The notes under the pieces were generated by a model. That model was not told where the DNA came from. It ran no database searches and saw only the letters and a list, made by a program, of their open reading frames with translations. Below are positions 1 through 64,000 of a DNA stretch of 64,000 bases, in pieces. The stretch lies in assembly GCF_019173455.1 (NCBI RefSeq), contig NZ_JADPQH010000001.1, forward strand, positions 744,001-808,000, in the 5' to 3' direction. The stretch is from Nesterenkonia sp. Act20. Its GTDB lineage: Bacteria; Actinomycetota; Actinomycetes; Actinomycetales; Micrococcaceae. The translations under genes were made by a program, and so were the position numbers. Numbering within the stretch: the first letter of the stretch is position 1; each line of letters starts with the position of its first letter.

Positions 1-185
1 AGCACTGCGATCAGAATCACGGCGCCACCCATGGTGGGAGTGCCGCGCTTGACGTGGTGCGTGGTGGGGCCGTCGTCACGGATGAACTGTCCGTACCCCC
101 GTTTCACCAGGAAACGGATGAACAGCGGTGTCCCGGCGAGGGTGAGTCCCAGGCCCAGGACGGCACCGATGACTACAGCAATCAC
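1..185 (-). CDS. mraY: Phospho-N-acetylmuramoyl-pentapeptide transferase, N-terminal part
   Basis: This is the first 61 codons of MraY; the gene runs off the window edge. MraY is the integral membrane enzyme that transfers phospho-MurNAc-pentapeptide from UDP to undecaprenyl phosphate to make lipid I. The GTG start at 185 overlaps the murF stop in a GTGA arrangement, so the two are translationally coupled. The visible residues contain a first hydrophobic helix ([19 protein letters not shown]), then the MraY N-terminal signature GQFIRDDGP, a [13 protein letters not shown] stretch and the start of the second helix. The identity rests on these motifs and on the position after murF in the dcw cluster. 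Confidence 0.93.
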
Positions 186-1690
186 AGGGCCCCTTCCTTC
201 GCGGCGATTCGGTCACCCAGAAGTCTAAGTCCTGCGCTGTTGGAGGATTTGAACAGCACGACGTCCCCGGGCACCAGCTCCGCGTCCAGGTAGGCTTCCG
301 CCTCTTCGATGGTGGCGACCCATTGCACCTCGGAGCCCCAGCTGCCCTCAGCGATGGCCCCGCGATAGAGCGGGTACGCCGCCTCGCCCACAACCAGCGT
401 CTTGTCGATGTTCAGCCGCACCACGGTCTCCCCGAGCTGGGTGTGCTTGGGGATCGAGACGTCGCCGAGTTCGAGCATGGCCCCGAGCACGGCGACGGAG
501 CGTCGGGCGGGCTGCCCCTTCCCCGGTCGGGTGATCATGGCCAGCGTGCGCAGGGCTTCGCGCATGGATTCGGGGTTGGCGTTATAGGCATCGTTGATCA
601 GTGTGACGCCGTCGGCGCGTTCGGTGCGTTCCATCCGCCAGCGGCTCACGGGTCCGAGACCGTCCAAGCGCGCAGCGATGTCTGCTGGGACGAGTCCGGC
701 GCGATACGCACAGGCGGCCGCAGCCAACAGGTTCGAGATGTGATGTCCGCCGGTGAGACCGGAGAGGACGGTGAACTCCTCGCCCGTCTCGGAGAACCGC
801 AGCGTGAAGCGGGGGTGTCCGTCCTCGTCCAGGCTCAGACCGAGAGCGCCGAGCTGATCCGGCGCGGCCTGTCCCTGGCTGCGGGAGGAGTTCTCCGCCA
901 CGGCGGAATCCGCCGCAGGAAGGGAATCTTCGGTGCTGGAGAACCAGGTGATGGGCGCTTGGGCGACGGCGGCCATGCCGGACACCTGAGCGTCGTCGCG
1001 GTTGAGGACGACGTGGCCCTGCTGGGGGATCGCTTCGACGAGCTCCTGCTTCACCGCAGCGATCTTGTCGGCCCCGCCGAACTTGCCTGCGTGAGCAGAA
1101 CCGACCATCAGCACGGCTCCGATGTCGGGGCGCACCATCTCGGCCAGATCCCGGACGTTGCCGGGAGCATCGGCACCCATCTCGACCACGACATACCGGG
1201 TATCGAGCTCTGCGGTGAAGATCGTCAGCGGAACCCCGACCTCGCTGTTGTAGGAGCCTTGTGGGGCCACAGTGGGCCCTTCCGGCTCGAGCAGCGCGCG
1301 GAGCAGATCTTTGGTGGTGGTCTTGCCCGCTGAGCCGGTGATGCCGATGACGGTGGTCGGTGAGTGCGCGCGGATCCTCTCCAGGATCGCCGCGGCGAGT
1401 CTTCCCATCGCGACGACGACGTCATCGACGATCACCGCAGGGTGGGCGGTGCCGGAGGGGTCGTCGGTGGGGCGCTCAGCCAGGACGAGCGCGGCGCCTG
1501 CTTCGATCGCGGCGTCGATGAAGTGATGCCCGTCGGTGTGTTCTCCGGGCTTGGCGATGAAGAGCGCGTCGGCTCTCATGGCGCGGGAATCAGTGTCTGC
1601 GTGGGTGACCAGCAACGCGGTCGCCTCGTTTACTCCGCGGAGGGTCCCAGAGGTGATCTCGGCGATGTCATGTGCTGAGAGCTTGATCAT
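182..1690 (-). CDS. murF: UDP-N-acetylmuramoyl-tripeptide--D-alanyl-D-alanine ligase
   Basis: MurF (502 aa) adds D-Ala-D-Ala to the UDP-MurNAc-tripeptide, the last cytoplasmic step of the peptidoglycan precursor. The Mur ligase ATP loop [11 protein letters not shown] lies near residue 116, and the central domain contains the [11 protein letters not shown] motif typical of MurF. The length matches the family (about 450-510 aa). It overlaps murE by 4 nt upstream and mraY by 4 nt downstream, which points to one polycistronic, translationally coupled unit. A Ser/Ala/Glu-rich insertion (around residues 230-275) interrupts the central domain and is probably a surface loop. Confidence 0.96.
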
Positions 1691-3426
1691 GCGGTGTGGC
1701 CTCCTTCTGCGGCTGTCTCTGACGGGGAGAGGTTCGCGGGATCCGCGGTCTCAGCGGTGACCGGAGCGTCTGGCGCGGTGGGAAAGCCGCGCCGTCGCAG
1801 GGCTCGGGCCAGTTCGACCCGGTCATCGATCGGGTGCTTGGTCCCCCCGAAGTCTTGGTGCACCTCGTGGCCTCGTCCGGCAAGGATGATGGTGTCCTCG
1901 GCTTCTGCGACCTCCACGGCACGGGTGATCGCGTCCAGCCGCGGGGTGATCTCCTCCAATGTGGCGTCCAGGCCCTCCTCGTCCAGGGCGGTGCGCGCAC
2001 CCTCGATCAGCGCGGCGCGGATCTGGCTCGGGTCCTCGCCATGCGGGTCGTCGTCGCTGATGATGACGTGATCGGCCATGCGCACGGCGATCGCCCCCAT
2101 CAGGGGGCGCTTGGCGCTGTCGCGCTCTCCCGCGGCCCCGATGACCAGGATCGTCCTGCCTTGTGAGGTGCTGGCGGCGGCCTCCAGCGTGCGGATCATG
2201 GCATCGGGATTATGTGCGAAGTCGACGATGGCGGCGGGTGCGGTGCCGATGACCTGCATGCGTCCGGGAACGCTGATGGTGAAGGGGTCTGCGTGTTCGA
2301 GCGCAGTGATGACCTCCTCGCGCGCGACGCGGAGCTCACCCGTCTCCTGCGCGGTGAGCACCATGACCGCCGCCAGGGCGGCGTTGGAGACGTTGAACCG
2401 ACCCGGAAGTCCGGTGCGGCAGCGGATCGTCTCCCCGGTGCGCCGCTGGACGAGGGTGAAGCTGCTCCCGAGCGCCTCTGCTGTCACCTCCGTGACGACC
2501 CAGTCGGCGCTGACCGCCGGCTCATCGGCCGTGGCGAGCTGTACCACGTGACCGGTGGCGGCATCGGCCATGCGCAGACCCCAGGCGTCATCGACGATGA
2601 TCACGCTGCTGCGGGTGCGGCTGCGTGCAAAGAGCGCGGCCTTGGCCTCGAAGTACTGTTCCATGGAGCCGTGGAGGTCCAGGTGGTCCTGTGTCAGGTT
2701 GGTGAATCCCGCGACGTTGTAGAACAGCCCCGACGTGCGCTGGTAGGAGATCGCATGGGAGGAGACCTCCATCGCAGCGGCGGTGATGCCGCTTTCGCGG
2801 AAGAGCGCCATCAGGCTGTGCAGCTGCACCGCTTCGGGGGTGGTCAGCTTGGAGGGGATGGTCGCCTCGCCGGCTGCGATCTCGATCGTGCCGATCAGTC
2901 CCGTGGACTGCCCGTGACGCCGCAGCACGGCGTCGAGCAGGGAGCGCAGAAAGTATGTGGTGGTCGTCTTCCCGTTGGTTCCGGTGACGCCGAAGAGCGC
3001 CGGGCCTGAGGTGGAGGAGTTGCCGTAGATCAGTGCGGCGGAGGGGCCCGCGGCATCGCGCACGCGAGACACCTGGATCACCGGAATGCGGTAATCGGCG
3101 ATCTCGCGGATCTTGTCGGCGCCGGCGTCATCGGTGAGCACTGCGGCCGCGCCTGCGGCCATCGCAGTGGCGATGAAATCGGCGCCGTGGGCGCGAGATC
3201 CGGCCACGGCGACGAAGAGGTCTCCCGGCCCGACGGTCTTCGGGTCCATGGCGGCACCGGTGAGCGGGATCTCACCGGCCGTTCGGCCGACCGGAGTCAC
3301 CAGTGGGTCGTAGCCGGTGCGCGTGAGCTCGGCGACCAGCTCCTCCACGGAGGCGCCGGTGACCCCATGCGGCCGGAAGACCCGGTCCTGCTGGGCCATG
3401 CTCAGCGCTGCGGCATCCCCGCTCAC
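1687..3426 (-). CDS. murE: UDP-MurNAc-tripeptide synthetase (probably L-lysine adding)
   Basis: MurE (579 aa) adds the third stem-peptide amino acid to UDP-MurNAc-L-Ala-D-Glu. The N-terminal Mur ligase domain is followed by the ATP loop GVTGTNGKTTTTYF (near residue 146), a YFEAKAALF segment bearing the usual carbamylated lysine region, and the C-terminal substrate loop ISDDDPHGEDP. Enzymes that add meso-diaminopimelate carry DNPR at this loop; DDPH is different and fits the L-Lys-type walls of Micrococcaceae (inference from family knowledge). The start at 3426 overlaps ftsI by 4 nt. The tail after about residue 545 is a low-complexity extension. Confidence 0.94.
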   Translation of the reverse strand: MSGDAAALSMAQQDRVFRPHGVTGASVEELVAELTRTGYDPLVTPVGRTAGEIPLTGAAMDPKTVGPGDLFVAVAGSRAHGADFIATAMAAGAAAVLTDDAGADKIREIADYRIPVIQVSRVRDAAGPSAALIYGNSSTSGPALFGVTGTNGKTTTTYFLRSLLDAVLRRHGQSTGLIGTIEIAAGEATIPSKLTTPEAVQLHSLMALFRESGITAAAMEVSSHAISYQRTSGLFYNVAGFTNLTQDHLDLHGSMEQYFEAKAALFARSRTRSSVIIVDDAWGLRMADAATGHVVQLATADEPAVSADWVVTEVTAEALGSSFTLVQRRTGETIRCRTGLPGRFNVSNAALAAVMVLTAQETGELRVAREEVITALEHADPFTISVPGRMQVIGTAPAAIVDFAHNPDAMIRTLEAAASTSQGRTILVIGAAGERDSAKRPLMGAIAVRMADHVIISDDDPHGEDPSQIRAALIEGARTALDEEGLDATLEEITPRLDAITRAVEVAEAEDTIILAGRGHEVHQDFGGTKHPIDDRVELARALRRRGFPTAPDAPVTAETADPANLSPSETAAEGGHTA

Positions 3427-5213
3427 CAGGGCTGATCCTGGTTGTCACCGGTGAAGCCGTCATAGGCCTGGCTCTCCGCCCCAGCGGGCGCAACGTCATA
3501 ACTGCTAAGCACGTAGGACATGATCTCACGGAACGTGTCCGTGACTTCCCAGTCCTTCCAGTACCCCTGGGGACGGTGAACGGTGACCGAGACCAGATAC
3601 TGCGGGTCATCCAGCGGGGCGGCGCCGATGAAGGTCTGGGTGTGCCCGTCGAATCCGCCGCTCGCGCCGGCGGCCTCTGCGATGCCGGTCTTGCCTCCGA
3701 CACGGTACCCCGCAATCGCGGCCTCGCTGCCGGTTCCGTAGTCCACCACGCCTTCAAACATGCGCAGCATCTCCTCGGAGGTCTCCTCCGAGAAGATCCG
3801 CTCCTCTTCTCCGGTGTCGGCAGGGTGTTCGGTGCCGTCGGCGTCGACATAGGAGTCGATGACTCGCAGCGGAACGCTGACGCCGCCGTTCATGATGGTC
3901 TGGAAGGTCTGCATGTTGTGCAGCACCGAAGTGGTGTACCCCTGGCCGAACTGGGTGGTCAGGTGCTGGCGTGCATCCCATTCCTCCGGGGGTCGAAGCT
4001 GGCCGCTGGTCTCGGCACCGACGCCGATGTCGATGGGCTCTCCGATGCCGACCCGCTTCATATAGTCATAGCGGGTCTCCTGCGGAACCTCACCGCCGAT
4101 CATCACGGTGCCGGTGTTGTAGGAGCGTGCGAAGATTCCGGCCGCGGTCATGTCGAGGGTGGGGTGGTCAGTGGCGTCGCTGATCGTCTGTCCACCCTCC
4201 TCATAGCGGTTGTCCACCTGGAAGCTGTCGGTCGGGTTGAGCGTGCCCTCTTCAAGGGCGGCCGCGAAGGTGATCGCCTTGCCCGTGGAACCAGGCTCGA
4301 AGGCCTGGGTCAGGGCCAAAGGACGGCGAAAGAGCTCGTCGGTGGCTCCGGGCTCTTCGGGGTCCACGGTCTCGGAGTCGGCCATGGCCAGAATCTCCCC
4401 GGACTTGAGGTCCAGCACCGTGGCGTTGCCCCACGCCGCGTTGTACTGGTGGGACTTCTCCGCGATCGCTTCCTGAGCGAACCACTGCAGGTCCTGGTCA
4501 ACGGTCAGCCGGATATCCTGGCCGTCCTCGGCGGGGAGCTCCTCGAAGGTGGCGATCGGGATGCGGATGCCGTCGCCGCCCACCTCAAAGATCCGCTCGC
4601 CGTCTGTGCCGCTGAGCGCCTCATCCTGGGCCGCCTCGATGCCCTCGAGAGGACCGTCGTCGCCCATGAAACCGATGATCGAGCCGGCCACCGCTCCGGA
4701 GGGGTAGCTGCGCTCGGAGACCGGCTCGGCGTACACCCCCGGGATGCCGATCTCAGTGGCCGCCGCGCTCTGCTCCGGCGTCAGCGACCGAGCCACGACG
4801 GAGTAGCGGTCCTCGCCGACGACGAGCTCGGTGAGCTCCTCGACCTCCATGTCCAGGACTTCGCTGAGCTCGGAGATCCCGGTCTCGACCGGCACCTCTT
4901 CGCGGAGCTTCGTGGTCTCGTCGTAGCGCACGAAATCACCCACCACCGCCTGGTCCGCGACGAGGTCATAGCGATCCACGGAGGTCGCCAGCACACGACC
5001 GTCAGCGTCAAGGATGTCACCGCGATGTGCCGGCAGCGGAATGCTGCGCAGCCGCTCGGAGACCGCCGCCTGCGCATGTCCGGCGGGATCGAGCCCCTGG
5101 ACATGGAAGAGCCGGCCACCGAGGACGAGCAGCATGACCAGGATCATGGTCAATCCGATGCGCATGCGGAACGAGAGCACTCGATCTGCGCGTTTCTTCT
5201 GGGCGGATGCCAT
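3423..5213 (-). CDS. ftsI: Division transpeptidase FtsI / PBP3-type penicillin-binding protein
   Basis: This class B penicillin-binding protein (596 aa) cross-links septal peptidoglycan. A short basic cytoplasmic N-terminus precedes a single membrane helix (about residues 17-33, IGLTMILVMLLVLGG). A PBP dimerisation domain follows, beginning with the RGDILDADGRVLATS motif. The transpeptidase domain carries the catalytic SxxK motif as STGK (within AFEPGSTGKAITF), the SxN motif as SYN (ARSYNTG) and KTG (VGGKTGIAEA). The gene sits between the FtsL-like gene and murE as in other actinobacterial dcw clusters, overlapping murE by 4 nt and lying 27 nt after the FtsL-like gene. No PASTA domains are present. 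Confidence 0.95.
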   Translation of the reverse strand: MASAQKKRADRVLSFRMRIGLTMILVMLLVLGGRLFHVQGLDPAGHAQAAVSERLRSIPLPAHRGDILDADGRVLATSVDRYDLVADQAVVGDFVRYDETTKLREEVPVETGISELSEVLDMEVEELTELVVGEDRYSVVARSLTPEQSAAATEIGIPGVYAEPVSERSYPSGAVAGSIIGFMGDDGPLEGIEAAQDEALSGTDGERIFEVGGDGIRIPIATFEELPAEDGQDIRLTVDQDLQWFAQEAIAEKSHQYNAAWGNATVLDLKSGEILAMADSETVDPEEPGATDELFRRPLALTQAFEPGSTGKAITFAAALEEGTLNPTDSFQVDNRYEEGGQTISDATDHPTLDMTAAGIFARSYNTGTVMIGGEVPQETRYDYMKRVGIGEPIDIGVGAETSGQLRPPEEWDARQHLTTQFGQGYTTSVLHNMQTFQTIMNGGVSVPLRVIDSYVDADGTEHPADTGEEERIFSEETSEEMLRMFEGVVDYGTGSEAAIAGYRVGGKTGIAEAAGASGGFDGHTQTFIGAAPLDDPQYLVSVTVHRPQGYWKDWEVTDTFREIMSYVLSSYDVAPAGAESQAYDGFTGDNQDQPW

Positions 5214-5240
5214 AGCGTCTGCGTTCTCCCAACGGGTCGA

Positions 5241-5885
5241 TCAGTCGAACGAGGGCGCCGGAATGGTCCCGCCGTTGAGTTCATCAGGGCTGAACTGGCT
5301 CCGCGTCCCTGCGGATTCCTCTTGGCCATTCTGCCCGTTCGGAGGCGTGGTGAGCGTGTTCAACGCGCCCGCGCCGAGAATCCCTGCGGGAGCGCCGGCT
5401 GCGCTCTCCGAGACGTTCAACGGAGCTGCCGCGTCATCGCCCGGCGCCTCTGGGGTGGCGACGAACCCGGAGGGGCGGTCGCCGCTGTCAGCAGCCTCCG
5501 CGGTCCCGACGACCTCGCCGTTGCCGAGGTCGAAGGCCGCGGCCTCGGCGGGCATGACCATGCCCAGGCCGACTGCGGCGCGGGAGAGCGCCTGGGGGGA
5601 TTCCAGGTGCTGGAGCTGTTCCGTGAGCGCCTGGTTCGTCTGCGTCAGAGCGCGATGATCGTTCTGAAGCTGGACGACGGTGTACTGCGAGTTGGCCACG
5701 TGGATGTTGACGGCCAGCACCACGGTCAGCGCGAGGGCCAGCAGCCCGATGATCCCGGCGATGAGGCCCTTCTGACGCTGCTTGAGCTTCGGCAGGGCTC
5801 GCAGGACCGGGGCTGCGGCTCGGGAGCCGGCCGACTCCAGTGGAGTGCGTTCCGGAAGGGCCATCGAGTGTGCTTCTGCGCTCAT
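5241..5885 (-). CDS. FtsL-like septum protein
   Basis: This 214-aa protein lies between rsmH and ftsI, exactly where FtsL is encoded in dcw clusters. It has a basic cytoplasmic N-terminus (LPKLKQRQKG), one membrane helix (about residues 42-62) and then a short coiled-coil-like segment rich in Gln and Leu (QLQNDHRALTQTNQALTEQLQHLESP). FtsL pairs with FtsB and activates FtsW/FtsI at the septum (family knowledge). After residue 110 the chain is a disordered Ala/Gly/Pro/Glu tail of about 100 residues, longer than in classic FtsL. Sequence similarity in this family is low, so the call depends mostly on topology and position. The start codon overlaps the rsmH stop. Confidence 0.8.
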   Translation of the reverse strand: MSAEAHSMALPERTPLESAGSRAAAPVLRALPKLKQRQKGLIAGIIGLLALALTVVLAVNIHVANSQYTVVQLQNDHRALTQTNQALTEQLQHLESPQALSRAAVGLGMVMPAEAAAFDLGNGEVVGTAEAADSGDRPSGFVATPEAPGDDAAAPLNVSESAAGAPAGILGAGALNTLTTPPNGQNGQEESAGTRSQFSPDELNGGTIPAPSFD

Positions 5886-6889
5886 GCCTGAGTCCTCCTG
5901 GGGTCCATGAGCTTCTCGACGGCGCGCAGCTTCGCTGAGGCGGCGCGGGGGTTCTCCGCGATCTCCGTCTCATCGGGAAGCTCGGCGCCGCGAGTGAGCG
6001 AGGTGAATGTGGGCTTGTGCTCTTCCAGCTCCACCGGCAGTCCGGCTGGCGCCGAGGACTTCGTCCGGCGGGCGAAGGCCTGCTTGACGATTCGGTCCTC
6101 CAAGGAGTGATAGCTCATCGCCACGATCCGACCGCCCGGGGCGACCGCGTCCATCGCATGCGGGATGGTGCGACTGAGCACTTCGAGCTCCTCGTTGACC
6201 GCGATGCGCAGCGCCTGGAAGGTCCGCTTGGCGGGGTGCCCTCCCGTGCGCTTGGAGGCTGCGGGCACGGAGCGGTCGACCACGGCGGCGAGGTCCGCCG
6301 TCGTGGTGAACGGCGTCGTCTCTCGACGGGTGACGATCGCCTTGGCGATGCGTCCGGCGAAGCGTTCCTCGCCGTACTCACGCAGAATGCGGCTCAGCTC
6401 GGGGGCCTCGATGTGGGCGAGGAGCTCGGCCACCGACTCATCCGGGGAATCCGCAGAGGCGTCCATGCGCATGTCCAGGGGAGCGTCGTAGGAATACGCG
6501 AAGCCCCGAGAGGCTTCATCCAGCTGCAGGGAGGACACCCCGAGGTCCAGGAGGACCCCTGCCACTCGCTGGTCGGACTGAAGTTCCTCCACGGCGACCT
6601 CGTCCACCCGGTCGTACACCGTGTGGATGCCGCGAAAGCGGTCGCCGTAGGGAGCGAGTCGTGCCGCAGCAAGCTCATGAGCCTGCGGGTCTCGGTCCAG
6701 ACCCAGGACGCTGACCTCACGATCAGCTTCGAGCATGGCCTCGGCATGTCCGCCCATGCCCAGCGTCGCATCGATCACGACAGGGCGGTGACCGTCTGCG
6801 CGGATGTTCTGCACCCCGAGGGTCAGCAGCTTGATGCATCGATCCCGCATCACCGGCACATGCCGGTCTGCTTTCTCTCGTTGCGCCAT
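5882..6889 (-). CDS. rsmH: 16S rRNA (cytosine(1402)-N(4))-methyltransferase
   Basis: RsmH/MraW (335 aa) methylates N4 of C1402 in 16S rRNA, in the decoding centre. The S-adenosylmethionine site appears as DATLGMGGHAEAML near residue 41, followed by LGLDRDPQA and the family motif GVLLDLGVSSLQLDEASRGFAYSY. The C-terminus contains the usual SYHSLEDRIVKQ motif. Length and motif order match the family. It is preceded by a 189-nt untranslated leader after mraZ, which is unusually long for this otherwise tightly packed cluster, and overlaps the FtsL-like gene by 4 nt. Confidence 0.96.
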   Translation of the reverse strand: MAQREKADRHVPVMRDRCIKLLTLGVQNIRADGHRPVVIDATLGMGGHAEAMLEADREVSVLGLDRDPQAHELAAARLAPYGDRFRGIHTVYDRVDEVAVEELQSDQRVAGVLLDLGVSSLQLDEASRGFAYSYDAPLDMRMDASADSPDESVAELLAHIEAPELSRILREYGEERFAGRIAKAIVTRRETTPFTTTADLAAVVDRSVPAASKRTGGHPAKRTFQALRIAVNEELEVLSRTIPHAMDAVAPGGRIVAMSYHSLEDRIVKQAFARRTKSSAPAGLPVELEEHKPTFTSLTRGAELPDETEIAENPRAASAKLRAVEKLMDPRRTQA

Positions 6890-7078
6890 CGTGCCTCCGC
6901 GAATAGGGAAGGGATCCTTGGACCAGCTCCTCCTCCGCTCCGGTCAGCTGCCTGCCATCGGGGAAGATAAGTCAGGAATGCGGGCCGGGCGGCGGAAGAA
7001 CTCACCCAAGGATCCCCTGAAGTGTTCAAACCGTCTGTGGTTATGGTGCTGCGTCGTGCCGAGTCAATGGTCTGTGAA
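6890..7078 (-). promoter_or_regulatory. rsmH (mraW) 5' leader with long-range stem
   Basis: The gap between mraZ and rsmH holds no plausible gene. It contains a perfect 11-bp inverted repeat, GGGATCCTTGG at 6911-6921 and its complement at 7006-7016, enclosing 84 nt that include further G/C-rich segments and a CTTCCCCG stretch on the minus strand. A conserved 'mraW' RNA motif is known from 5' leaders of this gene in Actinobacteria. The position fits that motif, but whether the sequence matches the model could not be tested here. Confidence 0.5.
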
Positions 7079-7510
7079 TCAGAAGAGACCGGGGATGGCT
7101 TCCCCGTCAGTGGACGAGAACTCCGATTCCTTGGCCTCCAGATACGAGTTCCAGGCCGTGGTGTCCCAGATCTCCGCGCGGTCTCCCGCACCGATGACTG
7201 TGACGTCTCGGTCCAGTCCCGCGTATTCCCGCAACGCGGCCGGGATCGTGACCCGACCCTGCTTGTCCGGAATCTCATCAGAGGCTCCGGAGAGGAAGAC
7301 GCGGATGTAGTCCCGTGCCTGGCGTGAGGTCAAAGGAGCCTGGCGCATCTGGTTGTGTACATTCTTGAACTCTTCAGTGCTGAAGACGTAGATGCACCTC
7401 TCCTGCCCGCGAGTGAGGACCAGGCCGTTGGCCAGCTCCTCGCGATACTTCGCGGGAAGGATCAAACGAGCCTTCTCATCCATGCGAGGCGTGTACGTGC
7501 CCAAGAACAT
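7079..7510 (-). CDS. mraZ: Transcriptional regulator MraZ
   Basis: MraZ (143 aa) is a DNA-binding protein that controls the dcw operon from its first position. It contains two SpoVT/AbrB-type domains: the first has [18 protein letters not shown] (residues 8-25) and the second has [19 protein letters not shown] (around residues 80-98). Length and duplicated architecture are typical. The ATG at 7510 lies about 50 bp after three tandem copies of the expected MraZ box, so autoregulation is likely. In other bacteria MraZ forms ring-shaped oligomers that bind such repeats. Confidence 0.96.
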
Positions 7511-7560
7511 GGACCCACCGCCTCACTTGTTGAGGAGACTCATTCCTTCTCCCTCTACCG

Positions 7561-7590
7561 AGCTCCACTTTACCCCACTTTCCCCCACTT
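7561..7590 (-). promoter_or_regulatory. MraZ operator: three 10-bp direct repeats
   Basis: On the minus strand the region reads as three consecutive 10-mers: AAGTGGGGGA, AAGTGGGGTA and AAGTGGAGCT. MraZ boxes in other bacteria are GTGGG/TGGG direct repeats at 10-bp spacing upstream of mraZ, so the match in sequence, period and place is strong. A candidate -10 (TAAAGT) lies within the array, so bound MraZ would block the promoter (inference). Confidence 0.85.
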
Positions 7591-7600
7591 GCAACCAATT

Positions 7601-7620
7601 CTTGGGCGGAAAGACCCAAG
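7601..7620. other. Short inverted repeat upstream of the MraZ boxes
   Basis: CTTGGG and CCCAAG flank an 8-nt loop, 10 bp upstream of the MraZ boxes. It could be a second operator or part of the promoter region of the dcw operon. No T-run follows on either strand, so it does not look like a terminator. Confidence 0.35.
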
Positions 7621-7990
7621 AACCGAGAATGCGGAGCGATGACAAGGGTCTGACCTGCGGGTTTCTCTGCGAACCGAGGTGGAGGATGGTGGAGGGCGCA
7701 GGCCGTCGGAGAATGCCCAGGTGGCCCCAGGACGCTGAAATGGGCAATCTTCGAGCAGGTCAACGCGTCTGAGGTGGCCCGGTTCGGCCCTTGCGGCCGC
7801 TTCGAGTCGAGCTGTGGTGGGAAGTGGAGGAGGCCGCCGAGAACACCGGTGGAGCGACGCCCGGGTGAGCATCCAGAGCAGGACGTCGAGCACGACGGCG
7901 GCGCAGCGCAGCACCGACAGCCGGGGATCCCGCGCAGCTCGACAGCGAGACGGTCCCAGCAGAGCCGCCCCGCGAGAACACCGGCCGAAA
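7621..7990. other. Non-coding stretch without recognisable gene
   Basis: Between the dcw promoter region and the DUF3040 gene terminator no reading frame has a ribosome binding site or recognisable protein, and the frames that stay open read through the terminator hairpin or are low-complexity Arg/Pro-rich. The phrase GAGAACACCGG occurs twice (around 7840 and 7970). I see no known RNA gene. Confidence 0.5.
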
Positions 7991-8026
7991 CAGAAGAAGG
8001 CCCCTCCGGAGAGGGGCCTTCTTCTG
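7991..8026 (-). terminator. Intrinsic terminator after the DUF3040 gene
   Basis: A perfect 16-bp stem (CAGAAGAAGGCCCCTC and its complement) closes a CGGA tetraloop. The A-rich and T-rich stem flanks allow function in both directions. It lies 135 bp beyond the stop of the minus-strand DUF3040 gene. Confidence 0.8.
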
Positions 8027-8088
8027 TGTCTTCTGTTCTTCCGTGCTGCGCATTCCTGCGTGACGAGCCGCAGGGGGAGCCTGTGTCC

Positions 8089-8156
8089 GGATCAGAGGCC
8101 GGGCCGGATCAGAAGCCGGGCCGGATCAGAGGCCCGGCCGGATCAGAGGCTGGGCC
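8089..8156. repeat. Four tandem 17-bp repeats
   Basis: Four head-to-tail copies of GGATCAGAGGCCGGGCC occupy 8089-8105, 8106-8122, 8123-8139 and 8140-8156; copies 2-4 differ from the first by single bases. They lie a few bases beyond the stop codon of the DUF3040 gene and before its terminator, so they are probably transcribed in its 3' UTR. The units are contiguous with no spacers, so this is not a CRISPR array. Confidence 0.9.
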
Positions 8157-8160
8157 GGAA

Positions 8161-8574
8161 CTAGTCCTGGCGGCGACGTTCTTCCCAACGCTGCTCGAGC
8201 CCGGTCATGAAGGTGCCGGATCCGGAGGGGCTCGGCGCGGAGCTGCGCGGTCCTCCCCCGCCTCCGCCTCCGCCATGGCCTCCGTCGCCCCCGTTGCCGC
8301 GGGACTTGCCGGAGGCGCCGCCGGTGGTGGCGAAGTAGACGCCTGCGCCCATCAGCAGAAACCCAATGACGCCGACAGGGATCCACTGGTTATATATGCT
8401 GAGCAGCAGCACGACGATGCCGAGGACTGCGACCAGTGAGCCCAGCACGACGTTGCGGACGTTCAGCTTGCCGGTCGGGGCGTCCTGCATGGAGCTTGCG
8501 AAGCTCGGATCTTCCGACTGCAGCTGATCTTCCAGTTGCTTGAGCATGCGCTGTTCACGCTCCGACAGTGGCAT
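8161..8574 (-). CDS. DUF3040 membrane protein
   Basis: A 137-aa actinobacterial protein of unknown function. The N-terminus MPLSEREQRMLKQLEDQL is the hallmark of DUF3040, followed by two membrane helices (about residues 39-59 and 64-84) and a cytoplasmic tail that is almost pure glycine for a stretch (GGDGGHGGGGGGGG) before a charged end. In other Actinobacteria DUF3040 genes often sit near the dcw cluster or near DNA polymerase IV, as here; the function is unknown. It stands alone, with dinB transcribed in the same direction 128 bp upstream. Confidence 0.85.
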   Translation of the reverse strand: MPLSEREQRMLKQLEDQLQSEDPSFASSMQDAPTGKLNVRNVVLGSLVAVLGIVVLLLSIYNQWIPVGVIGFLLMGAGVYFATTGGASGKSRGNGGDGGHGGGGGGGGPRSSAPSPSGSGTFMTGLEQRWEERRRQD

Positions 8575-8702
8575 CGTGAAGCTCCTCGCGATCGTCGTGT
8601 GGCGTGCTGGCCGGTGTGGATACGCCTGGGTGTATAGTCTAGCCGTTTGTGGACCGCAGACCTAGCCCGAAGTCAAGCGTGCGGGGATCTCTGTGCTGGC
8701 GC

Positions 8703-9911
8703 TCAGGAATCCCCCAGTCCTGGATCCTCACGGCGAGCCCTCAGGAGCGAGGCAGGGGCCGTCTGCACCTGCGGAAACCGCTTCGCCACCGCATCCAGTG
8801 CGCTCTCGGCGTCCACCCAGTTCGTCTCGGTGCGGTCGAAGCCCAGCTGCAGGCCACCGGCGTCGTCGACGAGGCGCTCGGCGCGGATCCCGATGAGCCT
8901 GACCGACTGGGAGCGCTCCCCCAGCTTCTCCAGCAGGGCCAGCATCTTGGCATAGATGGCCAGCGCCGAGTGACTAGGGTGCGTCAGGGTCGCAGAGCGG
9001 GTGAGCGTCTCGAAGTCGCTGTAGCGGAGCTTCAGACTGAGCCCCTGCGCGGAGACTCCGGACTCGCGCAGCCGAGCCGCCACCCGATGGCTCAGCCGCA
9101 GCAGCTCCGCGCGCAGCACTGCATCATCGGCCACATCCTGCGCGAAGGTCTCCTCTGCGCCGATGGACTTCTCGATCCGATGCGGCTGCACGGCCCGAGC
9201 GTCCTCGCCCCAGGCCAGCCGGTGCAGAGCTGTCCCAGTGACGCCGAACCGGCGACGCAGGGAGGGCTCCGGCGTCTGCGCCAGCTGCAGCACTGTGGTG
9301 ATGCCGAAGGCCTCCAGGGACTGCGCCGTCTTCGCCCCGACGCCCCACATGGCTGTGACCGGGAGCGAGTGCAGAAACTCGAGCCTGCGCTGGGGCGGCA
9401 CGAGCAGCAGCCCGTCCGGCTTGGCACGGGTCGACGCGATCTTGGCGATGAACTTGCGATCGGCGATGCCTACTGTGGCAGGCAGACCGAACTGCTCCCG
9501 GATCTCGCGACGGATCTTCTTGCCGATCTGTTCAGGACCGCCGAGTCGACGTCGCGCCCCGGTGAGATCCAAGAAGGCCTCGTCCACGCTGAGCTGTTCC
9601 ACGGCATCGGTGATGGTGTCGAAGTAGGCCATGATCTGCCGGGAGAGCTCGCGGTAGCGCTCCATGTGGGGAGGCAGCACGATGGCATGGGGGCTTGCCT
9701 GGCGAGCACGGGAGAGCGGCATGGCGGAGCGCACCCCATCGGCGCGGGCCTCATAGGAGGCGGAGAGCACCACCGAACGCCCGGAATCCGCGGCGACGAT
9801 GATCTTTCGACCACGCAGCTCCGGCTGGGTGAGCAGCTCAACCTCCACGTAGTAGGCGTCCATATCTACGTGGGCGAGGATGCGCGGGTCAGCCGCTGAG
9901 GACGGGGCCAT
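8703..9911 (-). CDS. dinB: DNA polymerase IV (Y family)
   Basis: This 402-aa translesion DNA polymerase contains the palm metal-binding start ILAHVDMDAYYVEVE, the catalytic SVDEAFLDLTG motif (around residue 113), the thumb helix-hairpin-helix segment WGVGAKTAQSLEAFGI, and a C-terminal little-finger domain. Pol IV bypasses damaged bases with low fidelity. The chain ends without an obvious beta-clamp-binding QxLF-type motif in its last residues (LGDS). Its start lies 18 bp from the divergently transcribed prenyl synthase gene, so the two share a very short control region. Confidence 0.93.
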   Translation of the reverse strand: MAPSSAADPRILAHVDMDAYYVEVELLTQPELRGRKIIVAADSGRSVVLSASYEARADGVRSAMPLSRARQASPHAIVLPPHMERYRELSRQIMAYFDTITDAVEQLSVDEAFLDLTGARRRLGGPEQIGKKIRREIREQFGLPATVGIADRKFIAKIASTRAKPDGLLLVPPQRRLEFLHSLPVTAMWGVGAKTAQSLEAFGITTVLQLAQTPEPSLRRRFGVTGTALHRLAWGEDARAVQPHRIEKSIGAEETFAQDVADDAVLRAELLRLSHRVAARLRESGVSAQGLSLKLRYSDFETLTRSATLTHPSHSALAIYAKMLALLEKLGERSQSVRLIGIRAERLVDDAGGLQLGFDRTETNWVDAESALDAVAKRFPQVQTAPASLLRARREDPGLGDS

Positions 9912-9929
9912 ACCGATAGGCTATCCGCC

Positions 9930-11018
9930 ATGACGCGCGAAGATTTCATCAGCCAGGTCAACTCCGGATGCGCCCTTTTTCTGGAGAAGCGTCACGCGGA
10001 GGTGCGCGCCGTCTCGGAGCACGCCGCTCCCCTGGTGACTGCGCTGATGGCCCTGACCCGCGGCGGCAAGAAGATGCGTCCCGCGCTGGCTCGTCTCGGC
10101 TGGCAGGCCGCCGGCGGACGTGGCGACGCCGTCGTCGAGCTCGGCGTGGCACTGGAGCTGTTCCAGGCCGCCGCTCTGGTCCATGACGACGTGATCGACC
10201 GTTCCGCCACGCGGCGCGGGCTGCCGAGCGCGCATATGCGCTTCGAGGCGCTGCACCGCGAGTCCGGGTTCAGCGGCGATCACGCCCACTTCGGCACCAC
10301 CGGCGCGATCCTCTCCGGCGACCTCTCCCTGGCCTGGGCCTCCGAGGCGTTCTTCCACGCGCAGGCCACCGCGATGCACGACGGCGTAGCGATCAACCCG
10401 CTGGCGGCATCGACCTTTCACCGCATGCACACCGAGGTGATCACCGGACAGTATCTCGACGTGCTCGAGGAGGTGCGCACCCCCGCCCGGACCGAAGCTG
10501 ACGCCGTCGCCCGCGCCCGCGGAGTCCTGCGCTATAAGGCGGCAAAATACTCCACCGAGTACCCGGTGGTCCTCGGCGCTGCTCTCGCGGGCGGCTCCGA
10601 TGCGCTCTGCCGCGCCTTCGCCGCAGCGGCGCTTCCCGTGGGTGAGGCCTTCCAGCTCCGCGATGATCTCCTCGGAGTCTTCGGTGATCCCGACACGACC
10701 GGCAAGCCCGTGGGCGACGATCTGCGGGAGGGTAAACGCACCGAGCTGATCGCCTATGGGCTCTTCCGCTCCTCTGCGCAGGACTCGGCCGAGCTGGCAC
10801 AGATGCTCGGTGATCCGGAGCTGAGTGAACATCAGGTCCAGCGCGCCCGCGAGATCCTGCTCGACGCCGGCGCCGCCGATGAGGTGGAGCGCAGCATCGA
10901 GCAGCTCACCGCGCAGAGCGTGGAGCACACCGCAGGACTGGCCGAGCTCGGCGTCGCCGCCGAGGTCCTCGAGGAGTTCGACCGGCTTCGCGGGAACCTG
11001 GTGCTGCGCACGGTCTGA
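9930..11018 (+). CDS. Polyprenyl (geranylgeranyl-type) diphosphate synthase
   Basis: A 362-aa trans-isoprenyl diphosphate synthase that condenses isopentenyl diphosphate with allylic diphosphates. The first Asp-rich motif is HDDVIDRSATRRG (DDVID at residues 86-90) and the second is FQLRDDLLGVFGD (around residue 245); GGKKMRP near residue 45 is the family's substrate-binding motif. The neighbouring kinase and DAHP synthase reproduce the idsA2-pknL-aroG order of mycobacteria (established knowledge), so it may serve menaquinone, carotenoid or other prenyl lipid synthesis. Product length cannot be read reliably. The stop codon lies inside the first unit of a 22-bp tandem repeat. Confidence 0.9.
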   Translation: MTREDFISQVNSGCALFLEKRHAEVRAVSEHAAPLVTALMALTRGGKKMRPALARLGWQAAGGRGDAVVELGVALELFQAAALVHDDVIDRSATRRGLPSAHMRFEALHRESGFSGDHAHFGTTGAILSGDLSLAWASEAFFHAQATAMHDGVAINPLAASTFHRMHTEVITGQYLDVLEEVRTPARTEADAVARARGVLRYKAAKYSTEYPVVLGAALAGGSDALCRAFAAAALPVGEAFQLRDDLLGVFGDPDTTGKPVGDDLREGKRTELIAYGLFRSSAQDSAELAQMLGDPELSEHQVQRAREILLDAGAADEVERSIEQLTAQSVEHTAGLAELGVAAEVLEEFDRLRGNLVLRTV

Positions 11019-11109
11019 CGCTGTGCTGCGCACGGTCTGACGCTGTGCTGCGCACGGTCTGACGCTGTGCTGCGCCCGGCCTGACCCTGGCGCTGCGCCC
11101 GGTGAGACC
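11001..11109. repeat. 22-bp tandem repeats spanning the end of the prenyl synthase gene
   Basis: Units starting GTGCTGCGCACGG and ending TCTGACGCT occupy 11001-11022, 11023-11044 and 11045-11066 without a single difference. A fourth (11067-11088) has four substitutions and a fifth (to about 11109) is degenerate. The first unit encodes the last codons (VLRTV) and stop of the gene, so the array looks like a tandem duplication of the gene's own 3' end, with each copy carrying another TGA. Confidence 0.92.
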
Positions 11110-11205
11110 TCCGCGCCGCACCCCGCCTGAATCTGGTGCCGCACACCTGGTGAGATTCCGCGATCCGCACTGTGTGGAGTTGTTCGGGTTCGATACCCTG
11201 GGGCG

Positions 11206-12627
11206 GTGAGCACCGAACAGTCAGACCCGTGGATCGGTTCCCGAATCGACGACCGCTATGTGATCGATGAGCGCATTGCGCGCGGCGGCATGTCCACGGT
11301 CTACCGTGCCCAGGATCAGCGCCTGGGCCGCGAGGTGGCGCTGAAGGTGCTCTTCCCGCATATGGCCGAGGATCGCAAGGTCGTGGACCGGTTCGAGCAG
11401 GAGGCACGCAACTCCGCATTGATCGCTCACCCCAATGTGGTCCAGGTGCTGGATCAGGGGCAGGCCCGAGAAACCGCCTACCTGGTCATGGAGTACGTCC
11501 CGGGAGCCACTCTGCGCACACTGCTCAAGCACGGAGCGATGACGCCTCGACTGGCGCTGACCTACATGGACTCGATCCTGCAAGGCCTGGCCGCGGCGCA
11601 CCGGGCTGGTCTGGTACACCGAGACATCAAGCCGGAGAACGTCCTGGTCTCCCATGATGGCCGCATCAAGCTCGCGGACCTGGGGCTGGCAAGGGCCGCG
11701 ACGCATCATTCCGGCACCTCAACTCTTATGGGCACCGTGGCCTATATCTCTCCCGAGCTGCTCTCCGGCGAGGGCGCCGACGAGCGCTCGGACATCTATG
11801 CGATCGGCATCCTGCTCTACGAGATGCTCACCGGCGTGCAGCCGTTCACCGGAGACTCTCCGGTGCGGGTGGCCTACCAGCATGTGAACTCCACCGTTCC
11901 GGTCCCCTCCGCGCAGGTGCCGGGGCTGGCCGGCGAACTCGATGACCTGGTGAGCATCTCCACCCGTCCGGAGGTGGCGCTGCGACCCAAGAACGCCGAC
12001 GAGCTGCTCACGATGCTGCGGGAGGCTCGCGGGCAGCTCAGCGACGCGGAGCTGGACTTCGACGGCGCGCTCACCCATACCCGGACTCGGCCCATCCCCT
12101 CGATGGGCTCGACACCTGCGCAGGCTCCCGGACCGGGGCAGCGGGCCACCACGATGCTCCCCGGGGATTCCACCGAGGCCTTCTACGAGGTCCATGATCA
12201 GCGCACGGCGGCTGAACCCTGGGATGAGGACATCGACGCGGCGCTCGGCAATGCCCGCACCACTCACCTTGAAGAAGAGCATCGCGACGCGGCAGGCGCC
12301 CAGCAGCCGAGTCTCGCGGAGGAAGACCGCCAGCTGGTCACCGAGGTGCCCACCACGGGATTTCAGCTCACCCCGCCGCGACTCAGCGCAGACGACCCAC
12401 CGACCGGCGTGCAGCCGGCCGTCGCCCCGCCCGCACGCCGACCGGCCCAGGGTGAGCGCACGGACCGGCGCGAGCGCCAGCGGCCGTCGATCGAGCTCAG
12501 CCGCCCGACACCCACCCGCGCCTGGTTGATGGTCGCCGCCATCATGATCGGCAGCGCCCTGCTGATGCTGATGGCAGGGTGGATCGGCGTCTCAGACGCG
12601 CTGATCCCCAGCCTCGGCGGGGGTTGA
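11206..12627 (+). CDS. pknL: Serine/threonine protein kinase, PknL type
   Basis: A 473-aa membrane-anchored eukaryotic-like kinase starting at GTG 11206. The kinase domain (about residues 14-275) has the glycine loop IARGGMSTVY, the ATP-binding lysine in VALKVLF, the catalytic loop HRDIKPENVL and the activation-segment start ADLGLAR (DLG in place of the common DFG). A long disordered segment follows (about 280-440), then one membrane helix near the C-terminus (WLMVAAIMIGSALLMLMAGWIG). No extracellular PASTA repeats exist, matching mycobacterial PknL. In M. tuberculosis pknL also lies by idsA2 and aroG, supporting orthology. Substrates are unknown from sequence. Confidence 0.9.
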   Translation: MSTEQSDPWIGSRIDDRYVIDERIARGGMSTVYRAQDQRLGREVALKVLFPHMAEDRKVVDRFEQEARNSALIAHPNVVQVLDQGQARETAYLVMEYVPGATLRTLLKHGAMTPRLALTYMDSILQGLAAAHRAGLVHRDIKPENVLVSHDGRIKLADLGLARAATHHSGTSTLMGTVAYISPELLSGEGADERSDIYAIGILLYEMLTGVQPFTGDSPVRVAYQHVNSTVPVPSAQVPGLAGELDDLVSISTRPEVALRPKNADELLTMLREARGQLSDAELDFDGALTHTRTRPIPSMGSTPAQAPGPGQRATTMLPGDSTEAFYEVHDQRTAAEPWDEDIDAALGNARTTHLEEEHRDAAGAQQPSLAEEDRQLVTEVPTTGFQLTPPRLSADDPPTGVQPAVAPPARRPAQGERTDRRERQRPSIELSRPTPTRAWLMVAAIMIGSALLMLMAGWIGVSDALIPSLGGG

Positions 12628-12633
12628 GCCGGC

Positions 12634-14040
12634 TCAGTTGACCTGAGTCAGGGACTCCGCGACCAGGAAGGCGAGCTCCAGGGACTGCTTGTGGTTCAGC
12701 CGCGGGTCCACCAGGGACTCATAGCCCTGATCGAACGCTGACTCATCGACGACGTCGGAGCCTCCGAGGCACTCGGCCACGTCGTCGCCGGTCATCTCCA
12801 CATGCAGGCCACCCGGGTAGGTCCCCAGCTCGCGGTGGACCTCGAAGAAGCCGCGCACCTCGTCGAGGATGTCGTCGAAGCGGCGGGTCTTGTAGCCGTT
12901 GTCCGCGGTGATGGTGTTGCCGTGCATCGGGTCCGTGACCCAGACGACCTTGGCCCCGGAGTCCCGGACTGCCTTCACCAGCGGCGGGAGCTTCTCTCGG
13001 ACGTTCGCAGCGCCCATGCGCACGATGAAGGTCAGGCGACCGGGCTCGCGCTCCGGGTCGAGCTTCTCGATGATCTCGAGCACGGTCTCGGGTGTGGTGC
13101 CCGGGCCAAGCTTCACCCCGACCGGGTTCTGCACGCGGGAGAGGTAGTCCATGTGGGCGCCGTCGAGCTCACGCGTGCGCTCGCCGATCCAGACGAAGTG
13201 CCCGCTGGTCACGTAGGGCTTGCCGGTGCGGGAGTCGATGCGGGTCAGCGCCCGTTCGTAGTCGAGCAGCAGCGCCTCGTGCGCGGCGTAGAACTCGGTG
13301 CGCTTGAGTCCTTCGAAGTCGGCGCCGCAGGCCTCCATGAAGCGCACGGCGCGGTCGATCTCACCGGCGAGCTGCTCGTAGCGGGCGTGGGCCGGGTTCG
13401 CCATGAATCCCTTGTTCCACTGCTGGACGGCGCGCAGATCCGCGAAGCCGCCCTCGGTGAAGGCGCGCACCAGGTTCAGCGTGGCTGCCGACTTGTGGTA
13501 CGCCGCGACCATGCGTTTGGGGTCCGGCATCCGGGATTCCTCGGTGAAGGCGAAGCCGTTGACGATCTCCCCTCGGAAGGTGGGCAGGGTGACGCCGTCA
13601 CGGGTCTCCACGTCGGAGGAGCGTGGCTTGGCGTACTGACCCGCCATGCGCCCCATCTTCACCACCGGCAGCGATGCTCCATAGGTGAGCACGACCGCCA
13701 TCTGCAGAATGGTCTTGATCTTGGCACTGATCCGATCGGCGCTGACTCCGGCGAAGGTCTCGGCACAGTCGCCGCCCTGAAGCAGGAAGGCCTCGCCGTT
13801 GGCCACCTTGGCCAGCCGACGCTTGAGCTTGTCCACCTCGCCGGCGAAGACAAGCGGCGGGTGGGCGGAGAGCTCGGCGTAGGCAGAGTCGAAGTCCGCG
13901 TGCCCGTGCCAGTCCGGCTGCTGCCGCAGCGGCATCGAACGCCACTCGTCCAGGCCCGGATAGTCGGCTGCACCGACGTGCAGGATCTCACCGGGAGCGG
14001 TCAGCGGGGCATCAGATCGGGGCTCTGGCGTGGTATTCAC
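12634..14040 (-). CDS. aroG: Class II 3-deoxy-D-arabino-heptulosonate 7-phosphate synthase
   Basis: This 468-aa enzyme condenses phosphoenolpyruvate with erythrose 4-phosphate, the first step of the shikimate pathway. Class II (plant/mycobacterial type) features are present: LLQGGDCAETF (around residue 84), KMGRMAGQYAKPRS, SGHFVWIGERTR, KLGPGTTPE, WVTDPMHGNT and the C-terminal HVEMTGDDVAECLGG. Length equals that of the M. tuberculosis enzyme (462 aa). It is convergent with pknL, only 6 bp apart with no room for a terminator between. EPSP synthase of the same pathway is encoded far away at 37.5 kb. Confidence 0.95.
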   Translation of the reverse strand: MNTTPEPRSDAPLTAPGEILHVGAADYPGLDEWRSMPLRQQPDWHGHADFDSAYAELSAHPPLVFAGEVDKLKRRLAKVANGEAFLLQGGDCAETFAGVSADRISAKIKTILQMAVVLTYGASLPVVKMGRMAGQYAKPRSSDVETRDGVTLPTFRGEIVNGFAFTEESRMPDPKRMVAAYHKSAATLNLVRAFTEGGFADLRAVQQWNKGFMANPAHARYEQLAGEIDRAVRFMEACGADFEGLKRTEFYAAHEALLLDYERALTRIDSRTGKPYVTSGHFVWIGERTRELDGAHMDYLSRVQNPVGVKLGPGTTPETVLEIIEKLDPEREPGRLTFIVRMGAANVREKLPPLVKAVRDSGAKVVWVTDPMHGNTITADNGYKTRRFDDILDEVRGFFEVHRELGTYPGGLHVEMTGDDVAECLGGSDVVDESAFDQGYESLVDPRLNHKQSLELAFLVAESLTQVN

Positions 14041-14116
14041 CCGATCAGCGTAGACCGCGCGACTCAGTCACGCCTAATGCCGCAGCGGAGTTCCAACATC
14101 CGGACGACACCTCGAG

Positions 14117-15940
14117 TCAGGCCTTGTTCTTCGCCGCGTCGGAGTAGAGGGTCTCCACCTCGGCGGCGAAGTCCTTCATGACCAGAGGGCGCTTGATCTT
14201 CATGGACGGCGTGAGGTGTCCGGACTCGATGGTGAAGTCCGTGGTCAGCAGACGAAACTCGCGGATCGACTCCGCGCGAGACACCGATTCGTTGGCCCGA
14301 TCCACCACGGACTGGATATGCGTGAGCACCTTCTCGTCCTTCGCCAGCTCTGCGACCGGGGTCTCAGGGTCCAGACCCTGCCGCTTGAGCCACTGCGGAA
14401 GCGTCTCCACGTCGAGGGTGATCAACGCAGCCACGAAGGGCCTGTTGTCACCGACCACCACTGCCTGGGAGACGATCGCGTCCGCGCGGATGAGGTCTTC
14501 CAGCTGAGCCGGGGAGACGTTCTTGCCGGCCGCGGTCACCAGGATCTCCTTCTTGCGCCCGGTGATGGTCAGGCACCCATCGGCATCCAGCGTTCCGACG
14601 TCGCCGGTGCGGAACCAGCCGTTGTCGGTGAAGATCTCCTGATCCAGCTCGGGACGGTTGTGATAGCCCCGGAAGACGCAGACTCCGCGGCCGAGGATCT
14701 CACCGTCGTCGGCGATCTTCACCGCGCAGCCCGGAAGCGGCGCTCCCACGGTGCCGATTTTGCTCAGCTCCGGGGTGTTCACGGTCAGCGGGGCCGTGGT
14801 CTCGGTGAGCCCGTAGCCCTCCAGGATCTGCACGCCGACGCCGTAGAAGAAGTGGCCGAGCCGCTCCCCCAGCGGCGAGCCGCCGGAGACCGCGTGACGG
14901 ACCTGACCGCCCATCCGCGCGCGCAGCTTGGAATAGACGAGCTTGTCGAAGACGGCGTGCTTGAGTCCGAGCGTGAAGGGAACCTTGCCCTGCGCCTTGG
15001 CGCGGGACCAGGCGATGGCGGTGTCCGCCGCCTTGGTGAAGATCGCACCCTTGCCCTCAGACTCGGCCTTGAGCATCGCGGCATTGTAGATCTTCTCGAA
15101 GACCCTGGGCACTGCCAGGAGGAACGTGGGTTCGAAGGTCCCGAGGTCGTCCACGAGCTCCTTGATGTCGGAGGTGTGCCCGACGCGGGAACCGCCGGCG
15201 ACTGCCAGCACGGAGATGAACCGGGCGAAGACGTGGGCCAGCGGAATGAACATGACGGTGGAGGCATCCTTGTGCACCACCGAGCCCAGCGAGGACCCGA
15301 GCGCCTGGAGGGAGAGCTCGGTGAAGTTCGCATGGGTGAGCTCACAGCCCTTGGGGCGACCGGTGGTCCCCGAGGTGTAGATGATGGTCGCCAGGTCTTC
15401 GCCCACTGCCACGTTGCGGCGCGCGATGACCTCATCCTCGGTGACCTCGGTGCCTTTGGCGCGGATCTCGTCGAGTCCAGCGCCTTCGATCGTATACACC
15501 TGGTGGAGGCCCTGCAGCTTCTCCTGGGCGACGGCGCGCTCCACGATCCGCTGGTGGTTCGGGGTCTCGGCGAAGAGCAGCTTCACGCCGGCGTCCTCCA
15601 CGATCCACGCGACCTGGGACGGCGAGGAGGTCTCGTAGACCGGAACGGTGATCGCGCCCGCATACCAGATGGCGAAGTCCAGAAGGGTCCACTCATAGCG
15701 GGTCGGAGCCATGATGGCCACGCGATCCCCGATCTCGATGCCTGAGCCGATGAGGCCCTTGGCGATCTGGACCACCTGGTCACGAAACTCGGCCGCGCTG
15801 ACGTCGGTCCACTGCCCGGGGCTGAGCTGCCTGCCGAAGAGGACGTTCTTCGGATCGGCGGTGACCTGACGTTCGAGCAGGTCAGTGATGTTGAGATCGG
15901 CAGGGACCTCGACAGCCGGGGGTGTAGCAAATTCCTTCAC
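14117..15940 (-). CDS. Long-chain fatty acid--CoA ligase (FadD15-like)
   Basis: An AMP-forming acyl-CoA synthetase of 607 aa that activates long-chain fatty acids. The P-loop-like motif is YTSGTTGRPKGCELTH, followed by the YGLTETTAP motif, the GWFRTGDVG hinge motif and the ITGRKKEILVTAAGKNVSP segment typical of the long-chain group. The frame stays open to 15985, but a strong ribosome binding site GGAGGAG at 15947-15953 lies 6 nt before GTG 15940 (VKEFATPP), so I choose that start; the two upstream ATGs lie in or before that site. Mycobacterial fadD15 is also near aroG and pknL, which suggests a conserved neighbourhood. Confidence 0.9.
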   Translation of the reverse strand: MKEFATPPAVEVPADLNITDLLERQVTADPKNVLFGRQLSPGQWTDVSAAEFRDQVVQIAKGLIGSGIEIGDRVAIMAPTRYEWTLLDFAIWYAGAITVPVYETSSPSQVAWIVEDAGVKLLFAETPNHQRIVERAVAQEKLQGLHQVYTIEGAGLDEIRAKGTEVTEDEVIARRNVAVGEDLATIIYTSGTTGRPKGCELTHANFTELSLQALGSSLGSVVHKDASTVMFIPLAHVFARFISVLAVAGGSRVGHTSDIKELVDDLGTFEPTFLLAVPRVFEKIYNAAMLKAESEGKGAIFTKAADTAIAWSRAKAQGKVPFTLGLKHAVFDKLVYSKLRARMGGQVRHAVSGGSPLGERLGHFFYGVGVQILEGYGLTETTAPLTVNTPELSKIGTVGAPLPGCAVKIADDGEILGRGVCVFRGYHNRPELDQEIFTDNGWFRTGDVGTLDADGCLTITGRKKEILVTAAGKNVSPAQLEDLIRADAIVSQAVVVGDNRPFVAALITLDVETLPQWLKRQGLDPETPVAELAKDEKVLTHIQSVVDRANESVSRAESIREFRLLTTDFTIESGHLTPSMKIKRPLVMKDFAAEVETLYSDAAKNKA

Positions 15941-16012
15941 GGTGGACTCCTCCATCATGTGTGCTGGGTCACACCATCTTGCCACAGCCGGATACTGATC
16001 AGTAACGAGACC

Positions 16013-16378
16013 TCAGACTTGCGCGCCGTCGCCTCGTCCGGACCGGCTGCGCGGCATCTGCATGAAGAGGATCACCAGACCCGCGAGCACCACGCCGATC
16101 AGGGCGGGGACGGTCCAGCTGGGAGCGTTCAGCGGCAGGAACGGCACGATGATCAGCGCGAGGATCGCCCCGATGCTCAGCACGGCACCCAGGACCACCG
16201 CTGGCCGGGCCCCGGCCAGGGGGTTCTTGGGGTTCGGCGCCTGGAAGTCGTCGACGTCGTCGAGCGCGCCGTCATCGACACTGTGGTCCCGCGGACCCTG
16301 ACCGGGACCGGGCACCGGTCGGGACTGACCACCTCGGCCGAAGACTCTGCTGGGCTCATCATCGCGATAGTTGCTCAT
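16013..16378 (-). CDS. Hypothetical two-helix membrane protein
   Basis: A 121-aa protein without a recognised family. The first 55 residues are polar and disordered (Arg, Pro, Gly and Asp rich), followed by two membrane helices (about residues 60-80 and 88-108) separated by a short PLNAPSWTVP loop, and a short basic tail that would face the cytoplasm. It lies 12 bp after the esterase gene on the same strand and may be co-transcribed with it. Function is unknown. Confidence 0.7.
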   Translation of the reverse strand: MSNYRDDEPSRVFGRGGQSRPVPGPGQGPRDHSVDDGALDDVDDFQAPNPKNPLAGARPAVVLGAVLSIGAILALIIVPFLPLNAPSWTVPALIGVVLAGLVILFMQMPRSRSGRGDGAQV

Positions 16379-16390
16379 GGGGCCATCCTC

Positions 16391-17122
16391 TCAGAGGGCT
16401 CGCGGACGCGGTGCCGGCGAGCGCAGGAAGTCACGCAGGTGGCGCTGGATGGTCTCCGCCTCATAGTCCAGCGTCGCCACGTGGCGACTGCGCGGCAGGT
16501 CCACCACCTGCAGCTGATCCTCACCCAGAGCCTTGATGAGTGTATCGGCGGAGGAAGGTGGCAGGACATCATCGGTGCCCGAACGGAACAGCATCACGGG
16601 GGTCGCACGACGTCTCAGCTCGGGGAGCTCGCGGCGGACCTGGGCGAAGAGTCGATCCAGCTGAACGACGGCGCGCAGCGGTGTCTGCGCGTAGGCCTCC
16701 TCGATCACCCCGGGCTTGGCGATGTCTCCGGCGATGCTCGCCACGGTCGGGCGCAGACGCCCCAGCGCCCATGCAGCGGGCCCGGTCAGCGGAGCCAGCC
16801 GGAGTCCCGGGTTGATCACGCCGACGGCCTCGACCCGACGATGGGCCGCGACATGCAGGGCGAGCGAACCACCCATGGACAGTCCGACCGTGGCGACGCC
16901 GACGCACCGCGCAGCGAGTCGGTCGTAGCTAGCCAGCGCTGCCCGCATGATCTGGTGGCGACTCGTACTGTTCAGCTCCTGCCACCGCGTGCCGTGACCA
17001 GGCAGGAGCGGCAGGTCCACGGTGAAACCGGCCTCGCGCAGGGACTCGGCGACCGGCTCCATGGAGGCTGGGGTGGAGGTGAATCCATGAAAGACGGCGA
17101 TTCCCATGGCGGAGGTGTGCAT
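16391..17122 (-). CDS. Alpha/beta hydrolase, monoacylglycerol lipase/carboxylesterase type
   Basis: A 243-aa serine hydrolase. The oxyanion-hole region is FHGFTSTPASM, the LPGHGTRWQEL motif is typical of Est30/monoglyceride-lipase-like carboxylesterases, the nucleophile is in GLSMGG, the acid is probably in FRSGTDDVLPP and the catalytic His in SRHVATLDYE. These enzymes hydrolyse short to medium acyl esters. A -10-like TACAGT lies 6 nt before ATG 17122 with no ribosome binding site, which suggests a leaderless mRNA. It is divergent from the acyltransferase gene, sharing a palindromic promoter, so both may be lipid-remodelling functions. Confidence 0.85.
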   Translation of the reverse strand: MHTSAMGIAVFHGFTSTPASMEPVAESLREAGFTVDLPLLPGHGTRWQELNSTSRHQIMRAALASYDRLAARCVGVATVGLSMGGSLALHVAAHRRVEAVGVINPGLRLAPLTGPAAWALGRLRPTVASIAGDIAKPGVIEEAYAQTPLRAVVQLDRLFAQVRRELPELRRRATPVMLFRSGTDDVLPPSSADTLIKALGEDQLQVVDLPRSRHVATLDYEAETIQRHLRDFLRSPAPRPRAL

Positions 17123-17127
17123 GGGGT

Positions 17128-17148
17128 CACTGTATTGCCTCTACAGTG
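17128..17148. promoter_or_regulatory. Divergent promoter palindrome between esterase and plsC-like gene
   Basis: CACTGTA and TACAGTG form a perfect inverted repeat around TTGCCTC. Each arm contains TACAGT on one strand, placed correctly as a -10 element: 6 nt before the esterase ATG on the minus strand, and about 39 nt before the GTG of the acyltransferase on the plus strand. The palindrome could be both promoter pair and repressor site. Confidence 0.5.
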
Positions 17149-17185
17149 GTCTCGAAGCTCAGCCGCCGGAAAGGACCCCTGCCCA

Positions 17186-17944
17186 GTGTCGTTCTACAGC
17201 GTCGCCAAGAACATCGTCGTGGGACCGGTGGTCAACACGGCCTTTCGCCCCTGGGTGCGCGGGCTGCACAATATCCCCAGTGAGGGGCCCGCGATTCTGG
17301 CCTCGAATCACCTCTCCTTCTCCGACTCCGTGTTCATACCGGTCAAGGTCCCGCGTCAGGTGCATTTCATGGCGAAGGACGACTACTGGGGACGGCAGGG
17401 GGCCTCGGGGTGGGTGATGAAGAAGTTCTTCGACCTCTCCGGGCAGATCCCGATGGACCGCTCCGGAGGGAAGGCCAGCCAGAACTCGCTGAACGCGGGA
17501 GAACTTCTGCTGCGCGACGGCGGCGTGCTCGGTCTCTACCCGGAGGGTACGCGCAGTCCCGACGGGCGGCTGTATCGCGGCAAGCTCGGCATTGCCCGCC
17601 TTGCGCTGAACACCCAGGCGCCGGTGATCCCGATCGCGCTGATCGGCACCGACAAGGTCCAGCCGATCGGGAAGAACATCCCCCGGCTGGGGCGCGTAGG
17701 GATGATCGTGGGCGAGCCGATGACCTTCGACTCCTACTACGGCAATGCCGAGGACCGCTTCGCCCAGCGCGCCGTCACCGACGAGATCATGTACCGGATC
17801 ATGCGGCTCTCGGGGCAGGAGTACGTGGACGTCTACGCCGCCGACGTCAAGCGCCAGCTGGAGGCGGAGAAGGCCGCGGCCAAGGCGGCGCGCCGGGTGC
17901 ACCGCCACCACGGCCAGACCCCCGAGGGGCCGGTCGCAGAGTAG
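17186..17944 (+). CDS. 1-acyl-sn-glycerol-3-phosphate acyltransferase family protein
   Basis: A 252-aa PlsC-type acyltransferase that would acylate lysophosphatidic acid or a related acceptor at the membrane. The catalytic HX4D motif is NHLSFSDS, the glycerol-phosphate binding motif is LYPEGTRSPDGRLYRGK, and VIPIALIGTDK is the usual third motif. I chose GTG 17186 (SFYSVAKN) because a GGAAAGGA ribosome binding site lies just upstream and similarity starts there, although the frame stays open much further upstream. The C-terminus is Lys/Ala/His-rich. It is followed by a strong terminator. Confidence 0.88.
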   Translation: MSFYSVAKNIVVGPVVNTAFRPWVRGLHNIPSEGPAILASNHLSFSDSVFIPVKVPRQVHFMAKDDYWGRQGASGWVMKKFFDLSGQIPMDRSGGKASQNSLNAGELLLRDGGVLGLYPEGTRSPDGRLYRGKLGIARLALNTQAPVIPIALIGTDKVQPIGKNIPRLGRVGMIVGEPMTFDSYYGNAEDRFAQRAVTDEIMYRIMRLSGQEYVDVYAADVKRQLEAEKAAAKAARRVHRHHGQTPEGPVAE

Positions 17945-17972
17945 CCGGAAGCCGGCTGGGCCCCGGCCCACG

Positions 17973-18018
17973 CAGAAAGAGCCCCGAAGCGATGACGATC
18001 GCTTCGGGGCTCTTTCTG
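17973..18018 (+). terminator. Intrinsic terminator with 21-bp stem
   Basis: A perfect 21-bp stem starting CAGAAAGAGCCCCGAAGCG with a GACG loop, lying between the plus-strand acyltransferase and the minus-strand tRNA-Leu. Its AAAGA/TCTTT flanks allow termination in both directions. Confidence 0.85.
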
Positions 18019-18027
18019 TTCGATATG

Positions 18028-18111
18028 TGCGCGAGGGGGGACTTGAACCCCCACGCCCGTGAAGGCACTGGCACCTGAAGCCAGCGCGTCTACCTATTCC
18101 GCCACTCGCGC
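18028..18111 (-). tRNA. tRNA-Leu (anticodon CAG)
   Basis: On the minus strand an 84-nt tRNA folds with acceptor arms GCGCGAG and CTCGCGC (18111-18105 with 18035-18029), an anticodon stem CTGGC/GCCAG around the loop TTCAGGT (anticodon CAG), a long class II variable arm, and a T-arm GGGGGTTCAAGTCCCCC. The long variable arm and anticodon give leucine. CCA is not encoded. Confidence 0.95.
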
Positions 18112-18291
18112 ATACCTGCTGGTCAGGCCTTGCAGACCCGACCGTCTGTCGGCGATTTCTCCCCGGCAGCGAGAAACATATTACCCATAGTGACAGCTGT
18201 ATGCCTAATCGCTGCGGGTACCGGCACCACCGATCTGGCCTGAGCGGACGAGACCACCGGAACAGTCGGGGAACCCTAGTATTGGAGGGAT

Positions 18292-21200
18292 ATGTCTGAA
18301 GCCACCACAGCCCGCCGTGATCAGTTCTCCGCCGAGGATCTCGGCTACCCCGCCCAGCTCCCGGTCACCGGCGAGCGCGAGCGCATCCTGCGCGCGTTGG
18401 CGGATCATCAGGTCATCGTCGTCGCCGGTGAGACCGGTTCGGGCAAGACCACCCAGCTGCCCAAGATGGCGCTGGAGCTGGGACTGCACAGAGACGGGAT
18501 GATCGGCCACACCCAGCCTCGTCGACTGGCGGCCCGGACCGTGGCCGAACGCCTGGCCGAGGAGCTGGGCACCTCGGTGGGCAGGGACATCGGCTACCAG
18601 GTCCGCTTCAACTCTGAGGTCTCCGGGGCGACCGCCGTCAAGCTGATGACCGACGGCATCCTGCTCGCCGAGATTCAGCGTGACCCCCAGCTGAGCCGAT
18701 ACTCGGCCATCATCATCGACGAGGCCCACGAGCGCAGCCTCAATATCGACGTCATCCTGGGCTACCTGCGCCGGGTGCTGCCCACGCGGCCCGATCTCAA
18801 GGTGATCGTCACCTCGGCGACCATCGACCCTGAACGGTTCGCCCGTCATTTCAGCCCCGACCCGGAGAACTGGACGCGCGAGTCCTCCGAGGTGCCGATC
18901 ATCGAGGTCTCCGGGCGCACCTACCCCGTGGAGATCCGCTACCGGCCGATCAATCCCGAGGCGGAGCTCGAAGACTTCGACGAGTCCGAACATTTCGGCG
19001 AGGACGAGGACGGCAGTGCCCGGCAGACAGCCTCGGCTCGCCCCGACTCGGCCGGCAGCACCAGGGCGCCCTCCCCCACCAGCGCCGAGGATGAGGGCCG
19101 TGATCTGCTCGACGCCGTCAGCGACGCGGTGCTGGAGCTGGCCCGCGAGCCCGAGGGCGACATTTTGATCTTCTTCCCCGGCGAGCGCGAGATCCGCGAT
19201 GCCGCGGAGGCCCTGGCGGAGACCGTCTCGCGTGAGCGAAGGCTCAACAACGCAGAGATCCTCCCGCTCTTCGGACGCCTCTCGATGGCCGAGCAGAAGC
19301 GGGTCTTCTCCCCCGGCGGACGACGACGCATCGTGCTCGCCACCAACGTGGCGGAGACCTCGCTGACGGTGCCCGGCATCAAGTACGTGATCGACACCGG
19401 GACAGCACGCATCTCCCGGTATTCCACTCGCACGAAGGTCCAGCGCCTGCCTATCGAGGCGATCTCCCAGGCCAGCGCGAACCAGCGCTCCGGGCGTTCA
19501 GGGCGCACCAGCGACGGAATCGCCATCCGGCTGTACTCGCAGGCGGACTTCGAGTCGCGCCCCGAGTTCACCGACCCGGAGATCCTGCGCACCTCGCTGG
19601 CATCGGTCCTGCTGCAGATGTCCTCGATGGGCATCACGCGGACGCCCGAGGACCTGCTGGACTTCCCCTTCGTGCAGAAGCCCGACGCCAAGGCGGTCAA
19701 CGACGCCGTCCGGCTGCTCACCGAGCTCGGCGCGCTCGAGACTGGCCGAGAGTCGGGGACTCGAGGCGAGGGCAGAGACTCCCGGGCGAAGGGCTCGCGC
19801 GGCAGCGGCTCGGTGACACCTGTGGGGCGCATGCTCGCCCAGCTGCCGGTGGATCCTCGGATGGCCCGGATGATGGTCGAGGCCGCACGGCGGGACTGTC
19901 TGCCCGAAGTCACCGTGCTGGTCGCGGGGCTGACCATTCAGGATCCCCGCGAGCGCCCCGCCGAGAAGCGAGCCCAGGCCGATGAGCTGCACGCCCGATT
20001 CAAGGACGAGAACTCCGACTTCTCGGCGCTGCTGAACCTCTGGCGCTACCTCCAGGAGAAACAGACCGATCTCTCCGGCAATCAGTTCCGCAAGCTCTGT
20101 CACCGCGAACACCTGAACTACTTGCGTGTGCGCGAATGGCAGGACCTGGTCGGTCAGCTCGGGGAGATCGCCGAACAGGTGGAATTCCGCTCGCAGGGTC
20201 CCGGTCGCCGAGGGTCCTCCGGGAGTCGCCCCTCCAAAGGTCGGCGCGGGCGCAAGATGCCCAGCGTCGACCCTGCACAGAAGCACGACCAGATCCATCA
20301 GTCGCTGCTGGCGGGGCTGCTCAGCCATGTGGGTCTGTACAACCCTCGCACCCGTGACTATCAGGGTGCCCGCGGCACCCGGTTTGCGGTGTTCCCCGGC
20401 TCCCACCTGTTCAAGAAGAACCATGACTGGGTCATGGCGAGCGAACTGGTGGAGACCTCGCGGCTGTGGGCACGCACTGTGGCGAAGATCGATCCCGCCT
20501 GGGTCGAGGAGCTGGCCCCGCATCTGGTCAAGACCAGCCACTCCGAGCCGCGCTGGTCCGCCCGGAAGGGCGCCGTGGTCGCCACGGAGAAGATCACCCT
20601 CTTCGGGGTTCCCGTGGTCGCGGACCGGCAGGTGCTCTATTCCAAGGTGGACCCGGAGTACAGCCGCGAGCTGTTCATCCAGCGTGCGCTCGTGGACGGA
20701 GACTGGTCCACGCGCCACCATTTCGACAAGCGCAACCGGGAACGCTTCGCGGAGCTCGAAGAGCTCGAGAACCGCACCCGACGCAAGGACCTTCGCGCCT
20801 CCGATGAGGAGCTCTTCGCCTTCTTCGATGCCCGACTGCCCGCCGACATCGTCTCTCAGCGCCACTTCGACTCCTGGTGGAAGACCCAGCGTCATGAGAC
20901 TCCCGAGCTGCTTGACCTCACCGATGCGGCTCTGATGGCCGAAGCGGCCGAGGAGCTGGACATCGAGTCCTTCCCCGAGCACTTCGACCATGACGGGCTC
21001 CAGCTCGAGCTCCAATACGAGTTCAACCCCACCCGCTACACCGCCGAGAGCGGAGCCGCCGCCACGGCCACTGCCGACGGCGTGACGGTGCGGGTCCCGG
21101 TGCTGTTCCTGAACCAGCTGGAACCGGCACGCTTCGACTGGCTGATCCCTGGTCTGCGCACCGAGCTGGTCACGGCGCTGATCCGCGGCATGCCCAAGCC

Positions 21201-22530
21201 ACAGCGCAAACACTTCGTCCCGGCGCCCGACGTCGCGGCACGTGCCAGGGCTCAGCTGGAGGCGGAATTCACCCCCGGGGTGGATTCGCTGACCGAATCC
21301 TTGGCCACGGTGCTGCGCAGACTCAGAGGGCACGTGGTCGATCCCGCGGTCTTTGACACCAGCGCACTGCCGGAGCACCTGCGGTTCACCTTCGCCGTGG
21401 TCAGTGATCGTGGGCGCGTGTTGGACACCGGATTCGATCTGCGCGAGCTGCAGATCCGCTTCTCCGGAGAGAACCGGGAGGCCATCGGTCGCAGTCTCTC
21501 GACGGGCGAGGACGCACAGGCAGTCGTTCCCAGCTCGGCGCCGCAGCGCGGGTCCCGCAGCTCCAGCACGGCGACCCCGGCCACAGGCTCAGGACAGCGC
21601 GCCGGGACGTCGCCGCACAAGTCCGCGGACGCCTCCCCAGCGGGGAAGCAGAGTCAGACCAGCTGGACCTTCGGGGAGGTCTCCCGGGAGATCACCACCG
21701 AGGTCGCCGGTCGCCAGATCACCGGCTACCCGGCGCTGGCTCCCGACGCCGACGGAAAGCAGAAGGCGTCGTCCGGGGTCTCCTACACGATCCAAGACTC
21801 CGCCCAGGCGCAGCGCCGAGTGCACCGGGCCGGCGTCGTCGCGCTGCTGCGCGAGGTCCTCCCCTCGCCGCAGCGCTATGTGCTGGACAACCTGAGCAAC
21901 CGGGAACGTCTGGCCTTCAGCCAATCACCCCACGGCACGGTGGAGTCCCTGGTCGAGGACGCGACGACGGCGGCCCTGGACCATCTGGTGCCGGCAGAGC
22001 TGCCGTTCAGCGAGGCCGCCTTCCAGCAGCTCGCTCGCGCCGCCCGAGCGGAGCTGATCGAGACCGTGCTCCGGCTCACCGACGTCCTCGCGCAGGTGCT
22101 GGGTCGGTCCACGGAACTCACCGCCAGGCTCTCGCGCATCCGCTCGGATGCGCTGCGGGCACCGCGCAGCGACATGTCCACCCAGCTCCAGCAGCTGGTC
22201 TACCCGGGGTTCGTCACCGCCACGGGACAGGCTCAGCTGCAGCACATGCCGCGCTACCTCCAGGCGATCGGGCTGCGGCTGGACCGCCTCGAGGCAGGTC
22301 AGGGACTCAGCCGCGATGCCACGGACATGGCAGCGGTGCAGGAGCTGGAGGACGAGTACGACGCCGCGCTGGAAGCGGTGCCCGCACAGCTTCCCGTCCC
22401 TGATGAGCTGCTAGCCGTGAAGTGGATGCTCGAAGAGTTCCGCGTCAACCTCTTCGCCCAGCAGCTGGGGACGGCTCAGACCGTGTCAGCCAAGCGGATT
22501 CGGCGCGCGCTCAAGCAGGCGCGCCAGTAG
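18292..22530 (+). CDS. hrpA: ATP-dependent RNA helicase HrpA
   Basis: A 1412-aa DEAH-box helicase. Motif I is GETGSGKTTQLPKM (around residue 48), motif II is DEAH in IIIDEAHERS, motif III is TSATID, and motif VI is QRSGRSGRTSDG. HA2, OB-fold and the long HrpA-specific C-terminal domain (DUF3418) complete the protein; length is near the usual 1300. Low-complexity inserts occur around residues 230-265 and 415-580 and in the C-terminal part. In E. coli HrpA acts in mRNA processing and ribosome rescue (family knowledge). A GGAGG ribosome binding site is just before ATG 18292 and a possible -10 TAGTAT about 10 nt further upstream. Confidence 0.94.
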   Translation: MSEATTARRDQFSAEDLGYPAQLPVTGERERILRALADHQVIVVAGETGSGKTTQLPKMALELGLHRDGMIGHTQPRRLAARTVAERLAEELGTSVGRDIGYQVRFNSEVSGATAVKLMTDGILLAEIQRDPQLSRYSAIIIDEAHERSLNIDVILGYLRRVLPTRPDLKVIVTSATIDPERFARHFSPDPENWTRESSEVPIIEVSGRTYPVEIRYRPINPEAELEDFDESEHFGEDEDGSARQTASARPDSAGSTRAPSPTSAEDEGRDLLDAVSDAVLELAREPEGDILIFFPGEREIRDAAEALAETVSRERRLNNAEILPLFGRLSMAEQKRVFSPGGRRRIVLATNVAETSLTVPGIKYVIDTGTARISRYSTRTKVQRLPIEAISQASANQRSGRSGRTSDGIAIRLYSQADFESRPEFTDPEILRTSLASVLLQMSSMGITRTPEDLLDFPFVQKPDAKAVNDAVRLLTELGALETGRESGTRGEGRDSRAKGSRGSGSVTPVGRMLAQLPVDPRMARMMVEAARRDCLPEVTVLVAGLTIQDPRERPAEKRAQADELHARFKDENSDFSALLNLWRYLQEKQTDLSGNQFRKLCHREHLNYLRVREWQDLVGQLGEIAEQVEFRSQGPGRRGSSGSRPSKGRRGRKMPSVDPAQKHDQIHQSLLAGLLSHVGLYNPRTRDYQGARGTRFAVFPGSHLFKKNHDWVMASELVETSRLWARTVAKIDPAWVEELAPHLVKTSHSEPRWSARKGAVVATEKITLFGVPVVADRQVLYSKVDPEYSRELFIQRALVDGDWSTRHHFDKRNRERFAELEELENRTRRKDLRASDEELFAFFDARLPADIVSQRHFDSWWKTQRHETPELLDLTDAALMAEAAEELDIESFPEHFDHDGLQLELQYEFNPTRYTAESGAAATATADGVTVRVPVLFLNQLEPARFDWLIPGLRTELVTALIRGMPKPQRKHFVPAPDVAARARAQLEAEFTPGVDSLTESLATVLRRLRGHVVDPAVFDTSALPEHLRFTFAVVSDRGRVLDTGFDLRELQIRFSGENREAIGRSLSTGEDAQAVVPSSAPQRGSRSSSTATPATGSGQRAGTSPHKSADASPAGKQSQTSWTFGEVSREITTEVAGRQITGYPALAPDADGKQKASSGVSYTIQDSAQAQRRVHRAGVVALLREVLPSPQRYVLDNLSNRERLAFSQSPHGTVESLVEDATTAALDHLVPAELPFSEAAFQQLARAARAELIETVLRLTDVLAQVLGRSTELTARLSRIRSDALRAPRSDMSTQLQQLVYPGFVTATGQAQLQHMPRYLQAIGLRLDRLEAGQGLSRDATDMAAVQELEDEYDAALEAVPAQLPVPDELLAVKWMLEEFRVNLFAQQLGTAQTVSAKRIRRALKQARQ

Positions 22531-22563
22531 GGCGAAGGGGAACGCGTTCCCGAGCGGCTGCGT

Positions 22564-22998
22564 TCAGTCCGCTTCGGCGGGGACGTGCTCGGCGTCGCCC
22601 ATCAGACGCAGCGCCACGCGCAGCTTCTCGGCCGACTCGTCCATCTTGGCGGCGTCCGGATCGTCATCAGCCTGGGCAAAGCTGTGGTCGGACATGGAGT
22701 TCGAGGGCCACACGTGGATATGCAGGTGTGGCACCTCGAAGCCAGCGATGCTGAGTCCTGCGCGCTCGGATCCGAAGGCCTCGACCTGCGCCTTGCCGAT
22801 GCGGTGGGCCACGTGCATCAGATGGGTCATCAGCTGACCATCGGCCTCGGTCCATTTGTCGACTTCCTGGCGGGGCACCACCAGCGTATGCCCGTAGGCC
22901 AGCGGGGCGATCGAGAGGAACCCGACACAGGTCTCGTCCTGCCAGACGAAGCGTCCAGGAATCTCACCGGCGATGACCTTGCTGAAGACTGTGCTCAT
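22564..22998 (-). CDS. HIT (histidine triad) family hydrolase
   Basis: A 144-aa nucleotide-binding protein with the catalytic histidine triad HLHIHVWP, preceded by the typical N-terminal FSKVIAGEIPGRFVWQDE and central GHTLVVPRQEVDKW motifs. HIT proteins hydrolyse phosphoramidates such as AMP-lysine or dinucleoside polyphosphates. I prefer ATG 22998, spaced correctly after GAGTGGA, over the in-frame GTG at 23007. The C-terminus is Asp/Glu-rich. It is divergent from zur with a 39-bp gap. Confidence 0.9.
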   Translation of the reverse strand: MSTVFSKVIAGEIPGRFVWQDETCVGFLSIAPLAYGHTLVVPRQEVDKWTEADGQLMTHLMHVAHRIGKAQVEAFGSERAGLSIAGFEVPHLHIHVWPSNSMSDHSFAQADDDPDAAKMDESAEKLRVALRLMGDAEHVPAEAD

Positions 22999-23037
22999 GG
23001 GTTCCACTCTAGTCCTGACTGCTAGTCTGGAGCGAGC

Positions 23038-23463
23038 ATGAATCAGATCTCAACCACCCCTCCGGCGCGCGGTCGCTCTACGCGTCAGAAGCGCGCCGTC
23101 TGGGCGGCGCTGCATTCACTCGAGGACTTCGTGAGCGCTCAAGAGCTGCACAAGATCCTCGATGACCGTGGTGAGAAGGTCTCTCTGGCCACGGTCTACC
23201 GGGTGCTGCAGTCGCACCAGGAAGAGGGGCTCGTCGATGTGCTGCGACCGGACGAAGGCGAGGCCATCTACAGGCTCTGTGAGCGCGAGGAGCACCACCA
23301 TCATCTGGTGTGTCGCTCCTGCGGTCTGACCGTGGAGTTCGAGGCACCGGACATCGAAGACTGGGCGGCCAAGCTTGCGGCTCAGCACAACTTCTCCGAA
23401 GTCAGGCACACGTTGGAGATCTTCGGCCTCTGTGCCTCCTGCGCGGCGCTTCCCCGCCGTTGA
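23038..23463 (+). CDS. zur: Zinc uptake regulator, Fur family
   Basis: A 141-aa Fur-family repressor. The N-terminal winged helix includes QEL(H)KILDDRGEKVSLATVYRVLQSHQEEG, and the metal site contains the His-rich EEHHHHLVCRSCG. A structural zinc site is formed by CRSCG and the C-terminal CASC pair. Gene context decides zinc over iron: it is convergent with a zinc ABC importer whose solute-binding protein has a His-rich loop and a palindromic operator. The gene probably starts from a TAGTCT -10 close to the ATG. Confidence 0.9.
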   Translation: MNQISTTPPARGRSTRQKRAVWAALHSLEDFVSAQELHKILDDRGEKVSLATVYRVLQSHQEEGLVDVLRPDEGEAIYRLCEREEHHHHLVCRSCGLTVEFEAPDIEDWAAKLAAQHNFSEVRHTLEIFGLCASCAALPRR

Positions 23464-23517
23464 CTCAGCCGGGGAAGCACCCCGCCGGGTCAGCCGCTGG
23501 CCGCACTGGCCGGTGCG

Positions 23518-24387
23518 TCAGCTCGCCAGCGCGGCGGAGGCTCGCCGGTGCCGGATCCTGCCGCCGCGTCCGATCAGGACGCACACCACGTAGATCAAGA
23601 ACGAGATCGTGGTGATATAGGGGCTGATCGGCACGGTGCCGGTGATCGCGAGCATGATGCCGCCCACCGAGGAGACCAGCGCGAACGCCATGGACAGCAG
23701 CACTGCGAGGTGCGGACGTACGGTGACCTTCAACGCGGCCGCTGCGGGGACCACCAGCAGCGCCAGCACCAGCAGCGCGCCCACCACCTGGACCGACATG
23801 GCCACCGCCACGCCGAGCAGCACCATGAAGACCATGGAGAGCAGGTTCACCCGGACTCCGCGAGCACGTGCCAGCTGCGGATCCACCGAGGCGAACATCA
23901 ACGGGCGCCAGATCAGCAGCAGCACGATGCTGATGAGCACGGCCCCGGTGACAAGGGTCTGCGTCTGGATGTCGTCGACTCCGACGATCTGCCCGGTGAG
24001 CAGACCGAACTTGTTGGCGCTGCGTCCCCGGTAGAGCGAGAGGAAGAGGATCCCAAGTCCCAGGCCGAAGGGCATCAGCACTCCGGTCACGGCGCTGGTG
24101 TCGCGGTCCTTGAGGCTGAGCACGCCGATCAGCATGGCTGCGGCGACGGCCCCCACAGCGGATCCGGCCACTACATCCACCCCGATCAGCAGCGCCAGCG
24201 CGGCCCCGGCGAAGGAGATCTCCGCGATGCCGTGCACGACCAGGGCCGTGCGACGCAGCATGATGAACACGCCGATGAGTCCACCCATGAGGCCTAGCAC
24301 CCCGGCGGTGATCACAGAGTTCTGCACGAGAGAGAAGAGCTCCCAGTACCCTTCGGTGCTGAACGAGCCGGTCAGAGTCTCCATCAT
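23518..24387 (-). CDS. znuB: Zinc ABC transporter permease
   Basis: A 289-aa integral membrane protein of the ABC-3 metal permease family with about eight hydrophobic segments. The family stretch GLMGGLIGVFIMLRRTALVVHGIAEISFAGAALALLIG is present near the N-terminus, and ALLVLALLVVPAAAAL later. It forms the channel of a zinc importer with ZnuC and ZnuA. It overlaps znuC by 4 nt and is convergent with zur, with about 50 bp between the ends. Confidence 0.93.
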   Translation of the reverse strand: MMETLTGSFSTEGYWELFSLVQNSVITAGVLGLMGGLIGVFIMLRRTALVVHGIAEISFAGAALALLIGVDVVAGSAVGAVAAAMLIGVLSLKDRDTSAVTGVLMPFGLGLGILFLSLYRGRSANKFGLLTGQIVGVDDIQTQTLVTGAVLISIVLLLIWRPLMFASVDPQLARARGVRVNLLSMVFMVLLGVAVAMSVQVVGALLVLALLVVPAAAALKVTVRPHLAVLLSMAFALVSSVGGIMLAITGTVPISPYITTISFLIYVVCVLIGRGGRIRHRRASAALAS

Positions 24388-25268
24388 GGAAGCGACAGCT
24401 CCTCGGGGTGGTAGTGGCAGCCCTCGTCGTGGGCGGACATGACCACCAAGCGGCCTTTGTGCTCGATGACGTCGACCGATGAGCCATAGAGCTCGGAGAG
24501 CACCTCCGAGCGCATGACATCCTCGGTGGTGCCGATGCGGTATTGGCCGCGGGCGAAGTAGAGCACACGATCCACGTGCTCGATCACCGGATTGATCTCG
24601 TGGGTCACAAAGACCACGGCGGAGCCCCGGTCCACCGCTTGGCGTCGGATCAGCTCGGTGACTGCCTGCTGGTGATGCAGGTCGAGAGAGTGAAGGGGCT
24701 CGTCGCAGAGCAGCACGTCAGGGTTGGAGGCCAGAGCCTGCGCGGTGCGCAGCCGCTGCTGTTCGCCTCCGGAGAGCAGACCCACCGGCATATCCGCGTA
24801 GGCAGAGGCGCCGACAGCTTGGAGCAGCTCATCCACCCGTCGGCGCAGCTTGCGAGGGTGCAGCCGCATGCCGAATCGATGTCCGTCCAGACCCAGCGCC
24901 ACCATGTCGCGGGCGCGCAGCGGCGTCTCCTCGGGCATGGTCTGCTGCTGCGGGATGTAACCGACGCGGCTGCTGCCCCGCCGCACGGGCTCTCCGGTGA
25001 TCTCCACCGACCCAGCGCTGAGCCGGGTCAGACCCAGCAGCACCTTGAGGAACGTGGATTTGCCCGCGCCATTGGGGCCCAGCACCGCGAGGAACTCGCC
25101 GGGCACCAGCTCGAGGTCCAGGCCCTCCCAGAGCATGCGCCCGTTGAAGCCCACACTGGCGTCGTCGAGCTTCACCACCGGCTCCGCTGCGGGGCTGCGG
25201 GTTGCCGATGGCGTCGCGGGGCTCGTGCTCATGCTCGTGCTCGTGCTGGTGGGGTGCGGATCACCCAC
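24384..25268 (-). CDS. znuC: Zinc ABC transporter ATP-binding protein
   Basis: A 294-aa ABC ATPase that powers zinc import. Walker A is GPNGAGKSTFLK, the signature is LLSGGEQQRLRTAQAL, Walker B is LLCDEPLHSLD and the switch His is in VTHEINPV. The frame continues far upstream inside znuA, but the family similarity begins only at VVKLDDASVGF. GGAGG at 25275-25279 fits GTG 25268 best (ATG 25274 is too close), giving an 8-nt overlap with znuA. The first 30 residues are Ser/Thr/Pro-rich and likely disordered. Confidence 0.88.
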   Translation of the reverse strand: MGDPHPTSTSTSMSTSPATPSATRSPAAEPVVKLDDASVGFNGRMLWEGLDLELVPGEFLAVLGPNGAGKSTFLKVLLGLTRLSAGSVEITGEPVRRGSSRVGYIPQQQTMPEETPLRARDMVALGLDGHRFGMRLHPRKLRRRVDELLQAVGASAYADMPVGLLSGGEQQRLRTAQALASNPDVLLCDEPLHSLDLHHQQAVTELIRRQAVDRGSAVVFVTHEINPVIEHVDRVLYFARGQYRIGTTEDVMRSEVLSELYGSSVDVIEHKGRLVVMSAHDEGCHYHPEELSLP

Positions 25269-26280
25269 GCGCATCCTCCACCACGGTCTCCACGGCGGAG
25301 ATGTTGCTCTCCATCCATTCCACGTAGGAGTCATGCTCTTCAGGGATCGTCTCGTTGAACTCGAGCACTGCCACCCCAGCGTCTTCTGCCGCCTCGCGGA
25401 TCTGTGTAGACTGATTGGTCTCCGTCTGCGGGTTATAGGAGAGCAGATCGATCTGCTGGTCCGCCGCGGCGGTGAGCGCCTCCTGGTAGAGCCGGGGGGC
25501 GACGTCGTCGCCATGTTCCACCGCTGCGAGGAACTGCTCGTCGGTGCTGTCTTCGAGGCCGGCGTCGGTCAGCAGGAACTGGGAGACGGCCTCGGTGGAT
25601 AAGAAGCTCATCGGCTCAGCCTCGATGGCGCGGTTGCGCTCATCCAGCGCGTCGATCTCTGCGGCGAGGGCATCGGCGTTGTCCTGGTAGAGCTCGGCGT
25701 CATCCGGGGCGAGCTCCCCCATGTGGGCACTGAAGTCCTGAACGAAGTCGCTCATCGCGGCGAGGTCGTACCAGAGGTGTTCATTGACGAATCCCTCGGC
25801 GTGATCGTGCCCCGCATGCGGGTCCTCCTCGCCTTCATGCCCTTCATGTTCCTCCTCGCCCTCGTGATCCGCGTCTTCCTCGGCGTGGACGTGCTCGTTC
25901 TCACCCTCGATGATCTGGTAGACGGCGTCTTCCTTGCCGGAGGTCGCGGCAAGGCGTGTGAGGAAGGGGTCATATCCGCCGCCATTGGCGACGATCACGT
26001 CCGCGCGATCCACGCTGAGTCGGTCCTGCGGCGTGGCCTCATAGGAATGGGGGTCTGCGGCGGTGTCATCGACGAGGGCGCTGACCTCCGCAGTATCGCC
26101 CAGAATCCGGCTGGCGAGGTCGGCGTAGACATCGGTGGAGGTCACCACGGTGAGCGTCTCCCCGGAGCCTCCCTCGGCGCCGCTGGAGTCCGAGGCTTCG
26201 GAGGACCCGGCGCAGGCGCTGAGCAGCATCGTGGACGCGGCGAGGATCGCCACGGAGGAGGACAGGCGGGAGGCAGGCAT
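25261..26280 (-). CDS. znuA: Zinc ABC transporter substrate-binding lipoprotein
   Basis: A cluster A-I metal-binding lipoprotein. From ATG 26280 the signal peptide ends in the lipobox LLSAC. The mature part shows VVTSTDVYADLASRI, metal-ligand His in ADPHSYEATPQD, and a strongly acidic His-rich loop (HVHAEEDADHEGEEEHEGHEG and further His to about residue 160), which marks zinc-binding members. The chosen start gives 339 aa. The upstream in-frame codon at 26358 falls inside the operator palindrome, so it is not used. Expression is likely repressed by Zur under zinc excess. Confidence 0.92.
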   Translation of the reverse strand: MPASRLSSSVAILAASTMLLSACAGSSEASDSSGAEGGSGETLTVVTSTDVYADLASRILGDTAEVSALVDDTAADPHSYEATPQDRLSVDRADVIVANGGGYDPFLTRLAATSGKEDAVYQIIEGENEHVHAEEDADHEGEEEHEGHEGEEDPHAGHDHAEGFVNEHLWYDLAAMSDFVQDFSAHMGELAPDDAELYQDNADALAAEIDALDERNRAIEAEPMSFLSTEAVSQFLLTDAGLEDSTDEQFLAAVEHGDDVAPRLYQEALTAAADQQIDLLSYNPQTETNQSTQIREAAEDAGVAVLEFNETIPEEHDSYVEWMESNISAVETVVEDARG

Positions 26281-26347
26281 GAGACGCACTTTCTGACGGA
26301 GACCGCGAACGGTTCGGGCAACTGAGGAAAGCGTACGTCCAGTCTTT

Positions 26348-26366
26348 GTTGAGAACAAATCTCAAC
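26348..26366 (-). promoter_or_regulatory. Probable Zur operator upstream of znuA
   Basis: GTTGAGA-ACAAA-TCTCAAC is a perfect 7-5-7 palindrome in the promoter region of znuA, about 68 bp before the start codon. The site is AT-rich in GC-rich DNA, as is normal for Fur-family operators. Zur regulation is inferred from position and the neighbouring zur gene. Confidence 0.65.
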
Positions 26367-26388
26367 TAGACCCTCAGTGCCTCGTTCC

Positions 26389-27468
26389 TCAGTGCCCCTC
26401 CTCGGAGACCGTGTGCCGGCGCCGGGAATCCCAGGACTGCGTGGCGTCGTGGATCTCCCCCACCAGCACCTCCAACACGTCTTCGAGGAAGAGGATCCCC
26501 CGCGTGACCCCCGCCTCGTCGATCACCCGGGCGAGGTGAGATCCGGTGCGCTGCATCTGTGCCAGGCACTGCTCGATCTCATCACCGGTGCTCATATTGC
26601 CCAACGAACGCACCACGGTGACGGGAATCGGATCCTTGGACTGGGTCGCTGGAAGGCTCATCACGTCCTTCAGGTGCACGTATCCGGTGTAGAGGCCATC
26701 CTCCTGCGCCGTCACGAAGCGGGAGAATCCGGTGCGTCCCACCGCCTTCTCCACCTTCCGGGGCGTCACGTCCGTGGGGACGGTCACCACCTCCTGCACG
26801 GGGACCATCACCTCGCCGGCGGTGTAGTCACTGAACTCCATGGCACCGGCGATGATCCCGGCGTCATCGCGCACCGTGCCGCCGCGTTTGGACTCGGCAA
26901 CGATGGACTCCATCTCCTCCAGCGTGAAGGTCGAGACCACTTCGTCCCGCGGCGTCACCCGGAAGGCGCGCAGCACCAGGTTCGCCGCCAGGTTGAGCAG
27001 CCAGATCAGCGGCATCAGCGCCCGGTAGAGGAAGACCATGGGCGGGGCGAGCAGCAGCACGGCGCGGTCCGCCACCGAGACGGCGAAGTTCTTCGGCACC
27101 ATCTCGCCGATGGTCACATGCAGGAAGGAGACCAGAGCCAGCGCGATGATGAAGGCGATCACGCTCGCGACGCCGTAGCTCAGCCCCACCGAGGTCAGCG
27201 GGTCGGTGAGCAGGTGATGGATGGCAGGTTCGGAGACCATCAGGATCAGCAGCGAACACACGGTGATCCCCAGCTGCGCGATCGCCAGCATCTGGGAGAC
27301 ATGCTCCATCGCGTAGATGGCGGTCTTGGCTCGGGACGACCCAGCCTCGGCCCGCGGCTCGATCTGGCTTCTGCGGGCACTCATCACGGCGAACTCGCCG
27401 GCCACGAAGAAGGCGTTGCCTGCCAGCAGCACCACGAGCCACACGATTCCCAGCAGATCGGCGTTCAT
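26389..27468 (-). CDS. CNNM-domain membrane protein with CBS pair
   Basis: A 359-aa member of the HlyC/CorC (CNNM) group. The N-terminal DUF21/CNNM membrane domain has several helices (residues about 1-140; note VASVIAFIIALALVSFLHVTIGEMVPKN), followed by a CBS-domain pair (ESKRGGTVRDDAGI to the C-terminus). Unlike its neighbour it lacks the CorC_HlyC transporter-associated domain after the CBS pair. Relatives are linked to Mg2+ or Co2+ efflux, but substrate cannot be read here. It overlaps the next gene by 4 nt, so the two CNNM proteins are probably partners. Confidence 0.88.
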   Translation of the reverse strand: MNADLLGIVWLVVLLAGNAFFVAGEFAVMSARRSQIEPRAEAGSSRAKTAIYAMEHVSQMLAIAQLGITVCSLLILMVSEPAIHHLLTDPLTSVGLSYGVASVIAFIIALALVSFLHVTIGEMVPKNFAVSVADRAVLLLAPPMVFLYRALMPLIWLLNLAANLVLRAFRVTPRDEVVSTFTLEEMESIVAESKRGGTVRDDAGIIAGAMEFSDYTAGEVMVPVQEVVTVPTDVTPRKVEKAVGRTGFSRFVTAQEDGLYTGYVHLKDVMSLPATQSKDPIPVTVVRSLGNMSTGDEIEQCLAQMQRTGSHLARVIDEAGVTRGILFLEDVLEVLVGEIHDATQSWDSRRRHTVSEEGH

Positions 27469-28865
27469 CGTCGCTCACCTCGCTCCCGGGCGTGGCGGTC
27501 ATGATCCGCACGCTCCTCGGCGAGCTTCTCGGCACGTGCCGCCGCGTGCTCGAGGGCAGCCTGGCGGGCCTCGGGATCAGGGGTGAAGCGCAGCCGGTCG
27601 ATCCGGCGGCCGTCGATGTCGACGACGGCGAGCCTGCCGCCGTCGACCTCCACCTCGTCGCCGAGCCCGGCCACCCGACCCAGGGTGAGCAGCACGAAGC
27701 CTGCGACGGTCTCGTAGGCAGGATGCTCGGGCACGTGGAGCTCAAGAATCTGTGCGTTGATCTCGTCCGGGCGCAGCAGTCCCGGGAAGAACCAGTCCCC
27801 CGAGGCGCTCTGCAGCACTCCGGGAGCGATCCGGTCGTGTTCATCGGCCACTTCGCCGACGATCTCCTCGATCAGGTCCTCCAGCGTGACGACTCCCGAG
27901 GTTCCGCCGTATTCGTCCTCCACAATGGCCACCTGCAGCGAGGCCTCGCGCAGCACGGGCAGCAGCGCGTCGAGGTGGATGGTCTCCGGGACCCGGGTGA
28001 TATCGGACATGACGGTGGCCGCGACCAGACCGTCGCGCTTCTCGCGCGGAACGGCCACGGCCTTCTTCACGTGGGTCACGCCGCGGACGTCGTCCACGGA
28101 GTCCCCCAGGACCGGGAAGCGAGAGAAGCCGGTGCGCCGAGCCAGATCGATCAGCGCCTCCAGCGAGGATGCGGCCTCGATGCTGGCCATCCGCGGCCGC
28201 GGGGTCATCACATCGGCGGCGGTCTGATCCGAGAAGCGCAGGGTGCGGTCGAGGAAGGTCGCGGTGCCCTCCTCGAGGGTGCCCAGCATCGCTGAACGCC
28301 GCACCATGGAGGAAAGCTCTTCCGGGGTGCGTGCGCCGGAGAGCTCTTCCTTGACCTCGAGGCCGAACCGGTGCAGGACCTTGTTGGAGAAGCCGTTGAG
28401 CACGATGATCAGCGGCTTGAAAAGGGCGGTGAAGAACAGCTGCGGTCTCGCCAGCGTGCGGGCCACAGGGTAGGCCTCGGCGATGGCGAGGTTCTTCGGG
28501 ACCAGCTCGCCGAGGAGCATCGTGACGATGGTGGCTATGATCAGCGCAAGGGTGAGCGAGACTGCGGACAGGGCCGCGCCGGAGACCCCGAGGCCCTGCA
28601 GCGGCACGGTGAGCAGCACGCCCAGCGCCGGTTCGGCGACATAGCCGGTGAGCAGAGTGGTCAGTGTGATGCCCAGCTGACACGAGGAGAGCTGGGTGGA
28701 GAGCGACTTCAAGCACCGCATCACCGCCGGTGCCCGCTTGTCTCCGCGGTCGATGGCCTGCTGGACGGTGGACTGGTCCAGGGCGACCAGCGAGAACTCG
28801 ACGGCGACGAAGAAGCCGGTGCCGAGGATCAGCAGGAAGCCGACGCCGAGAAGCAGCAGTTCCAC
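27465..28865 (-). CDS. HlyC/CorC family transporter with CBS pair
   Basis: A 466-aa membrane protein. The CNNM domain (about residues 1-190) includes the conserved helix segment ending in MLLGELVPKNLAIAEAYPVA. A CBS pair follows (about 205-335; VMTPRPRMASIEAASS and the EDEYGGTSGVVTLEDLIEEIVGEV ending), then the CorC_HlyC domain with ADEHDR, DEINAQILELHVPEHPAYETVAGFVL. Such proteins are proposed Mg2+/Co2+ exporters (family knowledge). The GTG start at 28865 immediately follows the stop of a 40-codon leader ORF, so its translation may depend on that leader. Confidence 0.9.
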   Translation of the reverse strand: MELLLLGVGFLLILGTGFFVAVEFSLVALDQSTVQQAIDRGDKRAPAVMRCLKSLSTQLSSCQLGITLTTLLTGYVAEPALGVLLTVPLQGLGVSGAALSAVSLTLALIIATIVTMLLGELVPKNLAIAEAYPVARTLARPQLFFTALFKPLIIVLNGFSNKVLHRFGLEVKEELSGARTPEELSSMVRRSAMLGTLEEGTATFLDRTLRFSDQTAADVMTPRPRMASIEAASSLEALIDLARRTGFSRFPVLGDSVDDVRGVTHVKKAVAVPREKRDGLVAATVMSDITRVPETIHLDALLPVLREASLQVAIVEDEYGGTSGVVTLEDLIEEIVGEVADEHDRIAPGVLQSASGDWFFPGLLRPDEINAQILELHVPEHPAYETVAGFVLLTLGRVAGLGDEVEVDGGRLAVVDIDGRRIDRLRFTPDPEARQAALEHAAARAEKLAEERADHDRHARERGERR

Positions 28866-28988
28866 TTAGGGCTGCCACCTCCGGTCGGCGGCGGAGGTCC
28901 CCGGGTCAGGGGCGCCGCAGACGGCGGTGCCCCGGGTGGCGCTCATGCGGGGGCAGATGCGGCGGAAGCGAGGTTGTCGGTACTCCAT
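28866..28988 (-). CDS. Possible leader peptide (uORF) of the CorC gene
   Basis: A 40-codon ORF starting ATG 28988 (MEYRQPRFRRICPRM at its N-terminus) ends with TAA directly before the CorC GTG. A -10-like TAAGAT lies about 10 nt before the ATG, which would make the mRNA leaderless and start at this ORF. The peptide is rich in Arg and Pro. Pro-rich leader peptides control Mg2+ transporter genes in enterobacteria (mgtL); a similar role here is speculation. It may also be only a chance frame in high-GC DNA. Confidence 0.4.
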   Translation of the reverse strand: MEYRQPRFRRICPRMSATRGTAVCGAPDPGTSAADRRWQP

Positions 28989-29012
28989 GAGGACTCAGAT
29001 CTTACCGGGTTC

Positions 29013-30503
<1,491 letters not shown>

Positions 30504-30681
30504 TCAGGTGTTGGGGAAGCGCGCGGAACGATCATGTCTCCGGCAGAAGCGACCCCTGACACGATACCGTGGCCGGTGGCGGCACGGTGCACAAAGTCAC
30601 TATGCTTGGACGAGGTGAAGATTCGAGAGCACGATGCGGTGCCGAATAACTACACAACACAATGGAAGAGGCGTATCCACA

Positions 30682-33600
30682 GTGCCAGAGCTAACGTCCA
30701 GCCGTCTTGCCGAGGAGTTCCCGGGAAACGAATGGTTGGTCGCCGACATATACGACAAGTTCAAGGACGATCCCGAGTCGGTGGATCGCAAATGGGCTGA
30801 GATATTCCGCCAGCTCGAAGGCGAGGGGGATTCTTCATCGGCTGGCTCCAAGACCTCCTCCGGCTCTGACGATTCCGGCTCCTCGGACTCGGGCTCCGCT
30901 GCCTCGGAATCCCAGCAGTCCACGTCGACGCCCTCGAAGTCCGAACCCGCGAAGTCCACCCCGTCGTCCGACAATGGCGCGACCAGCTCAGGTGAGAAGA
31001 ACGGGTCTGCGTCTCGCGCCTCCGCGGACTCCACCCCGAACGCGGGCAACCAGCGCGAGTCCCGGGCGGAATCGACTCCCGCCACGGCCAAGCCCGCCGA
31101 GCCGGAGAGCGCGCAGAAGCCCAGTGCCGAGAAGACCACCTCCTCCACGCAGAACAAGCCGGTTGCCCCTCGCAAGCCGACGACGAAGAAGTCCGAAGGC
31201 TCCTCCAACACGCCGATCCCCTCGGAGCCCTCCTCCGCCAAGGCCGAGTCCGAGCAGTCCGAGAAAGAGGACAAGGTCACCCCGCTGAAGGGGATCTCCA
31301 AGGCCATCGCCGCCAATATGGACGCCTCGCTGACCGTCCCGACCGCCACCACAGTGCGCGCCGTGCCGGCGAAGCTGCTCATCGACAACCGCACCGTGAT
31401 CAACAATCACCTCAAACGGACCCGTGGCGGCAAGGTCTCCTACACCCACCTGATCGGCTATGCGCTGCTCAAGGCGCTGCGCGCCCACCCGTCGATGAAC
31501 GTCACCTATGACGTGAAGGACAACAAGCCGGTGGCGATCCAGCCGGCGCACGTGAACTTCGGCCTGGCCATCGACATGCCGCGTCCTGACGGAACCCGCG
31601 CACTGGTGGTCCCGAACATGAAGGCCGCCGAGGAGATGAGCTTCACCGACTTCTGGGGCGCCTACGACGACGTCGTCAAGCGGGCCCGGGACAACAAGCT
31701 CACCCCCGCGGACTATGCCGGCACCACCGTCTCACTGACCAACCCCGGCGGCATCGGCACCGTGCACTCGGTGCCGCGCCTGTCCAAGGGCCAGGCCGTC
31801 ATCGTCGGCGTCGGCGCGCTGGAATACCCCGCCGAGTTCCAGGGCGCCTCGGAGAAGACGCTGAACAGCCTCGCGGTCTCCAAGGTCATCACTCTGACCT
31901 CGACCTATGACCACCGCGTGATCCAGGGCGCCGGCTCGGGCGAGTTCCTCAAGACCATCCACGAGTACCTGCTCGGCAAGGACGGCTTCTACGAGGAGAT
32001 CTTCGAGGCGCTGCGCATCCCCTACGAGCCGATCCACTGGTCCGCCGATATCCAGGTCAATCCTGAGGACCAGATCAACAAGGTCGCGCGCATCCAGCAG
32101 CTGATCCACTCCTACCGGGTGCGCGGTCACCTGATGGCCTCTGTGGACCCGCTGGAATACCAGATGCGCAGCCACCCGGACCTCGACATCGAGTCGCACG
32201 GCCTGACCCTCTGGGACCTGGACCGCGAATGGCCCACCGGAGGGTTCGGCGGCAGCTCGATGCTTCCGCTGCGCAACATCCTCGGCGTGCTGCGCGACAC
32301 CTACTGCCGCAGCACCGGCGTCGAATACATGCACATCCAGTCCCCCGAGGAACGCCAATGGTTCCAGGACGAGATCGAGCACCCCTACGAGAAGCCCACG
32401 CGTGACGAACAGTTCCGGATCCTGGGCCGGCTCAACGCGGCCGAAGCCTTCGAGACCTTCCTGCAGACCAAGTTCGTGGGCCAGAAGCGCTTCTCCCTCG
32501 AGGGCGGCGAGTCGCTGATCCCGTTGCTCGACACGATCCTCTCCGAGGCCGCCGATGAGGGACTGGACGAGGTCGCCATCGGCATGGCCCACCGCGGCCG
32601 CATCAACGTGCTGACCAACATCGCCGGCAAGACCCACGCTCAGGTCTTCCGCGAGTTCGAGGGGCGCGAGGCCGGGTCGGTGACCGGTTCCGGCGACGTG
32701 AAGTATCACCTCGGCACCCGCGGGTCCTTCACCTCGGACCGGGGCAACTCCACCAGCGTCTACCTGGCGGCGAACCCCTCCCACCTCGAAGCGGTGAACC
32801 CCGTGCTCGAGGGCATCGTCCGGGCCATGCAGGACCGGATCAATCAGGGCGCGGACGCCCTGAACTCGTTCTCCGTGATGCCGCTGCTGGTGCACGGCGA
32901 TGCAGCATTCGCCGGACAGGGCGTGGTCGCAGAGACGCTGAACATGTCGCAGCTGCGCGGCTACCGCACCGGCGGCACGGTGCACGTGGTGGTCAACAAC
33001 CAGGTCGGCTTCACGACAGCACCCTCGGCGGCGCGGTCGATGACCTACTCCACCGATATGGCCAAGGCCATCCAGGCGCCGGTCTTCCACGTCAACGCCG
33101 ATGACCCGGAGTCGGTGGCCCGCGTGGCTCAGCTGTCCTTCCGCTACCGTCAGCGGTTCAACAAGGACGTCGTGATCGACCTGGTCTGCTACCGCCGGCG
33201 CGGGCACAACGAGGGCGACGACCCGTCGATGACTCAGCCAAAGATGTACAACCTGGTCGAGGCCAAGCGCACCACGCGCCGGCTCTACACCGAGGCTCTG
33301 GTCGGACGCGGAGACATCACCCAGGAAGAGGCCGATCAGGCGCTGCGGGACTTCCGCCAGCGGCTGGAGCGAGTCTTCACCGAGACCCACGCCGCCCAGA
33401 CCCAACCGATCTCCACAGCGAACACCTCGGACTCCGAGACCAGGGGAATGGCCCCGATGGCTTCCCAGGAGGAGACCAGCACACCAGACCGCGAGGCCAC
33501 GGACACTGCCATCAGCGAGGATTCGCTGGCACACATCGGCGAGGTCCACACCAACATCCCGGAGAGCTTCACGCCGCATCCGAAGCTGAAGTCCCTGCTG

Positions 33601-34662
33601 GAGAAGCGCGCAAAGATGGCGCGCGAGGGCGGCATCGACTGGGGCTTCGCCGAGATCGCGGCCTTCGGCTCGCTGCTCATGGAAGGCACCGAGGTTCGAC
33701 TGGCCGGCCAGGACTCGCGCCGCGGCACCTTTGTGCAGCGTCATGCGGTGTTCCATGATCGGGTCAACGGTGATGAGTGGTACCCGCTGAAGAACCTGAC
33801 CGAGGATCAGGCCAGGTTCTTCATCTACGACTCGCTGCTCTCCGAGTACGGGGCGCTGGGCTTCGAATACGGCTATTCCGTGGAGAATCCCCATGCGCTG
33901 GTCCTCTGGGAGGCCCAGTTCGGCGACTTCGTCAATGGTGCGCAGATCATCATCGATGAGTTCATCGCCACGGCCGAGCAGAAGTGGGGGCAGAAGTCCT
34001 CCGTGGTGATGCTGCTGCCGCACGGCTATGAGGGACAGGGCCCGGATCACTCCTCAGGGCGTCCCGAGCGCTTCCTGCAGCTCTGCGCCGAGGACAACAT
34101 GACCGTGGTGCTGCCCTCCTCGGGAGCGAACTACTTCCACCTTCTGCGCCGCCAGGCGGTGGCGCGACCGCGCCGCCCGCTCATCGTCTTCTCGCCGAAG
34201 CAGCTGCTGCGGCTCAAGGCAGCGGCCAACTCGGTGGAGGACTTCACCACCGGCACCTTCCAGGAGGTCATCGGCGATCACGAGGTGGACGCCTCCAAGG
34301 TCAAGCGTGTGCTGATCGTCTCGGGCCGGCTCTACTATGACCTCGTCGCCACCCGGGCGAAGCATAAGGATGAGACCACCGCGATCGTGCGGCTCGAGCA
34401 GCTCTACCCGATGCCGGTGGAGGAGCTGCAGGCGGAGCTGGATCGCTTCACCTCAGCCGAGGAGTTCGTCTACGCACAGGACGAGCCGATCAACCAGGGA
34501 CCCTGGCCGTTCCTGGGGCTGAACCTGCAGCCACGTCTCACGCAGGACCTCAAGCTGGTCTCCCGCGCAGAGTCGGCCGCCACCTCCGTGGGGCAGGCCA
34601 AGCGGCATGCCAAGGAGCTGGAGGGCCTGCTCAGCAAGGCTTTCCCGCACCTGGACCTGTGA
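30682..34662 (+). CDS. kgd: Multifunctional 2-oxoglutarate dehydrogenase E1/E2 subunit (Kgd/OdhA)
   Basis: A 1326-aa fused enzyme of the TCA cycle found in Actinobacteria. The N-terminal OGDH segment (FPGNEWLVADIYDKFKDDPESVDRKW) is followed by a Ser/Thr/Pro-rich linker of roughly 150 residues, an E2 succinyltransferase catalytic domain without lipoyl domain (about 195-430, ending TSTYDHRVIQGAGSGEFL with the catalytic His), and the thiamine-dependent E1 part (GMAHRGRINVLTNIAGKTH, RRRGHNEGDDPSMTQP, and LPHGYEGQGPDHSSGR). I chose GTG 30682, 10 nt after GGAAGAGG. In corynebacteria and mycobacteria the activity is inhibited by the FHA protein OdhI/GarA; none lies in this window. Confidence 0.95.
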   Translation: MPELTSSRLAEEFPGNEWLVADIYDKFKDDPESVDRKWAEIFRQLEGEGDSSSAGSKTSSGSDDSGSSDSGSAASESQQSTSTPSKSEPAKSTPSSDNGATSSGEKNGSASRASADSTPNAGNQRESRAESTPATAKPAEPESAQKPSAEKTTSSTQNKPVAPRKPTTKKSEGSSNTPIPSEPSSAKAESEQSEKEDKVTPLKGISKAIAANMDASLTVPTATTVRAVPAKLLIDNRTVINNHLKRTRGGKVSYTHLIGYALLKALRAHPSMNVTYDVKDNKPVAIQPAHVNFGLAIDMPRPDGTRALVVPNMKAAEEMSFTDFWGAYDDVVKRARDNKLTPADYAGTTVSLTNPGGIGTVHSVPRLSKGQAVIVGVGALEYPAEFQGASEKTLNSLAVSKVITLTSTYDHRVIQGAGSGEFLKTIHEYLLGKDGFYEEIFEALRIPYEPIHWSADIQVNPEDQINKVARIQQLIHSYRVRGHLMASVDPLEYQMRSHPDLDIESHGLTLWDLDREWPTGGFGGSSMLPLRNILGVLRDTYCRSTGVEYMHIQSPEERQWFQDEIEHPYEKPTRDEQFRILGRLNAAEAFETFLQTKFVGQKRFSLEGGESLIPLLDTILSEAADEGLDEVAIGMAHRGRINVLTNIAGKTHAQVFREFEGREAGSVTGSGDVKYHLGTRGSFTSDRGNSTSVYLAANPSHLEAVNPVLEGIVRAMQDRINQGADALNSFSVMPLLVHGDAAFAGQGVVAETLNMSQLRGYRTGGTVHVVVNNQVGFTTAPSAARSMTYSTDMAKAIQAPVFHVNADDPESVARVAQLSFRYRQRFNKDVVIDLVCYRRRGHNEGDDPSMTQPKMYNLVEAKRTTRRLYTEALVGRGDITQEEADQALRDFRQRLERVFTETHAAQTQPISTANTSDSETRGMAPMASQEETSTPDREATDTAISEDSLAHIGEVHTNIPESFTPHPKLKSLLEKRAKMAREGGIDWGFAEIAAFGSLLMEGTEVRLAGQDSRRGTFVQRHAVFHDRVNGDEWYPLKNLTEDQARFFIYDSLLSEYGALGFEYGYSVENPHALVLWEAQFGDFVNGAQIIIDEFIATAEQKWGQKSSVVMLLPHGYEGQGPDHSSGRPERFLQLCAEDNMTVVLPSSGANYFHLLRRQAVARPRRPLIVFSPKQLLRLKAAANSVEDFTTGTFQEVIGDHEVDASKVKRVLIVSGRLYYDLVATRAKHKDETTAIVRLEQLYPMPVEELQAELDRFTSAEEFVYAQDEPINQGPWPFLGLNLQPRLTQDLKLVSRAESAATSVGQAKRHAKELEGLLSKAFPHLDL

Positions 34663-34666
34663 CCTG

Positions 34667-35320
34667 ATGGAAGAGACCACTCAAGATCTTCGTTCCTCCG
34701 TGATCGGCCCGCGCCGTCATCTGCGGATCGTCGCCCTCGGCGATGAGCTGCTGACCGGGATCGGTGACCCCCGAGCGCTGGGGTGGATCGGCCGAGTCAT
34801 CTCCAAGACCCCGATCGAAGGCATCGCGCTGGAGCACTATGTCCTCGCGATGCCCGGGGAGGGCACCGAGGCACTCTCGGAGCGCTGGCAGCAGGAGACG
34901 CTGGCTCGCTTCGAGGCGAGCGCCCCCGAGCCGCCGGAACGCCATCTGGTGGTCGCGCTGAACGACAAGGACCTCCACAGCGCGACCTCCTCGGCGCGGT
35001 CGCGGCTGAACCTGGCCAATATCCTGGACCGCGCGTCCCAGGAGGGCATTCGGTGCCTGGTGATCGGTCCGGTGCCCACTCTGGACAGCGAGCGGAACCA
35101 ACGGATCTCGGAGCTGAACGCCGCCTACAGGGACGTGGCCTCCCGCCGTTCTCATGTCTACGTGGACGCGTACACGCCCCTGGTCAGCCATGAGCAGTGG
35201 CGCAGCGATCTGGCCGCCAATGGCGGACTTCCAGGACAGGCAGGGTACGGGCTGATGGCCTGGCTTGTTCTTCATCGCGGCTGGTATCAGTGGTTAGGGC
35301 TCCAAGAGCCGGTGGCTTAG
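34667..35320 (+). CDS. SGNH/GDSL-type hydrolase
   Basis: A 217-aa protein with the block I motif ALGDELLTGIGDP (GDxL in place of GDSL, with Glu where the catalytic Ser is usual), a block III-like ALNDKDL, and a C-terminal block without an obvious DxxH. The order fits the SGNH lipase fold but the nucleophilic Ser appears to be replaced, so catalytic activity is doubtful. The ATG lies 4 nt after the kgd stop, so it is probably translated from the same mRNA. No signal peptide is seen. Confidence 0.7.
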   Translation: MEETTQDLRSSVIGPRRHLRIVALGDELLTGIGDPRALGWIGRVISKTPIEGIALEHYVLAMPGEGTEALSERWQQETLARFEASAPEPPERHLVVALNDKDLHSATSSARSRLNLANILDRASQEGIRCLVIGPVPTLDSERNQRISELNAAYRDVASRRSHVYVDAYTPLVSHEQWRSDLAANGGLPGQAGYGLMAWLVLHRGWYQWLGLQEPVA

Positions 35321-35351
35321 AATGAGCTTCAGCCGACGAAAGGAGTTCATC

Positions 35352-35426
35352 ATGAGCAAGCGTGGACGTAAGCGCAGCGCACGTCGCAAGAAGAACGCGA
35401 ACCACGGCAAGCGCCCCAACTCCTGA
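35352..35426 (+). CDS. 50S ribosomal protein bL37
   Basis: A 24-codon gene with a strong ribosome binding site (AAAGGAG, 6 nt before ATG 35352). The peptide starts MSKRGRKRSARRKKN and ends ANHGKRPNS. This Lys/Arg-rich sequence matches bL37, a very small ribosomal protein found by cryo-EM in mycobacterial 50S subunits and conserved in Actinobacteria (established knowledge; the similarity is from memory). A terminator follows 50 bp later. It is easily overlooked because of its size. Confidence 0.88.
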   Translation: MSKRGRKRSARRKKNANHGKRPNS

Positions 35427-35475
35427 TCTCAGGAGGACCGAGGCCTTGTCGCAGTCGCCGCGACAGCGCACAAGC

Positions 35476-35514
35476 AAAGAACCCCCTGCAGAGATTCTCT
35501 GCAGGGGGTTCTTT
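35476..35514 (+). terminator. Intrinsic terminator after the bL37 gene
   Basis: AAAGAACCCCCTGCAGAGA pairs perfectly with the following complement around one central T, giving a long stem with a small effective loop and a T-rich 3' side. It can also serve the convergent rsrA gene on the minus strand. Confidence 0.85.
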
Positions 35515-35596
35515 CATGTTCTGCGGTTCTTCTACGGATCATCTGCCGCTCCCCGGCGGACCGGGCCACGAGCCAGGACGGCGCCCGCTCAACAGG

Positions 35597-35938
35597 TCAG
35601 CGGTATTCCTCGTCCTGACCGTGTCCTGCCTCGACACGGATCTGGCTGATCCGTTCCAGGATGGTCACCTTCAGCGTCTCGGGGGCGCGCTCTGCGCAGG
35701 AGCGCCGCACGACCGTCCGGATGATGCATTCCAGGTCATAGTCTTTGGCGCACTCGGGGCAGGCCTGAAGGTGCGCCTCCACCTCGCCGATGTCTTCGCG
35801 GCTGAGCGCGCCGTCGGCGTACTCATAGATGCGCTCCATCCGGACCTGAGTCTCGGTGCAGTCGCCGTCCTTGCAGTTCTCATCGAGCCACTTGCCGGGG
35901 CTCACGCCTGCGGCGGAGCTGAGATCGGGATCATTCAT
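35597..35938 (-). CDS. rsrA: Mycothiol-system anti-sigma-R factor
   Basis: A 113-aa zinc-binding anti-sigma factor. The ZAS signature is HLQACPEC (H56, C60, C63), with further Cys at 22 and 27 in the N-terminal part and at 71 and 80. In Streptomyces RsrA binds SigR when reduced and releases it when a disulfide replaces zinc. The ATG overlaps the sigR stop codon (ATGA), so the pair is translationally coupled, as usual for this system. The basic/acidic tail after residue 95 is probably flexible. Confidence 0.9.
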
Positions 35939-36582
35939 TTCTTGGCCTCCTGCTTCTTGAAGCCACGTTCACGGGCATAGTCGTGCAACAGTTCGCGCAG
36001 CAGCTTTCTGCCCCGGTGAAGTCGTGACATCACGGTGCCGATGGGGATGTTCAGGATCTCGGCGATCTCCTTATAGGCAAAGCCTTCAACATCGGAGAAG
36101 TACACCGCCAGACGGAACTCCTCGGGTATCTGCTGCAACGCATCCTTCACGTCTGAATCGGGAAGATGATCGAGAGCCTCCGCCTCGGCAGAGCGGAGTC
36201 CGGAGGAGGTGTGCTCAGCTGCCTGAGCCATCTGCCAATCCTCCACAGTGTCCGTGTTGGCCTGCAGGGGCTGGCGCTGCTTCTTGCGATAGATGTTGAT
36301 GTAGGTGTTCGTGAGGATCCGGTACAGCCAGGCTTTGAGATTCGTCCCGGGCTTGTACTGGTGAAACGCCGAGTACGCCTTGGTATAGGCCTCTTGGACG
36401 AGGTCTTCGGCGTCCTGCGGATTTCGTGTCATCCGCATGGCAGCGGAGTAGAGCTGATCCACGTACTGCAGAGCCTCGCTCTCGAAACGTACGCGACGCT
36501 GCTGTTCGGTCTCTTCGGCGACGACGACGCTGCTCGAGTCGGTGCTCTTCGAGTCAGGGGCGGTGGCTGCAGGCTTTTCCAT
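35935..36582 (-). CDS. sigR: RNA polymerase sigma factor SigR (ECF)
   Basis: An ECF sigma factor for thiol-oxidative stress. Region 2 contains [57 protein letters not shown], and region 4 contains [45 protein letters not shown] give the start as ATG 36582 (215 aa); the frame is open upstream to 36762 and an in-frame ATG at 36675 lies only a few nt after the predicted start of the SigR-dependent transcript, so a longer, unstable or leaderless form (246 aa) is possible. Streptomyces SigR also has two forms from two promoters. Regulated by RsrA and by itself. Confidence 0.92.
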
Positions 36583-36684
36583 CACCGCTGAGTCTACTCG
36601 CAGAGCGACCACTGGGCGTTGCCGGACCTCGCCAGTGGCGCTGGTGCGGCGTGGAGTCAGTGTCGTCGGCGTCATACCCAGGAC

Positions 36685-36710
36685 AACGACGACGCCGGGC
36701 TTCGCATTCC
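36685..36710 (-). promoter_or_regulatory. SigR-dependent promoter of the sigR-rsrA operon
   Basis: On the minus strand GGAAT (36710-36706) is followed by exactly 18 bp and GTT (36687-36685), the consensus defined for SigR and its orthologue SigH in Actinobacteria (GGAAT-N18-GTT). It sits about 100 bp before ATG 36582, so sigR probably amplifies its own expression. Confidence 0.8.
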
Positions 36711-36801
36711 TGGCTCGTGCCGCTGATTCCCGTCCCGGGCCGGATTGGGTAGATTGGACCACGGACGATGCTTCAGCGCCACACTCCTACAGGAGGACAC
36801 T

Positions 36802-37458
36802 ATGTCTCTACTCCGTAAATTCGCCCGCCCGCTGCTGGGGGCAAGCTTCATCGCCAACGGTGTCGACCGACTGCGCAACACCGATGATGCGTCGGCGAGG
36901 ATCGAGTCCACCTTGGAGGAGATCGGCTCGCTGGTCTCCCAGGCTGAGCCTCTGGTCTCCAACCCCAAGCTCACCACCCAGGTGCTCGGCGGAGTCGAGG
37001 TCGTCGCCGGCCTCGCCCTGACGACCGGTCGCTTCCCCCGCGCCGCGGCCCTGATGCTCGCCGGGGTGCACAAGTTCGACAGCTACGTCGAGTACCGCAG
37101 CGCTGAGCTCGAGAGCGACGCCGACGTCACGGCGCAGCGCCGCACGCTGCTGAAGAACGTCTCGATCCTGGGCGGCCTGACGCTGGCCATCGTGGACCTC
37201 GACGGCAAGCCCTCGCTGGGCTGGCGCGCCGAGCACCTGGCCAAGAACACCCGCAAGAAGGGCGCCCAGTTCGGGGACAAGACCTTCAAATGGGCCGATG
37301 ACTTCGGCAACGGTGCCACCAAGAAGGTCCGCGACTTCGAGAAGAACGCCAAGAAGAACTTCCAGCGCGCCGAGCGTGACGCGCTGAAGGCGATCAACAA
37401 CGCCTCCAAGGGTGCGAAGAAGTCGGCCCAGGGCGCCAAGAAGAAGGTCGGAGCCTGA
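36802..37458 (+). CDS. DoxX-family membrane protein with Lys-rich tail
   Basis: A 218-aa protein. The N-terminal 135 residues show the DoxX pattern: FARPLLGASFIANGVDRL, VLGGVEVVAGLALTTGRFPRAAALMLAG and NVSILGGLTLAIVD form four membrane segments. The last 80 residues are a hydrophilic Lys/Ala/Asn-rich tail with repeated KK and KN motifs, probably a flexible cytoplasmic tail that could touch nucleic acid or the membrane. An AGGAGG ribosome binding site lies 7 nt before ATG 36802. In other bacteria DoxX proteins form complexes with thiol-stress enzymes, and the SigR neighbourhood fits, but this is inference. Confidence 0.82.
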   Translation: MSLLRKFARPLLGASFIANGVDRLRNTDDASARIESTLEEIGSLVSQAEPLVSNPKLTTQVLGGVEVVAGLALTTGRFPRAAALMLAGVHKFDSYVEYRSAELESDADVTAQRRTLLKNVSILGGLTLAIVDLDGKPSLGWRAEHLAKNTRKKGAQFGDKTFKWADDFGNGATKKVRDFEKNAKKNFQRAERDALKAINNASKGAKKSAQGAKKKVGA

Positions 37459-37469
37459 ATCTCAGCGCC

Positions 37470-38912
37470 GTGACCACCACATCTTCACACGCTTCACCGG
37501 TGCCCCCGCAGCCGTGGCCAGCGCCACGGGCGGGGGCACCGCTGCGCGCTGAGGTGACGGTTCCCGCCTCCAAGTCTCTGACGAACCGGTACCTGTTGCT
37601 GGCGGCACTGGCCCAGGGCCCCAGTGTGGTCATCAATCCCCTGCGCTCTCGGGACTCCCGGCTCATGCTCGCTGCCCTCGAACAGCTGGGGGCCACGGTG
37701 GAGCACCTCGAGGACTGGGAGCACAGCGGGGTCGCGGCGGTCCGCATTTCACCGATCCCGGACCTGGATCCCGACCTGGCGTCAGGTCGGGCGGAGGACC
37801 AGCGCGAGGACCTCGATGCACCGGCCGCTGGTGCCGCGGCAAGTGAAACTCGCATCGACTGCGGGCTGGCCGGCACCGTGATGCGCTTCCTCCCCGCCGT
37901 CGCAGCGCTGACCGGGCAGCGCGTGCACTTCGACGGCGATCCTGGCGCGCGCGTCCGCCCCATGGGTGCGGTGCTGCGTGCGCTGCGTGATCTCGGCGTC
38001 GAGGTCACCGGCTTCGGCGCACCAGAACGTGGCGAGGAAGGCTACCTGCCCTTCACCGTCCACGCGCCGACCGGCATCACCGGTGACGTCATCACGATGG
38101 ACGCCTCCGCCTCCTCACAGTTCGTCTCCGGGCTGCTGCTCGCCGCGGCTCGGATGCCCCACGGACTGACGCTGCGCCACGCAGGCGACGCTGTCCCCTC
38201 ACTGGAGCACGTCGAGATGACGTGCAAAGTCCTCAGCCAGGTGGGCATCGAGGTGAGCTCACCGGCTCTTCACACCTGGAAGGTGGAACCGGGCCCGATC
38301 AAGAGCTTCACCGTGCGAGTGGAGCCGGACCTCTCCAACGCGGGCCCGTTCCTCTGCGCGGCCGCGGTCACCGGCGGTGAGGTGAGCATGCGCGGGTGGC
38401 CGAAGCACTCCACCCAGATCGGACGACGCTGGACCGAGCTGCTGCCCGCCTTCGGCGCCTCCGTGACGCAGCACCCGGAGACCGACGCCACGGTCACGCT
38501 GAGTGTCCGCGGCGGTTCGCTGCGCAGCCCCGGCGCCGTGGACGGCACCGCCGAACTGACGCCCACAGTGGCCGCACTGGCGGCGCTGTGCACAGAACCC
38601 ACCCGGTTCACCTCGGTCGGACACCTGCGTGGTCATGAGACCGACCGGATCGCAGCGCTGGTCACCGAGATCCGTCGACTCGGCGGCACCGCCGAGGAGA
38701 CCGCGGACGGCTTCGAGGTCCTCTCCCCCGTGCGTCACGGCGGCCTCGTCCATACCTATGCCGATCACCGCATGGCGACCTTCGCCGCGGTGCTGGGCCT
38801 GGTGGTCGACGCCGTCGAGGTGCAGGACATCTCGGCCACGTCGAAGACCATGCCCGACTTCCCCGCGCTGTGGGCCGGAATGATCGACCATACATCGGTT
38901 GGCCAGCTATGA
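37470..38912 (+). CDS. aroA: 3-phosphoshikimate 1-carboxyvinyltransferase (EPSP synthase)
   Basis: A 480-aa enzyme that joins shikimate 3-phosphate and phosphoenolpyruvate, the glyphosate target. Signatures are VPASKSLTNRYLLLAALA (substrate-binding Lys and Arg), IDCGLAGTVMRFLPA and the SASSQFVSGLLLAA motif, and LRGHETDRIAAL and YADHRMATFAAVLGL near the end. Length is somewhat above the usual 430, due to loops such as residues about 90-125. GTG 37470 starts 11 nt after the DoxX stop and the gene overlaps rsgA by 4 nt (ATGA). Confidence 0.95.
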   Translation: MTTTSSHASPVPPQPWPAPRAGAPLRAEVTVPASKSLTNRYLLLAALAQGPSVVINPLRSRDSRLMLAALEQLGATVEHLEDWEHSGVAAVRISPIPDLDPDLASGRAEDQREDLDAPAAGAAASETRIDCGLAGTVMRFLPAVAALTGQRVHFDGDPGARVRPMGAVLRALRDLGVEVTGFGAPERGEEGYLPFTVHAPTGITGDVITMDASASSQFVSGLLLAAARMPHGLTLRHAGDAVPSLEHVEMTCKVLSQVGIEVSSPALHTWKVEPGPIKSFTVRVEPDLSNAGPFLCAAAVTGGEVSMRGWPKHSTQIGRRWTELLPAFGASVTQHPETDATVTLSVRGGSLRSPGAVDGTAELTPTVAALAALCTEPTRFTSVGHLRGHETDRIAALVTEIRRLGGTAEETADGFEVLSPVRHGGLVHTYADHRMATFAAVLGLVVDAVEVQDISATSKTMPDFPALWAGMIDHTSVGQL

Positions 38913-40024
38913 GCCGCTGGTCCGACTGGGACGAATCCCACGTGAAGGTCCGGCCCAATAAGAAGGGCTCCCGACCGCGGACCAAGGAGTCCCCCGACTA
39001 TGCCGACGCGGAGCTGGGACGTGTGGTCACCGTGGATCGAGGACGCTACACCGTCCGGGTGGAAAGCTCGGCCGGCGTTGAACGCGTGATCTCCGCGGTG
39101 CGTGCCCGAGCACTGAGAAGGACTCCGGTGGTTCCCGGTGACATGGTGGGCCTGGTCGGCGACACCACAGGCGATGAGGGTTCCCTGGCCCGGCTGATCC
39201 GCATCGAGGAGCGCTCCACGCTGCTGCGACGCAGCGCAGAGGACACCGACGACGCCGAGCGAGTCATCGTCGCCAATGCAGATCAGCTGTTGATCGTCGT
39301 CGCTGCCGCCGATCCAGCACCCCGCACCGGGTTCATCGACCGGGCTCTGGTGGCTGCCTACGACGCCGGCATCGTGCCGATCCTGCTGGTCACCAAGGCC
39401 GACCTCGTGGAGGACCCGCTGGATCCGGCCGGGCTGATGAGTCATTACGCGGAGCTGGACCTTCAGGTGGTCGTCTCCCAGCAGGCAGCCGGATCCGCTT
39501 CGGGAGAACCGTCCCTGGATGCCGAGGCCGTGACGGCCCTGCGCACCGCACTGACCCGTCGCGTCACGGCGATGATCGGACATTCCGGCGTGGGCAAGTC
39601 CACCATGGTCAACGCCCTGACCGGCGCGGACCGGGCGACCAGTGGGGTCAACGCGGTGACCGGACGGGGACGGCATACCTCCTCCTCGGCCGTGGCGCTG
39701 AATCTGGAGCCCACCGAGGCTCTCGACGCGGCCGATGCGAGAGACTCGTGGATCATCGACACTCCCGGGGTCCGCACCTTCGGACTGGCCCACGTGGCGC
39801 CCGATGACGTGCTCGGCGCGTTCTCGGATCTGGTCGAAGGCTCCGTGGACTGCGAACCTGGCTGCGCCCACATGTCCCCGGAGGGCGGCTGCGCGCTGGA
39901 TGCCTGGGTCGCCGACGGCCACGCAGGCGAGCACGGGCCGGCACGGCTGGCCTCGCTGCGCGGGCTGATCAGCTCCATGGCGGGCACCGAGGAAGCTCCC
40001 GCGGAGAAGCGGCTCGGCGCGTAA
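38909..40024 (+). CDS. rsgA: Small ribosomal subunit biogenesis GTPase RsgA
   Basis: A 371-aa circularly permuted GTPase that assists 30S maturation. An OB-fold domain comes first, then the GTPase motifs in permuted order: G4 as TKAD (LLVTKADLVEDP), G1 as GHSGVGKSTMVNAL and G3 as DTPGV. The C-terminal zinc knuckle is CEPGCAHMSPEGGCAL. ATG 38909 overlaps the aroA stop. The aroA-rsgA-hisN order is a conserved actinobacterial cluster, and rsgA is probably co-expressed with both. Confidence 0.95.
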   Translation: MSRWSDWDESHVKVRPNKKGSRPRTKESPDYADAELGRVVTVDRGRYTVRVESSAGVERVISAVRARALRRTPVVPGDMVGLVGDTTGDEGSLARLIRIEERSTLLRRSAEDTDDAERVIVANADQLLIVVAAADPAPRTGFIDRALVAAYDAGIVPILLVTKADLVEDPLDPAGLMSHYAELDLQVVVSQQAAGSASGEPSLDAEAVTALRTALTRRVTAMIGHSGVGKSTMVNALTGADRATSGVNAVTGRGRHTSSSAVALNLEPTEALDAADARDSWIIDTPGVRTFGLAHVAPDDVLGAFSDLVEGSVDCEPGCAHMSPEGGCALDAWVADGHAGEHGPARLASLRGLISSMAGTEEAPAEKRLGA

Positions 40025-40072
40025 GTCTGTCGAATCCCGCTCCGGGCACCGGGACATTGCTAGCGTGGCGAC

Positions 40073-40885
40073 ATGAGCTCTAGCACCAGCGCCTACACCG
40101 ATGACCTGCGCCTGGCGCATATGATCGCGGATTCCGTAGATGCCAAGACGATGTCCTTCTTCTCCTCGATGGACTTCGAGGTGGAGACCAAGCCCGATCT
40201 CACCCCGGTCACCGAGGCGGATCGTCAGGCGGAGGAACTCATCCGCGGACAGCTCAGCAGAGCCCGTGGACGCGACGCCGTGGTGGGCGAGGAGTTCGGC
40301 TCCACCGGGTCCGGCGCCCGGCAGTGGATCATCGATCCCATCGATGGCACCAAGAACTTCATCCGCGGGGTCCCCGCCTGGGCCACCCTGATCGCCCTGG
40401 TGGACGAGGGCGAGCCCGTGGTGGGACTGGTGAGTGCGCCCGCGCTGGGAAAGCGTTGGTGGGCGGCCAAGGACGGAGGCGCCTACACCGGCAAATCGCT
40501 GGCCTCGGCCAAGCGGCTGCAGGTCTCCAAGGTGCCCACACTCGAAGACGCCTTCTTCTCCTACTCCTCGCTGGCGGGCTGGCGGAAGATCGGCCGGAGC
40601 CAGAACTTCCTGGAGCTGACCGAGACCGTCTGGCGCACCCGGGCCTTCGGCGACTTCTGGTCCTACTGCATGGTCGCGGAAGGTCAGGTCGACATGGCCG
40701 CCGAACCGGAGCTGAACCTCCACGATATGGCTGCCCTGGTCCCGATCGTCCGGGAAGCGGGCGGCATCTTCACCTCGCTGGACGGTGAACCCGGCTGCAC
40801 CGGCACCAATGGCCTGGCCACCAATGGCCTCCTGCACGACGCCGCCCTGGGCGCTCTCGCCGCTGATCGCCCCGCTCCCTTCTGA
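40073..40885 (+). CDS. hisN: Histidinol-phosphatase (inositol-monophosphatase family)
   Basis: A 270-aa Mg2+-dependent phosphatase. The metal-binding Glu lies in VGEEFGSTG and the main signature is WIIDPIDGTKNFIRGVPAW; a second metal Asp is probably in GQVDMAAEPELNLHDMAALV. In Actinobacteria HisN performs the penultimate step of histidine synthesis and lies downstream of aroA-rsgA, as here, so histidinol phosphate is the likely substrate rather than inositol phosphate. The start codon lies 46 bp after rsgA. Confidence 0.85.
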   Translation: MSSSTSAYTDDLRLAHMIADSVDAKTMSFFSSMDFEVETKPDLTPVTEADRQAEELIRGQLSRARGRDAVVGEEFGSTGSGARQWIIDPIDGTKNFIRGVPAWATLIALVDEGEPVVGLVSAPALGKRWWAAKDGGAYTGKSLASAKRLQVSKVPTLEDAFFSYSSLAGWRKIGRSQNFLELTETVWRTRAFGDFWSYCMVAEGQVDMAAEPELNLHDMAALVPIVREAGGIFTSLDGEPGCTGTNGLATNGLLHDAALGALAADRPAPF

Positions 40886-40924
40886 GCTGCGCAGCAGGGA
40901 GAGCGAACCCCTTTCACTTGCAGT

Positions 40925-40940
40925 TTTAGGTGTGCCTAAA
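40925..40940 (+). promoter_or_regulatory. DtxR/MntR-type operator before mntA
   Basis: TTTAGGTGTGCCTAAA is a perfect palindrome with a 4-bp centre (TTTAGG/CCTAAA). It ends 13 bp before ATG 40954 and matches the core of DtxR/MntR operators. It is the only good match to this type that I noticed in the window; the co-directional mntR downstream is the likely regulator. Confidence 0.8.
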
Positions 40941-40953
40941 CCATACTGGCGGC

Positions 40954-41934
40954 ATGCGCAGAACCCCTCTCCCGCCGAGCGTCGGCACCCTCATGCTGGT
41001 GCTGCTGCTCAGTGGCTGCGCGCCCGCTGATTCCTCTGCGCAGCCGGGAACCCACGCGGGCGAGGCGAGTGATCTGCCCGTGGTCCTCGCCAGCTTCTCC
41101 GTGCTGGAAGACATGGCCTCCGCCGTGGGCGGAGATCGGGTCGATACGCGCAGCATCACGCCTCCCGGGGCAGAGGTCCACGAATACTCCCCGACCCCCG
41201 GGGATCTCCGTGACACTGCGGAGGCGGACCTGATCCTCTTCAACGGCCTGGGACTGGAGGCCTGGTACGAGCAGTTCCTGACCCACACCTCCGCCGAGGT
41301 GTTCATGGTCTCCGAGGGTGTCCAGACCCTTCCGGTGACGCGGCTTCCGGGATCGTCCGATCCCGCAGGCGAGAACGCGGAGGATCCAGAGCGGGAGGGT
41401 CTGCCGGTGAACCCCCACGCGTGGATGTCCCCGGCCCAGGCCATGACCTATGTGGACAACATAGAAGCCGCGCTCAGCGAGCTCTCTCCGGAGGATGCGG
41501 ACATCTTCGCGAAGAACGCCGAGGACTACCGCGGTGAGATCCGCCGCATCTGGCAGGAGGCCGCCGAAGCTCTGGAGCCGCTGCAGGCTGAGGGCCAGGT
41601 CCACCTGGTCAGCTGCGAGGGGGCCTTCAGCTACCTCGCGCAGGATCTCGGACTCAGCGAGCACTACCTCTGGCCGCTCAATGCCGAGGACCAGGGAAGC
41701 CCGCAGCAGGTGGAGGCCCAGATCCGCTACGTCAGCGAGAACCAGGTCCCCGCAGTGTTCTGCGAGTCCACGGTGAACGATGCAGCCCAGCAGCAGGTCG
41801 CCGAGTCCACCGACGCCCAGCTCAGCGATCCGCTGCACGTGGACTCCATCACCGAGGCAGACGGACCCGCACCCAGCTACCTCGAGCTGCTCCAGCATGA
41901 CCTTGACCTCATCATCGAAGGAGCCCAGCGATGA
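40954..41934 (+). CDS. mntA: Manganese-type ABC transporter substrate-binding lipoprotein
   Basis: A 326-aa cluster A-I metal-binding lipoprotein, probably for Mn2+. The signal peptide with lipobox LLLSGCAP is followed by ASFSVLEDMASAVGGDRV, PPGAEVHEYSPTPGD (first His ligand), a VNPHAWMSPAQAMTYVDNIE block (second His) and Glu/Asp ligands later (FCESTVND, ADGPAPSYLELLQHDL). It lacks the long His-rich loop of the znuA product at 25 kb, which supports manganese. The start is the ATG after the MntR-type operator. Confidence 0.85.
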   Translation: MRRTPLPPSVGTLMLVLLLSGCAPADSSAQPGTHAGEASDLPVVLASFSVLEDMASAVGGDRVDTRSITPPGAEVHEYSPTPGDLRDTAEADLILFNGLGLEAWYEQFLTHTSAEVFMVSEGVQTLPVTRLPGSSDPAGENAEDPEREGLPVNPHAWMSPAQAMTYVDNIEAALSELSPEDADIFAKNAEDYRGEIRRIWQEAAEALEPLQAEGQVHLVSCEGAFSYLAQDLGLSEHYLWPLNAEDQGSPQQVEAQIRYVSENQVPAVFCESTVNDAAQQQVAESTDAQLSDPLHVDSITEADGPAPSYLELLQHDLDLIIEGAQR

Positions 41935-42674
41935 CCGGGGAACCGGCCGCCGTCGTCGTCAGCAGGTTGAGTGCGGGCTACCCCGGGGTGCGCGCGCTGG
42001 AGTCGGTGTCGATCACGGTGCCCCGACGCAGCATCTGCGCTCTGCTGGGTGCGAATGGTTCGGGCAAGTCGACGCTGTTCAAATCGCTGCTCGGGCTGCA
42101 TCGCCCCAGCGCCGGCAGCGTGCGGCTCTTCGGACTCGAACCCGCCAAGGCCAGACGCCGCAACCAGGTGAGCTATGTCCCGCAGCATGAACAGGTGGAC
42201 GCCAGCTTCCCCATCAGCGTGGAGCAGGTCGTGATGATGGGACGCTACGGGCATATGGGCCTCACCCGCCGCACCCGGCCGGCGGACCGTCTCGCCTGCG
42301 ATGAGGCGCTGGAACAGGTCGGGCTGACCGAGCTGCGCCGTCGCGGAATCGGTGAGCTCTCCGGAGGTCAGCGCAAGCGCGCGTTCCTGGCGCGAGCGAT
42401 CGCGCAGCAGTCGCCGCTGATGCTCCTGGATGAGCCCTTCGCCGGGGTCGACCGAGGCTCGGAGCAGCTGATCAGCACGGTGCTCAAGGCGCTGCGCGAT
42501 CAGTCCGACACCACAGTGGTCATCTCCACCCACCACCTCGCGGGGGTCGCCGACCTCGCCGACGAGGTGGTGCTGCTGCACCAGCGCGTGCTGGCCTCGG
42601 GGCTCCCCGAGGACGTGCTCACCGAGGAGCAGCTGGGGCGCAGCTTCGGTGCCGTGCTGCGGGAGAACCCATGA
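41931..42674 (+). CDS. mntB: Manganese-type ABC transporter ATP-binding protein
   Basis: A 247-aa ABC ATPase. Walker A is GANGSGKSTLFKSLLG, signature LSGGQRKRAFLARAIA, Walker B LMLLDEPFAGVD and the switch His in ISTHHLAG. PQHEQVDASFPISVEQVVMMGRYGHMG is the Q-loop region typical of the metal (Mn/Zn/Fe) subgroup. It overlaps the gene before and after by 4 nt, so all three components are made together. Confidence 0.9.
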   Translation: MTGEPAAVVVSRLSAGYPGVRALESVSITVPRRSICALLGANGSGKSTLFKSLLGLHRPSAGSVRLFGLEPAKARRRNQVSYVPQHEQVDASFPISVEQVVMMGRYGHMGLTRRTRPADRLACDEALEQVGLTELRRRGIGELSGGQRKRAFLARAIAQQSPLMLLDEPFAGVDRGSEQLISTVLKALRDQSDTTVVISTHHLAGVADLADEVVLLHQRVLASGLPEDVLTEEQLGRSFGAVLRENP

Positions 42675-43567
42675 TCGAGATCCTGACCCAGCCGCTGGAG
42701 TTCACCTTCATGCAGCACGCACTGGCGGCGGCAGTCATCTCCTCGGTGGTCTGCGCCATGCTCTCCTGCTGGCTGGTCCTGATGGGCTGGTCCCTGATGG
42801 GTGAGGCGGTGGCCCATTCAATCCTTCCCGGAATCGTGCTCGCACAGATCTTCGGGCTGCCGATGGCACTGGGCGCCTTCGTGTTCGGGATGCTCGCGGT
42901 GCTGCTGATCGGCGGGATCAGCGGAGACTCCACGTTGAAGCACGACACCTCCATCGGCGTGGTCTTCACCTCGCTCTTCGCGCTGGGCCTGGTGCTGATC
43001 TCACGCACCCCCAGCGAGACGCACCTGACACATATCCTCTTCGGCAACGTGCTGGGCATCTCGCAGGCAGATCTGCTGCAGACGGCCGGGCTCGGGCTGG
43101 CCACGGTGGCGGTGCTGCTGGCGCTGCGACGCAGCCTGGTGCTTCTGGCGTTCGACAAGATCCATGCCCACACCATCGGGATGTCCACGTCGGTGCTGTC
43201 CATTCTGCTGCTGACGCTGTTGGCGCTGACCACGGTGACCTCGCTGCAGACGCTGGGCATTCTGCTCGTGGTCGCTATGCTGGTGGTGCCAGGGGCGACA
43301 GCGCTGCTGCTGTGCCGACGCTTCGGATGGATGCTCGTGGTGGCCACCGGCAGCGCCGCGGCCTCCGCGGTGCTCGGGGTCTACGCCAGCTATTGGTTCG
43401 ACACCTCCACCGGTGGTTCGATCGTGCTGGCACAGTCGGCCCAGTTCGCGCTGGCCTATCTCTTCGCTCCGACGAAGGGGATGATCCCCCGGCTTCGCCA
43501 AGGACGAGGACGCCGGGCCGCCCCGCTCTCGACCTTCCCGCCCCTCGATGCGAAAGATCCCGCGTAG
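42671..43567 (+). CDS. mntC: Manganese-type ABC transporter permease
   Basis: A 298-aa ABC-3 family permease with about eight or nine hydrophobic helices. Family landmarks are MLSCWLVLMGWSLMGEAVAHSILPGIVLAQIFGLPMALGAF and TLGILLVVAMLVVPGATALLL. The final 35 residues are basic and cytoplasmic. It is immediately followed by mntR with no gap. Together with the lipoprotein and ATPase it forms an inner-membrane importer; the symbol follows the order in the operon. Confidence 0.9.
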   Translation: MIEILTQPLEFTFMQHALAAAVISSVVCAMLSCWLVLMGWSLMGEAVAHSILPGIVLAQIFGLPMALGAFVFGMLAVLLIGGISGDSTLKHDTSIGVVFTSLFALGLVLISRTPSETHLTHILFGNVLGISQADLLQTAGLGLATVAVLLALRRSLVLLAFDKIHAHTIGMSTSVLSILLLTLLALTTVTSLQTLGILLVVAMLVVPGATALLLCRRFGWMLVVATGSAAASAVLGVYASYWFDTSTGGSIVLAQSAQFALAYLFAPTKGMIPRLRQGRGRRAAPLSTFPPLDAKDPA

Positions 43568-44287
43568 ATGACTCCCCGCACCTCGGCTCAGGGCCGCTCG
43601 ACGGCCACCCACACGGCCACCACCTCGGTGGAGGACTACGCCAAGACCATCTATGGTCTCGCGGAGTGGGATGGAGCCTCGGTGACCGCGTCGGCCCTCG
43701 CCAAGACGCTTGGGGTCTCGAACCCCTCGGTGACGCTGATGATGCGCAAGATGGCTGAGCTGGGTCTGGTCGAGCACCGCCCCTATGCACCGATCGCCCT
43801 CACCGACGCCGGTCGGCAGCTGGCGCTGGCCATGGTGCGCCGGCACCGGCTGATCGAGACCTGGCTGGTGCGCGAGCTGGGGTACGGCTGGGACGAGGTG
43901 CATGAGGAGGCGGAGCGGCTCGAGCATGCGGTCTCTGAGACCTTCGTGGACCGGCTCGACATGCGGCTGGGTCACCCCCGGGTGGACCCGCATGGAGATC
44001 CCATCCCGGGCCCGGACCTCACGCTGGACTACCCCGAGACCGAGCTGCTGTGCCGCGTGCCTGCCGCAGCGCAGGTGCGCCTGGAGCAGGTCGACGACGC
44101 CGTCCCGGACGCGCTGCTCGCGCTGGACACCCACCGAGTGCCCATCGGTGCGCAGGTCACGGTGACGGCGACCGACGGCGGCGCCGTCGTCCTCTCCCCC
44201 GCCGGGATCGTGGGCGAGCAGGCCGTCGAGGGCATCCGGCTGACCCACGAGATCACCCACGCCATGCGGGTGAGCCTGATTCGCTGA
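43568..44287 (+). CDS. mntR: Manganese-dependent transcriptional regulator, DtxR/MntR family
   Basis: A 239-aa metalloregulator. The winged helix (VEDYAKTIYGLAEWDGASVTASALAKTLGVSNPSVTLMMRKMAELGLVEH) is followed by the dimerisation/metal domain HRLIETWLVRELGYGWDEVHEEAERLEHAVS and a C-terminal FeoA/SH3-like domain. The Cys that DtxR/IdeR use as a primary-site ligand (ACRWEH) is replaced by Glu here (AERLEH), as in Mn-sensing MntR proteins. It is the last gene of the importer operon, so Mn2+-loaded repressor would shut off its own transporter at the TTTAGG palindrome. Confidence 0.88.
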   Translation: MTPRTSAQGRSTATHTATTSVEDYAKTIYGLAEWDGASVTASALAKTLGVSNPSVTLMMRKMAELGLVEHRPYAPIALTDAGRQLALAMVRRHRLIETWLVRELGYGWDEVHEEAERLEHAVSETFVDRLDMRLGHPRVDPHGDPIPGPDLTLDYPETELLCRVPAAAQVRLEQVDDAVPDALLALDTHRVPIGAQVTVTATDGGAVVLSPAGIVGEQAVEGIRLTHEITHAMRVSLIR

Positions 44288-44317
44288 GCGCGGCGGACTG
44301 CGACGTATCCTGTACTG

Positions 44318-44854
44318 GTGTCTCCTTCCGAACAGTCTTCAGGGCCTGAGCCTGCGGCCACCCGCCGGTCGCTGCGCCACGAGCGGCAGACCTCTCTGGT
44401 GAATCTGCTCGCGCTGGTGGCTCTCGCAGGAGCCTGCGGCGCACTGCTGAGGCTGCTCGTCGGTGAGCTCATCCCCGAGCAGGGAATGAAGTTCCCCTGG
44501 ACCACGCTCATGATCAACCTGAGCGGGTCCGGTCTGCTCGGCCTGCTCACCGGGGCCGCGCATGCTCGACCGCGGATGCCCGACTGGGTGGTGCCGACCT
44601 TCGGCACCGGCCTGATCGCCTCTTATACGACCTTCTCCGCGGTGATACTCGCCGTGATGCCGTCCGTGCCCGGTGACGCGTACGACGGCCTGGCCGCCGT
44701 GACCTATGTGAGTCCCGGAGCCATGGAGATGCTGACCTACTTGTTTCTGAGCATGTTGGGCTGCACTGGCGCTGCCGCCGCTGGCATGACGATCAGCCGG
44801 GCGCTTCTCGGGCAGCTGGGCGCCGAATCCGCCGATCTGCGGAGGCGGCCATGA
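44318..44854 (+). CDS. crcB: Fluoride channel CrcB/Fluc subunit
   Basis: A 178-aa four-helix protein. After a polar N-terminal tail of about 25 residues, the Fluc motifs are PWTTLMINLSGSGLLGLLTG (conserved Asn) and FGTGLIASYTTFSAVILAV, the helix break where the fluoride path runs. Fluc channels are dual-topology dimers; a second crcB gene overlaps the stop by 4 nt, suggesting a heterodimer. The GTG 44318 start lies 30 bp after mntR, so a fluoride riboswitch has no room here. Confidence 0.9.
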   Translation: MSPSEQSSGPEPAATRRSLRHERQTSLVNLLALVALAGACGALLRLLVGELIPEQGMKFPWTTLMINLSGSGLLGLLTGAAHARPRMPDWVVPTFGTGLIASYTTFSAVILAVMPSVPGDAYDGLAAVTYVSPGAMEMLTYLFLSMLGCTGAAAAGMTISRALLGQLGAESADLRRRP

Positions 44855-45255
44855 CCTATGAACTGAGTCTGCTGCTGGTCCTGGGTGTCGCCGTCGGTGG
44901 CGCCGCAGGTGCGGTGCTGCGCTACCTGCTGGACCGCTACCTGCCCGGTGGCCTGCTCGCGGCCAATGTCCTCGCCTGCCTTGCGCTGGGGTACCTCTAC
45001 GGCGAGCTGTCCTGGCTGGCCGAGACCGGCCGGGAAGCCGGAGGAGGGCTGCTCTCCGAACCGGTGGCCGCCGCGCTCTCGGTCGGAGCACTCGGGGCGC
45101 TGAGCACCTTCGCCACCGTCTCGCTGCGGGTCGCGCAGCGCTGGATGGCAGGCCAGCGTCTGCGCGCCGTGGGCGTCTGGACCGCCCACGTGGGATTGGG
45201 CTTCGCGGCCGCCGCGCTGGGCATTGCACTGTCCCGACTGCCGGGGCTATACTGA
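44851..45255 (+). CDS. crcB: Fluoride channel CrcB/Fluc subunit (second)
   Basis: A 134-aa four-helix Fluc protein. PGGLLAANVLACLALGYLYGEL is the Asn-containing helix and SVGALGALSTFATVSLRVAQRW is the TTFS-like helix break (STFA). Lengths and paired arrangement match two-gene Fluc channels of Gram-positive bacteria. It is the last gene before ssrA; no terminator is visible in the 53-bp gap, which carries the ssrA promoter. Confidence 0.9.
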   Translation: MTYELSLLLVLGVAVGGAAGAVLRYLLDRYLPGGLLAANVLACLALGYLYGELSWLAETGREAGGGLLSEPVAAALSVGALGALSTFATVSLRVAQRWMAGQRLRAVGVWTAHVGLGFAAAALGIALSRLPGLY

Positions 45256-45308
45256 TATGTCAGCTTGGCAGGTATGCACGAGCTGGTGCAGGATTGATAA
45301 ATCCATAA

Positions 45309-45679
45309 GGGGACGATCGGTTTCGACGATCTGAGTTGATCATGGTGAAGCGGGTCGAGGATGCAGAGTGACCTCGTATAAAACCCCTCTGCAAAACAAT
45401 AAGTGCCGAAACTAAGCGCACTGACTTCGCCCTCGCTGCCTAAGCAGCGACGCGAGTCTGTCAGCCTGAGTCTGCTATCGACTCAGATCCTGGCATCAGC
45501 TAGATAGCCACTGGTTCCAACTCCTCGTCGTGGGGAGTTGGGTCGACAATTTCCACGACTGGGCCCGTCAGCTGCTTGTCTGTGTGACGGCTGGGGCCGA
45601 GAAAATCTACTAGCAGACTGCACCCGGAGAAGCCCATGTGAATCCAGATCGGACGCGGGTTCGATTCCCGCCGTCTCCA
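45309..45679 (+). ncRNA. ssrA: Transfer-messenger RNA (tmRNA)
   Basis: The 5' end GGGGACG pairs with CGTCTCC at 45672-45678 to form the tRNA-like acceptor stem, and the T-arm GCGGGTTCGATTCCCGC is near the 3' end. The reading frame that resumes at GCC 45405 encodes AETKRTDFALAA and stops at TAA 45441-45443; the tag ends in the ALAA recognised by proteases. The remaining middle part holds the pseudoknots. The CCA end is not encoded. tmRNA rescues stalled ribosomes with SmpB. The -10 region is probably GATAAAT at about 45296-45302. Confidence 0.95.
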
Positions 45680-45685
45680 CCTATC

Positions 45686-45717
45686 GCCCGAGCAGGCTCA
45701 GCCTGCTCGGGCTTTTT
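45686..45717 (+). terminator. Intrinsic terminator of ssrA
   Basis: A 12-bp stem GCCCGAGCAGGC/GCCTGCTCGGGC with a TCA loop is followed by TTTTT, directly after the tmRNA 3' end. Confidence 0.95.
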
Positions 45718-45918
45718 CGTGCCCTGGTGCCGAATCATCCCGGCAGTGGGGGTCAGGCTGTCCTGCGTAGGACTACCCTCGGAACTCGAGAGAGTCTTCG
45801 ACGCGGCTGTGGTCCGGCGCCGGGCGGCACAGGGCAGTGCGCGGTGCCCGCCCCTCCGAGCTGTCCGAGATTCGCGCGTGAGCAGATTCGCGCGCGAGCA
45901 CCGGTCGACGTCGGCCCC

Positions 45919-46194
45919 TCAGAAGTCTCGCGCGGACTCTGAACCCGAGCCGCCGACCTTGACCAGATGGAACCGCCGGACGAGGCGAATGGTGGGCCTG
46001 ACCATCAGCAGCACACTGCCGATGACGAAGAGCCAGGTCCCTGCGTGCATGGTGGACTCGTAGAAGAACATCACGCTGCCCACGGCGAAGGCCACCGCGA
46101 TCAGGAAGTCGTTGGCGATGCTCAGCGTCTCGTAGCGGCTGCGGATCACGAGTTCTTCTTGGCCGAGGTGAAGCACCAGATCAGAATCATTCAT
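45919..46194 (-). CDS. YrhK family membrane protein
   Basis: A 91-aa protein with two membrane helices (about residues 27-46 and 51-70), separated by ESTMHAGTW. The YrhK-domain pattern (NDFLIAVAFAVGSVMFFYES...GTWLFVIGSVLLMVRPTIRLVRRFHL) is recognisable. Function is unknown. It is isolated, facing ssrA on the other strand and divergent from the aldo/keto reductase gene, with a free promoter region of about 140 bp. Confidence 0.8.
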   Translation of the reverse strand: MNDSDLVLHLGQEELVIRSRYETLSIANDFLIAVAFAVGSVMFFYESTMHAGTWLFVIGSVLLMVRPTIRLVRRFHLVKVGGSGSESARDF

Positions 46195-46332
46195 AGGGTC
46201 AGGCTAGCCCTGCCCATCGCACGCCGCATCAGGTTCAGCTCTGCGCGCCAGTACACCGATTCACGGTCACCACCTCGCGCAGTCGGAGTATTATCCGGCA
46301 GGTACGACTCTCCTCTATGCGAAGGATTCCCT

Positions 46333-47430
46333 ATGAGCACCCCTTTCTACCGCCCCCTCTCCGCGACCTGCGGACTCCGGGTCTCTCCGCTGGCACTGGG
46401 CACGCTTCCCTTCGGCGGCGCCAACGGCATGGGGCATATGGGCAACCTCGGACCCGATGACGCCACCGTGCTGCTGGACCGCGCCTTGGACGCCGGGATC
46501 AACCTGATGGACACGGCGAATCTGTACTCCCTCGGCGTGGCCGAAGAGGTCCTCGGGGAAGCTCTGGCGCGCAGCAGCCGCTATGACGAGTTCCTCGTGA
46601 CCACCAAGGCGCGCATGGTGGTCGGGGACGGGCCCAACGCCGGCGGCGCCTCCCGCTGGCATCTGCTGGATGAGGTGGACAAGTCCCTGCAGCGGCTCCA
46701 GCGGGATCACATCGACCTGTTCTACCTGCACCACTGGGACGGTGAGACTCCCCTGGAGGAGACGCTGCAGACCATGGACGGCCTGGTCCGCTCCGGAAAG
46801 ATCCGCTACTACGGGGTCTCCAACTACACGGGCTGGCAGCTCATGAAAGCCCTCAAGGTCTGCGAGACCCACGGCTTCATCAAGCCCGTGGTCCAGCAGA
46901 TCCACTACTCGCCCTACTCCCGCGAAGCCGAGTACGAGATGATCCCCGCCGGCATCGACCAGGGCATCGGCACCCAGGTGTGGAGCCCCATGGGAATGGG
47001 TCTGCTCACCGGCAAGTATCGGCGAGACTCCCAGCCAGAGTCGGGCTCCCGCATGGTCGATGGGGACGGCTCGGAGATGCGCGTGGCGGACTGGGAGAAG
47101 CTCTACAGCGTCGTCGATGTCCTCGACGAGGTCGCCAAGCGCAGCAAGGCCACGATCCCCCAGGTAGTCCTGGCCTGGCTCCTGGAGCGGCCGGGAGTGA
47201 CCAACCTGGCGGTGGGCGCACGCAGCCTGGACCAGTTCAATGATCTGCTCGGCAGCCTCGAGCTGGACCTGAGCGAGGCGGATCGCCAGGCCATTGACGA
47301 CGCCGGCCGGCCAGCGCTGGCATACCCCTTCTGGCACCAGGCCGATATGGCCAGCGAGCGGATGAGCCCAGCGGATGAATCGATCATGGCCACCACCAAG
47401 CGCGAACTCAGCGAGAAGTTCGACGGTTGA
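46333..47430 (+). CDS. Aldo/keto reductase
   Basis: A 365-aa NAD(P)H-dependent oxidoreductase. The catalytic tetrad is Asp in MDTANLYSLGVAEEVLGEAL, Lys in TTKAR, Tyr in the same NLYSLG segment and His in FYLHHWDGETP. The substrate is not readable. The frame opens far upstream, but similarity starts at MSTPFYRPLSATCGLRVSPLALGTLPFGG, preceded by GAAGGA. It may be induced by oxidised aldehydes as usual in this family, but no operator is obvious. Confidence 0.9.
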   Translation: MSTPFYRPLSATCGLRVSPLALGTLPFGGANGMGHMGNLGPDDATVLLDRALDAGINLMDTANLYSLGVAEEVLGEALARSSRYDEFLVTTKARMVVGDGPNAGGASRWHLLDEVDKSLQRLQRDHIDLFYLHHWDGETPLEETLQTMDGLVRSGKIRYYGVSNYTGWQLMKALKVCETHGFIKPVVQQIHYSPYSREAEYEMIPAGIDQGIGTQVWSPMGMGLLTGKYRRDSQPESGSRMVDGDGSEMRVADWEKLYSVVDVLDEVAKRSKATIPQVVLAWLLERPGVTNLAVGARSLDQFNDLLGSLELDLSEADRQAIDDAGRPALAYPFWHQADMASERMSPADESIMATTKRELSEKFDG

Positions 47431-47516
47431 CCAGCTCACGTCCAGCTCGCAGGGACACGACCCACGGTTGGCCTGACTAGGCTCAGATCAGACCGTCCAT
47501 ACAGAAGAGGTGTCAG

Positions 47517-47906
47517 ATGACCACCGAACAGAACCGATCCGAGGATGTGCGCCCCGCCGGGGAGCACGAGACCGCTGCTTCCGTCGAGGGTGAGTCCCTC
47601 GAGACTCCACCGCACCAGCGCGGCGGCAGACTCGAGCAGAATCACGACGAGCCGGCGCGGGACCAGGATGGGCCGAACCCGGGACTGGATCCCAGCCCTG
47701 AGGAGACGCCTGGTCTGGAGGAGGGCGGAGGGGTTCAGCCCGGTGACACCCCGCCGGATTCAAACTCCGCCACAGCATCGCCGCACCAGTCGGCTCCAAC
47801 ATCGCCTCCGAAGTCCAAGGCAGTGCTGACCACGGCGATCATCGCGATCGCTGTCGTGGTCCTGCTGATCTTCGTGGGTTATATCGCCGGAATATTGGGC
47901 GGCTAG
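47517..47906 (+). CDS. DUF6480 family membrane protein
   Basis: A 129-aa tail-anchored protein. A long acidic, Pro/Glu-rich N-terminal half contains the family sequence GLDPSPEETPGLEEGGGVQPGDTPPDS, and a single C-terminal helix (AIIAIAVVVLLIFVGYIAGI) anchors it with almost no residues outside. DUF6480 proteins occur in many Actinobacteria and have no known function. The family match is from memory of the PEETPGLEEGGGV motif. It lies alone between the reductase gene and smpB. Confidence 0.7.
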   Translation: MTTEQNRSEDVRPAGEHETAASVEGESLETPPHQRGGRLEQNHDEPARDQDGPNPGLDPSPEETPGLEEGGGVQPGDTPPDSNSATASPHQSAPTSPPKSKAVLTTAIIAIAVVVLLIFVGYIAGILGG

Positions 47907-47931
47907 AGCGCCGGCCGAGCTCGACTCAGCA

Positions 47932-48429
47932 TCAGGGCGACCGCAGGTTCCGGTAGCGCATTGCGCGCTGGGCCTCGCGGTTGTCCTGTTTCTCGCGAAG
48001 GGTCTGTCGCTTGTCGAACTCGCGCTTGCCGCGGGCGATGCCGATCTCGACCTTCGCCTTGCCGTCCTTGAAATACAGCTGCAGCGGGACGATCGTGAGG
48101 CCAGGGTCCTCGATCTGCCGCGAGATCTTGACGAGCTCCTTCTGGTGCAGCAGAAGCTTGCGCTTACGTCGCGCTGCGTGATTGGTCCACGTCCCGTTGA
48201 GGTACTCCGGAATCGTCACCTGCTCGAGCCAGAGCTCCAGACCACTGGCGAAGCCGCCGAACCCGTCCGTCAGGTTGGCCTGGCCTTCGCGCAGGGACTT
48301 CACCTCGGTGCCGGTGAGCACCATTCCCGCCTCATAGCGGTCAAGGATCTCGTAATCGTGGCGGGCACGCCGATTCGTGGCCACGACGCTGTTGTTCGGG
48401 TCCCGCTTGGGCCCCTTCTTCTTAGCCAC
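47932..48429 (-). CDS. smpB: SsrA-binding protein SmpB
   Basis: A 165-aa partner of tm[46 protein letters not shown] is the OB-fold start, [17 protein letters not shown] the central signature and the C-terminal tail [28 protein letters not shown] the helix that enters the mRNA path. Length matches the family. It is the last gene of the prfB-ftsE-ftsX-smpB run on the minus strand. ssrA itself is on the opposite strand, about 2.3 kb away. Confidence 0.95.
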
Positions 48430-48498
48430 CGTGTCACCTCCCCGACTGCTCGCTGATCTCGGCGGTCTTCTGCAGTGGCCAGAAGAGCCGACCTTCGA

Positions 48499-49416
48499 TC
48501 ATACACGCAGGTATCGGCGCACCGTCACCCAGGAGGCGATCACCGCGAGGGCCACCGCGATCAACAGCAGCCCGGGCATGATGATCCAGGACTGGGCCGC
48601 ATCGATGAACTGGATGCTGGGCACCTGCTGGGCCATCCATCGGCCCAACACGAACTCGGCCACCACCCAGGTGGCGGCGCAGGCCAGCAGGCCGCCGACC
48701 AGCGCTGCGATCACTCCCTCGAAGACGAACGGCATGCGGATCATCGACTTTGAGGCTCCGACCAGACGCATGATGCCGGTCTCGCGACGCCTGCTGAACG
48801 CGGAGAGTCGGATCGTGGTGGCCACCAGCAGCAGCGCGCACACGATCATGACCCCGGCGATGATCAGCGCCACCAGTGTCAGTCCGTTGAGGATGCCGAA
48901 GATCTGATCGAGGACCTCCTGCTGATCCGCAACGGTCTCGACGCCGGGCGCCGAGCTGAACAGCTCCGTGACCACAGGGAACTCCTCGGGGTCATTGAGC
49001 AGGATCCGGTAGGACTCCGGCATATCGGCTGCGGTGAGCGAGGCGGTGCGGGAGTCCTCTCCCCTGCTCTCAAGGAGTTCATCCAGGGCCTGCTGCTGCG
49101 TCTCGTGGCGGTAGCTGGCGACATACTGGCTTGCCGCGCCGTCGGTGAGCGTGTGCTCGAGGGAGTCCCGCTGGTCCGCGCTGACTGCACCGGTGGGGCA
49201 TGCGGTCTGCGGCGAGTTCTCGGTGCAGAGGAAGACGGAGAGCTCGAGCCGATCGTAGAAGTCATCGGTCATCTCATTGACCTGGGTCTGCATCAGCGCC
49301 GCTGAGCCGACGAAGGTCAGCGAGATGAAGGTGACCAGGATGACCGAAGCGACCATCGCGACGTTGCGCCGCAGCGAGCTGAAGGTCTCACCGAGCATGT
49401 AGAGCAGCCGGTTCAT
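48499..49416 (-). CDS. ftsX: Cell division protein FtsX
   Basis: A 305-aa integral membrane protein. The first helix (about 19-40) is followed by an extracellular domain of about 150 residues (about 42-190, with Cys pair CTENSPQTAC), then three C-terminal helices of the FtsX-domain family ending in ASWVTVRRYLRV. FtsX with FtsE activates cell-wall hydrolases of the NlpC/P60 type at the septum in Actinobacteria (family knowledge). It overlaps ftsE by 4 nt. Confidence 0.93.
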   Translation of the reverse strand: MNRLLYMLGETFSSLRRNVAMVASVILVTFISLTFVGSAALMQTQVNEMTDDFYDRLELSVFLCTENSPQTACPTGAVSADQRDSLEHTLTDGAASQYVASYRHETQQQALDELLESRGEDSRTASLTAADMPESYRILLNDPEEFPVVTELFSSAPGVETVADQQEVLDQIFGILNGLTLVALIIAGVMIVCALLLVATTIRLSAFSRRRETGIMRLVGASKSMIRMPFVFEGVIAALVGGLLACAATWVVAEFVLGRWMAQQVPSIQFIDAAQSWIIMPGLLLIAVALAVIASWVTVRRYLRV

Positions 49417-51365
49417 ACGTCCCTCCTCAGGCGGCGCAGGATCGACCGGCGTGACCGGGAGATTCCGAGATGTTCCGCCGTGCGACGCGCGTCGGTGTAG
49501 GTGGACTGGGCGGCGGAGGACTTGGGGCGTGGCAGCGGGCGTGGCACCGCAGCCTCCTGCGCGGGGGGCGCGGGCTCTGCAGCGTCTTCTTCGACATGGG
49601 CGAGCCAGGAGAGCCGCGAGCGGTTGGCGGCGTCCTGCTCCGGGTGCCCGGTCGAGTGAGACGCCACGCCGGGCTGCGCTGCTGAGCGGGGCGCCGGGTG
49701 CTGCTCCTCAGGTCGCTGGGCAGGCGGGGGAAGCGTGGGATACATCGGTGGGAGCCGTCGCCGCGGGGCCGGGATGGGCGCGATCTCACCGGTTGGCGGC
49801 TCCTCGGCAACGGGCTCCGCGAGAACGGGCTCCGCAAGGACCGGTTCCTCGGTCACATCGTCCTCCGGGAGCGGCTCCTCGATGTGGAAGTCCTCCTCGG
49901 CATAGCCGTCCTGTTCCATGTCGGGCAGCTCGGTGCCGTTGAAGTCCCCGTGGAGTTCCGGGACGTCATGTCCCAGGGTCTCCTGACGCAGGTGCTCCGG
50001 CCAGGTCACGCGAAGGCCGGTTTCCTCGGCGTGCTCGGCGCCTTCAAAATCGGTGTCGTCATGGACGTCTGAGTCATCGTCCGCGTAGACGTCTGACTCA
50101 TCGTCCTCGGGCTCGTCTTGGCTGATGAACGCACCGTCACTGACGGTGTGCTCCACCGAGTGGTGATCGTGCTCCTCGCTGATCTCTTCGTAGTCGCCGC
50201 CATGCTCATCGTCTCCGACAGTGTCCTCGGTTTCGATGTCCTCGGCGTCTTCCGGGTCGGCGAGGTGCGCGTCGTCGTCCTCCTCTGCCGGATGCTCAGC
50301 GTCCTCATACGCCGGGTGCTCGGCAGTGGGGAAATCATGCAGGTCTGCCAGCTGCGCGTCGAACTCCTCGGGCGTGAGCTCCATGCCCTCAAGGTCCTCG
50401 GCGTAGTCCTGAGGTGTGGTCTCCTGCAGCACCGGGTCGTTCTCGAAAGCGAGGACCGCGGGATCCTCACCAGGGTCCGGGGACTGCTCTGCCGGGCGTT
50501 CTGGGGAGAGATCGGTCGGCTGATCACCTTCTGGGGAGAACGGCTCCCCTGTCGTGGAGCCGTCGACGGGGTCGCGACCGATCATCGGCACCACACCAGT
50601 CTTCAGCGGCGCGGGATCATGGGCGCGCAGACCCGACTCCCCTTCTTCCTGGGCGAGAACGTCCCAAGCCTCAGAGCCTTCAGGGGCGTCATAGAAGCCG
50701 TGGGGCTCGTCGCGGACGAGGCGACCGCGGTGCAGCTGCACCACCCGGCTGCGGGTCTGGTCCACGATGGCGCGATCGTGAGTGGCCATGATGACCGTGG
50801 TGCCGGAGGCGTTGATCCAGCGCAGCACCTTCATGACCTCTTCGGAGGCCCGCGGGTCCAGGTTGCCGGTGGGCTCGTCGGCGAGCAGGATCGCGGGTCC
50901 GTTGACGATGGCGCGGGCGATGGCGGCGCGCTGCTGCTCACCGCCGGAGATCTCATGCGGGTAGCGCTTGGCCAGGTGCGCGAGGTCCACCTTCTCCAGC
51001 ACCTTGGTGACCCGTTTGCGGATGGCGCTGCGCTTGGTGCCGAGCACCCGCATGGCGAAGGCGACGTTGTCGAACACGGTCTTGTCCGGCAGCAGACGGA
51101 AGTCCTGGAAGACCATGCCGATGCTGCGCCGGAAGTCTGGGACGCGACGGTCCAGCATGAGCCCCAGGTTCTGTCCGGCCACGGTGACCTTGCCGCGCTG
51201 GGGCAGTCCCTCGCGCAGGATCATCCGCAGCAGTGTGGACTTGCCGGAGCCGGAGGCGCCGATGAGGAAGGCGAAGTCTCCTCGGTAGAACTCCACGGTC
51301 ACATCATCGAGCGCCGGTCGCCCGTCTGCCTCGTAGCGGCGGGTGACCTGTTCGAAGCGGATCAT
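49413..51365 (-). CDS. ftsE: Cell division ATP-binding protein FtsE with a long C-terminal extension
   Basis: The first ~228 residues are a standard FtsE ABC ATPase: Walker A GASGSGKSTLLRMILRE (about 36), LDRRVPDFRRSIGMVFQDFRLL, ISGGEQQRAAIARAIVNGPAILLADEPTGNLDP and VIMATHDRAIVDQTRSRVV. FtsE is normally about 230 aa, but here 420 more residues follow, highly acidic (Glu/Asp) in the centre and rich in Pro, Arg and Ser at the end. The extension is probably disordered and may recruit a partner. The reading frame has no gap or stop, and FtsX begins inside its last codons. Confidence 0.9.
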   Translation of the reverse strand: MIRFEQVTRRYEADGRPALDDVTVEFYRGDFAFLIGASGSGKSTLLRMILREGLPQRGKVTVAGQNLGLMLDRRVPDFRRSIGMVFQDFRLLPDKTVFDNVAFAMRVLGTKRSAIRKRVTKVLEKVDLAHLAKRYPHEISGGEQQRAAIARAIVNGPAILLADEPTGNLDPRASEEVMKVLRWINASGTTVIMATHDRAIVDQTRSRVVQLHRGRLVRDEPHGFYDAPEGSEAWDVLAQEEGESGLRAHDPAPLKTGVVPMIGRDPVDGSTTGEPFSPEGDQPTDLSPERPAEQSPDPGEDPAVLAFENDPVLQETTPQDYAEDLEGMELTPEEFDAQLADLHDFPTAEHPAYEDAEHPAEEDDDAHLADPEDAEDIETEDTVGDDEHGGDYEEISEEHDHHSVEHTVSDGAFISQDEPEDDESDVYADDDSDVHDDTDFEGAEHAEETGLRVTWPEHLRQETLGHDVPELHGDFNGTELPDMEQDGYAEEDFHIEEPLPEDDVTEEPVLAEPVLAEPVAEEPPTGEIAPIPAPRRRLPPMYPTLPPPAQRPEEQHPAPRSAAQPGVASHSTGHPEQDAANRSRLSWLAHVEEDAAEPAPPAQEAAVPRPLPRPKSSAAQSTYTDARRTAEHLGISRSRRSILRRLRRDV

Positions 51366-51368
51366 GGG

Positions 51369-52484
51369 TCAGTCGTCCTCGGCCGCGGTCTCGTTGCGCC
51401 AGCGGATCCCGGTGTCGATGAAGCCGTCGATGTCACCGTCGAGCACGGCCTGGGTGTTGCCGACCTCGTGTTCGGTGCGCAGGTCCTTGACCATCTGGTA
51501 CGGGTGCAGCACATAGGAGCGAATCTGGTCGCCCCAGGAGGCTTTGATGTCTCCGGCGAGCGCCTTCTTCTCGGCGGATTCCTCGGCCTTCTTCAGCAGC
51601 AGAAGCCGGGACTGCAGCACCCGCATCGCTGCGGCGCGGTTCTGAATCTGGGACTTCTCGTTCTGCATGGAGACCACGGTGCCGGTGGGCAGGTGGGTGA
51701 TGCGCACGGCGGAGTCGGTGGTGTTCACGGACTGTCCACCGGGCCCGGAGGAGCGGAAGACGTCGATCTTGAGGTCATTCTCATCGATGTCGATGCTCTC
51801 GGTGCCCTCGAGCAGCGGGATGATCTCCACGGCGGCGAAGGAGGTCTGTCGGCGCCCCTGGTTGTCGAAGGGGCTGATGCGCACCAGGCGGTGCGTCCCG
51901 GCTTCCACGGAGAGCGTGCCGAAGGCGTACGGGGCGTTGATCTCGATCGTGGCGGACTTCAGCCCGGCCTCTTCGGCGTAGGAGGTGTCGAGGACCTTCA
52001 CGTTCCAGCCGCGGCGCTCGGCCCAGCGGGTGTACATGCGCAGCAGCATCTCGGCGAAATCTGCGGCATCCACGCCGCCCGCCCCGGAGCGGATGGTCAT
52101 GACGGCGTCGTATTCGTCGTACTCGCCTGAGAGCAGGGTGACGATCTCCAGGGACTCCAGCGCCTTGTGGATGGACTCGACTTCGGCGGTGGCGTCGGCG
52201 AGGACCTCGTCGTCGCCTTCCTCCTTGGCCATCTCGACCATCATCTCGACATCGTCGATGCGGGTCTCGAGGCGCTCCAGACGCTCCAGCTCGGTCTGCG
52301 CATGGCTCAGCTGGGAGGTGACCTTCTGCGCGTTGGCCTGATCGTCCCAGAGATCGGGCGCGACGGCCATATCGCTGAGCTCGACGATCTGCGCCTTGAG
52401 CTTCTCAACGTCGGTGACCTCCGTGATGCGGCGCAAGGTATTGCGCAGGTCGCGGATTGCGGTGGGGAAATCAGTCTCTGCCAT
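51369..52484 (-). CDS. prfB: Peptide chain release factor 2
   Basis: A 371-aa class I release factor for UGA and UAA stops. The GGQ motif is [21 protein letters not shown]. Domain 2 carries the stop-codon recognition region (a segment with [11 protein letters not shown]). The reading frame is continuous from ATG 52484, so the programmed +1 frameshift found in many bacteria is absent. ftsE begins 3 nt after its stop, which implies co-transcription with ftsE-ftsX-smpB. Confidence 0.95.
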
Positions 52485-52514
52485 AACAGCACTACAGTAC
52501 CGTCGACTGCGGTC

Positions 52515-53009
52515 TCACCGGTTGAGACTCACCCGGGCATGGGACTCCACGCTGATCGACACCTGTGCCGGAAGGATCGCCGAGACCATCGGCAGATCGA
52601 CGACTGCGGCCAGCTCCACATGCGCGGTCTCCCCTCCATCACTGACCCATGCGCGGGAGACCGCGAGACTACTGAACTGACCGTGAGCGCCCGACGCCGC
52701 CAGGTAGGTCTCGGCCTGGGCGCGCACCTGAGCGGCGCTGACCTTCGGCGTGGGACCTGAAACCCCCTGCTGCGCCGCCTGCGCCGCGGCCGAGGCGGCG
52801 CCGTCGGCGGTTGAAAGGAGCTTGCGCGCTTCAAGATTGACGGCCGTGGCCCCCGCCATCGCCGCGACGAGCAGAAGAACCACCAGCAGGAGACCCAGAA
52901 TCAGCACGGAGGACTGGCCCTCCTCCTCCGCGTGCAGACGCCGGCAAGTCCGCCCACCGTCGCGATACGAACCCGTCGCGGCAGGACGTGGCACAGACAC
53001 TATTTTCAT
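52515..53009 (-). CDS. TadG-like pilus assembly protein
   Basis: A 164-aa protein with an N-terminal basic part, then a hydrophobic helix directly after a charged EEEGQSSVLILGLLLVVLLLVAAMAGATAV pattern, as in TadE/TadG (Flp pilus) proteins. The remaining periplasmic part is Ala-rich with a predicted beta-sheet. It is the last gene of the tad cluster and is only 1-2 nt from the preceding TadE-like gene. It is shorter than the TadG of Gram-negative bacteria and lacks a von Willebrand domain. Confidence 0.75.
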   Translation of the reverse strand: MKIVSVPRPAATGSYRDGGRTCRRLHAEEEGQSSVLILGLLLVVLLLVAAMAGATAVNLEARKLLSTADGAASAAAQAAQQGVSGPTPKVSAAQVRAQAETYLAASGAHGQFSSLAVSRAWVSDGGETAHVELAAVVDLPMVSAILPAQVSISVESHARVSLNR

Positions 53010-53010
53010 C

Positions 53011-53475
53011 TTAGCCCGCCTGGACCTGGGTGGACGTAGAGGAGACCGTGACCAGTGTGGATCGCCAGCTGCCCATATCGGGTATCAGCGGCACAGGTAC
53101 ACGGACGACGACGGTGAACGTCACAAGGTCACCGTCCTCATCGCAGCTTCCTTTCGGACAGGACATGCTGATCTGAGTCTGAGTCGGAGCAATGCCGAAA
53201 TCTTGTAGCGCAGCCGTGGCCGCCGCCTGGCTGCGGGCTGCTCGCACGCCGGGGACCAGGTCCTCGCCGCCACCGACGTACATCTTGGCCGCCTGATCCG
53301 ACGCTCCGACGCTGGCATAGGCGGCTGCCTGAACCCCGGCCACCCCCAGGATGAAGTAGATCACTGGGATCAGCACCAGGACGGCCAACATGACGAACTC
53401 GACAAGCGAGGATCCGGTGTCCGCGTGGAAAGCCCCGACACGGCACCGGAGGCGCTCACTCAAACTCATAGGCAC
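53011..53475 (-). CDS. TadE-like minor pseudopilin
   Basis: A 154-aa protein with the TadE pattern: a basic leader (LRCRVGAFHADTGSSLVEFVMLAVLVLIPVIYFILGVAGVQ), where G(S)SLVEF resembles the prepilin cleavage consensus with Glu at +5, followed by one helix. The extracellular part has a Cys pair (SMSCPKGSCDED). It overlaps the end of the other TadE gene. It would be assembled with the Flp pilin by the Tad export machinery. Confidence 0.8.
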   Translation of the reverse strand: MPMSLSERLRCRVGAFHADTGSSLVEFVMLAVLVLIPVIYFILGVAGVQAAAYASVGASDQAAKMYVGGGEDLVPGVRAARSQAAATAALQDFGIAPTQTQISMSCPKGSCDEDGDLVTFTVVVRVPVPLIPDMGSWRSTLVTVSSTSTQVQAG

Positions 53476-53884
53476 CTCCGGAGACTTCCAGCTGGCCCAC
53501 TCCGGGGATCAGACCGAGAACTGGCACCTGGGCCCGCACCGTGATGGTCAGAATCCGCCCCTCGACTTGCGTCTCGTACTGATAGTGCACGCCCTGGGCA
53601 TAGTGGGAGGAGATGGAGGATTGGATCAGAGCCTGTGTCCTTGCAACCCCATCCTGAGCGGTTCGATCCTCGAGCACTCCGAATCTCGCTCCCGTGGAGG
53701 CCGCATCAATCAACGTATTGCGAACATGCACCAACAGCGTCAACTGGATGATCGCAAAGGTGAGCACCACCAGAAGGGATGAGACCATCGCAAACTCGGC
53801 AGTGGCCGCGCCACGTTCACCGGCGCGGTACCAAGTGGTTGCGTGACCGCACCGCTCAGCGCGAGACCTGGTTGATCGCGTCAT
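53456..53884 (-). CDS. TadE family protein
   Basis: A 142-aa TadE-like protein. From ATG 53884 the basic leader leads to RGAATAEFAMVSSLLVVLTFAIIQLTLLVHVRNTL, a prepilin-like site with Glu followed by a helix. I chose this start because it follows an AGGG ribosome binding site; the frame is open to 53935 with Cys-rich translation unlike a leader. The start overlaps the end of the small pilin-like gene by 29 nt. Confidence 0.8.
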   Translation of the reverse strand: MTRSTRSRAERCGHATTWYRAGERGAATAEFAMVSSLLVVLTFAIIQLTLLVHVRNTLIDAASTGARFGVLEDRTAQDGVARTQALIQSSISSHYAQGVHYQYETQVEGRILTITVRAQVPVLGLIPGVGQLEVSGGAYEFE

Positions 53885-54050
53885 TGAACAAGCCCTGCAG
53901 CGCAGGTTGAGCAATTGCCAGCAGACCTGCCACAAGCACGGCGCTCATCAGTGTGATCATCACCCACCCAGGGACGTCGCCGCGTTCCTCTGCATGAAGC
54001 ATTTTCAGGATTCGTACCTGATCACTGATGACCTCTTCGGTGAGTCCCAT
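53856..54050 (-). CDS. Flp-pilin-like small membrane protein
   Basis: A 64-aa protein between tadC and tadE, in the place of the main Flp pilin. The N-terminal half is charged (MGLTEEVISDQVRILKMLHAEERGDVP), and one helix follows (GWVMITLMSAVLVAGLLAIAQPALQGLF). A similar ERGDVPGWV..TLM pattern recurs in Micrococcaceae and Microbacteriaceae tad loci (from memory). The usual Glu at +5 after the cleavage Gly is absent, so processing is unclear. The following tadE overlaps it. Confidence 0.7.
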   Translation of the reverse strand: MGLTEEVISDQVRILKMLHAEERGDVPGWVMITLMSAVLVAGLLAIAQPALQGLFNDAINQVSR

Positions 54051-54109
54051 AGCTCTTTTCCTCTCATAAGCCGCCCCGAACTGTGCAGCGGTGTTTTATT
54101 GGACATGTG

Positions 54110-55054
54110 TCATATCCCGATCTCGAGCAGCGAGAGCCCCGGATAGATGGCGAAGAGCACCGTCAGCGGCAGTACGCCGAAGACCAGAGGCACGAGCATG
54201 CCGATCTCCTTCTTACCTGCCGTCTCCATGAGGTCCCTGCGGCCGAGTTCGCGGACGTCTTGAGCCTGCGCCTGCATCACTTCGGCCAATGGTGTGCCAC
54301 GCTCCATCGCCACGATGAGGCCCTCGATAAACCGTGAGACCGGGGCTGAGCCGACACGGGTAGACATGTGTTTTAACGCCTGCGTGAAACCGGTCCCTGC
54401 CTGCGTCTGGTGAAGGACGAGTGTGAGTTCGGCGGCCAGCTCACCCCGAGCCAAACGTCCGACCCGCTCGAATGCGCCGGCCGCGCTCTCTCCCGCGCTG
54501 ACGGAAAGAGCGATCATCTCTGCGACAGTCGGGAACTCCGCAAGCATGCGGGATTGGCGTCGCCGAATCTGGCTGCTCAGCAGGTTGTCCCTCAGTGCGG
54601 CACCGAGTATGGACAGTACGATGACCGCCACCACGGCGAGGGCCCCGTTGAAGTTGCCGACCAAGAAGCCCACCAAGCTCAGCACCGTTCCGAGGACCCC
54701 GCCGAAAATTCCCAGTGCCAACTGCTGGAGCCGGTATTCGTTCGGCCCGAGGCGGGAATTCGCCTGGTCCAGGCGTCTGCGAAGCTCATGGGTGTCGACA
54801 CTGAAACGATCGAGCTGGCGGAGGGCATGCCGGAAGACCGGCGACATGATTCTGCCCAGCGTCCCCAGTGCGGGGGCGGCGTCCGTGGCATCGGCCGTGA
54901 GTGCGAACCGCGAGTCCCCGGAGCGCAGGTAGGGTGCTACCCGGGTGGTGAAACTCGGTTGATTGTTCAACGGCAGCGCGTTGACAACGGTGACCAGGCC
55001 GAGCCCGAGTGCCAACCCACAGGTGAGGACCCACCCTAGGCTCGTCGCATTCAT
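54110..55054 (-). CDS. tadC: Type II secretion F domain protein, TadC-like
   Basis: A 314-aa membrane platform protein. Five or so helices flank a T2SSF domain (LAEFPTVAEMIALSVSAGESAAGAFERVGRLARGELAAELTLVLHQTQAGTGFTQALKHMSTR and later ELGRRDLMETAGKKEIGMLVPLVFGVLPLTVLFAIYPG). It pairs with TadB to form the inner-membrane part of the Flp pilus machine. It overlaps tadB by 4 nt. Confidence 0.85.
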   Translation of the reverse strand: MNATSLGWVLTCGLALGLGLVTVVNALPLNNQPSFTTRVAPYLRSGDSRFALTADATDAAPALGTLGRIMSPVFRHALRQLDRFSVDTHELRRRLDQANSRLGPNEYRLQQLALGIFGGVLGTVLSLVGFLVGNFNGALAVVAVIVLSILGAALRDNLLSSQIRRRQSRMLAEFPTVAEMIALSVSAGESAAGAFERVGRLARGELAAELTLVLHQTQAGTGFTQALKHMSTRVGSAPVSRFIEGLIVAMERGTPLAEVMQAQAQDVRELGRRDLMETAGKKEIGMLVPLVFGVLPLTVLFAIYPGLSLLEIGI

Positions 55055-55911
55055 GCCAGGACACGCACCTCTTGTGGAAGAGCCCCGATGCGCAGCATCA
55101 GGCGGTAACAGCCCACAGACACAATCAGTCCCCCACCCAGGACCAACATGCCTGTGGCGTTCTGATACGCCTGCGCCGCCTCAGCCTGAAGAGAAATCAG
55201 GAGCACGACTATCCAAGGGGCGGCGACTGCGAGTTTGGCGGCATTGACCGTCCAAGACTGACGCGCTTCGAGTTCGCTCCTGGTGCGCGCGTTTTCACGA
55301 AGAAAGTCGGCCAAGGTGCCGAGCAGGCGACCAAGGTCTGACCCCCCAACCTCGCGGGTGATCTGGAGCGCAACCACAATCCTGTCACCGACGGGATCAG
55401 CCAGCCGAAGCTTGAGTCGGTCGAGCGCCGTAGCCATGGTGTGTCCCGATCGATAGTCCTTCGCGAACTCCACAAAAGGCTCCCGGAGAGGCTCCGGGCC
55501 TGAATGTCCGAGCTGAATGAGCCCTTCCGGGAGGGACATGCCAGAGCGGACTGCCGAACGGAGGTGGTCTACTGCATCGGGCCAGACCTCGCGCAACACT
55601 GCGCGGCGCCGTCCTGCTTGCCAACGCAGGGCGAAGATGGGCACCATGGCAGCAAACAACGCGAAACACAGGGCGATCGGGATGGCCGCCGTGAGCACAA
55701 GGACTATCAAGAAGGCCATGACGGAGCAGATCAGCACCGCCGTGGCCACGCCCGTCACAGGGAGTCTGGGGTGCCCGGCCTCATCAAGAAGCTTGCGCAG
55801 TGGGTTCCGACGTCTACGCCGAGAACGCGTCGTGGGGAGTCGGCGGGGCCAGAAGGACGAGAAGACGAGCAGAAACCCGAGACCCAGGGCAAACCCCAGC
55901 AAGAGACTCAT
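55051..55911 (-). CDS. tadB: Type II secretion F domain protein, TadB-like
   Basis: A 286-aa membrane protein with two N-terminal helices, a basic loop, a T2SSF domain (VWPDAVDHLRSAVRSGMSLPEGLIQLGHSGPEPLREPFVEFAKDYRSGHTMATALDRL) and C-terminal helices. It overlaps tadA and tadC by 4 nt each. Gene order A-B-C is standard. Confidence 0.87.
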   Translation of the reverse strand: MSLLLGFALGLGFLLVFSSFWPRRLPTTRSRRRRRNPLRKLLDEAGHPRLPVTGVATAVLICSVMAFLIVLVLTAAIPIALCFALFAAMVPIFALRWQAGRRRAVLREVWPDAVDHLRSAVRSGMSLPEGLIQLGHSGPEPLREPFVEFAKDYRSGHTMATALDRLKLRLADPVGDRIVVALQITREVGGSDLGRLLGTLADFLRENARTRSELEARQSWTVNAAKLAVAAPWIVVLLISLQAEAAQAYQNATGMLVLGGGLIVSVGCYRLMLRIGALPQEVRVLA

Positions 55912-56930
55912 CCCAGCACCCCTGCCCTAGTCAGCCGGCTATGCATCTCTGGACTCAGTTTGGGAAGGTCGAAGACCGCCGAATCAGTGATCTGCAGAAC
56001 GCCGTCCCGTTGTTGGAAGAGCATCGACGTCTCGATCGTCTCGGATTCGACACGACTCCCAACCGCCAGTATCTGGCCGACATAGCGGCGGCCGTCTCTT
56101 TCCCTCACGCAATGCACCACAAGATCGATGCAGGATGCCACCGTTGGAAGAATGAAGTTTCTGGAGATGTTCTCTCCTGCGAGGAGCGGGAGTGTGCAGA
56201 TCTTCGTCAATGCATCGTGCGCGCTGTTGGCGTGCACCGTTGCCATTCCAGGAAGTCCTGCGTTGAGTGCAATGAGCATGTCGAGGCTTTCGGCTTCCCG
56301 AACCTCTCCCACAATGAGGCGATCCGGGCGCATTCGCAGAGCCTCTTTGACGAGCTTCCGGAGTGGAATCTCCCCTTCGCCCTCGAGGTTGGTCTGCCTG
56401 CATTGCAGACCGACTACGTCACGCAGCGGCAGCTGCAGTTCAAAGATCTCCTCAACTGTGATCACGCGTTCTCGCGGGCCGATGGCAGTGGAGAGACAGT
56501 TCAACATCGTCGTCTTTCCAGCCTGGGTGGCACCAGAGATCAAAATATTGAGTCCACTGTCAACGCAACCGGTGAGGAACTCCGCCGCCTCTGGGGTCAG
56601 CGAGCCCCCCTGCACCAGGTCGTCGATTGTCGCGGTGCGCGAGATGAATTTGCGAACATTGACAGCCCAGTGGCGTCTCGTGATGTCCGGAATGACCACG
56701 TGAAGGCGAGAACCATCTGGGAGAGCCGCGTCGACGAACGGGGAGGACAGATCGAGACGACGACCCGAGCTCTTGAGCATCCGTTCGACGAGGTCTCGGA
56801 TACGCGATTCCGACAGCGTGAGCGACGTCAGCTCCGATCGACCTTCACGGGCGACGAAGACCTCGCTGGGTCCGTTGATCCAGAACGCCCGGTCTAGTGT
56901 TGGACGGTGTTGGTTGCCGTCTACTTCCGC
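55908..56930 (-). pseudogene. tadA: tadA/cpaF pilus ATPase, 5'-truncated
   Basis: The preserved part contains a full ATPase core: GRRLDLSSPFVDAALPDGSRLH, Walker A GATQAGKTTMLN, EIFELQLPL, VKEALRMRPDRLIVGEVR and ANSAHDALTKI. The first ATG is at 56780, but homologous codons (AFWINGPSEVFVAREGRSELT) continue upstream in frame without any start codon until a TAA at 56931-56933. A complete CpaF has about 100 more residues and an N-terminal helical region. The N-terminal part is therefore missing, cut near 56.9 kb, exactly where phage-like DNA begins. A protein from ATG 56780 (290 aa) might still be made but would lack the N-domain. Confidence 0.85.
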
Positions 56931-57003
56931 TTATCTAAAGGGATCTAGACGTTTGTCGCTGTTGGGCGTTTACCCCGGTATATGGGCCTCGTGAGGACTC
57001 CAT

Positions 57004-57282
57004 GTGTCCATGAGCGGCCGTCCTTGGCATACTTGGGCGATGACTGAAGCCAGATACAAGGTAACCATTGACGACATCTACTACGAGTTTGAAAGCTTCG
57101 AAAAATTGGGCGGGGAAGTGACGAGAGAAGCATCTCTGCAGGGCCAGAACGTGCACACGCGCAGGACGCCAACCACATATAAGCTCAGGAATGTCACGCG
57201 AGAAGGTGGTGACGTCGTCGATCCCCCGAAGGACCGCGAGATCCGAGTGCGCGAAAGAAGCACTATTCCCATGAAGCTTTAG
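57004..57282 (+). CDS. Hypothetical protein at the edge of the phage-like element
   Basis: A 92-aa protein (GTG 57004, after GAGGA 6 nt upstream; an ATG in frame lies at 57040). The sequence from TEARYKVTIDDIYYEFESFEKLG is charged, with no known family, signal or membrane segment. It stands alone on the plus strand, has lower GC than its neighbours and is preceded by TATATG as a possible -10. It is probably foreign to the core genome. Confidence 0.55.
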   Translation: MSMSGRPWHTWAMTEARYKVTIDDIYYEFESFEKLGGEVTREASLQGQNVHTRRTPTTYKLRNVTREGGDVVDPPKDREIRVRERSTIPMKL

Positions 57283-57287
57283 ACAGA

Positions 57288-57352
57288 GCTGGACCCCTAC
57301 CTTGTGGGGAGCCGATCTAGAATCGGGTGCCCATCCTCGGTAGAGGTCCAGC
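57288..57352. other. Foldable inverted-repeat element at the element edge
   Basis: GCTGGACC-C-CTACC at 57288-57301 pairs with GGTAG-A-GGTCCAGC at 57339-57352 (13 of 14 positions), and the inner CCGAT/ATCGG (57312-57316 with 57322-57326) forms a second hairpin. It starts 5 nt after the stop of the 57004 gene. It could be an RNA terminator or structured RNA, or part of an integration site. No T-run follows. The sequence does not resemble a tRNA (no T-arm). Confidence 0.5.
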
Positions 57353-57380
57353 CGGCAACGGCACCTACGCCACTACTAAG

Positions 57381-57400
57381 TATACCCCCTAGGGGTACTA
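57381..57400. promoter_or_regulatory. CsoR-family-like palindrome
   Basis: TATACCCCCTAGGGGTACTA has the TACCCC/GGGGTA arms seen in operators of CsoR/CstR/FrmR-type regulators. It ends on the stop codon of the stopper gene and is 100 bp after the plus-strand gene, so no gene lies in the usual place behind it. It may be a remnant of a lost promoter. Confidence 0.4.
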
Positions 57401-57733
57401 TCCGGTCACTCTTTCTGACACGAACTCGTGGTGACTGATCCTGCCCCGGATCATCTGGGGCTGAATCCTGCCGTCCACAGTGAGCGTGTTCCCCCGCCAG
57501 GTGACCTGCTCGATTACGGCGGGGTCAACGTCGGCGGGTAGCTTCATCATCACGCGGTAGCGGCTGATGATCTGCTGCGTGTCGCTGTCCGGCCCGTCCA
57601 TGCTGCTTGCGGGGTCTACCTGCGCCGGAACCACCTGAGTGGACGGCGGGGCGATGATGGGCTGGTTGTACGCGTCGCGCTCTCCGGTGTCGCCACCAGG
57701 GATCGTGACTGTCACGCGGTCATGGAAGAACAC
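57398..57733 (-). CDS. Phage head-to-tail stopper-like protein
   Basis: A 111-aa protein beginning with GTG 57733 (FFHDRVTVTIPGGD), a pattern recalled from actinobacteriophage head-to-tail stoppers, with a beta-rich C-terminus (VTWRGNTLTVDGRIQPQMIRGRISHHEFV). Stoppers plug the portal after DNA packaging. It overlaps the adaptor gene stop by one nt, is the last head gene on the minus strand, and no tail gene follows it. Confidence 0.65.
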   Translation of the reverse strand: MFFHDRVTVTIPGGDTGERDAYNQPIIAPPSTQVVPAQVDPASSMDGPDSDTQQIISRYRVMMKLPADVDPAVIEQVTWRGNTLTVDGRIQPQMIRGRISHHEFVSERVTG

Positions 57734-58056
57734 TATTTGGCCCTCTTCCTGTACCGGTTGAGCACGAACTGTTCTGGCAGTGACCAGCCGTTGAACGCCC
57801 CTGAGATCCGCGCTGATCCTGCCGCCCAGCTGAGCTGTTCAGGGTTGGATACCAGGCGCGCTGTAGCGGTGGTGATGACTGCAGCGATGTCCTCTGACAC
57901 CGATCCTGCCTCGAAGCCGTTGTCACGGGTGTAGGAGCGCGCCATAGCGGTGACGATGGGAAGGTGCTCCCCGGCCATAGCGACAACCGTAGGGTCATCA
58001 CTGAGGCCGAGGAACGCCGCGACATCCCCACCTGTCGGTGTGGAAGTCATCTCCAT
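57733..58056 (-). CDS. Phage head-to-tail adaptor-like protein
   Basis: A 107-aa helical protein (MEMTSTPTGGDVAAFLGLSDDP). Sequence features, DVAAFLGL...VTAMARSYTRDNGFEAGSVSEDIAAVITTATARLVSNP, match gp6/head-to-tail connectors of actinobacteriophages, which sit below the portal ring. ATG 58056 or 58050 are both possible; the gene follows directly after the capsid stop. Confidence 0.7.
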   Translation of the reverse strand: MEMTSTPTGGDVAAFLGLSDDPTVVAMAGEHLPIVTAMARSYTRDNGFEAGSVSEDIAAVITTATARLVSNPEQLSWAAGSARISGAFNGWSLPEQFVLNRYRKRAK

Positions 58057-58057
58057 G

Positions 58058-58897
58058 TCAGACCGCCGTGCTGTCGAGGATGACCACGCCTTCGGGGTGC
58101 AGCAGTCCGAGGTCAAACCGTGCGGTGACCCGGATGGCCTGCTGATCGAACTCGGCGTAACGCTGATCGAGGATCTTGATCTGCGGGTTGGTGTCACGGG
58201 CGACCGCGACCTGCGAGATATCCGCCAGGACCGCCTTACCAGCAGGAACCTTGTTGGACACGGTCACCGGGATGTTGAACAGCCGGTAGGTCGCATCACG
58301 GGTGAGATCCGACTCCAGCAGGTATCGCCCGTTCTGGTCCTTGAGCTTCCGCACCGTGATGAAGTCCTGAGCGTTGAGGAACCACCGATTCGGGGTGACC
58401 TCAGCAGCCGTGGTGACGGCCAGAGCGTCGAGGAACGTGTCAGCGCTGGCGAGGTCCAGCGGCGCACTCTGGGTTCCGGGCTGGTTGAAGATGCCGGTCA
58501 CAGAATCGTTGAGGCCGTCCCCATTGAGGAACGCATCATCGATCATGGATGACACGTCGTTGACCAGTCGGGACCGCAGCACGGCGTCGAGGCCGACCAC
58601 GGACTGCCGGGCCAGCTCATTCGAGTAGCGCGTAATCACCTTGACCGACTTGCGGCCTTCTGGCATCAGCCGGACCTCGTCGAACTCGGCGGTGTAGTCG
58701 TCCGGGATCTGCTCGGACTCTCCCACCCATGCGGGGGTGCCGGAGCCGACAAGCTTCGGGATTCGCAGCGGGGATGCGGTGTCGAAGATCCGTGGTCCAG
58801 CGGCCAGCACGATAGAGGCTGTTTCGAGCGGCTGGATCAGAAGTGAGGAGACCTGCTCCTGGAGCAGTTCCGGGGTGTCAGTGGTGTTCAGTGCCAT
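58058..58897 (-). CDS. Phage major capsid protein (HK97 fold)
   Basis: A 279-aa capsid protein with the HK97-family pattern: an N-terminal arm (NTTDTPELLQEQVSSLLIQPLETASIVLAAGPRIFDTASPLRIPKLVGSGTPAWVGESEQIPD), the E-loop region, VITRYSNELARQSV and the P-domain (DDAFLNGDGLNDSVTGIFNQ), and the C-terminal A-domain (AVARDTNPQIKILDQRYAEFDQQAIRVTARFDLGLLHPEG). No fused protease is present; a separate scaffold gene lies upstream. Its 131-bp leader contains a GTCCG/CGGAC hairpin (58928-58941). Confidence 0.92.
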   Translation of the reverse strand: MALNTTDTPELLQEQVSSLLIQPLETASIVLAAGPRIFDTASPLRIPKLVGSGTPAWVGESEQIPDDYTAEFDEVRLMPEGRKSVKVITRYSNELARQSVVGLDAVLRSRLVNDVSSMIDDAFLNGDGLNDSVTGIFNQPGTQSAPLDLASADTFLDALAVTTAAEVTPNRWFLNAQDFITVRKLKDQNGRYLLESDLTRDATYRLFNIPVTVSNKVPAGKAVLADISQVAVARDTNPQIKILDQRYAEFDQQAIRVTARFDLGLLHPEGVVILDSTAV

Positions 58898-58975
58898 GAG
58901 AAAAGTCCTAGCGATAGAGGTTCAACTGTCCGGTTTCGGACGGTTGGTGAGTTTCCTCGTGTCGCCAGGACTACT

Positions 58976-59006
58976 GAGAGGGCCGGACACCAGGCCCGAC
59001 CCTCTC
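58976..59006 (-). terminator. Hairpin between accessory gene and capsid gene
   Basis: GAGAGGG pairs with CCCTCTC with partial inner pairing (CGGGCC/GGCC). It lies 22 bp after the stop of the minus-strand accessory gene and before the capsid gene. It may be a partial terminator or an mRNA-stabilising hairpin for capsid expression. Confidence 0.4.
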
Positions 59007-59028
59007 ATTGTAGCATGGAAGAACGCGT

Positions 59029-59415
59029 TTAGTCCTGCTGAGGGATATCACCCATATCAGTCACGCGAATGGTTTTTCCTTGGGCAACCCTGGTTCTCAT
59101 ACGCAGCTCAAATCCGTGCGTGATAGACCTTAGAAACTCGAAGGGATCAACATCGTGGACCAGATAATCAGTGACTTCCAGTTCGTCCGTCTCACCATCT
59201 TTTAGCGCCTTGATTGCCTCCCACTGCGCCACGATGACATGCAGACTCTGATGCCGCTCTCCGCCACCGATATCTAGCCCGACAACGTGTTCGTTTTCGC
59301 CCAGACCCAAGCGCTGGTCAATGGTCTCGGTGTTGGTTTTTCGCTCGTCGAGCTGTGCAGTACCCGACCAATCGGGGTAGGTGACCTCAGCGTCTCTCCA
59401 GATAAACGGTTCCAT
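59029..59415 (-). CDS. Hypothetical protein inserted between scaffold and capsid genes
   Basis: A 128-aa acidic protein of unknown family (MEPFIWRDAEVTYPDWSGTAQLDERKTNTETIDQRLGLGENE, ending RVTDMGDIPQQD). No signal, membrane or nucleic-acid motif is visible. It has its own GC character, slightly lower than its neighbours, and a short 11-nt gap from the scaffold gene, and it ends with a hairpin. Placement inside the head module suggests a late-expressed accessory (moron) gene or a specific assembly factor; neither can be shown. Confidence 0.6.
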   Translation of the reverse strand: MEPFIWRDAEVTYPDWSGTAQLDERKTNTETIDQRLGLGENEHVVGLDIGGGERHQSLHVIVAQWEAIKALKDGETDELEVTDYLVHDVDPFEFLRSITHGFELRMRTRVAQGKTIRVTDMGDIPQQD

Positions 59416-59426
59416 GATCGCCTTCC

Positions 59427-59897
59427 TTAGTTGGCTCCAGCGCGGAGTAGTCCGGCTAGGTCCACTGTAGATGTGCCGTGGGTCACAGATCCTTGCCCGA
59501 TGTTGCCGGACGGTTTCCGCGCCGCCAGGTGAGGCTTCCTGGTCAGCAGCTCATCTATGGCCGCTGTGAGCTTGTCTGCGTCGTTTAGGTGCTCGTCGGA
59601 GAACTCCAGGTCGGTAGGGTCCGCGAGTCGCCCTGTGGCCTCTACGCGGCTCCTGTGCAGCTCGTGGGCCAGCTCGTCCGCACGCTGCGCCCTCTGCCTG
59701 TACTTCGCGTTCTCGTCGCGGAGCTTCTCCACATAGGACCGGGGAAACTGCTCCCCCTCTTCGTCGATCTCTTCATCCGTCTTGCCCTGATCCGAAATCT
59801 GGTCATCTTCGGTTGAGGTCGCGTTTGAAACGCGAGCGTCCTCCGCGGTCTCGTCCTCGTCCGTGGTCTGCACGTCCTGAGTCTGTTCTTCGGTCAC
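59427..59897 (-). CDS. Phage scaffolding protein
   Basis: A 156-aa acidic, helical protein. A long acidic N-terminus (TEEQTQDVQTTDEDETAEDA) is followed by a coiled-coil region (YVEKLRDENAKYRQRAQRADELAHELHRSRVEATGRLADPTDLEF) and LNDADKLTAAIDELLTRKPHLA, typical of scaffolds of actinobacteriophages. It shapes the procapsid and leaves before packaging. I chose GTG 59897, 5 nt after GGAGAAG. It overlaps the MuF-like gene by 4 nt. Confidence 0.85.
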   Translation of the reverse strand: MTEEQTQDVQTTDEDETAEDARVSNATSTEDDQISDQGKTDEEIDEEGEQFPRSYVEKLRDENAKYRQRAQRADELAHELHRSRVEATGRLADPTDLEFSDEHLNDADKLTAAIDELLTRKPHLAARKPSGNIGQGSVTHGTSTVDLAGLLRAGAN

Positions 59898-60436
59898 TGG
59901 TCTTCTCCATTCTCTGAAACGGGAACTGCGATGCACGCGCAGCCCTTGTGGTGATAGTGATTTTCGGTCGTCGGTAGAACCATGTCGGCCATGTCCTGAC
60001 AGATCTCGCAGGCGTCCGGCTCCACCTGCCGCCGGGAGAACGTGACCCCCTGGTCCTGCATAGATCGAGCCGTGGTGTCCTGGTAAGCGGCCATGACCAC
60101 CGCTGCCCCGGCGATACCCATAGCCGTGTTGCCGTCCTGCTGATAGGACTGCGTCGCGGTCTGGTCATTGAGCTGAGCCCGCGCCGCCGTCTCGATGTCA
60201 TAGCCCGCCCCTCCCCCGGTAGGTGCCCTGACCCTGCCCGAGAGCCTGGACAGTTCAGCAGCGACCGCGAGAGCCGCCAGAGACGACGCGGCCTGAGACC
60301 TGCGTGTGGCCTCCGCCGCTCCGAGGTCCATGAACTGCTCCCAGGACAGCTCCCCGTCCTCATAGCGCCCATGCAGCGCCGCCAGGCGTGCCCTGGTCTC
60401 CCGTGACAGCGTCGCCACCGTGTCGTGAATACTCAT
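59894..60436 (-). CDS. Phage MuF-like minor capsid protein
   Basis: A 180-aa protein with an N-terminal helical part and a C-terminal MuF-type metal motif EPDACEICQDMADMVLPTTENHYHHKGCACIAVPV (Cys and His ligands). MuF proteins sit in the procapsid and act in DNA ejection or head maturation. It overlaps the portal gene by 4 nt and the scaffold gene by 4 nt. It is shorter than full-length MuF proteins (250-400 aa), with no toxin domain. Confidence 0.75.
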   Translation of the reverse strand: MSIHDTVATLSRETRARLAALHGRYEDGELSWEQFMDLGAAEATRRSQAASSLAALAVAAELSRLSGRVRAPTGGGAGYDIETAARAQLNDQTATQSYQQDGNTAMGIAGAAVVMAAYQDTTARSMQDQGVTFSRRQVEPDACEICQDMADMVLPTTENHYHHKGCACIAVPVSENGEDQ

Positions 60437-61734
60437 GCGAGAAGCGCCTCCAGGTCAGTCCCAGCGGCGTCCAGCGCCTCAGCCCGCCGTGAGTCCCTGA
60501 TCCGGGTGATCTCGATATCGGTGTATCCCAGACGTTCCAGCGCCGCCGATGCCGGGAGCAGACCAGCGGTGAACAGCTTCACCACCGCGTCGGCTTCCTG
60601 AGCCATTGACCGGGTAGCCGGGTCCGCCCAGACCACCGAGACCCCCGCCCGTGACGGGTCAGTGTTGGTCCGGATAGCGTGTGCCAGCGCCATGACCTTC
60701 TCCCAGGCCCGCCCGAACTGGTACTGCCGCTGCTCCACCCGTGCTGTCAGTGACGCCTCAGCAGCCCGCAGACCGTCCGCATTCGGCGGCTGATTCGCCA
60801 CGATCCCCGTGTAGTGACCAGGCAGGGACGAGACCGCCATGATCTGAGAAACGATCGTCCGAATGGCGGTGTCATAGCTGTTGAGATCCGACGCCGGGAG
60901 CTGCCCGAACTTCGCGTCCGGGGCCTCCGCAATCATCATCCTGTTGGACTCCGGGTAAGGGTTGGACTCTTCGCCGTCCTCGTCCTCTTCCAGCTCGATG
61001 CCGGTTCCGAATCGGCGAGGCCGTGCGTAGTACTCCGAACCAACCATGAGGTCTGCCAGAAGTTTGTTCAGGGCATCCTGCAAGGGCGCGATATCCCGCA
61101 GCTCGGATACTCCTTCATCGAGCAGCCGGTCACTGTTGCGGAACTCCACCACCGGAACGACGCCCAGCGGATTGTCGATGGATTCACGGACCTTGAACTG
61201 CGCCCCCGATGTCGCGTTCTGTGAGTCCGACACGTACCGGATGATCTTCTCCGGCCCATACAGGACCGCCTCAGACCCCGTGGCGGTGTTCCACTTCTTC
61301 ACCGCTGCCACCAGTCGCCGCGTGCCCGGATCTCGCAACGCGGTCATCTGGTGAGCAGACTCCACGCTGATGCTCGGTGCCCCAGTGCTGTCGGCCCAGA
61401 CAATCGCATAAGCGGTGCCCAGGGTGAGAGCTTCACGGTGCAGAGTCCCCGCCATCTGGTCGAGATCATTCCCGGTCCAGTCTCCCCACAGTGCCGGGTC
61501 CGGTTTCCCGTCACGGGTGAAGCCGGTGATCCGCAGACGCTCCGCGATAGAGGTCACCGCGAGCCGGCAGAAGTTCGATGCGATGTGCCCGAACCTGTTG
61601 CCCAGCGCTTCACGGGCCTCCGGTGTCAGGAACGCCAGCGGCGGATTCCCGTTGTAGTAGCGGTCAAGCTTGTCGAGCTTCACCGTGCGCCCGTCGATCT
61701 CCTGGATCAGTGCCTGTAGCTGTGTTGTACTCAC
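60433..61734 (-). CDS. Phage portal protein
   Basis: A 433-aa portal of the SPP1 gp6-like type. Its pattern includes KLDRYYNGNPPLAFLTPEAREALGNRFGHIASNFCRLAVTSIAERLRITGF, a GYTDIEITRI-type C-terminus and the clip/wing segment FKVRESIDNPLGVVPVVEFRNSDRLLDEGVSELRDIAPLQDALNKLLADLM. It forms the dodecameric ring through which DNA is packed. It overlaps terL by 4 nt, and its stop overlaps the MuF-like gene. Confidence 0.92.
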   Translation of the reverse strand: MSTTQLQALIQEIDGRTVKLDKLDRYYNGNPPLAFLTPEAREALGNRFGHIASNFCRLAVTSIAERLRITGFTRDGKPDPALWGDWTGNDLDQMAGTLHREALTLGTAYAIVWADSTGAPSISVESAHQMTALRDPGTRRLVAAVKKWNTATGSEAVLYGPEKIIRYVSDSQNATSGAQFKVRESIDNPLGVVPVVEFRNSDRLLDEGVSELRDIAPLQDALNKLLADLMVGSEYYARPRRFGTGIELEEDEDGEESNPYPESNRMMIAEAPDAKFGQLPASDLNSYDTAIRTIVSQIMAVSSLPGHYTGIVANQPPNADGLRAAEASLTARVEQRQYQFGRAWEKVMALAHAIRTNTDPSRAGVSVVWADPATRSMAQEADAVVKLFTAGLLPASAALERLGYTDIEITRIRDSRRAEALDAAGTDLEALLA

Positions 61735-63200
61735 TTGAAACTCCTAGCTCGTCGCTTCTTCTTCTTGGTCATTGCCCGCCACTGCGCCCGTGAGTGGCCC
61801 ATCACCGCGCACGCCGCGAGGTCAATGTGACGGGTGGTGTGTTTGCGTGACTTGTCCAGCCGGACTCCCCGCTCGGTCTCGTTCACCACCGCGTTGCCGA
61901 TGTGCTCGGCCAGCCGTGGATCTCCGGTGTGCGTGATCTGCCCGTTGATGCACGCGTTATAGAAGTCCGTGGTCGCCGGGGTGATCCGTGCAGCCGACCA
62001 GGGAAACTCCGTGATGGGGATACCTTCCTTCTCCAGCACCTGCAATGTCCTGGTCCACCGGAACGGGTCCGCCGTGACCTCCAGAACGTTCCACCGCTTG
62101 CACGCCGCCCGGATCGCGTCCTCGACTTCCTCCACCGGCACCCGGTAGCTGTCATCGTCACCAGGGGGTTCCCACAGGCCCACCACGTCGAAGTGAGGTT
62201 CCATCCCGATACGTGCCACCAGGACACCTGTGGCGTCGCCGTTGAAGGAGCCGTCCAGGGCCAGGACCACGTCCTCCCCCTCCGCGATCTCTTCCCCGGT
62301 GTTCATCTCTTCCCACCGACCTTCTGGCAGGAACGCGCCCGTGGTCTCCGTGACAAACTGGCAGAGACGTGCGCGCCGGTAGGTCGCTTCACGGGTCTTC
62401 GGGGGAAGCAGCGCCTTGATGGTCGAGATGTTCAGGAAGTCGCCTAGAGCAGGATTCGCCAGCTTCAAGCAGTGGTCACAGTCCACCGGGTGATGTTCAA
62501 AACCAGCAGCCGAGAACTCACGCCAGACCAGCGTCGGATCATCCGGGTACTTCCGGTGGTAGTCCCTGAGATTGGTCAGCACGGAGTTGTGAGGATCAGG
62601 TCCAGGGGTGCCGATACCGACCATCGTGGAGCGTTCCCGCTTGCCCTGCGCCAGTGCGACGACTTCCCAGACATCCTGTGAGATCACGCCGATCTCGTCC
62701 GCCAGGGCGAGTGTGAAGTCCAAACCTTCAAGCGCTTTCGGAGACGCGGGGAGCACCTGGAAGCTTGACCCCCGGGACGGGACCTCTAGCCGGTCTTTGT
62801 AGACCTGGACCCGTGAGGAAAGATCCTCATTCAGCTCCACCATCCGGACCGCGACGTTGAAGATGATCTTTGCCTGAGTCTCATTCACCGCGACCACGAC
62901 GACCGACGCCCCGACATCTCCCAGCAGCAGGTCATAGAGTCCCCACGCCGACATGAGCGCGCTCTTCCCGGAGCCACGCGGCATCATGAAACCTGCCTGT
63001 ACCGGCATAGGATCTGCGTCCAGGACCGAGCCCACCAGATCGAGTTGCCAGTCCCTCAGCCGCAGCGGAGAGCCCGCCCCGTGGCCCTTCGGCACCATGA
63101 TGAACTTCTCGCAGAACTTCCCAAACCGAGCAGCACCAGACACACGCGGCCTGAACGGGAGCGGAGAGTCATCAACCTGCCCTTTAGGCCCTGCCTTCAT
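61731..63200 (-). CDS. terL: Phage terminase large subunit
   Basis: A 489-aa ATPase/nuclease that packages DNA. Walker A-like MMPRGSGKSALM lies near residue 75, a Walker B-like segment is LDFTLALADEIG, and the nuclease Asp motif is VLALDGSFNGDATGVLVARIG with a late Asp in ITADPFRW-like VTADPFRW. The C-terminus is basic. The ATG lies within the end of the HNH gene. No separate small terminase gene can be recognised before it in the window. Confidence 0.92.
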   Translation of the reverse strand: MKAGPKGQVDDSPLPFRPRVSGAARFGKFCEKFIMVPKGHGAGSPLRLRDWQLDLVGSVLDADPMPVQAGFMMPRGSGKSALMSAWGLYDLLLGDVGASVVVVAVNETQAKIIFNVAVRMVELNEDLSSRVQVYKDRLEVPSRGSSFQVLPASPKALEGLDFTLALADEIGVISQDVWEVVALAQGKRERSTMVGIGTPGPDPHNSVLTNLRDYHRKYPDDPTLVWREFSAAGFEHHPVDCDHCLKLANPALGDFLNISTIKALLPPKTREATYRRARLCQFVTETTGAFLPEGRWEEMNTGEEIAEGEDVVLALDGSFNGDATGVLVARIGMEPHFDVVGLWEPPGDDDSYRVPVEEVEDAIRAACKRWNVLEVTADPFRWTRTLQVLEKEGIPITEFPWSAARITPATTDFYNACINGQITHTGDPRLAEHIGNAVVNETERGVRLDKSRKHTTRHIDLAACAVMGHSRAQWRAMTKKKKRRARSFK

Positions 63201-63615
63201 GTTCCACCCCCTCTAACTGCGAACCATTCGCATGAGTAATAGCCGATTGGCCTACCGGCCCGCGTCTTGAAAGGGGTTCGGGTGACCCCCCTCCCCCAGG
63301 TCTTGCTTGACCGCGAGCAACATTGCAGGCCGAGCACACAACTCCGCCCGTGTGTTCTAGTCCGATTGGTTTGCCGTTGAAGTGTCGCCACCAGGTTTCT
63401 TCTGTGTGGTCGAGCTGGAGATCCTGTGTGGACCCGCAGTCTGAGCAGAAGGGCTGGAGCTTGCGGGCCTTGCGGGATAGGCGCGCCCAGCGGGAGTCGT
63501 AGCCGCGTGCTGAGCTGCTGGTCTTCTTCGGTCGTTGTGCTTTGCGGACTTCGAGCAGGTGCTCGTCGCAGTAGCTGTTCTGTGATGGCTCTCCACAGCT
63601 GAGGCAGAACTTCAT
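63184..63615 (-). CDS. HNH endonuclease
   Basis: A 143-aa HNH nuclease. Zinc ligands appear as CLSCG, YCDEHL, FCSDCGS and CSACN; the HNH core is LQLDHTEETWWRHFNGKPIGLEHTGGVVCSACNVARG. HNH proteins next to terminase are needed for cos-type packaging in phages such as HK97. GGGAGGA lies 6 nt before ATG 63615, which sets the start. The stop is inside terL. An HNH next to terL is also typical of capsid-forming satellites. Confidence 0.88.
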   Translation of the reverse strand: MKFCLSCGEPSQNSYCDEHLLEVRKAQRPKKTSSSARGYDSRWARLSRKARKLQPFCSDCGSTQDLQLDHTEETWWRHFNGKPIGLEHTGGVVCSACNVARGQARPGGGGSPEPLSRRGPVGQSAITHANGSQLEGVEHEGRA

Positions 63616-63824
63616 GCTGATTCCTCCCAAGTTGCGGCGCGCTTGGACCAGCAGGAAGGACAAGGACAAGATGTCTCTGTAGCACCTCGATGCGGGCGAG
63701 GCCGCGTGACCATCTCCAAGGCGACAGATGCAAGCGACTCATAAGGTCCACCAGGAGCAAGGTTTGAGATGTAGCTACAGGCACAGGGCCAGTACCCGCA
63801 GCGGAGGCAGGTCACAGTACTCAC
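63612..63824 (-). CDS. Small Cys-rich phage-type protein
   Basis: A 70-aa protein with two Cys pairs, CLRCGYWPCAC near the start and CPCPSC near the end, which could bind zinc. It starts at GTG 63824 behind GGGAGGGGG and overlaps the HNH gene by 4 nt. It may be a DNA-binding helper or the counterpart of the small terminase, but there is no evidence for the latter. Confidence 0.6.
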   Translation of the reverse strand: MSTVTCLRCGYWPCACSYISNLAPGGPYESLASVALEMVTRPRPHRGATETSCPCPSCWSKRAATWEESA

Positions 63825-64000
63825 GCCGCCCCCTCCCTCATCGCCGGATTCCTGAAGGCGTTGAAGTCGAACGTGGAGGGGCCATCTGGAGCACGATCCA
63901 CCGGGGGATCTCCGAACAACTCATCCGGGCCAGGGGTGTGCGTTGGACGCACATACTCCGGGGGGTGTTCAGTAGACACGCCCTCAGGGGTCGCATTTGA
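63821..64000 (-). CDS. Hypothetical protein, C-terminal part
   Basis: The frame is open from the window edge to TGA 63821-63823, giving 59 residues rich in Pro, Asp and Glu (EHPPEYVRPTHTPGPDELFGDPPVDR) with an ending STFDFNAFRNPAMREGAA. The start lies outside. Its stop overlaps the GTG of the next gene (GTGA). Function cannot be assigned. Confidence 0.5.
   Translation of the reverse strand, partial: SNATPEGVSTEHPPEYVRPTHTPGPDELFGDPPVDRAPDGPSTFDFNAFRNPAMREGAA

Follow-up and report, generated by a model that had tools for sequence, protein, structure and literature searches.

The window analysed here, a stretch of 64,000 nucleotides from Nesterenkonia sp. Act20 (genome G000), contains a group of tad genes bordering on phage-like DNA. 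All are read from the reverse strand. The tadA (cpaF) gene for the Tad/Flp pilus ATPase is present as a 3′ part only (55908–56884), and is followed by intact ORFs of 286 aa (55051–55911) and 314 aa (54110–55054), which were named tadB and tadC from gene order, as it is conserved downstream of tadA in related loci. A further ORF of 64 aa (53856–54050) has the size and place of a Flp pilin and was named on those grounds. Between 53000 and 64000 the G+C content of the window falls from about 0.66 to about 0.60–0.62 across the tad genes and the inserted DNA; composition alone would not mark the boundary.

The tadA frame extends from 55908 to 56930, 340 codons without a stop, and is closed upstream by a TAA at 56931–56933. 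Its 5′ end reads ...DRAFWINGPSEVFVA... and contains no ATG, GTG or TTG before an ATG ending at 56780, leaving an internal ORF of 290 aa (55908–56780) that matches T2SSE in Pfam (PF00437, E 6.7e-35). Re-reading of the frame bore out the first-pass annotation, which had described CpaF-like codons running upstream of the first ATG without a start and then into this TAA. In the Nesterenkonia relatives G016 and G011, TadA is an intact frame of 420 aa (95% and 94% identity). The match to these proteins starts at residue 15 of the window frame and homology ends at about 56884, the 3′ part being 94–95% identical to residues 95–419/420 of the intact relatives and having no start of its own. The possibility that related strains share the short N-terminus was not borne out: intact relatives have the full N-terminus, and others lacking it have insertions of their own. 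It would follow from the break that the Flp pilus is inactive while the inserted DNA is in place.

The two parts of tadA flank an inserted element

Searching the Act20 genome with a relative's N-terminus located the tadA 5′ part at G000:C1:811371–811715 (−), on the same contig and strand as the 3′ part (E 2.3e-58, 86% identity, query residues 1–114). The annotation had held that the 5′ end, some 100 codons, was lost at the boundary. The break is real, as the 420-aa relatives confirm, but the supposedly lost 5′ end is still in the genome, 10,545 bp away on the far side of the inserted DNA, as the annotation had itself allowed.

Comparison with the intact genes of relatives identified a direct repeat of 12 bp (coding strand: TCTGGATCAACG), with one copy at the near junction, 56873–56884 (−) in the window, and the second at G000:C1:811418–811429, outside it. 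We consider this repeat to be the attachment-site core; the offset from core to core is 10,545 bp. It narrows the breakpoint, which had been placed between 56.89 and 56.94 kb, to a position a few bases outside that interval. Within about 151 kb of the Act20 genome, on both strands, the repeat has exactly two copies, which are the two junctions, and this is more than chance would give. The regions examined in G011 and G016 have one copy each. When the flanks were joined at the repeat, a frame of 420 residues from stop to stop was obtained, which aligns without gaps to G011 (94.5%) and G016 (95.5%). Because the joined frame is gap-free over 420 residues, no codon has been lost, and excision at the core would be predicted to restore the gene, as the annotation had proposed. 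The integrase ORF of the inserted DNA (PF00589, E 5.6e-19) ends 33 bp from the far core.

A DNA element has thus been inserted in tadA, with both halves of the gene flanking it, a direct repeat at its two junctions and an integrase at one of them, as is characteristic of site-specific integration; the boundary noted in the window is one junction of this phage-like element. Deletion of the 5′ end was rejected, as every codon is present and the 5′ part shares its contig and strand with the 3′ part at a distance of 10.5 kb, and a point mutation as the cause of the break was likewise rejected. The element's own tyrosine integrase would have inserted it at the 12-bp core, within codons for the motif IWING, leaving tadA in two pieces: about 98 codons at the 5′ end, whose frame continues into element sequence, and a 3′ remainder that lacks a start. 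At the level of sequence, precise excision at the core would restore the 420-aa tadA in frame.

The dN/dS of the tadA 3′ part was 0.030 against G016 and 0.041 against G011, as compared with 0.040 for the intact pair G016–G011. The similarity to the intact pair indicates no relaxed selection, which a recent insertion and a gene still used after excision would explain equally well.

The element encodes its own capsid and packaging proteins

The element occupies 56873–64000 of the window and continues to G000:C1:811429. At its far end lies the tyrosine integrase (L004 15105–16385, +; PF00589; phrog_1, E 6e-57), followed inwards by an HTH repressor-like gene found in the domain and PHROGs scan (L004 14696–15283, +) and an excisionase-like ORF (L004 14429–14836, −; phrog_66, E 2.7e-06). 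In its long reading the excisionase-like ORF overlaps the repressor-like ORF on the opposite strand (L004:14429–15283), and its true start is probably internal. Further inwards come genes for a repressor-like protein of 207 aa (phrog_4583) and a replication-initiation-like protein of 239 aa (phrog_2447), separated by an ORF of 134 aa that had no match.

The packaging and head genes follow on the reverse strand of the window. They comprise an HNH endonuclease-like gene (63184–63669, 161 aa; phrog_144, E 1.4e-09), the terminase large subunit (61731–63200, 489 aa; phrog_9, E 1.6e-80; PF03354, PF20441), the portal protein (60433–61734, 433 aa; PF05133, E 2.7e-37; phrog_104, E 3.3e-108), a head scaffolding protein-like gene (59427–59936, 169 aa; phrog_4708, E 7.4e-07), a major capsid protein of the HK97 type (58058–58897, 279 aa; PF05065, E 7.9e-38; phrog_10, E 4.5e-49) and a head closure protein Hc1-like gene (57398–57733, 111 aa; phrog_501, E 2.9e-08). 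Three ORFs without a PHROGs match are interspersed: one of 180 aa between portal and scaffold (59894–60436), which also has no Pfam match and has relatives in the viral contigs L167 and L169; one of 128 aa in the head operon (59029–59415), with a 50% relative in L167; and one of 154 aa (57733–58197), kept in three of four close IMG/VR relatives at 47–68% identity (tblastn). Between the head genes and the junction, a 92-aa ORF on the forward strand (57004–57282) matched neither PHROGs nor PADLOC. A 70-aa ORF of the element and the 134-aa ORF were also without PHROGs matches. No tail or lysis PHROG was found in 17 element ORFs at E 0.001, although five ORFs without any match could hide one, and PADLOC gave no matches for ten ORFs taken from this element and other inserts.

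Four close relatives (L167–L170) were found in IMG/VR on contigs of 8.7, 11.8, 9.7 and 7.2 kb. They share syntenic HNH, TerL, portal, scaffold and capsid genes with the Act20 element, with capsid identities of 92, 57, 54 and 46%, respectively. The integrase differs: it is absent from the available sequence of L167 and L170, and those of L168 and L169 are only 24–27% alike to it. The flanks of the relatives in the sequence at hand contain no tadA, whereas the Act20 element sits in this gene. L167–L170 form a family of 7–12 kb capsid-encoding elements, L167 having the 92% identical capsid. Known phages are distant, the best identities among the matches listed being 30.5% (integrase), 28.7% (capsid) and 34.1% (terminase), all below 60%. 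With only these distant matches in the phage collection, no helper or parent phage could be named from it. Scans of genome contigs and of viral contigs with the element integrase both returned nothing.

An integrase, regulatory genes and its own capsid and packaging genes, together with the lack of recognised tail or lysis genes, are what is expected of a capsid-encoding satellite. A complete temperate phage would have tail, lysis and full replication modules, which were not found in these 10.5 kb. On its predicted gene content, the element is best filed as capsid-encoding and phage-satellite-like (PICI-like). The element itself is, in our judgement, of an ordinary kind; its location is uncommon, and that this location recurs is the interesting result.

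tadA is interrupted repeatedly across the order

To count interruptions, 396 genomes of the order were searched with intact TadA, and 36 with weak best scores, along with G000, G003 and G023, were re-searched (39 in all). A gene was scored as split when two tadA parts lay in order on one contig and one strand. By this measure inserted DNA interrupts tadA in at least 19 of the 396 genomes, the parts being 5 to 105 kb apart; this is a lower bound, as the 359 genomes outside the re-search were judged by score only. The gene is additionally split in two more Nesterenkonia genomes, G003 and G023. The G003 insert (8.4 kb) encodes a serine integrase and a capsid protein (PF05065), while that of G023 (8.1 kb) combines a serine integrase with a relaxase (Mob_Pre) and a replication protein (Rep_OBD). 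Split genes are spread over many genera, and tadA is a repeated target of different elements. Left out of the count were G072, G133 and G361, whose pieces are on different contigs, and G294, which has an adjacent frameshift; the other flagged genomes had no second collinear tadA piece on re-search. A literature search for tadA or cpaF as an integration target found none in titles and abstract openings among the matches listed, which is not proof that the case is unpublished.

Some loci were more complex. Upstream of the split gene in G368 (G368:C8:511112–517306) are three more short tadA 5′ pieces (residues 13–105), spaced about 2.5–3.4 kb from one another, which looks like a build-up of several insertions or remnants. 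In G361, tadA is in three pieces on three contigs (C93, C50 and C51; L158–L160), with breaks near residues 92–101 and 289–307; the gene may have taken two insertions, or the assembly may be broken there. An Arthrobacter-like tadA (72% identity) lies on a contig labelled Vibrio cholerae strain 35D (L101, WNZI01000073.1), probably through contamination of that assembly.

Numbered on the 420-aa G011 frame, the breaks of the 19 genomes and of G003 and G023 fall at about eight places in tadA: residues ∼96–101 (G000, G003, G271, G283), 119–120 (G305), 140–143 (G023, G226, G300), 150–155 (G298), 160–170 (G080, G146, G153, G330), 213–219 (G368, G384), 303–310 (G169, G260, G299, G309, G402) and 330–334 (G422). 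Conservation of DNA at the eight places was 0.824, as compared with a tadA average of 0.822, and 9324 of 20000 random sets reached it.

Both kinds of recombinase are represented. By Pfam, 14 of the 21 inserts have a large serine integrase (PF00239 plus PF07508) within about 100 bp of a junction, and two (G000 and G305) a tyrosine integrase within the same distance. Two more, found in G080 (105 kb) and G153 (54 kb) and read at their ends, show a serine-integrase-like N-terminus by motif only, and no integrase was present among the ORFs sent to Pfam from G298, G330 and G422 (3/21). The serine integrases group by site, being 48–58% alike at 140, 49% at 215 and 41% between G003 and G283, and four of the five at 305 are 40–51% alike. 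The integrases of G402 and G271 are only about 25–30% like those sharing their place; unrelated groups can meet at one site. Neither tyrosine integrase had a match among the 16 integrases compared. Two kinds of recombinase imply at least two independent origins, the exact number being uncertain because several serine integrase groups are 30–43% alike and may share one tadA-targeting ancestor.

Among 19 loci, in-register repeats of at least 8 bp were found in G023, G260, G402 and G422, besides the 12 bp in G000. Clear repeats of this length were absent at the other loci, as expected for many serine integrases. The cargo across the inserts includes capsid genes, a terminase with a methylase, a primase, a type I restriction subunit and plasmid replication and mobilisation genes; integrases aside, the inserts have little in common.

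Control genes and the rest of the pathway

The ruvB gene (TIGR00635) was matched in 395 of the 396 genomes and none of the 395 was split by an insertion, three weak matches being adjacent frameshifts. It is an imperfect control, limited because loss of ruvB is costly and a hit would be removed by selection. A match to comM (TIGR00368) was found in 191 of 198 genomes, and three of the 191 had collinear splits (18 genomes re-searched). In these, comM-like sequences lie in two collinear pieces (G031:C1:1463078–1474062, G064:C15:48476–60815 and G167:C86:35570–49274) with gaps of 9.5, 10.8 and 12.4 kb, respectively, which are probably insertions, the DNA between the pieces being unread. In G087 and G189, the comM pieces are on different contigs. 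Within the same 198 genomes tadA was split in five as compared with three for comM, which is not clearly more; the remaining 14 tadA splits come from genomes outside this half of the sample.

Downstream of tadA, tadB and tadC were uninterrupted in 78 of 80 loci, all chosen by a tadA match; of the other two, one is cut off by the end of its contig and the other shows a diverged part at the expected spacing. ComEC frames (PF03772) are open, at 679–1103 aa, in 23 of 23 genomes tested, including 21 of 21 with split tadA. Distant TadA-like ATPases in the 39 re-searched genomes nearly all look whole, one of the few exceptions being G133, with two pieces at contig ends.

Discussion

In Micrococcus luteus, a member of the same family, transformation was abolished by every tad gene deletion but the one of tadB, and it depends on two tad loci, according to the available part of the report (PMC4322843). 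In the Actinobacteria studied here, too, DNA uptake is likely to run through the Tad pilus. As far as the available text goes, Croucher and co-workers make the case that elements interrupt competence genes so as to escape removal by transformation (PMC4774983), and comM is often interrupted in Acinetobacter baumannii (PMC11472951, part of the text). A break in tadA would stop the transformation that could replace an element with an empty homologous segment, and elements would gain by disabling the uptake pilus, an intragenomic conflict. Given the requirement for tad genes in M. luteus transformation, such a gain to the elements is the best reading of the data, and we give even odds to conflict over a DNA-uptake pilus as the explanation both of the satellite-like element in tadA and of the repeated targeting. 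By analogy with M. luteus, the Tad pilus would serve transformation in Nesterenkonia, the insertion would abolish it and the elements would benefit; gene order also suggests that the Nesterenkonia tadA is orthologous to the M. luteus tad gene.

The evidence bears on this reading from both sides. Open ComEC frames in 21 of 21 split-tadA genomes and the lack of ruvB splits (0/395) favour it. Against it, the excess of tadA over comM splits is not clear (5 to 3 in 198 genomes), and the contrast with ruvB is weakened by the cost of losing that gene. Furthermore, a second tad locus is also required in M. luteus, yet nearly all of the distant TadA-like ATPases look whole; no split of tadB or tadC, which are likewise needed or important, was seen in 78 of 80 loci, albeit loci chosen by their tadA match; and several serine integrase groups, 30–43% alike, may share one tadA-targeting ancestor.

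The elements might instead have no benefit from loss of the pilus, tadA being conserved enough to offer an attachment site and dispensable enough to tolerate insertion. Conserved genes are often used by site-specific integrases, comM and tadA are both dispensable ATPase genes, and split-tadA strains occur across many genera, all of which suits a merely tolerated target. We nevertheless regard this as rather unlikely, since the eight places are no better conserved than tadA on average (0.824 to 0.822), at least two unrelated kinds of recombinase have converged on one gene and unrelated serine integrases on one site within it, and ruvB was split in none of 395 genomes, costly though its loss is. 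A phage-directed benefit appears improbable. In other phyla some phages use Tad pili as receptors, and several inserts are phage-like, so that elements could break tadA to keep competing phages out; however, a pilus-dependent phage for the order was not found, the G023 insert with its Mob_Pre and Rep_OBD genes resembles a mobilizable plasmid, which extends the pattern beyond phages, and comM, which makes no surface structure, is also split.

Two further readings concern the Act20 locus itself. The restorable frame with its 12-bp core, the Xis-like gene and the purifying selection still visible on the two tadA pieces would fit a regulated switch (active lysogeny), in which the element would leave tadA when the pilus is needed and return later, along the lines of the phage-regulated switch that the annotation had proposed. 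This we hold to be highly improbable: a recent insertion accounts for the selection result equally well, and most of the other inserts carry serine integrases. As only one assembly of the strain was available, an assembly artefact or a simple deletion at the boundary might be suspected, a reading with next to no credit: the 5′ part shares contig and strand with the rest of the gene at a distance of 10.5 kb, the repeat is present at both junctions, and the joined frame is gap-free with no codon missing. An artefact is contradicted by these same features.

If conflict over the uptake pilus is the correct reading, actinobacterial tadA may be a convergent battlefield, in which unrelated satellites, plasmid-like and phage-like elements would repeatedly have evolved integrases that cut this gene at many positions, since the pilus takes up DNA that could cure the host of them, and hosts would lose and regain transformation as elements enter and leave; we put this wider proposal at somewhat short of an even chance. 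The Tad pilus ATPase is a likely new entry on the short list of competence genes interrupted by mobile elements, and comes from a phylum whose transformation is poorly understood. Two questions become testable: whether DNA uptake in Actinobacteria generally goes through Tad pili, and whether insertion sites are chosen by elements so as to stop the host from curing them. The survey also provides a collection of integrases whose natural sites lie in a single gene.

The Act20 element resembles the phiRv1-type prophage-like elements in its size of about 10 kb, its capsid genes and its actinobacterial host. phiRv1 has a serine integrase and another target, whereas the Nesterenkonia element has a tyrosine integrase. 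The Listeria comK prophage interrupts a competence-related gene that, like tadA here, is restorable in frame; excision that is regulated, and has been demonstrated, is a feature of the Listeria system. Candidate capsid-encoding PICIs of Mycobacterium are short and carry an integrase, replication genes, terminase, scaffold and capsid, and use tRNA genes or sites elsewhere, as described in the accessible sections of that report (PMC10654092), the main text of which contains neither ‘tadA’ nor ‘pilus’. As compared with these, the Nesterenkonia element adds portal and head-closure genes of its own and sits in tadA. A parallel in target choice is provided by the elements in comYC, comK, comFA and comM, which in the available text of two reports (PMC4774983, PMC11472951) are site-specific, differ from one another and interrupt transformation genes in many species; ‘tad’ and ‘actinobacteria’ are absent from the main text of both. 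The target described here differs from the com genes in being the Tad/Flp pilus ATPase gene of Actinobacteria, entered at about eight places by elements with serine as well as tyrosine integrases.
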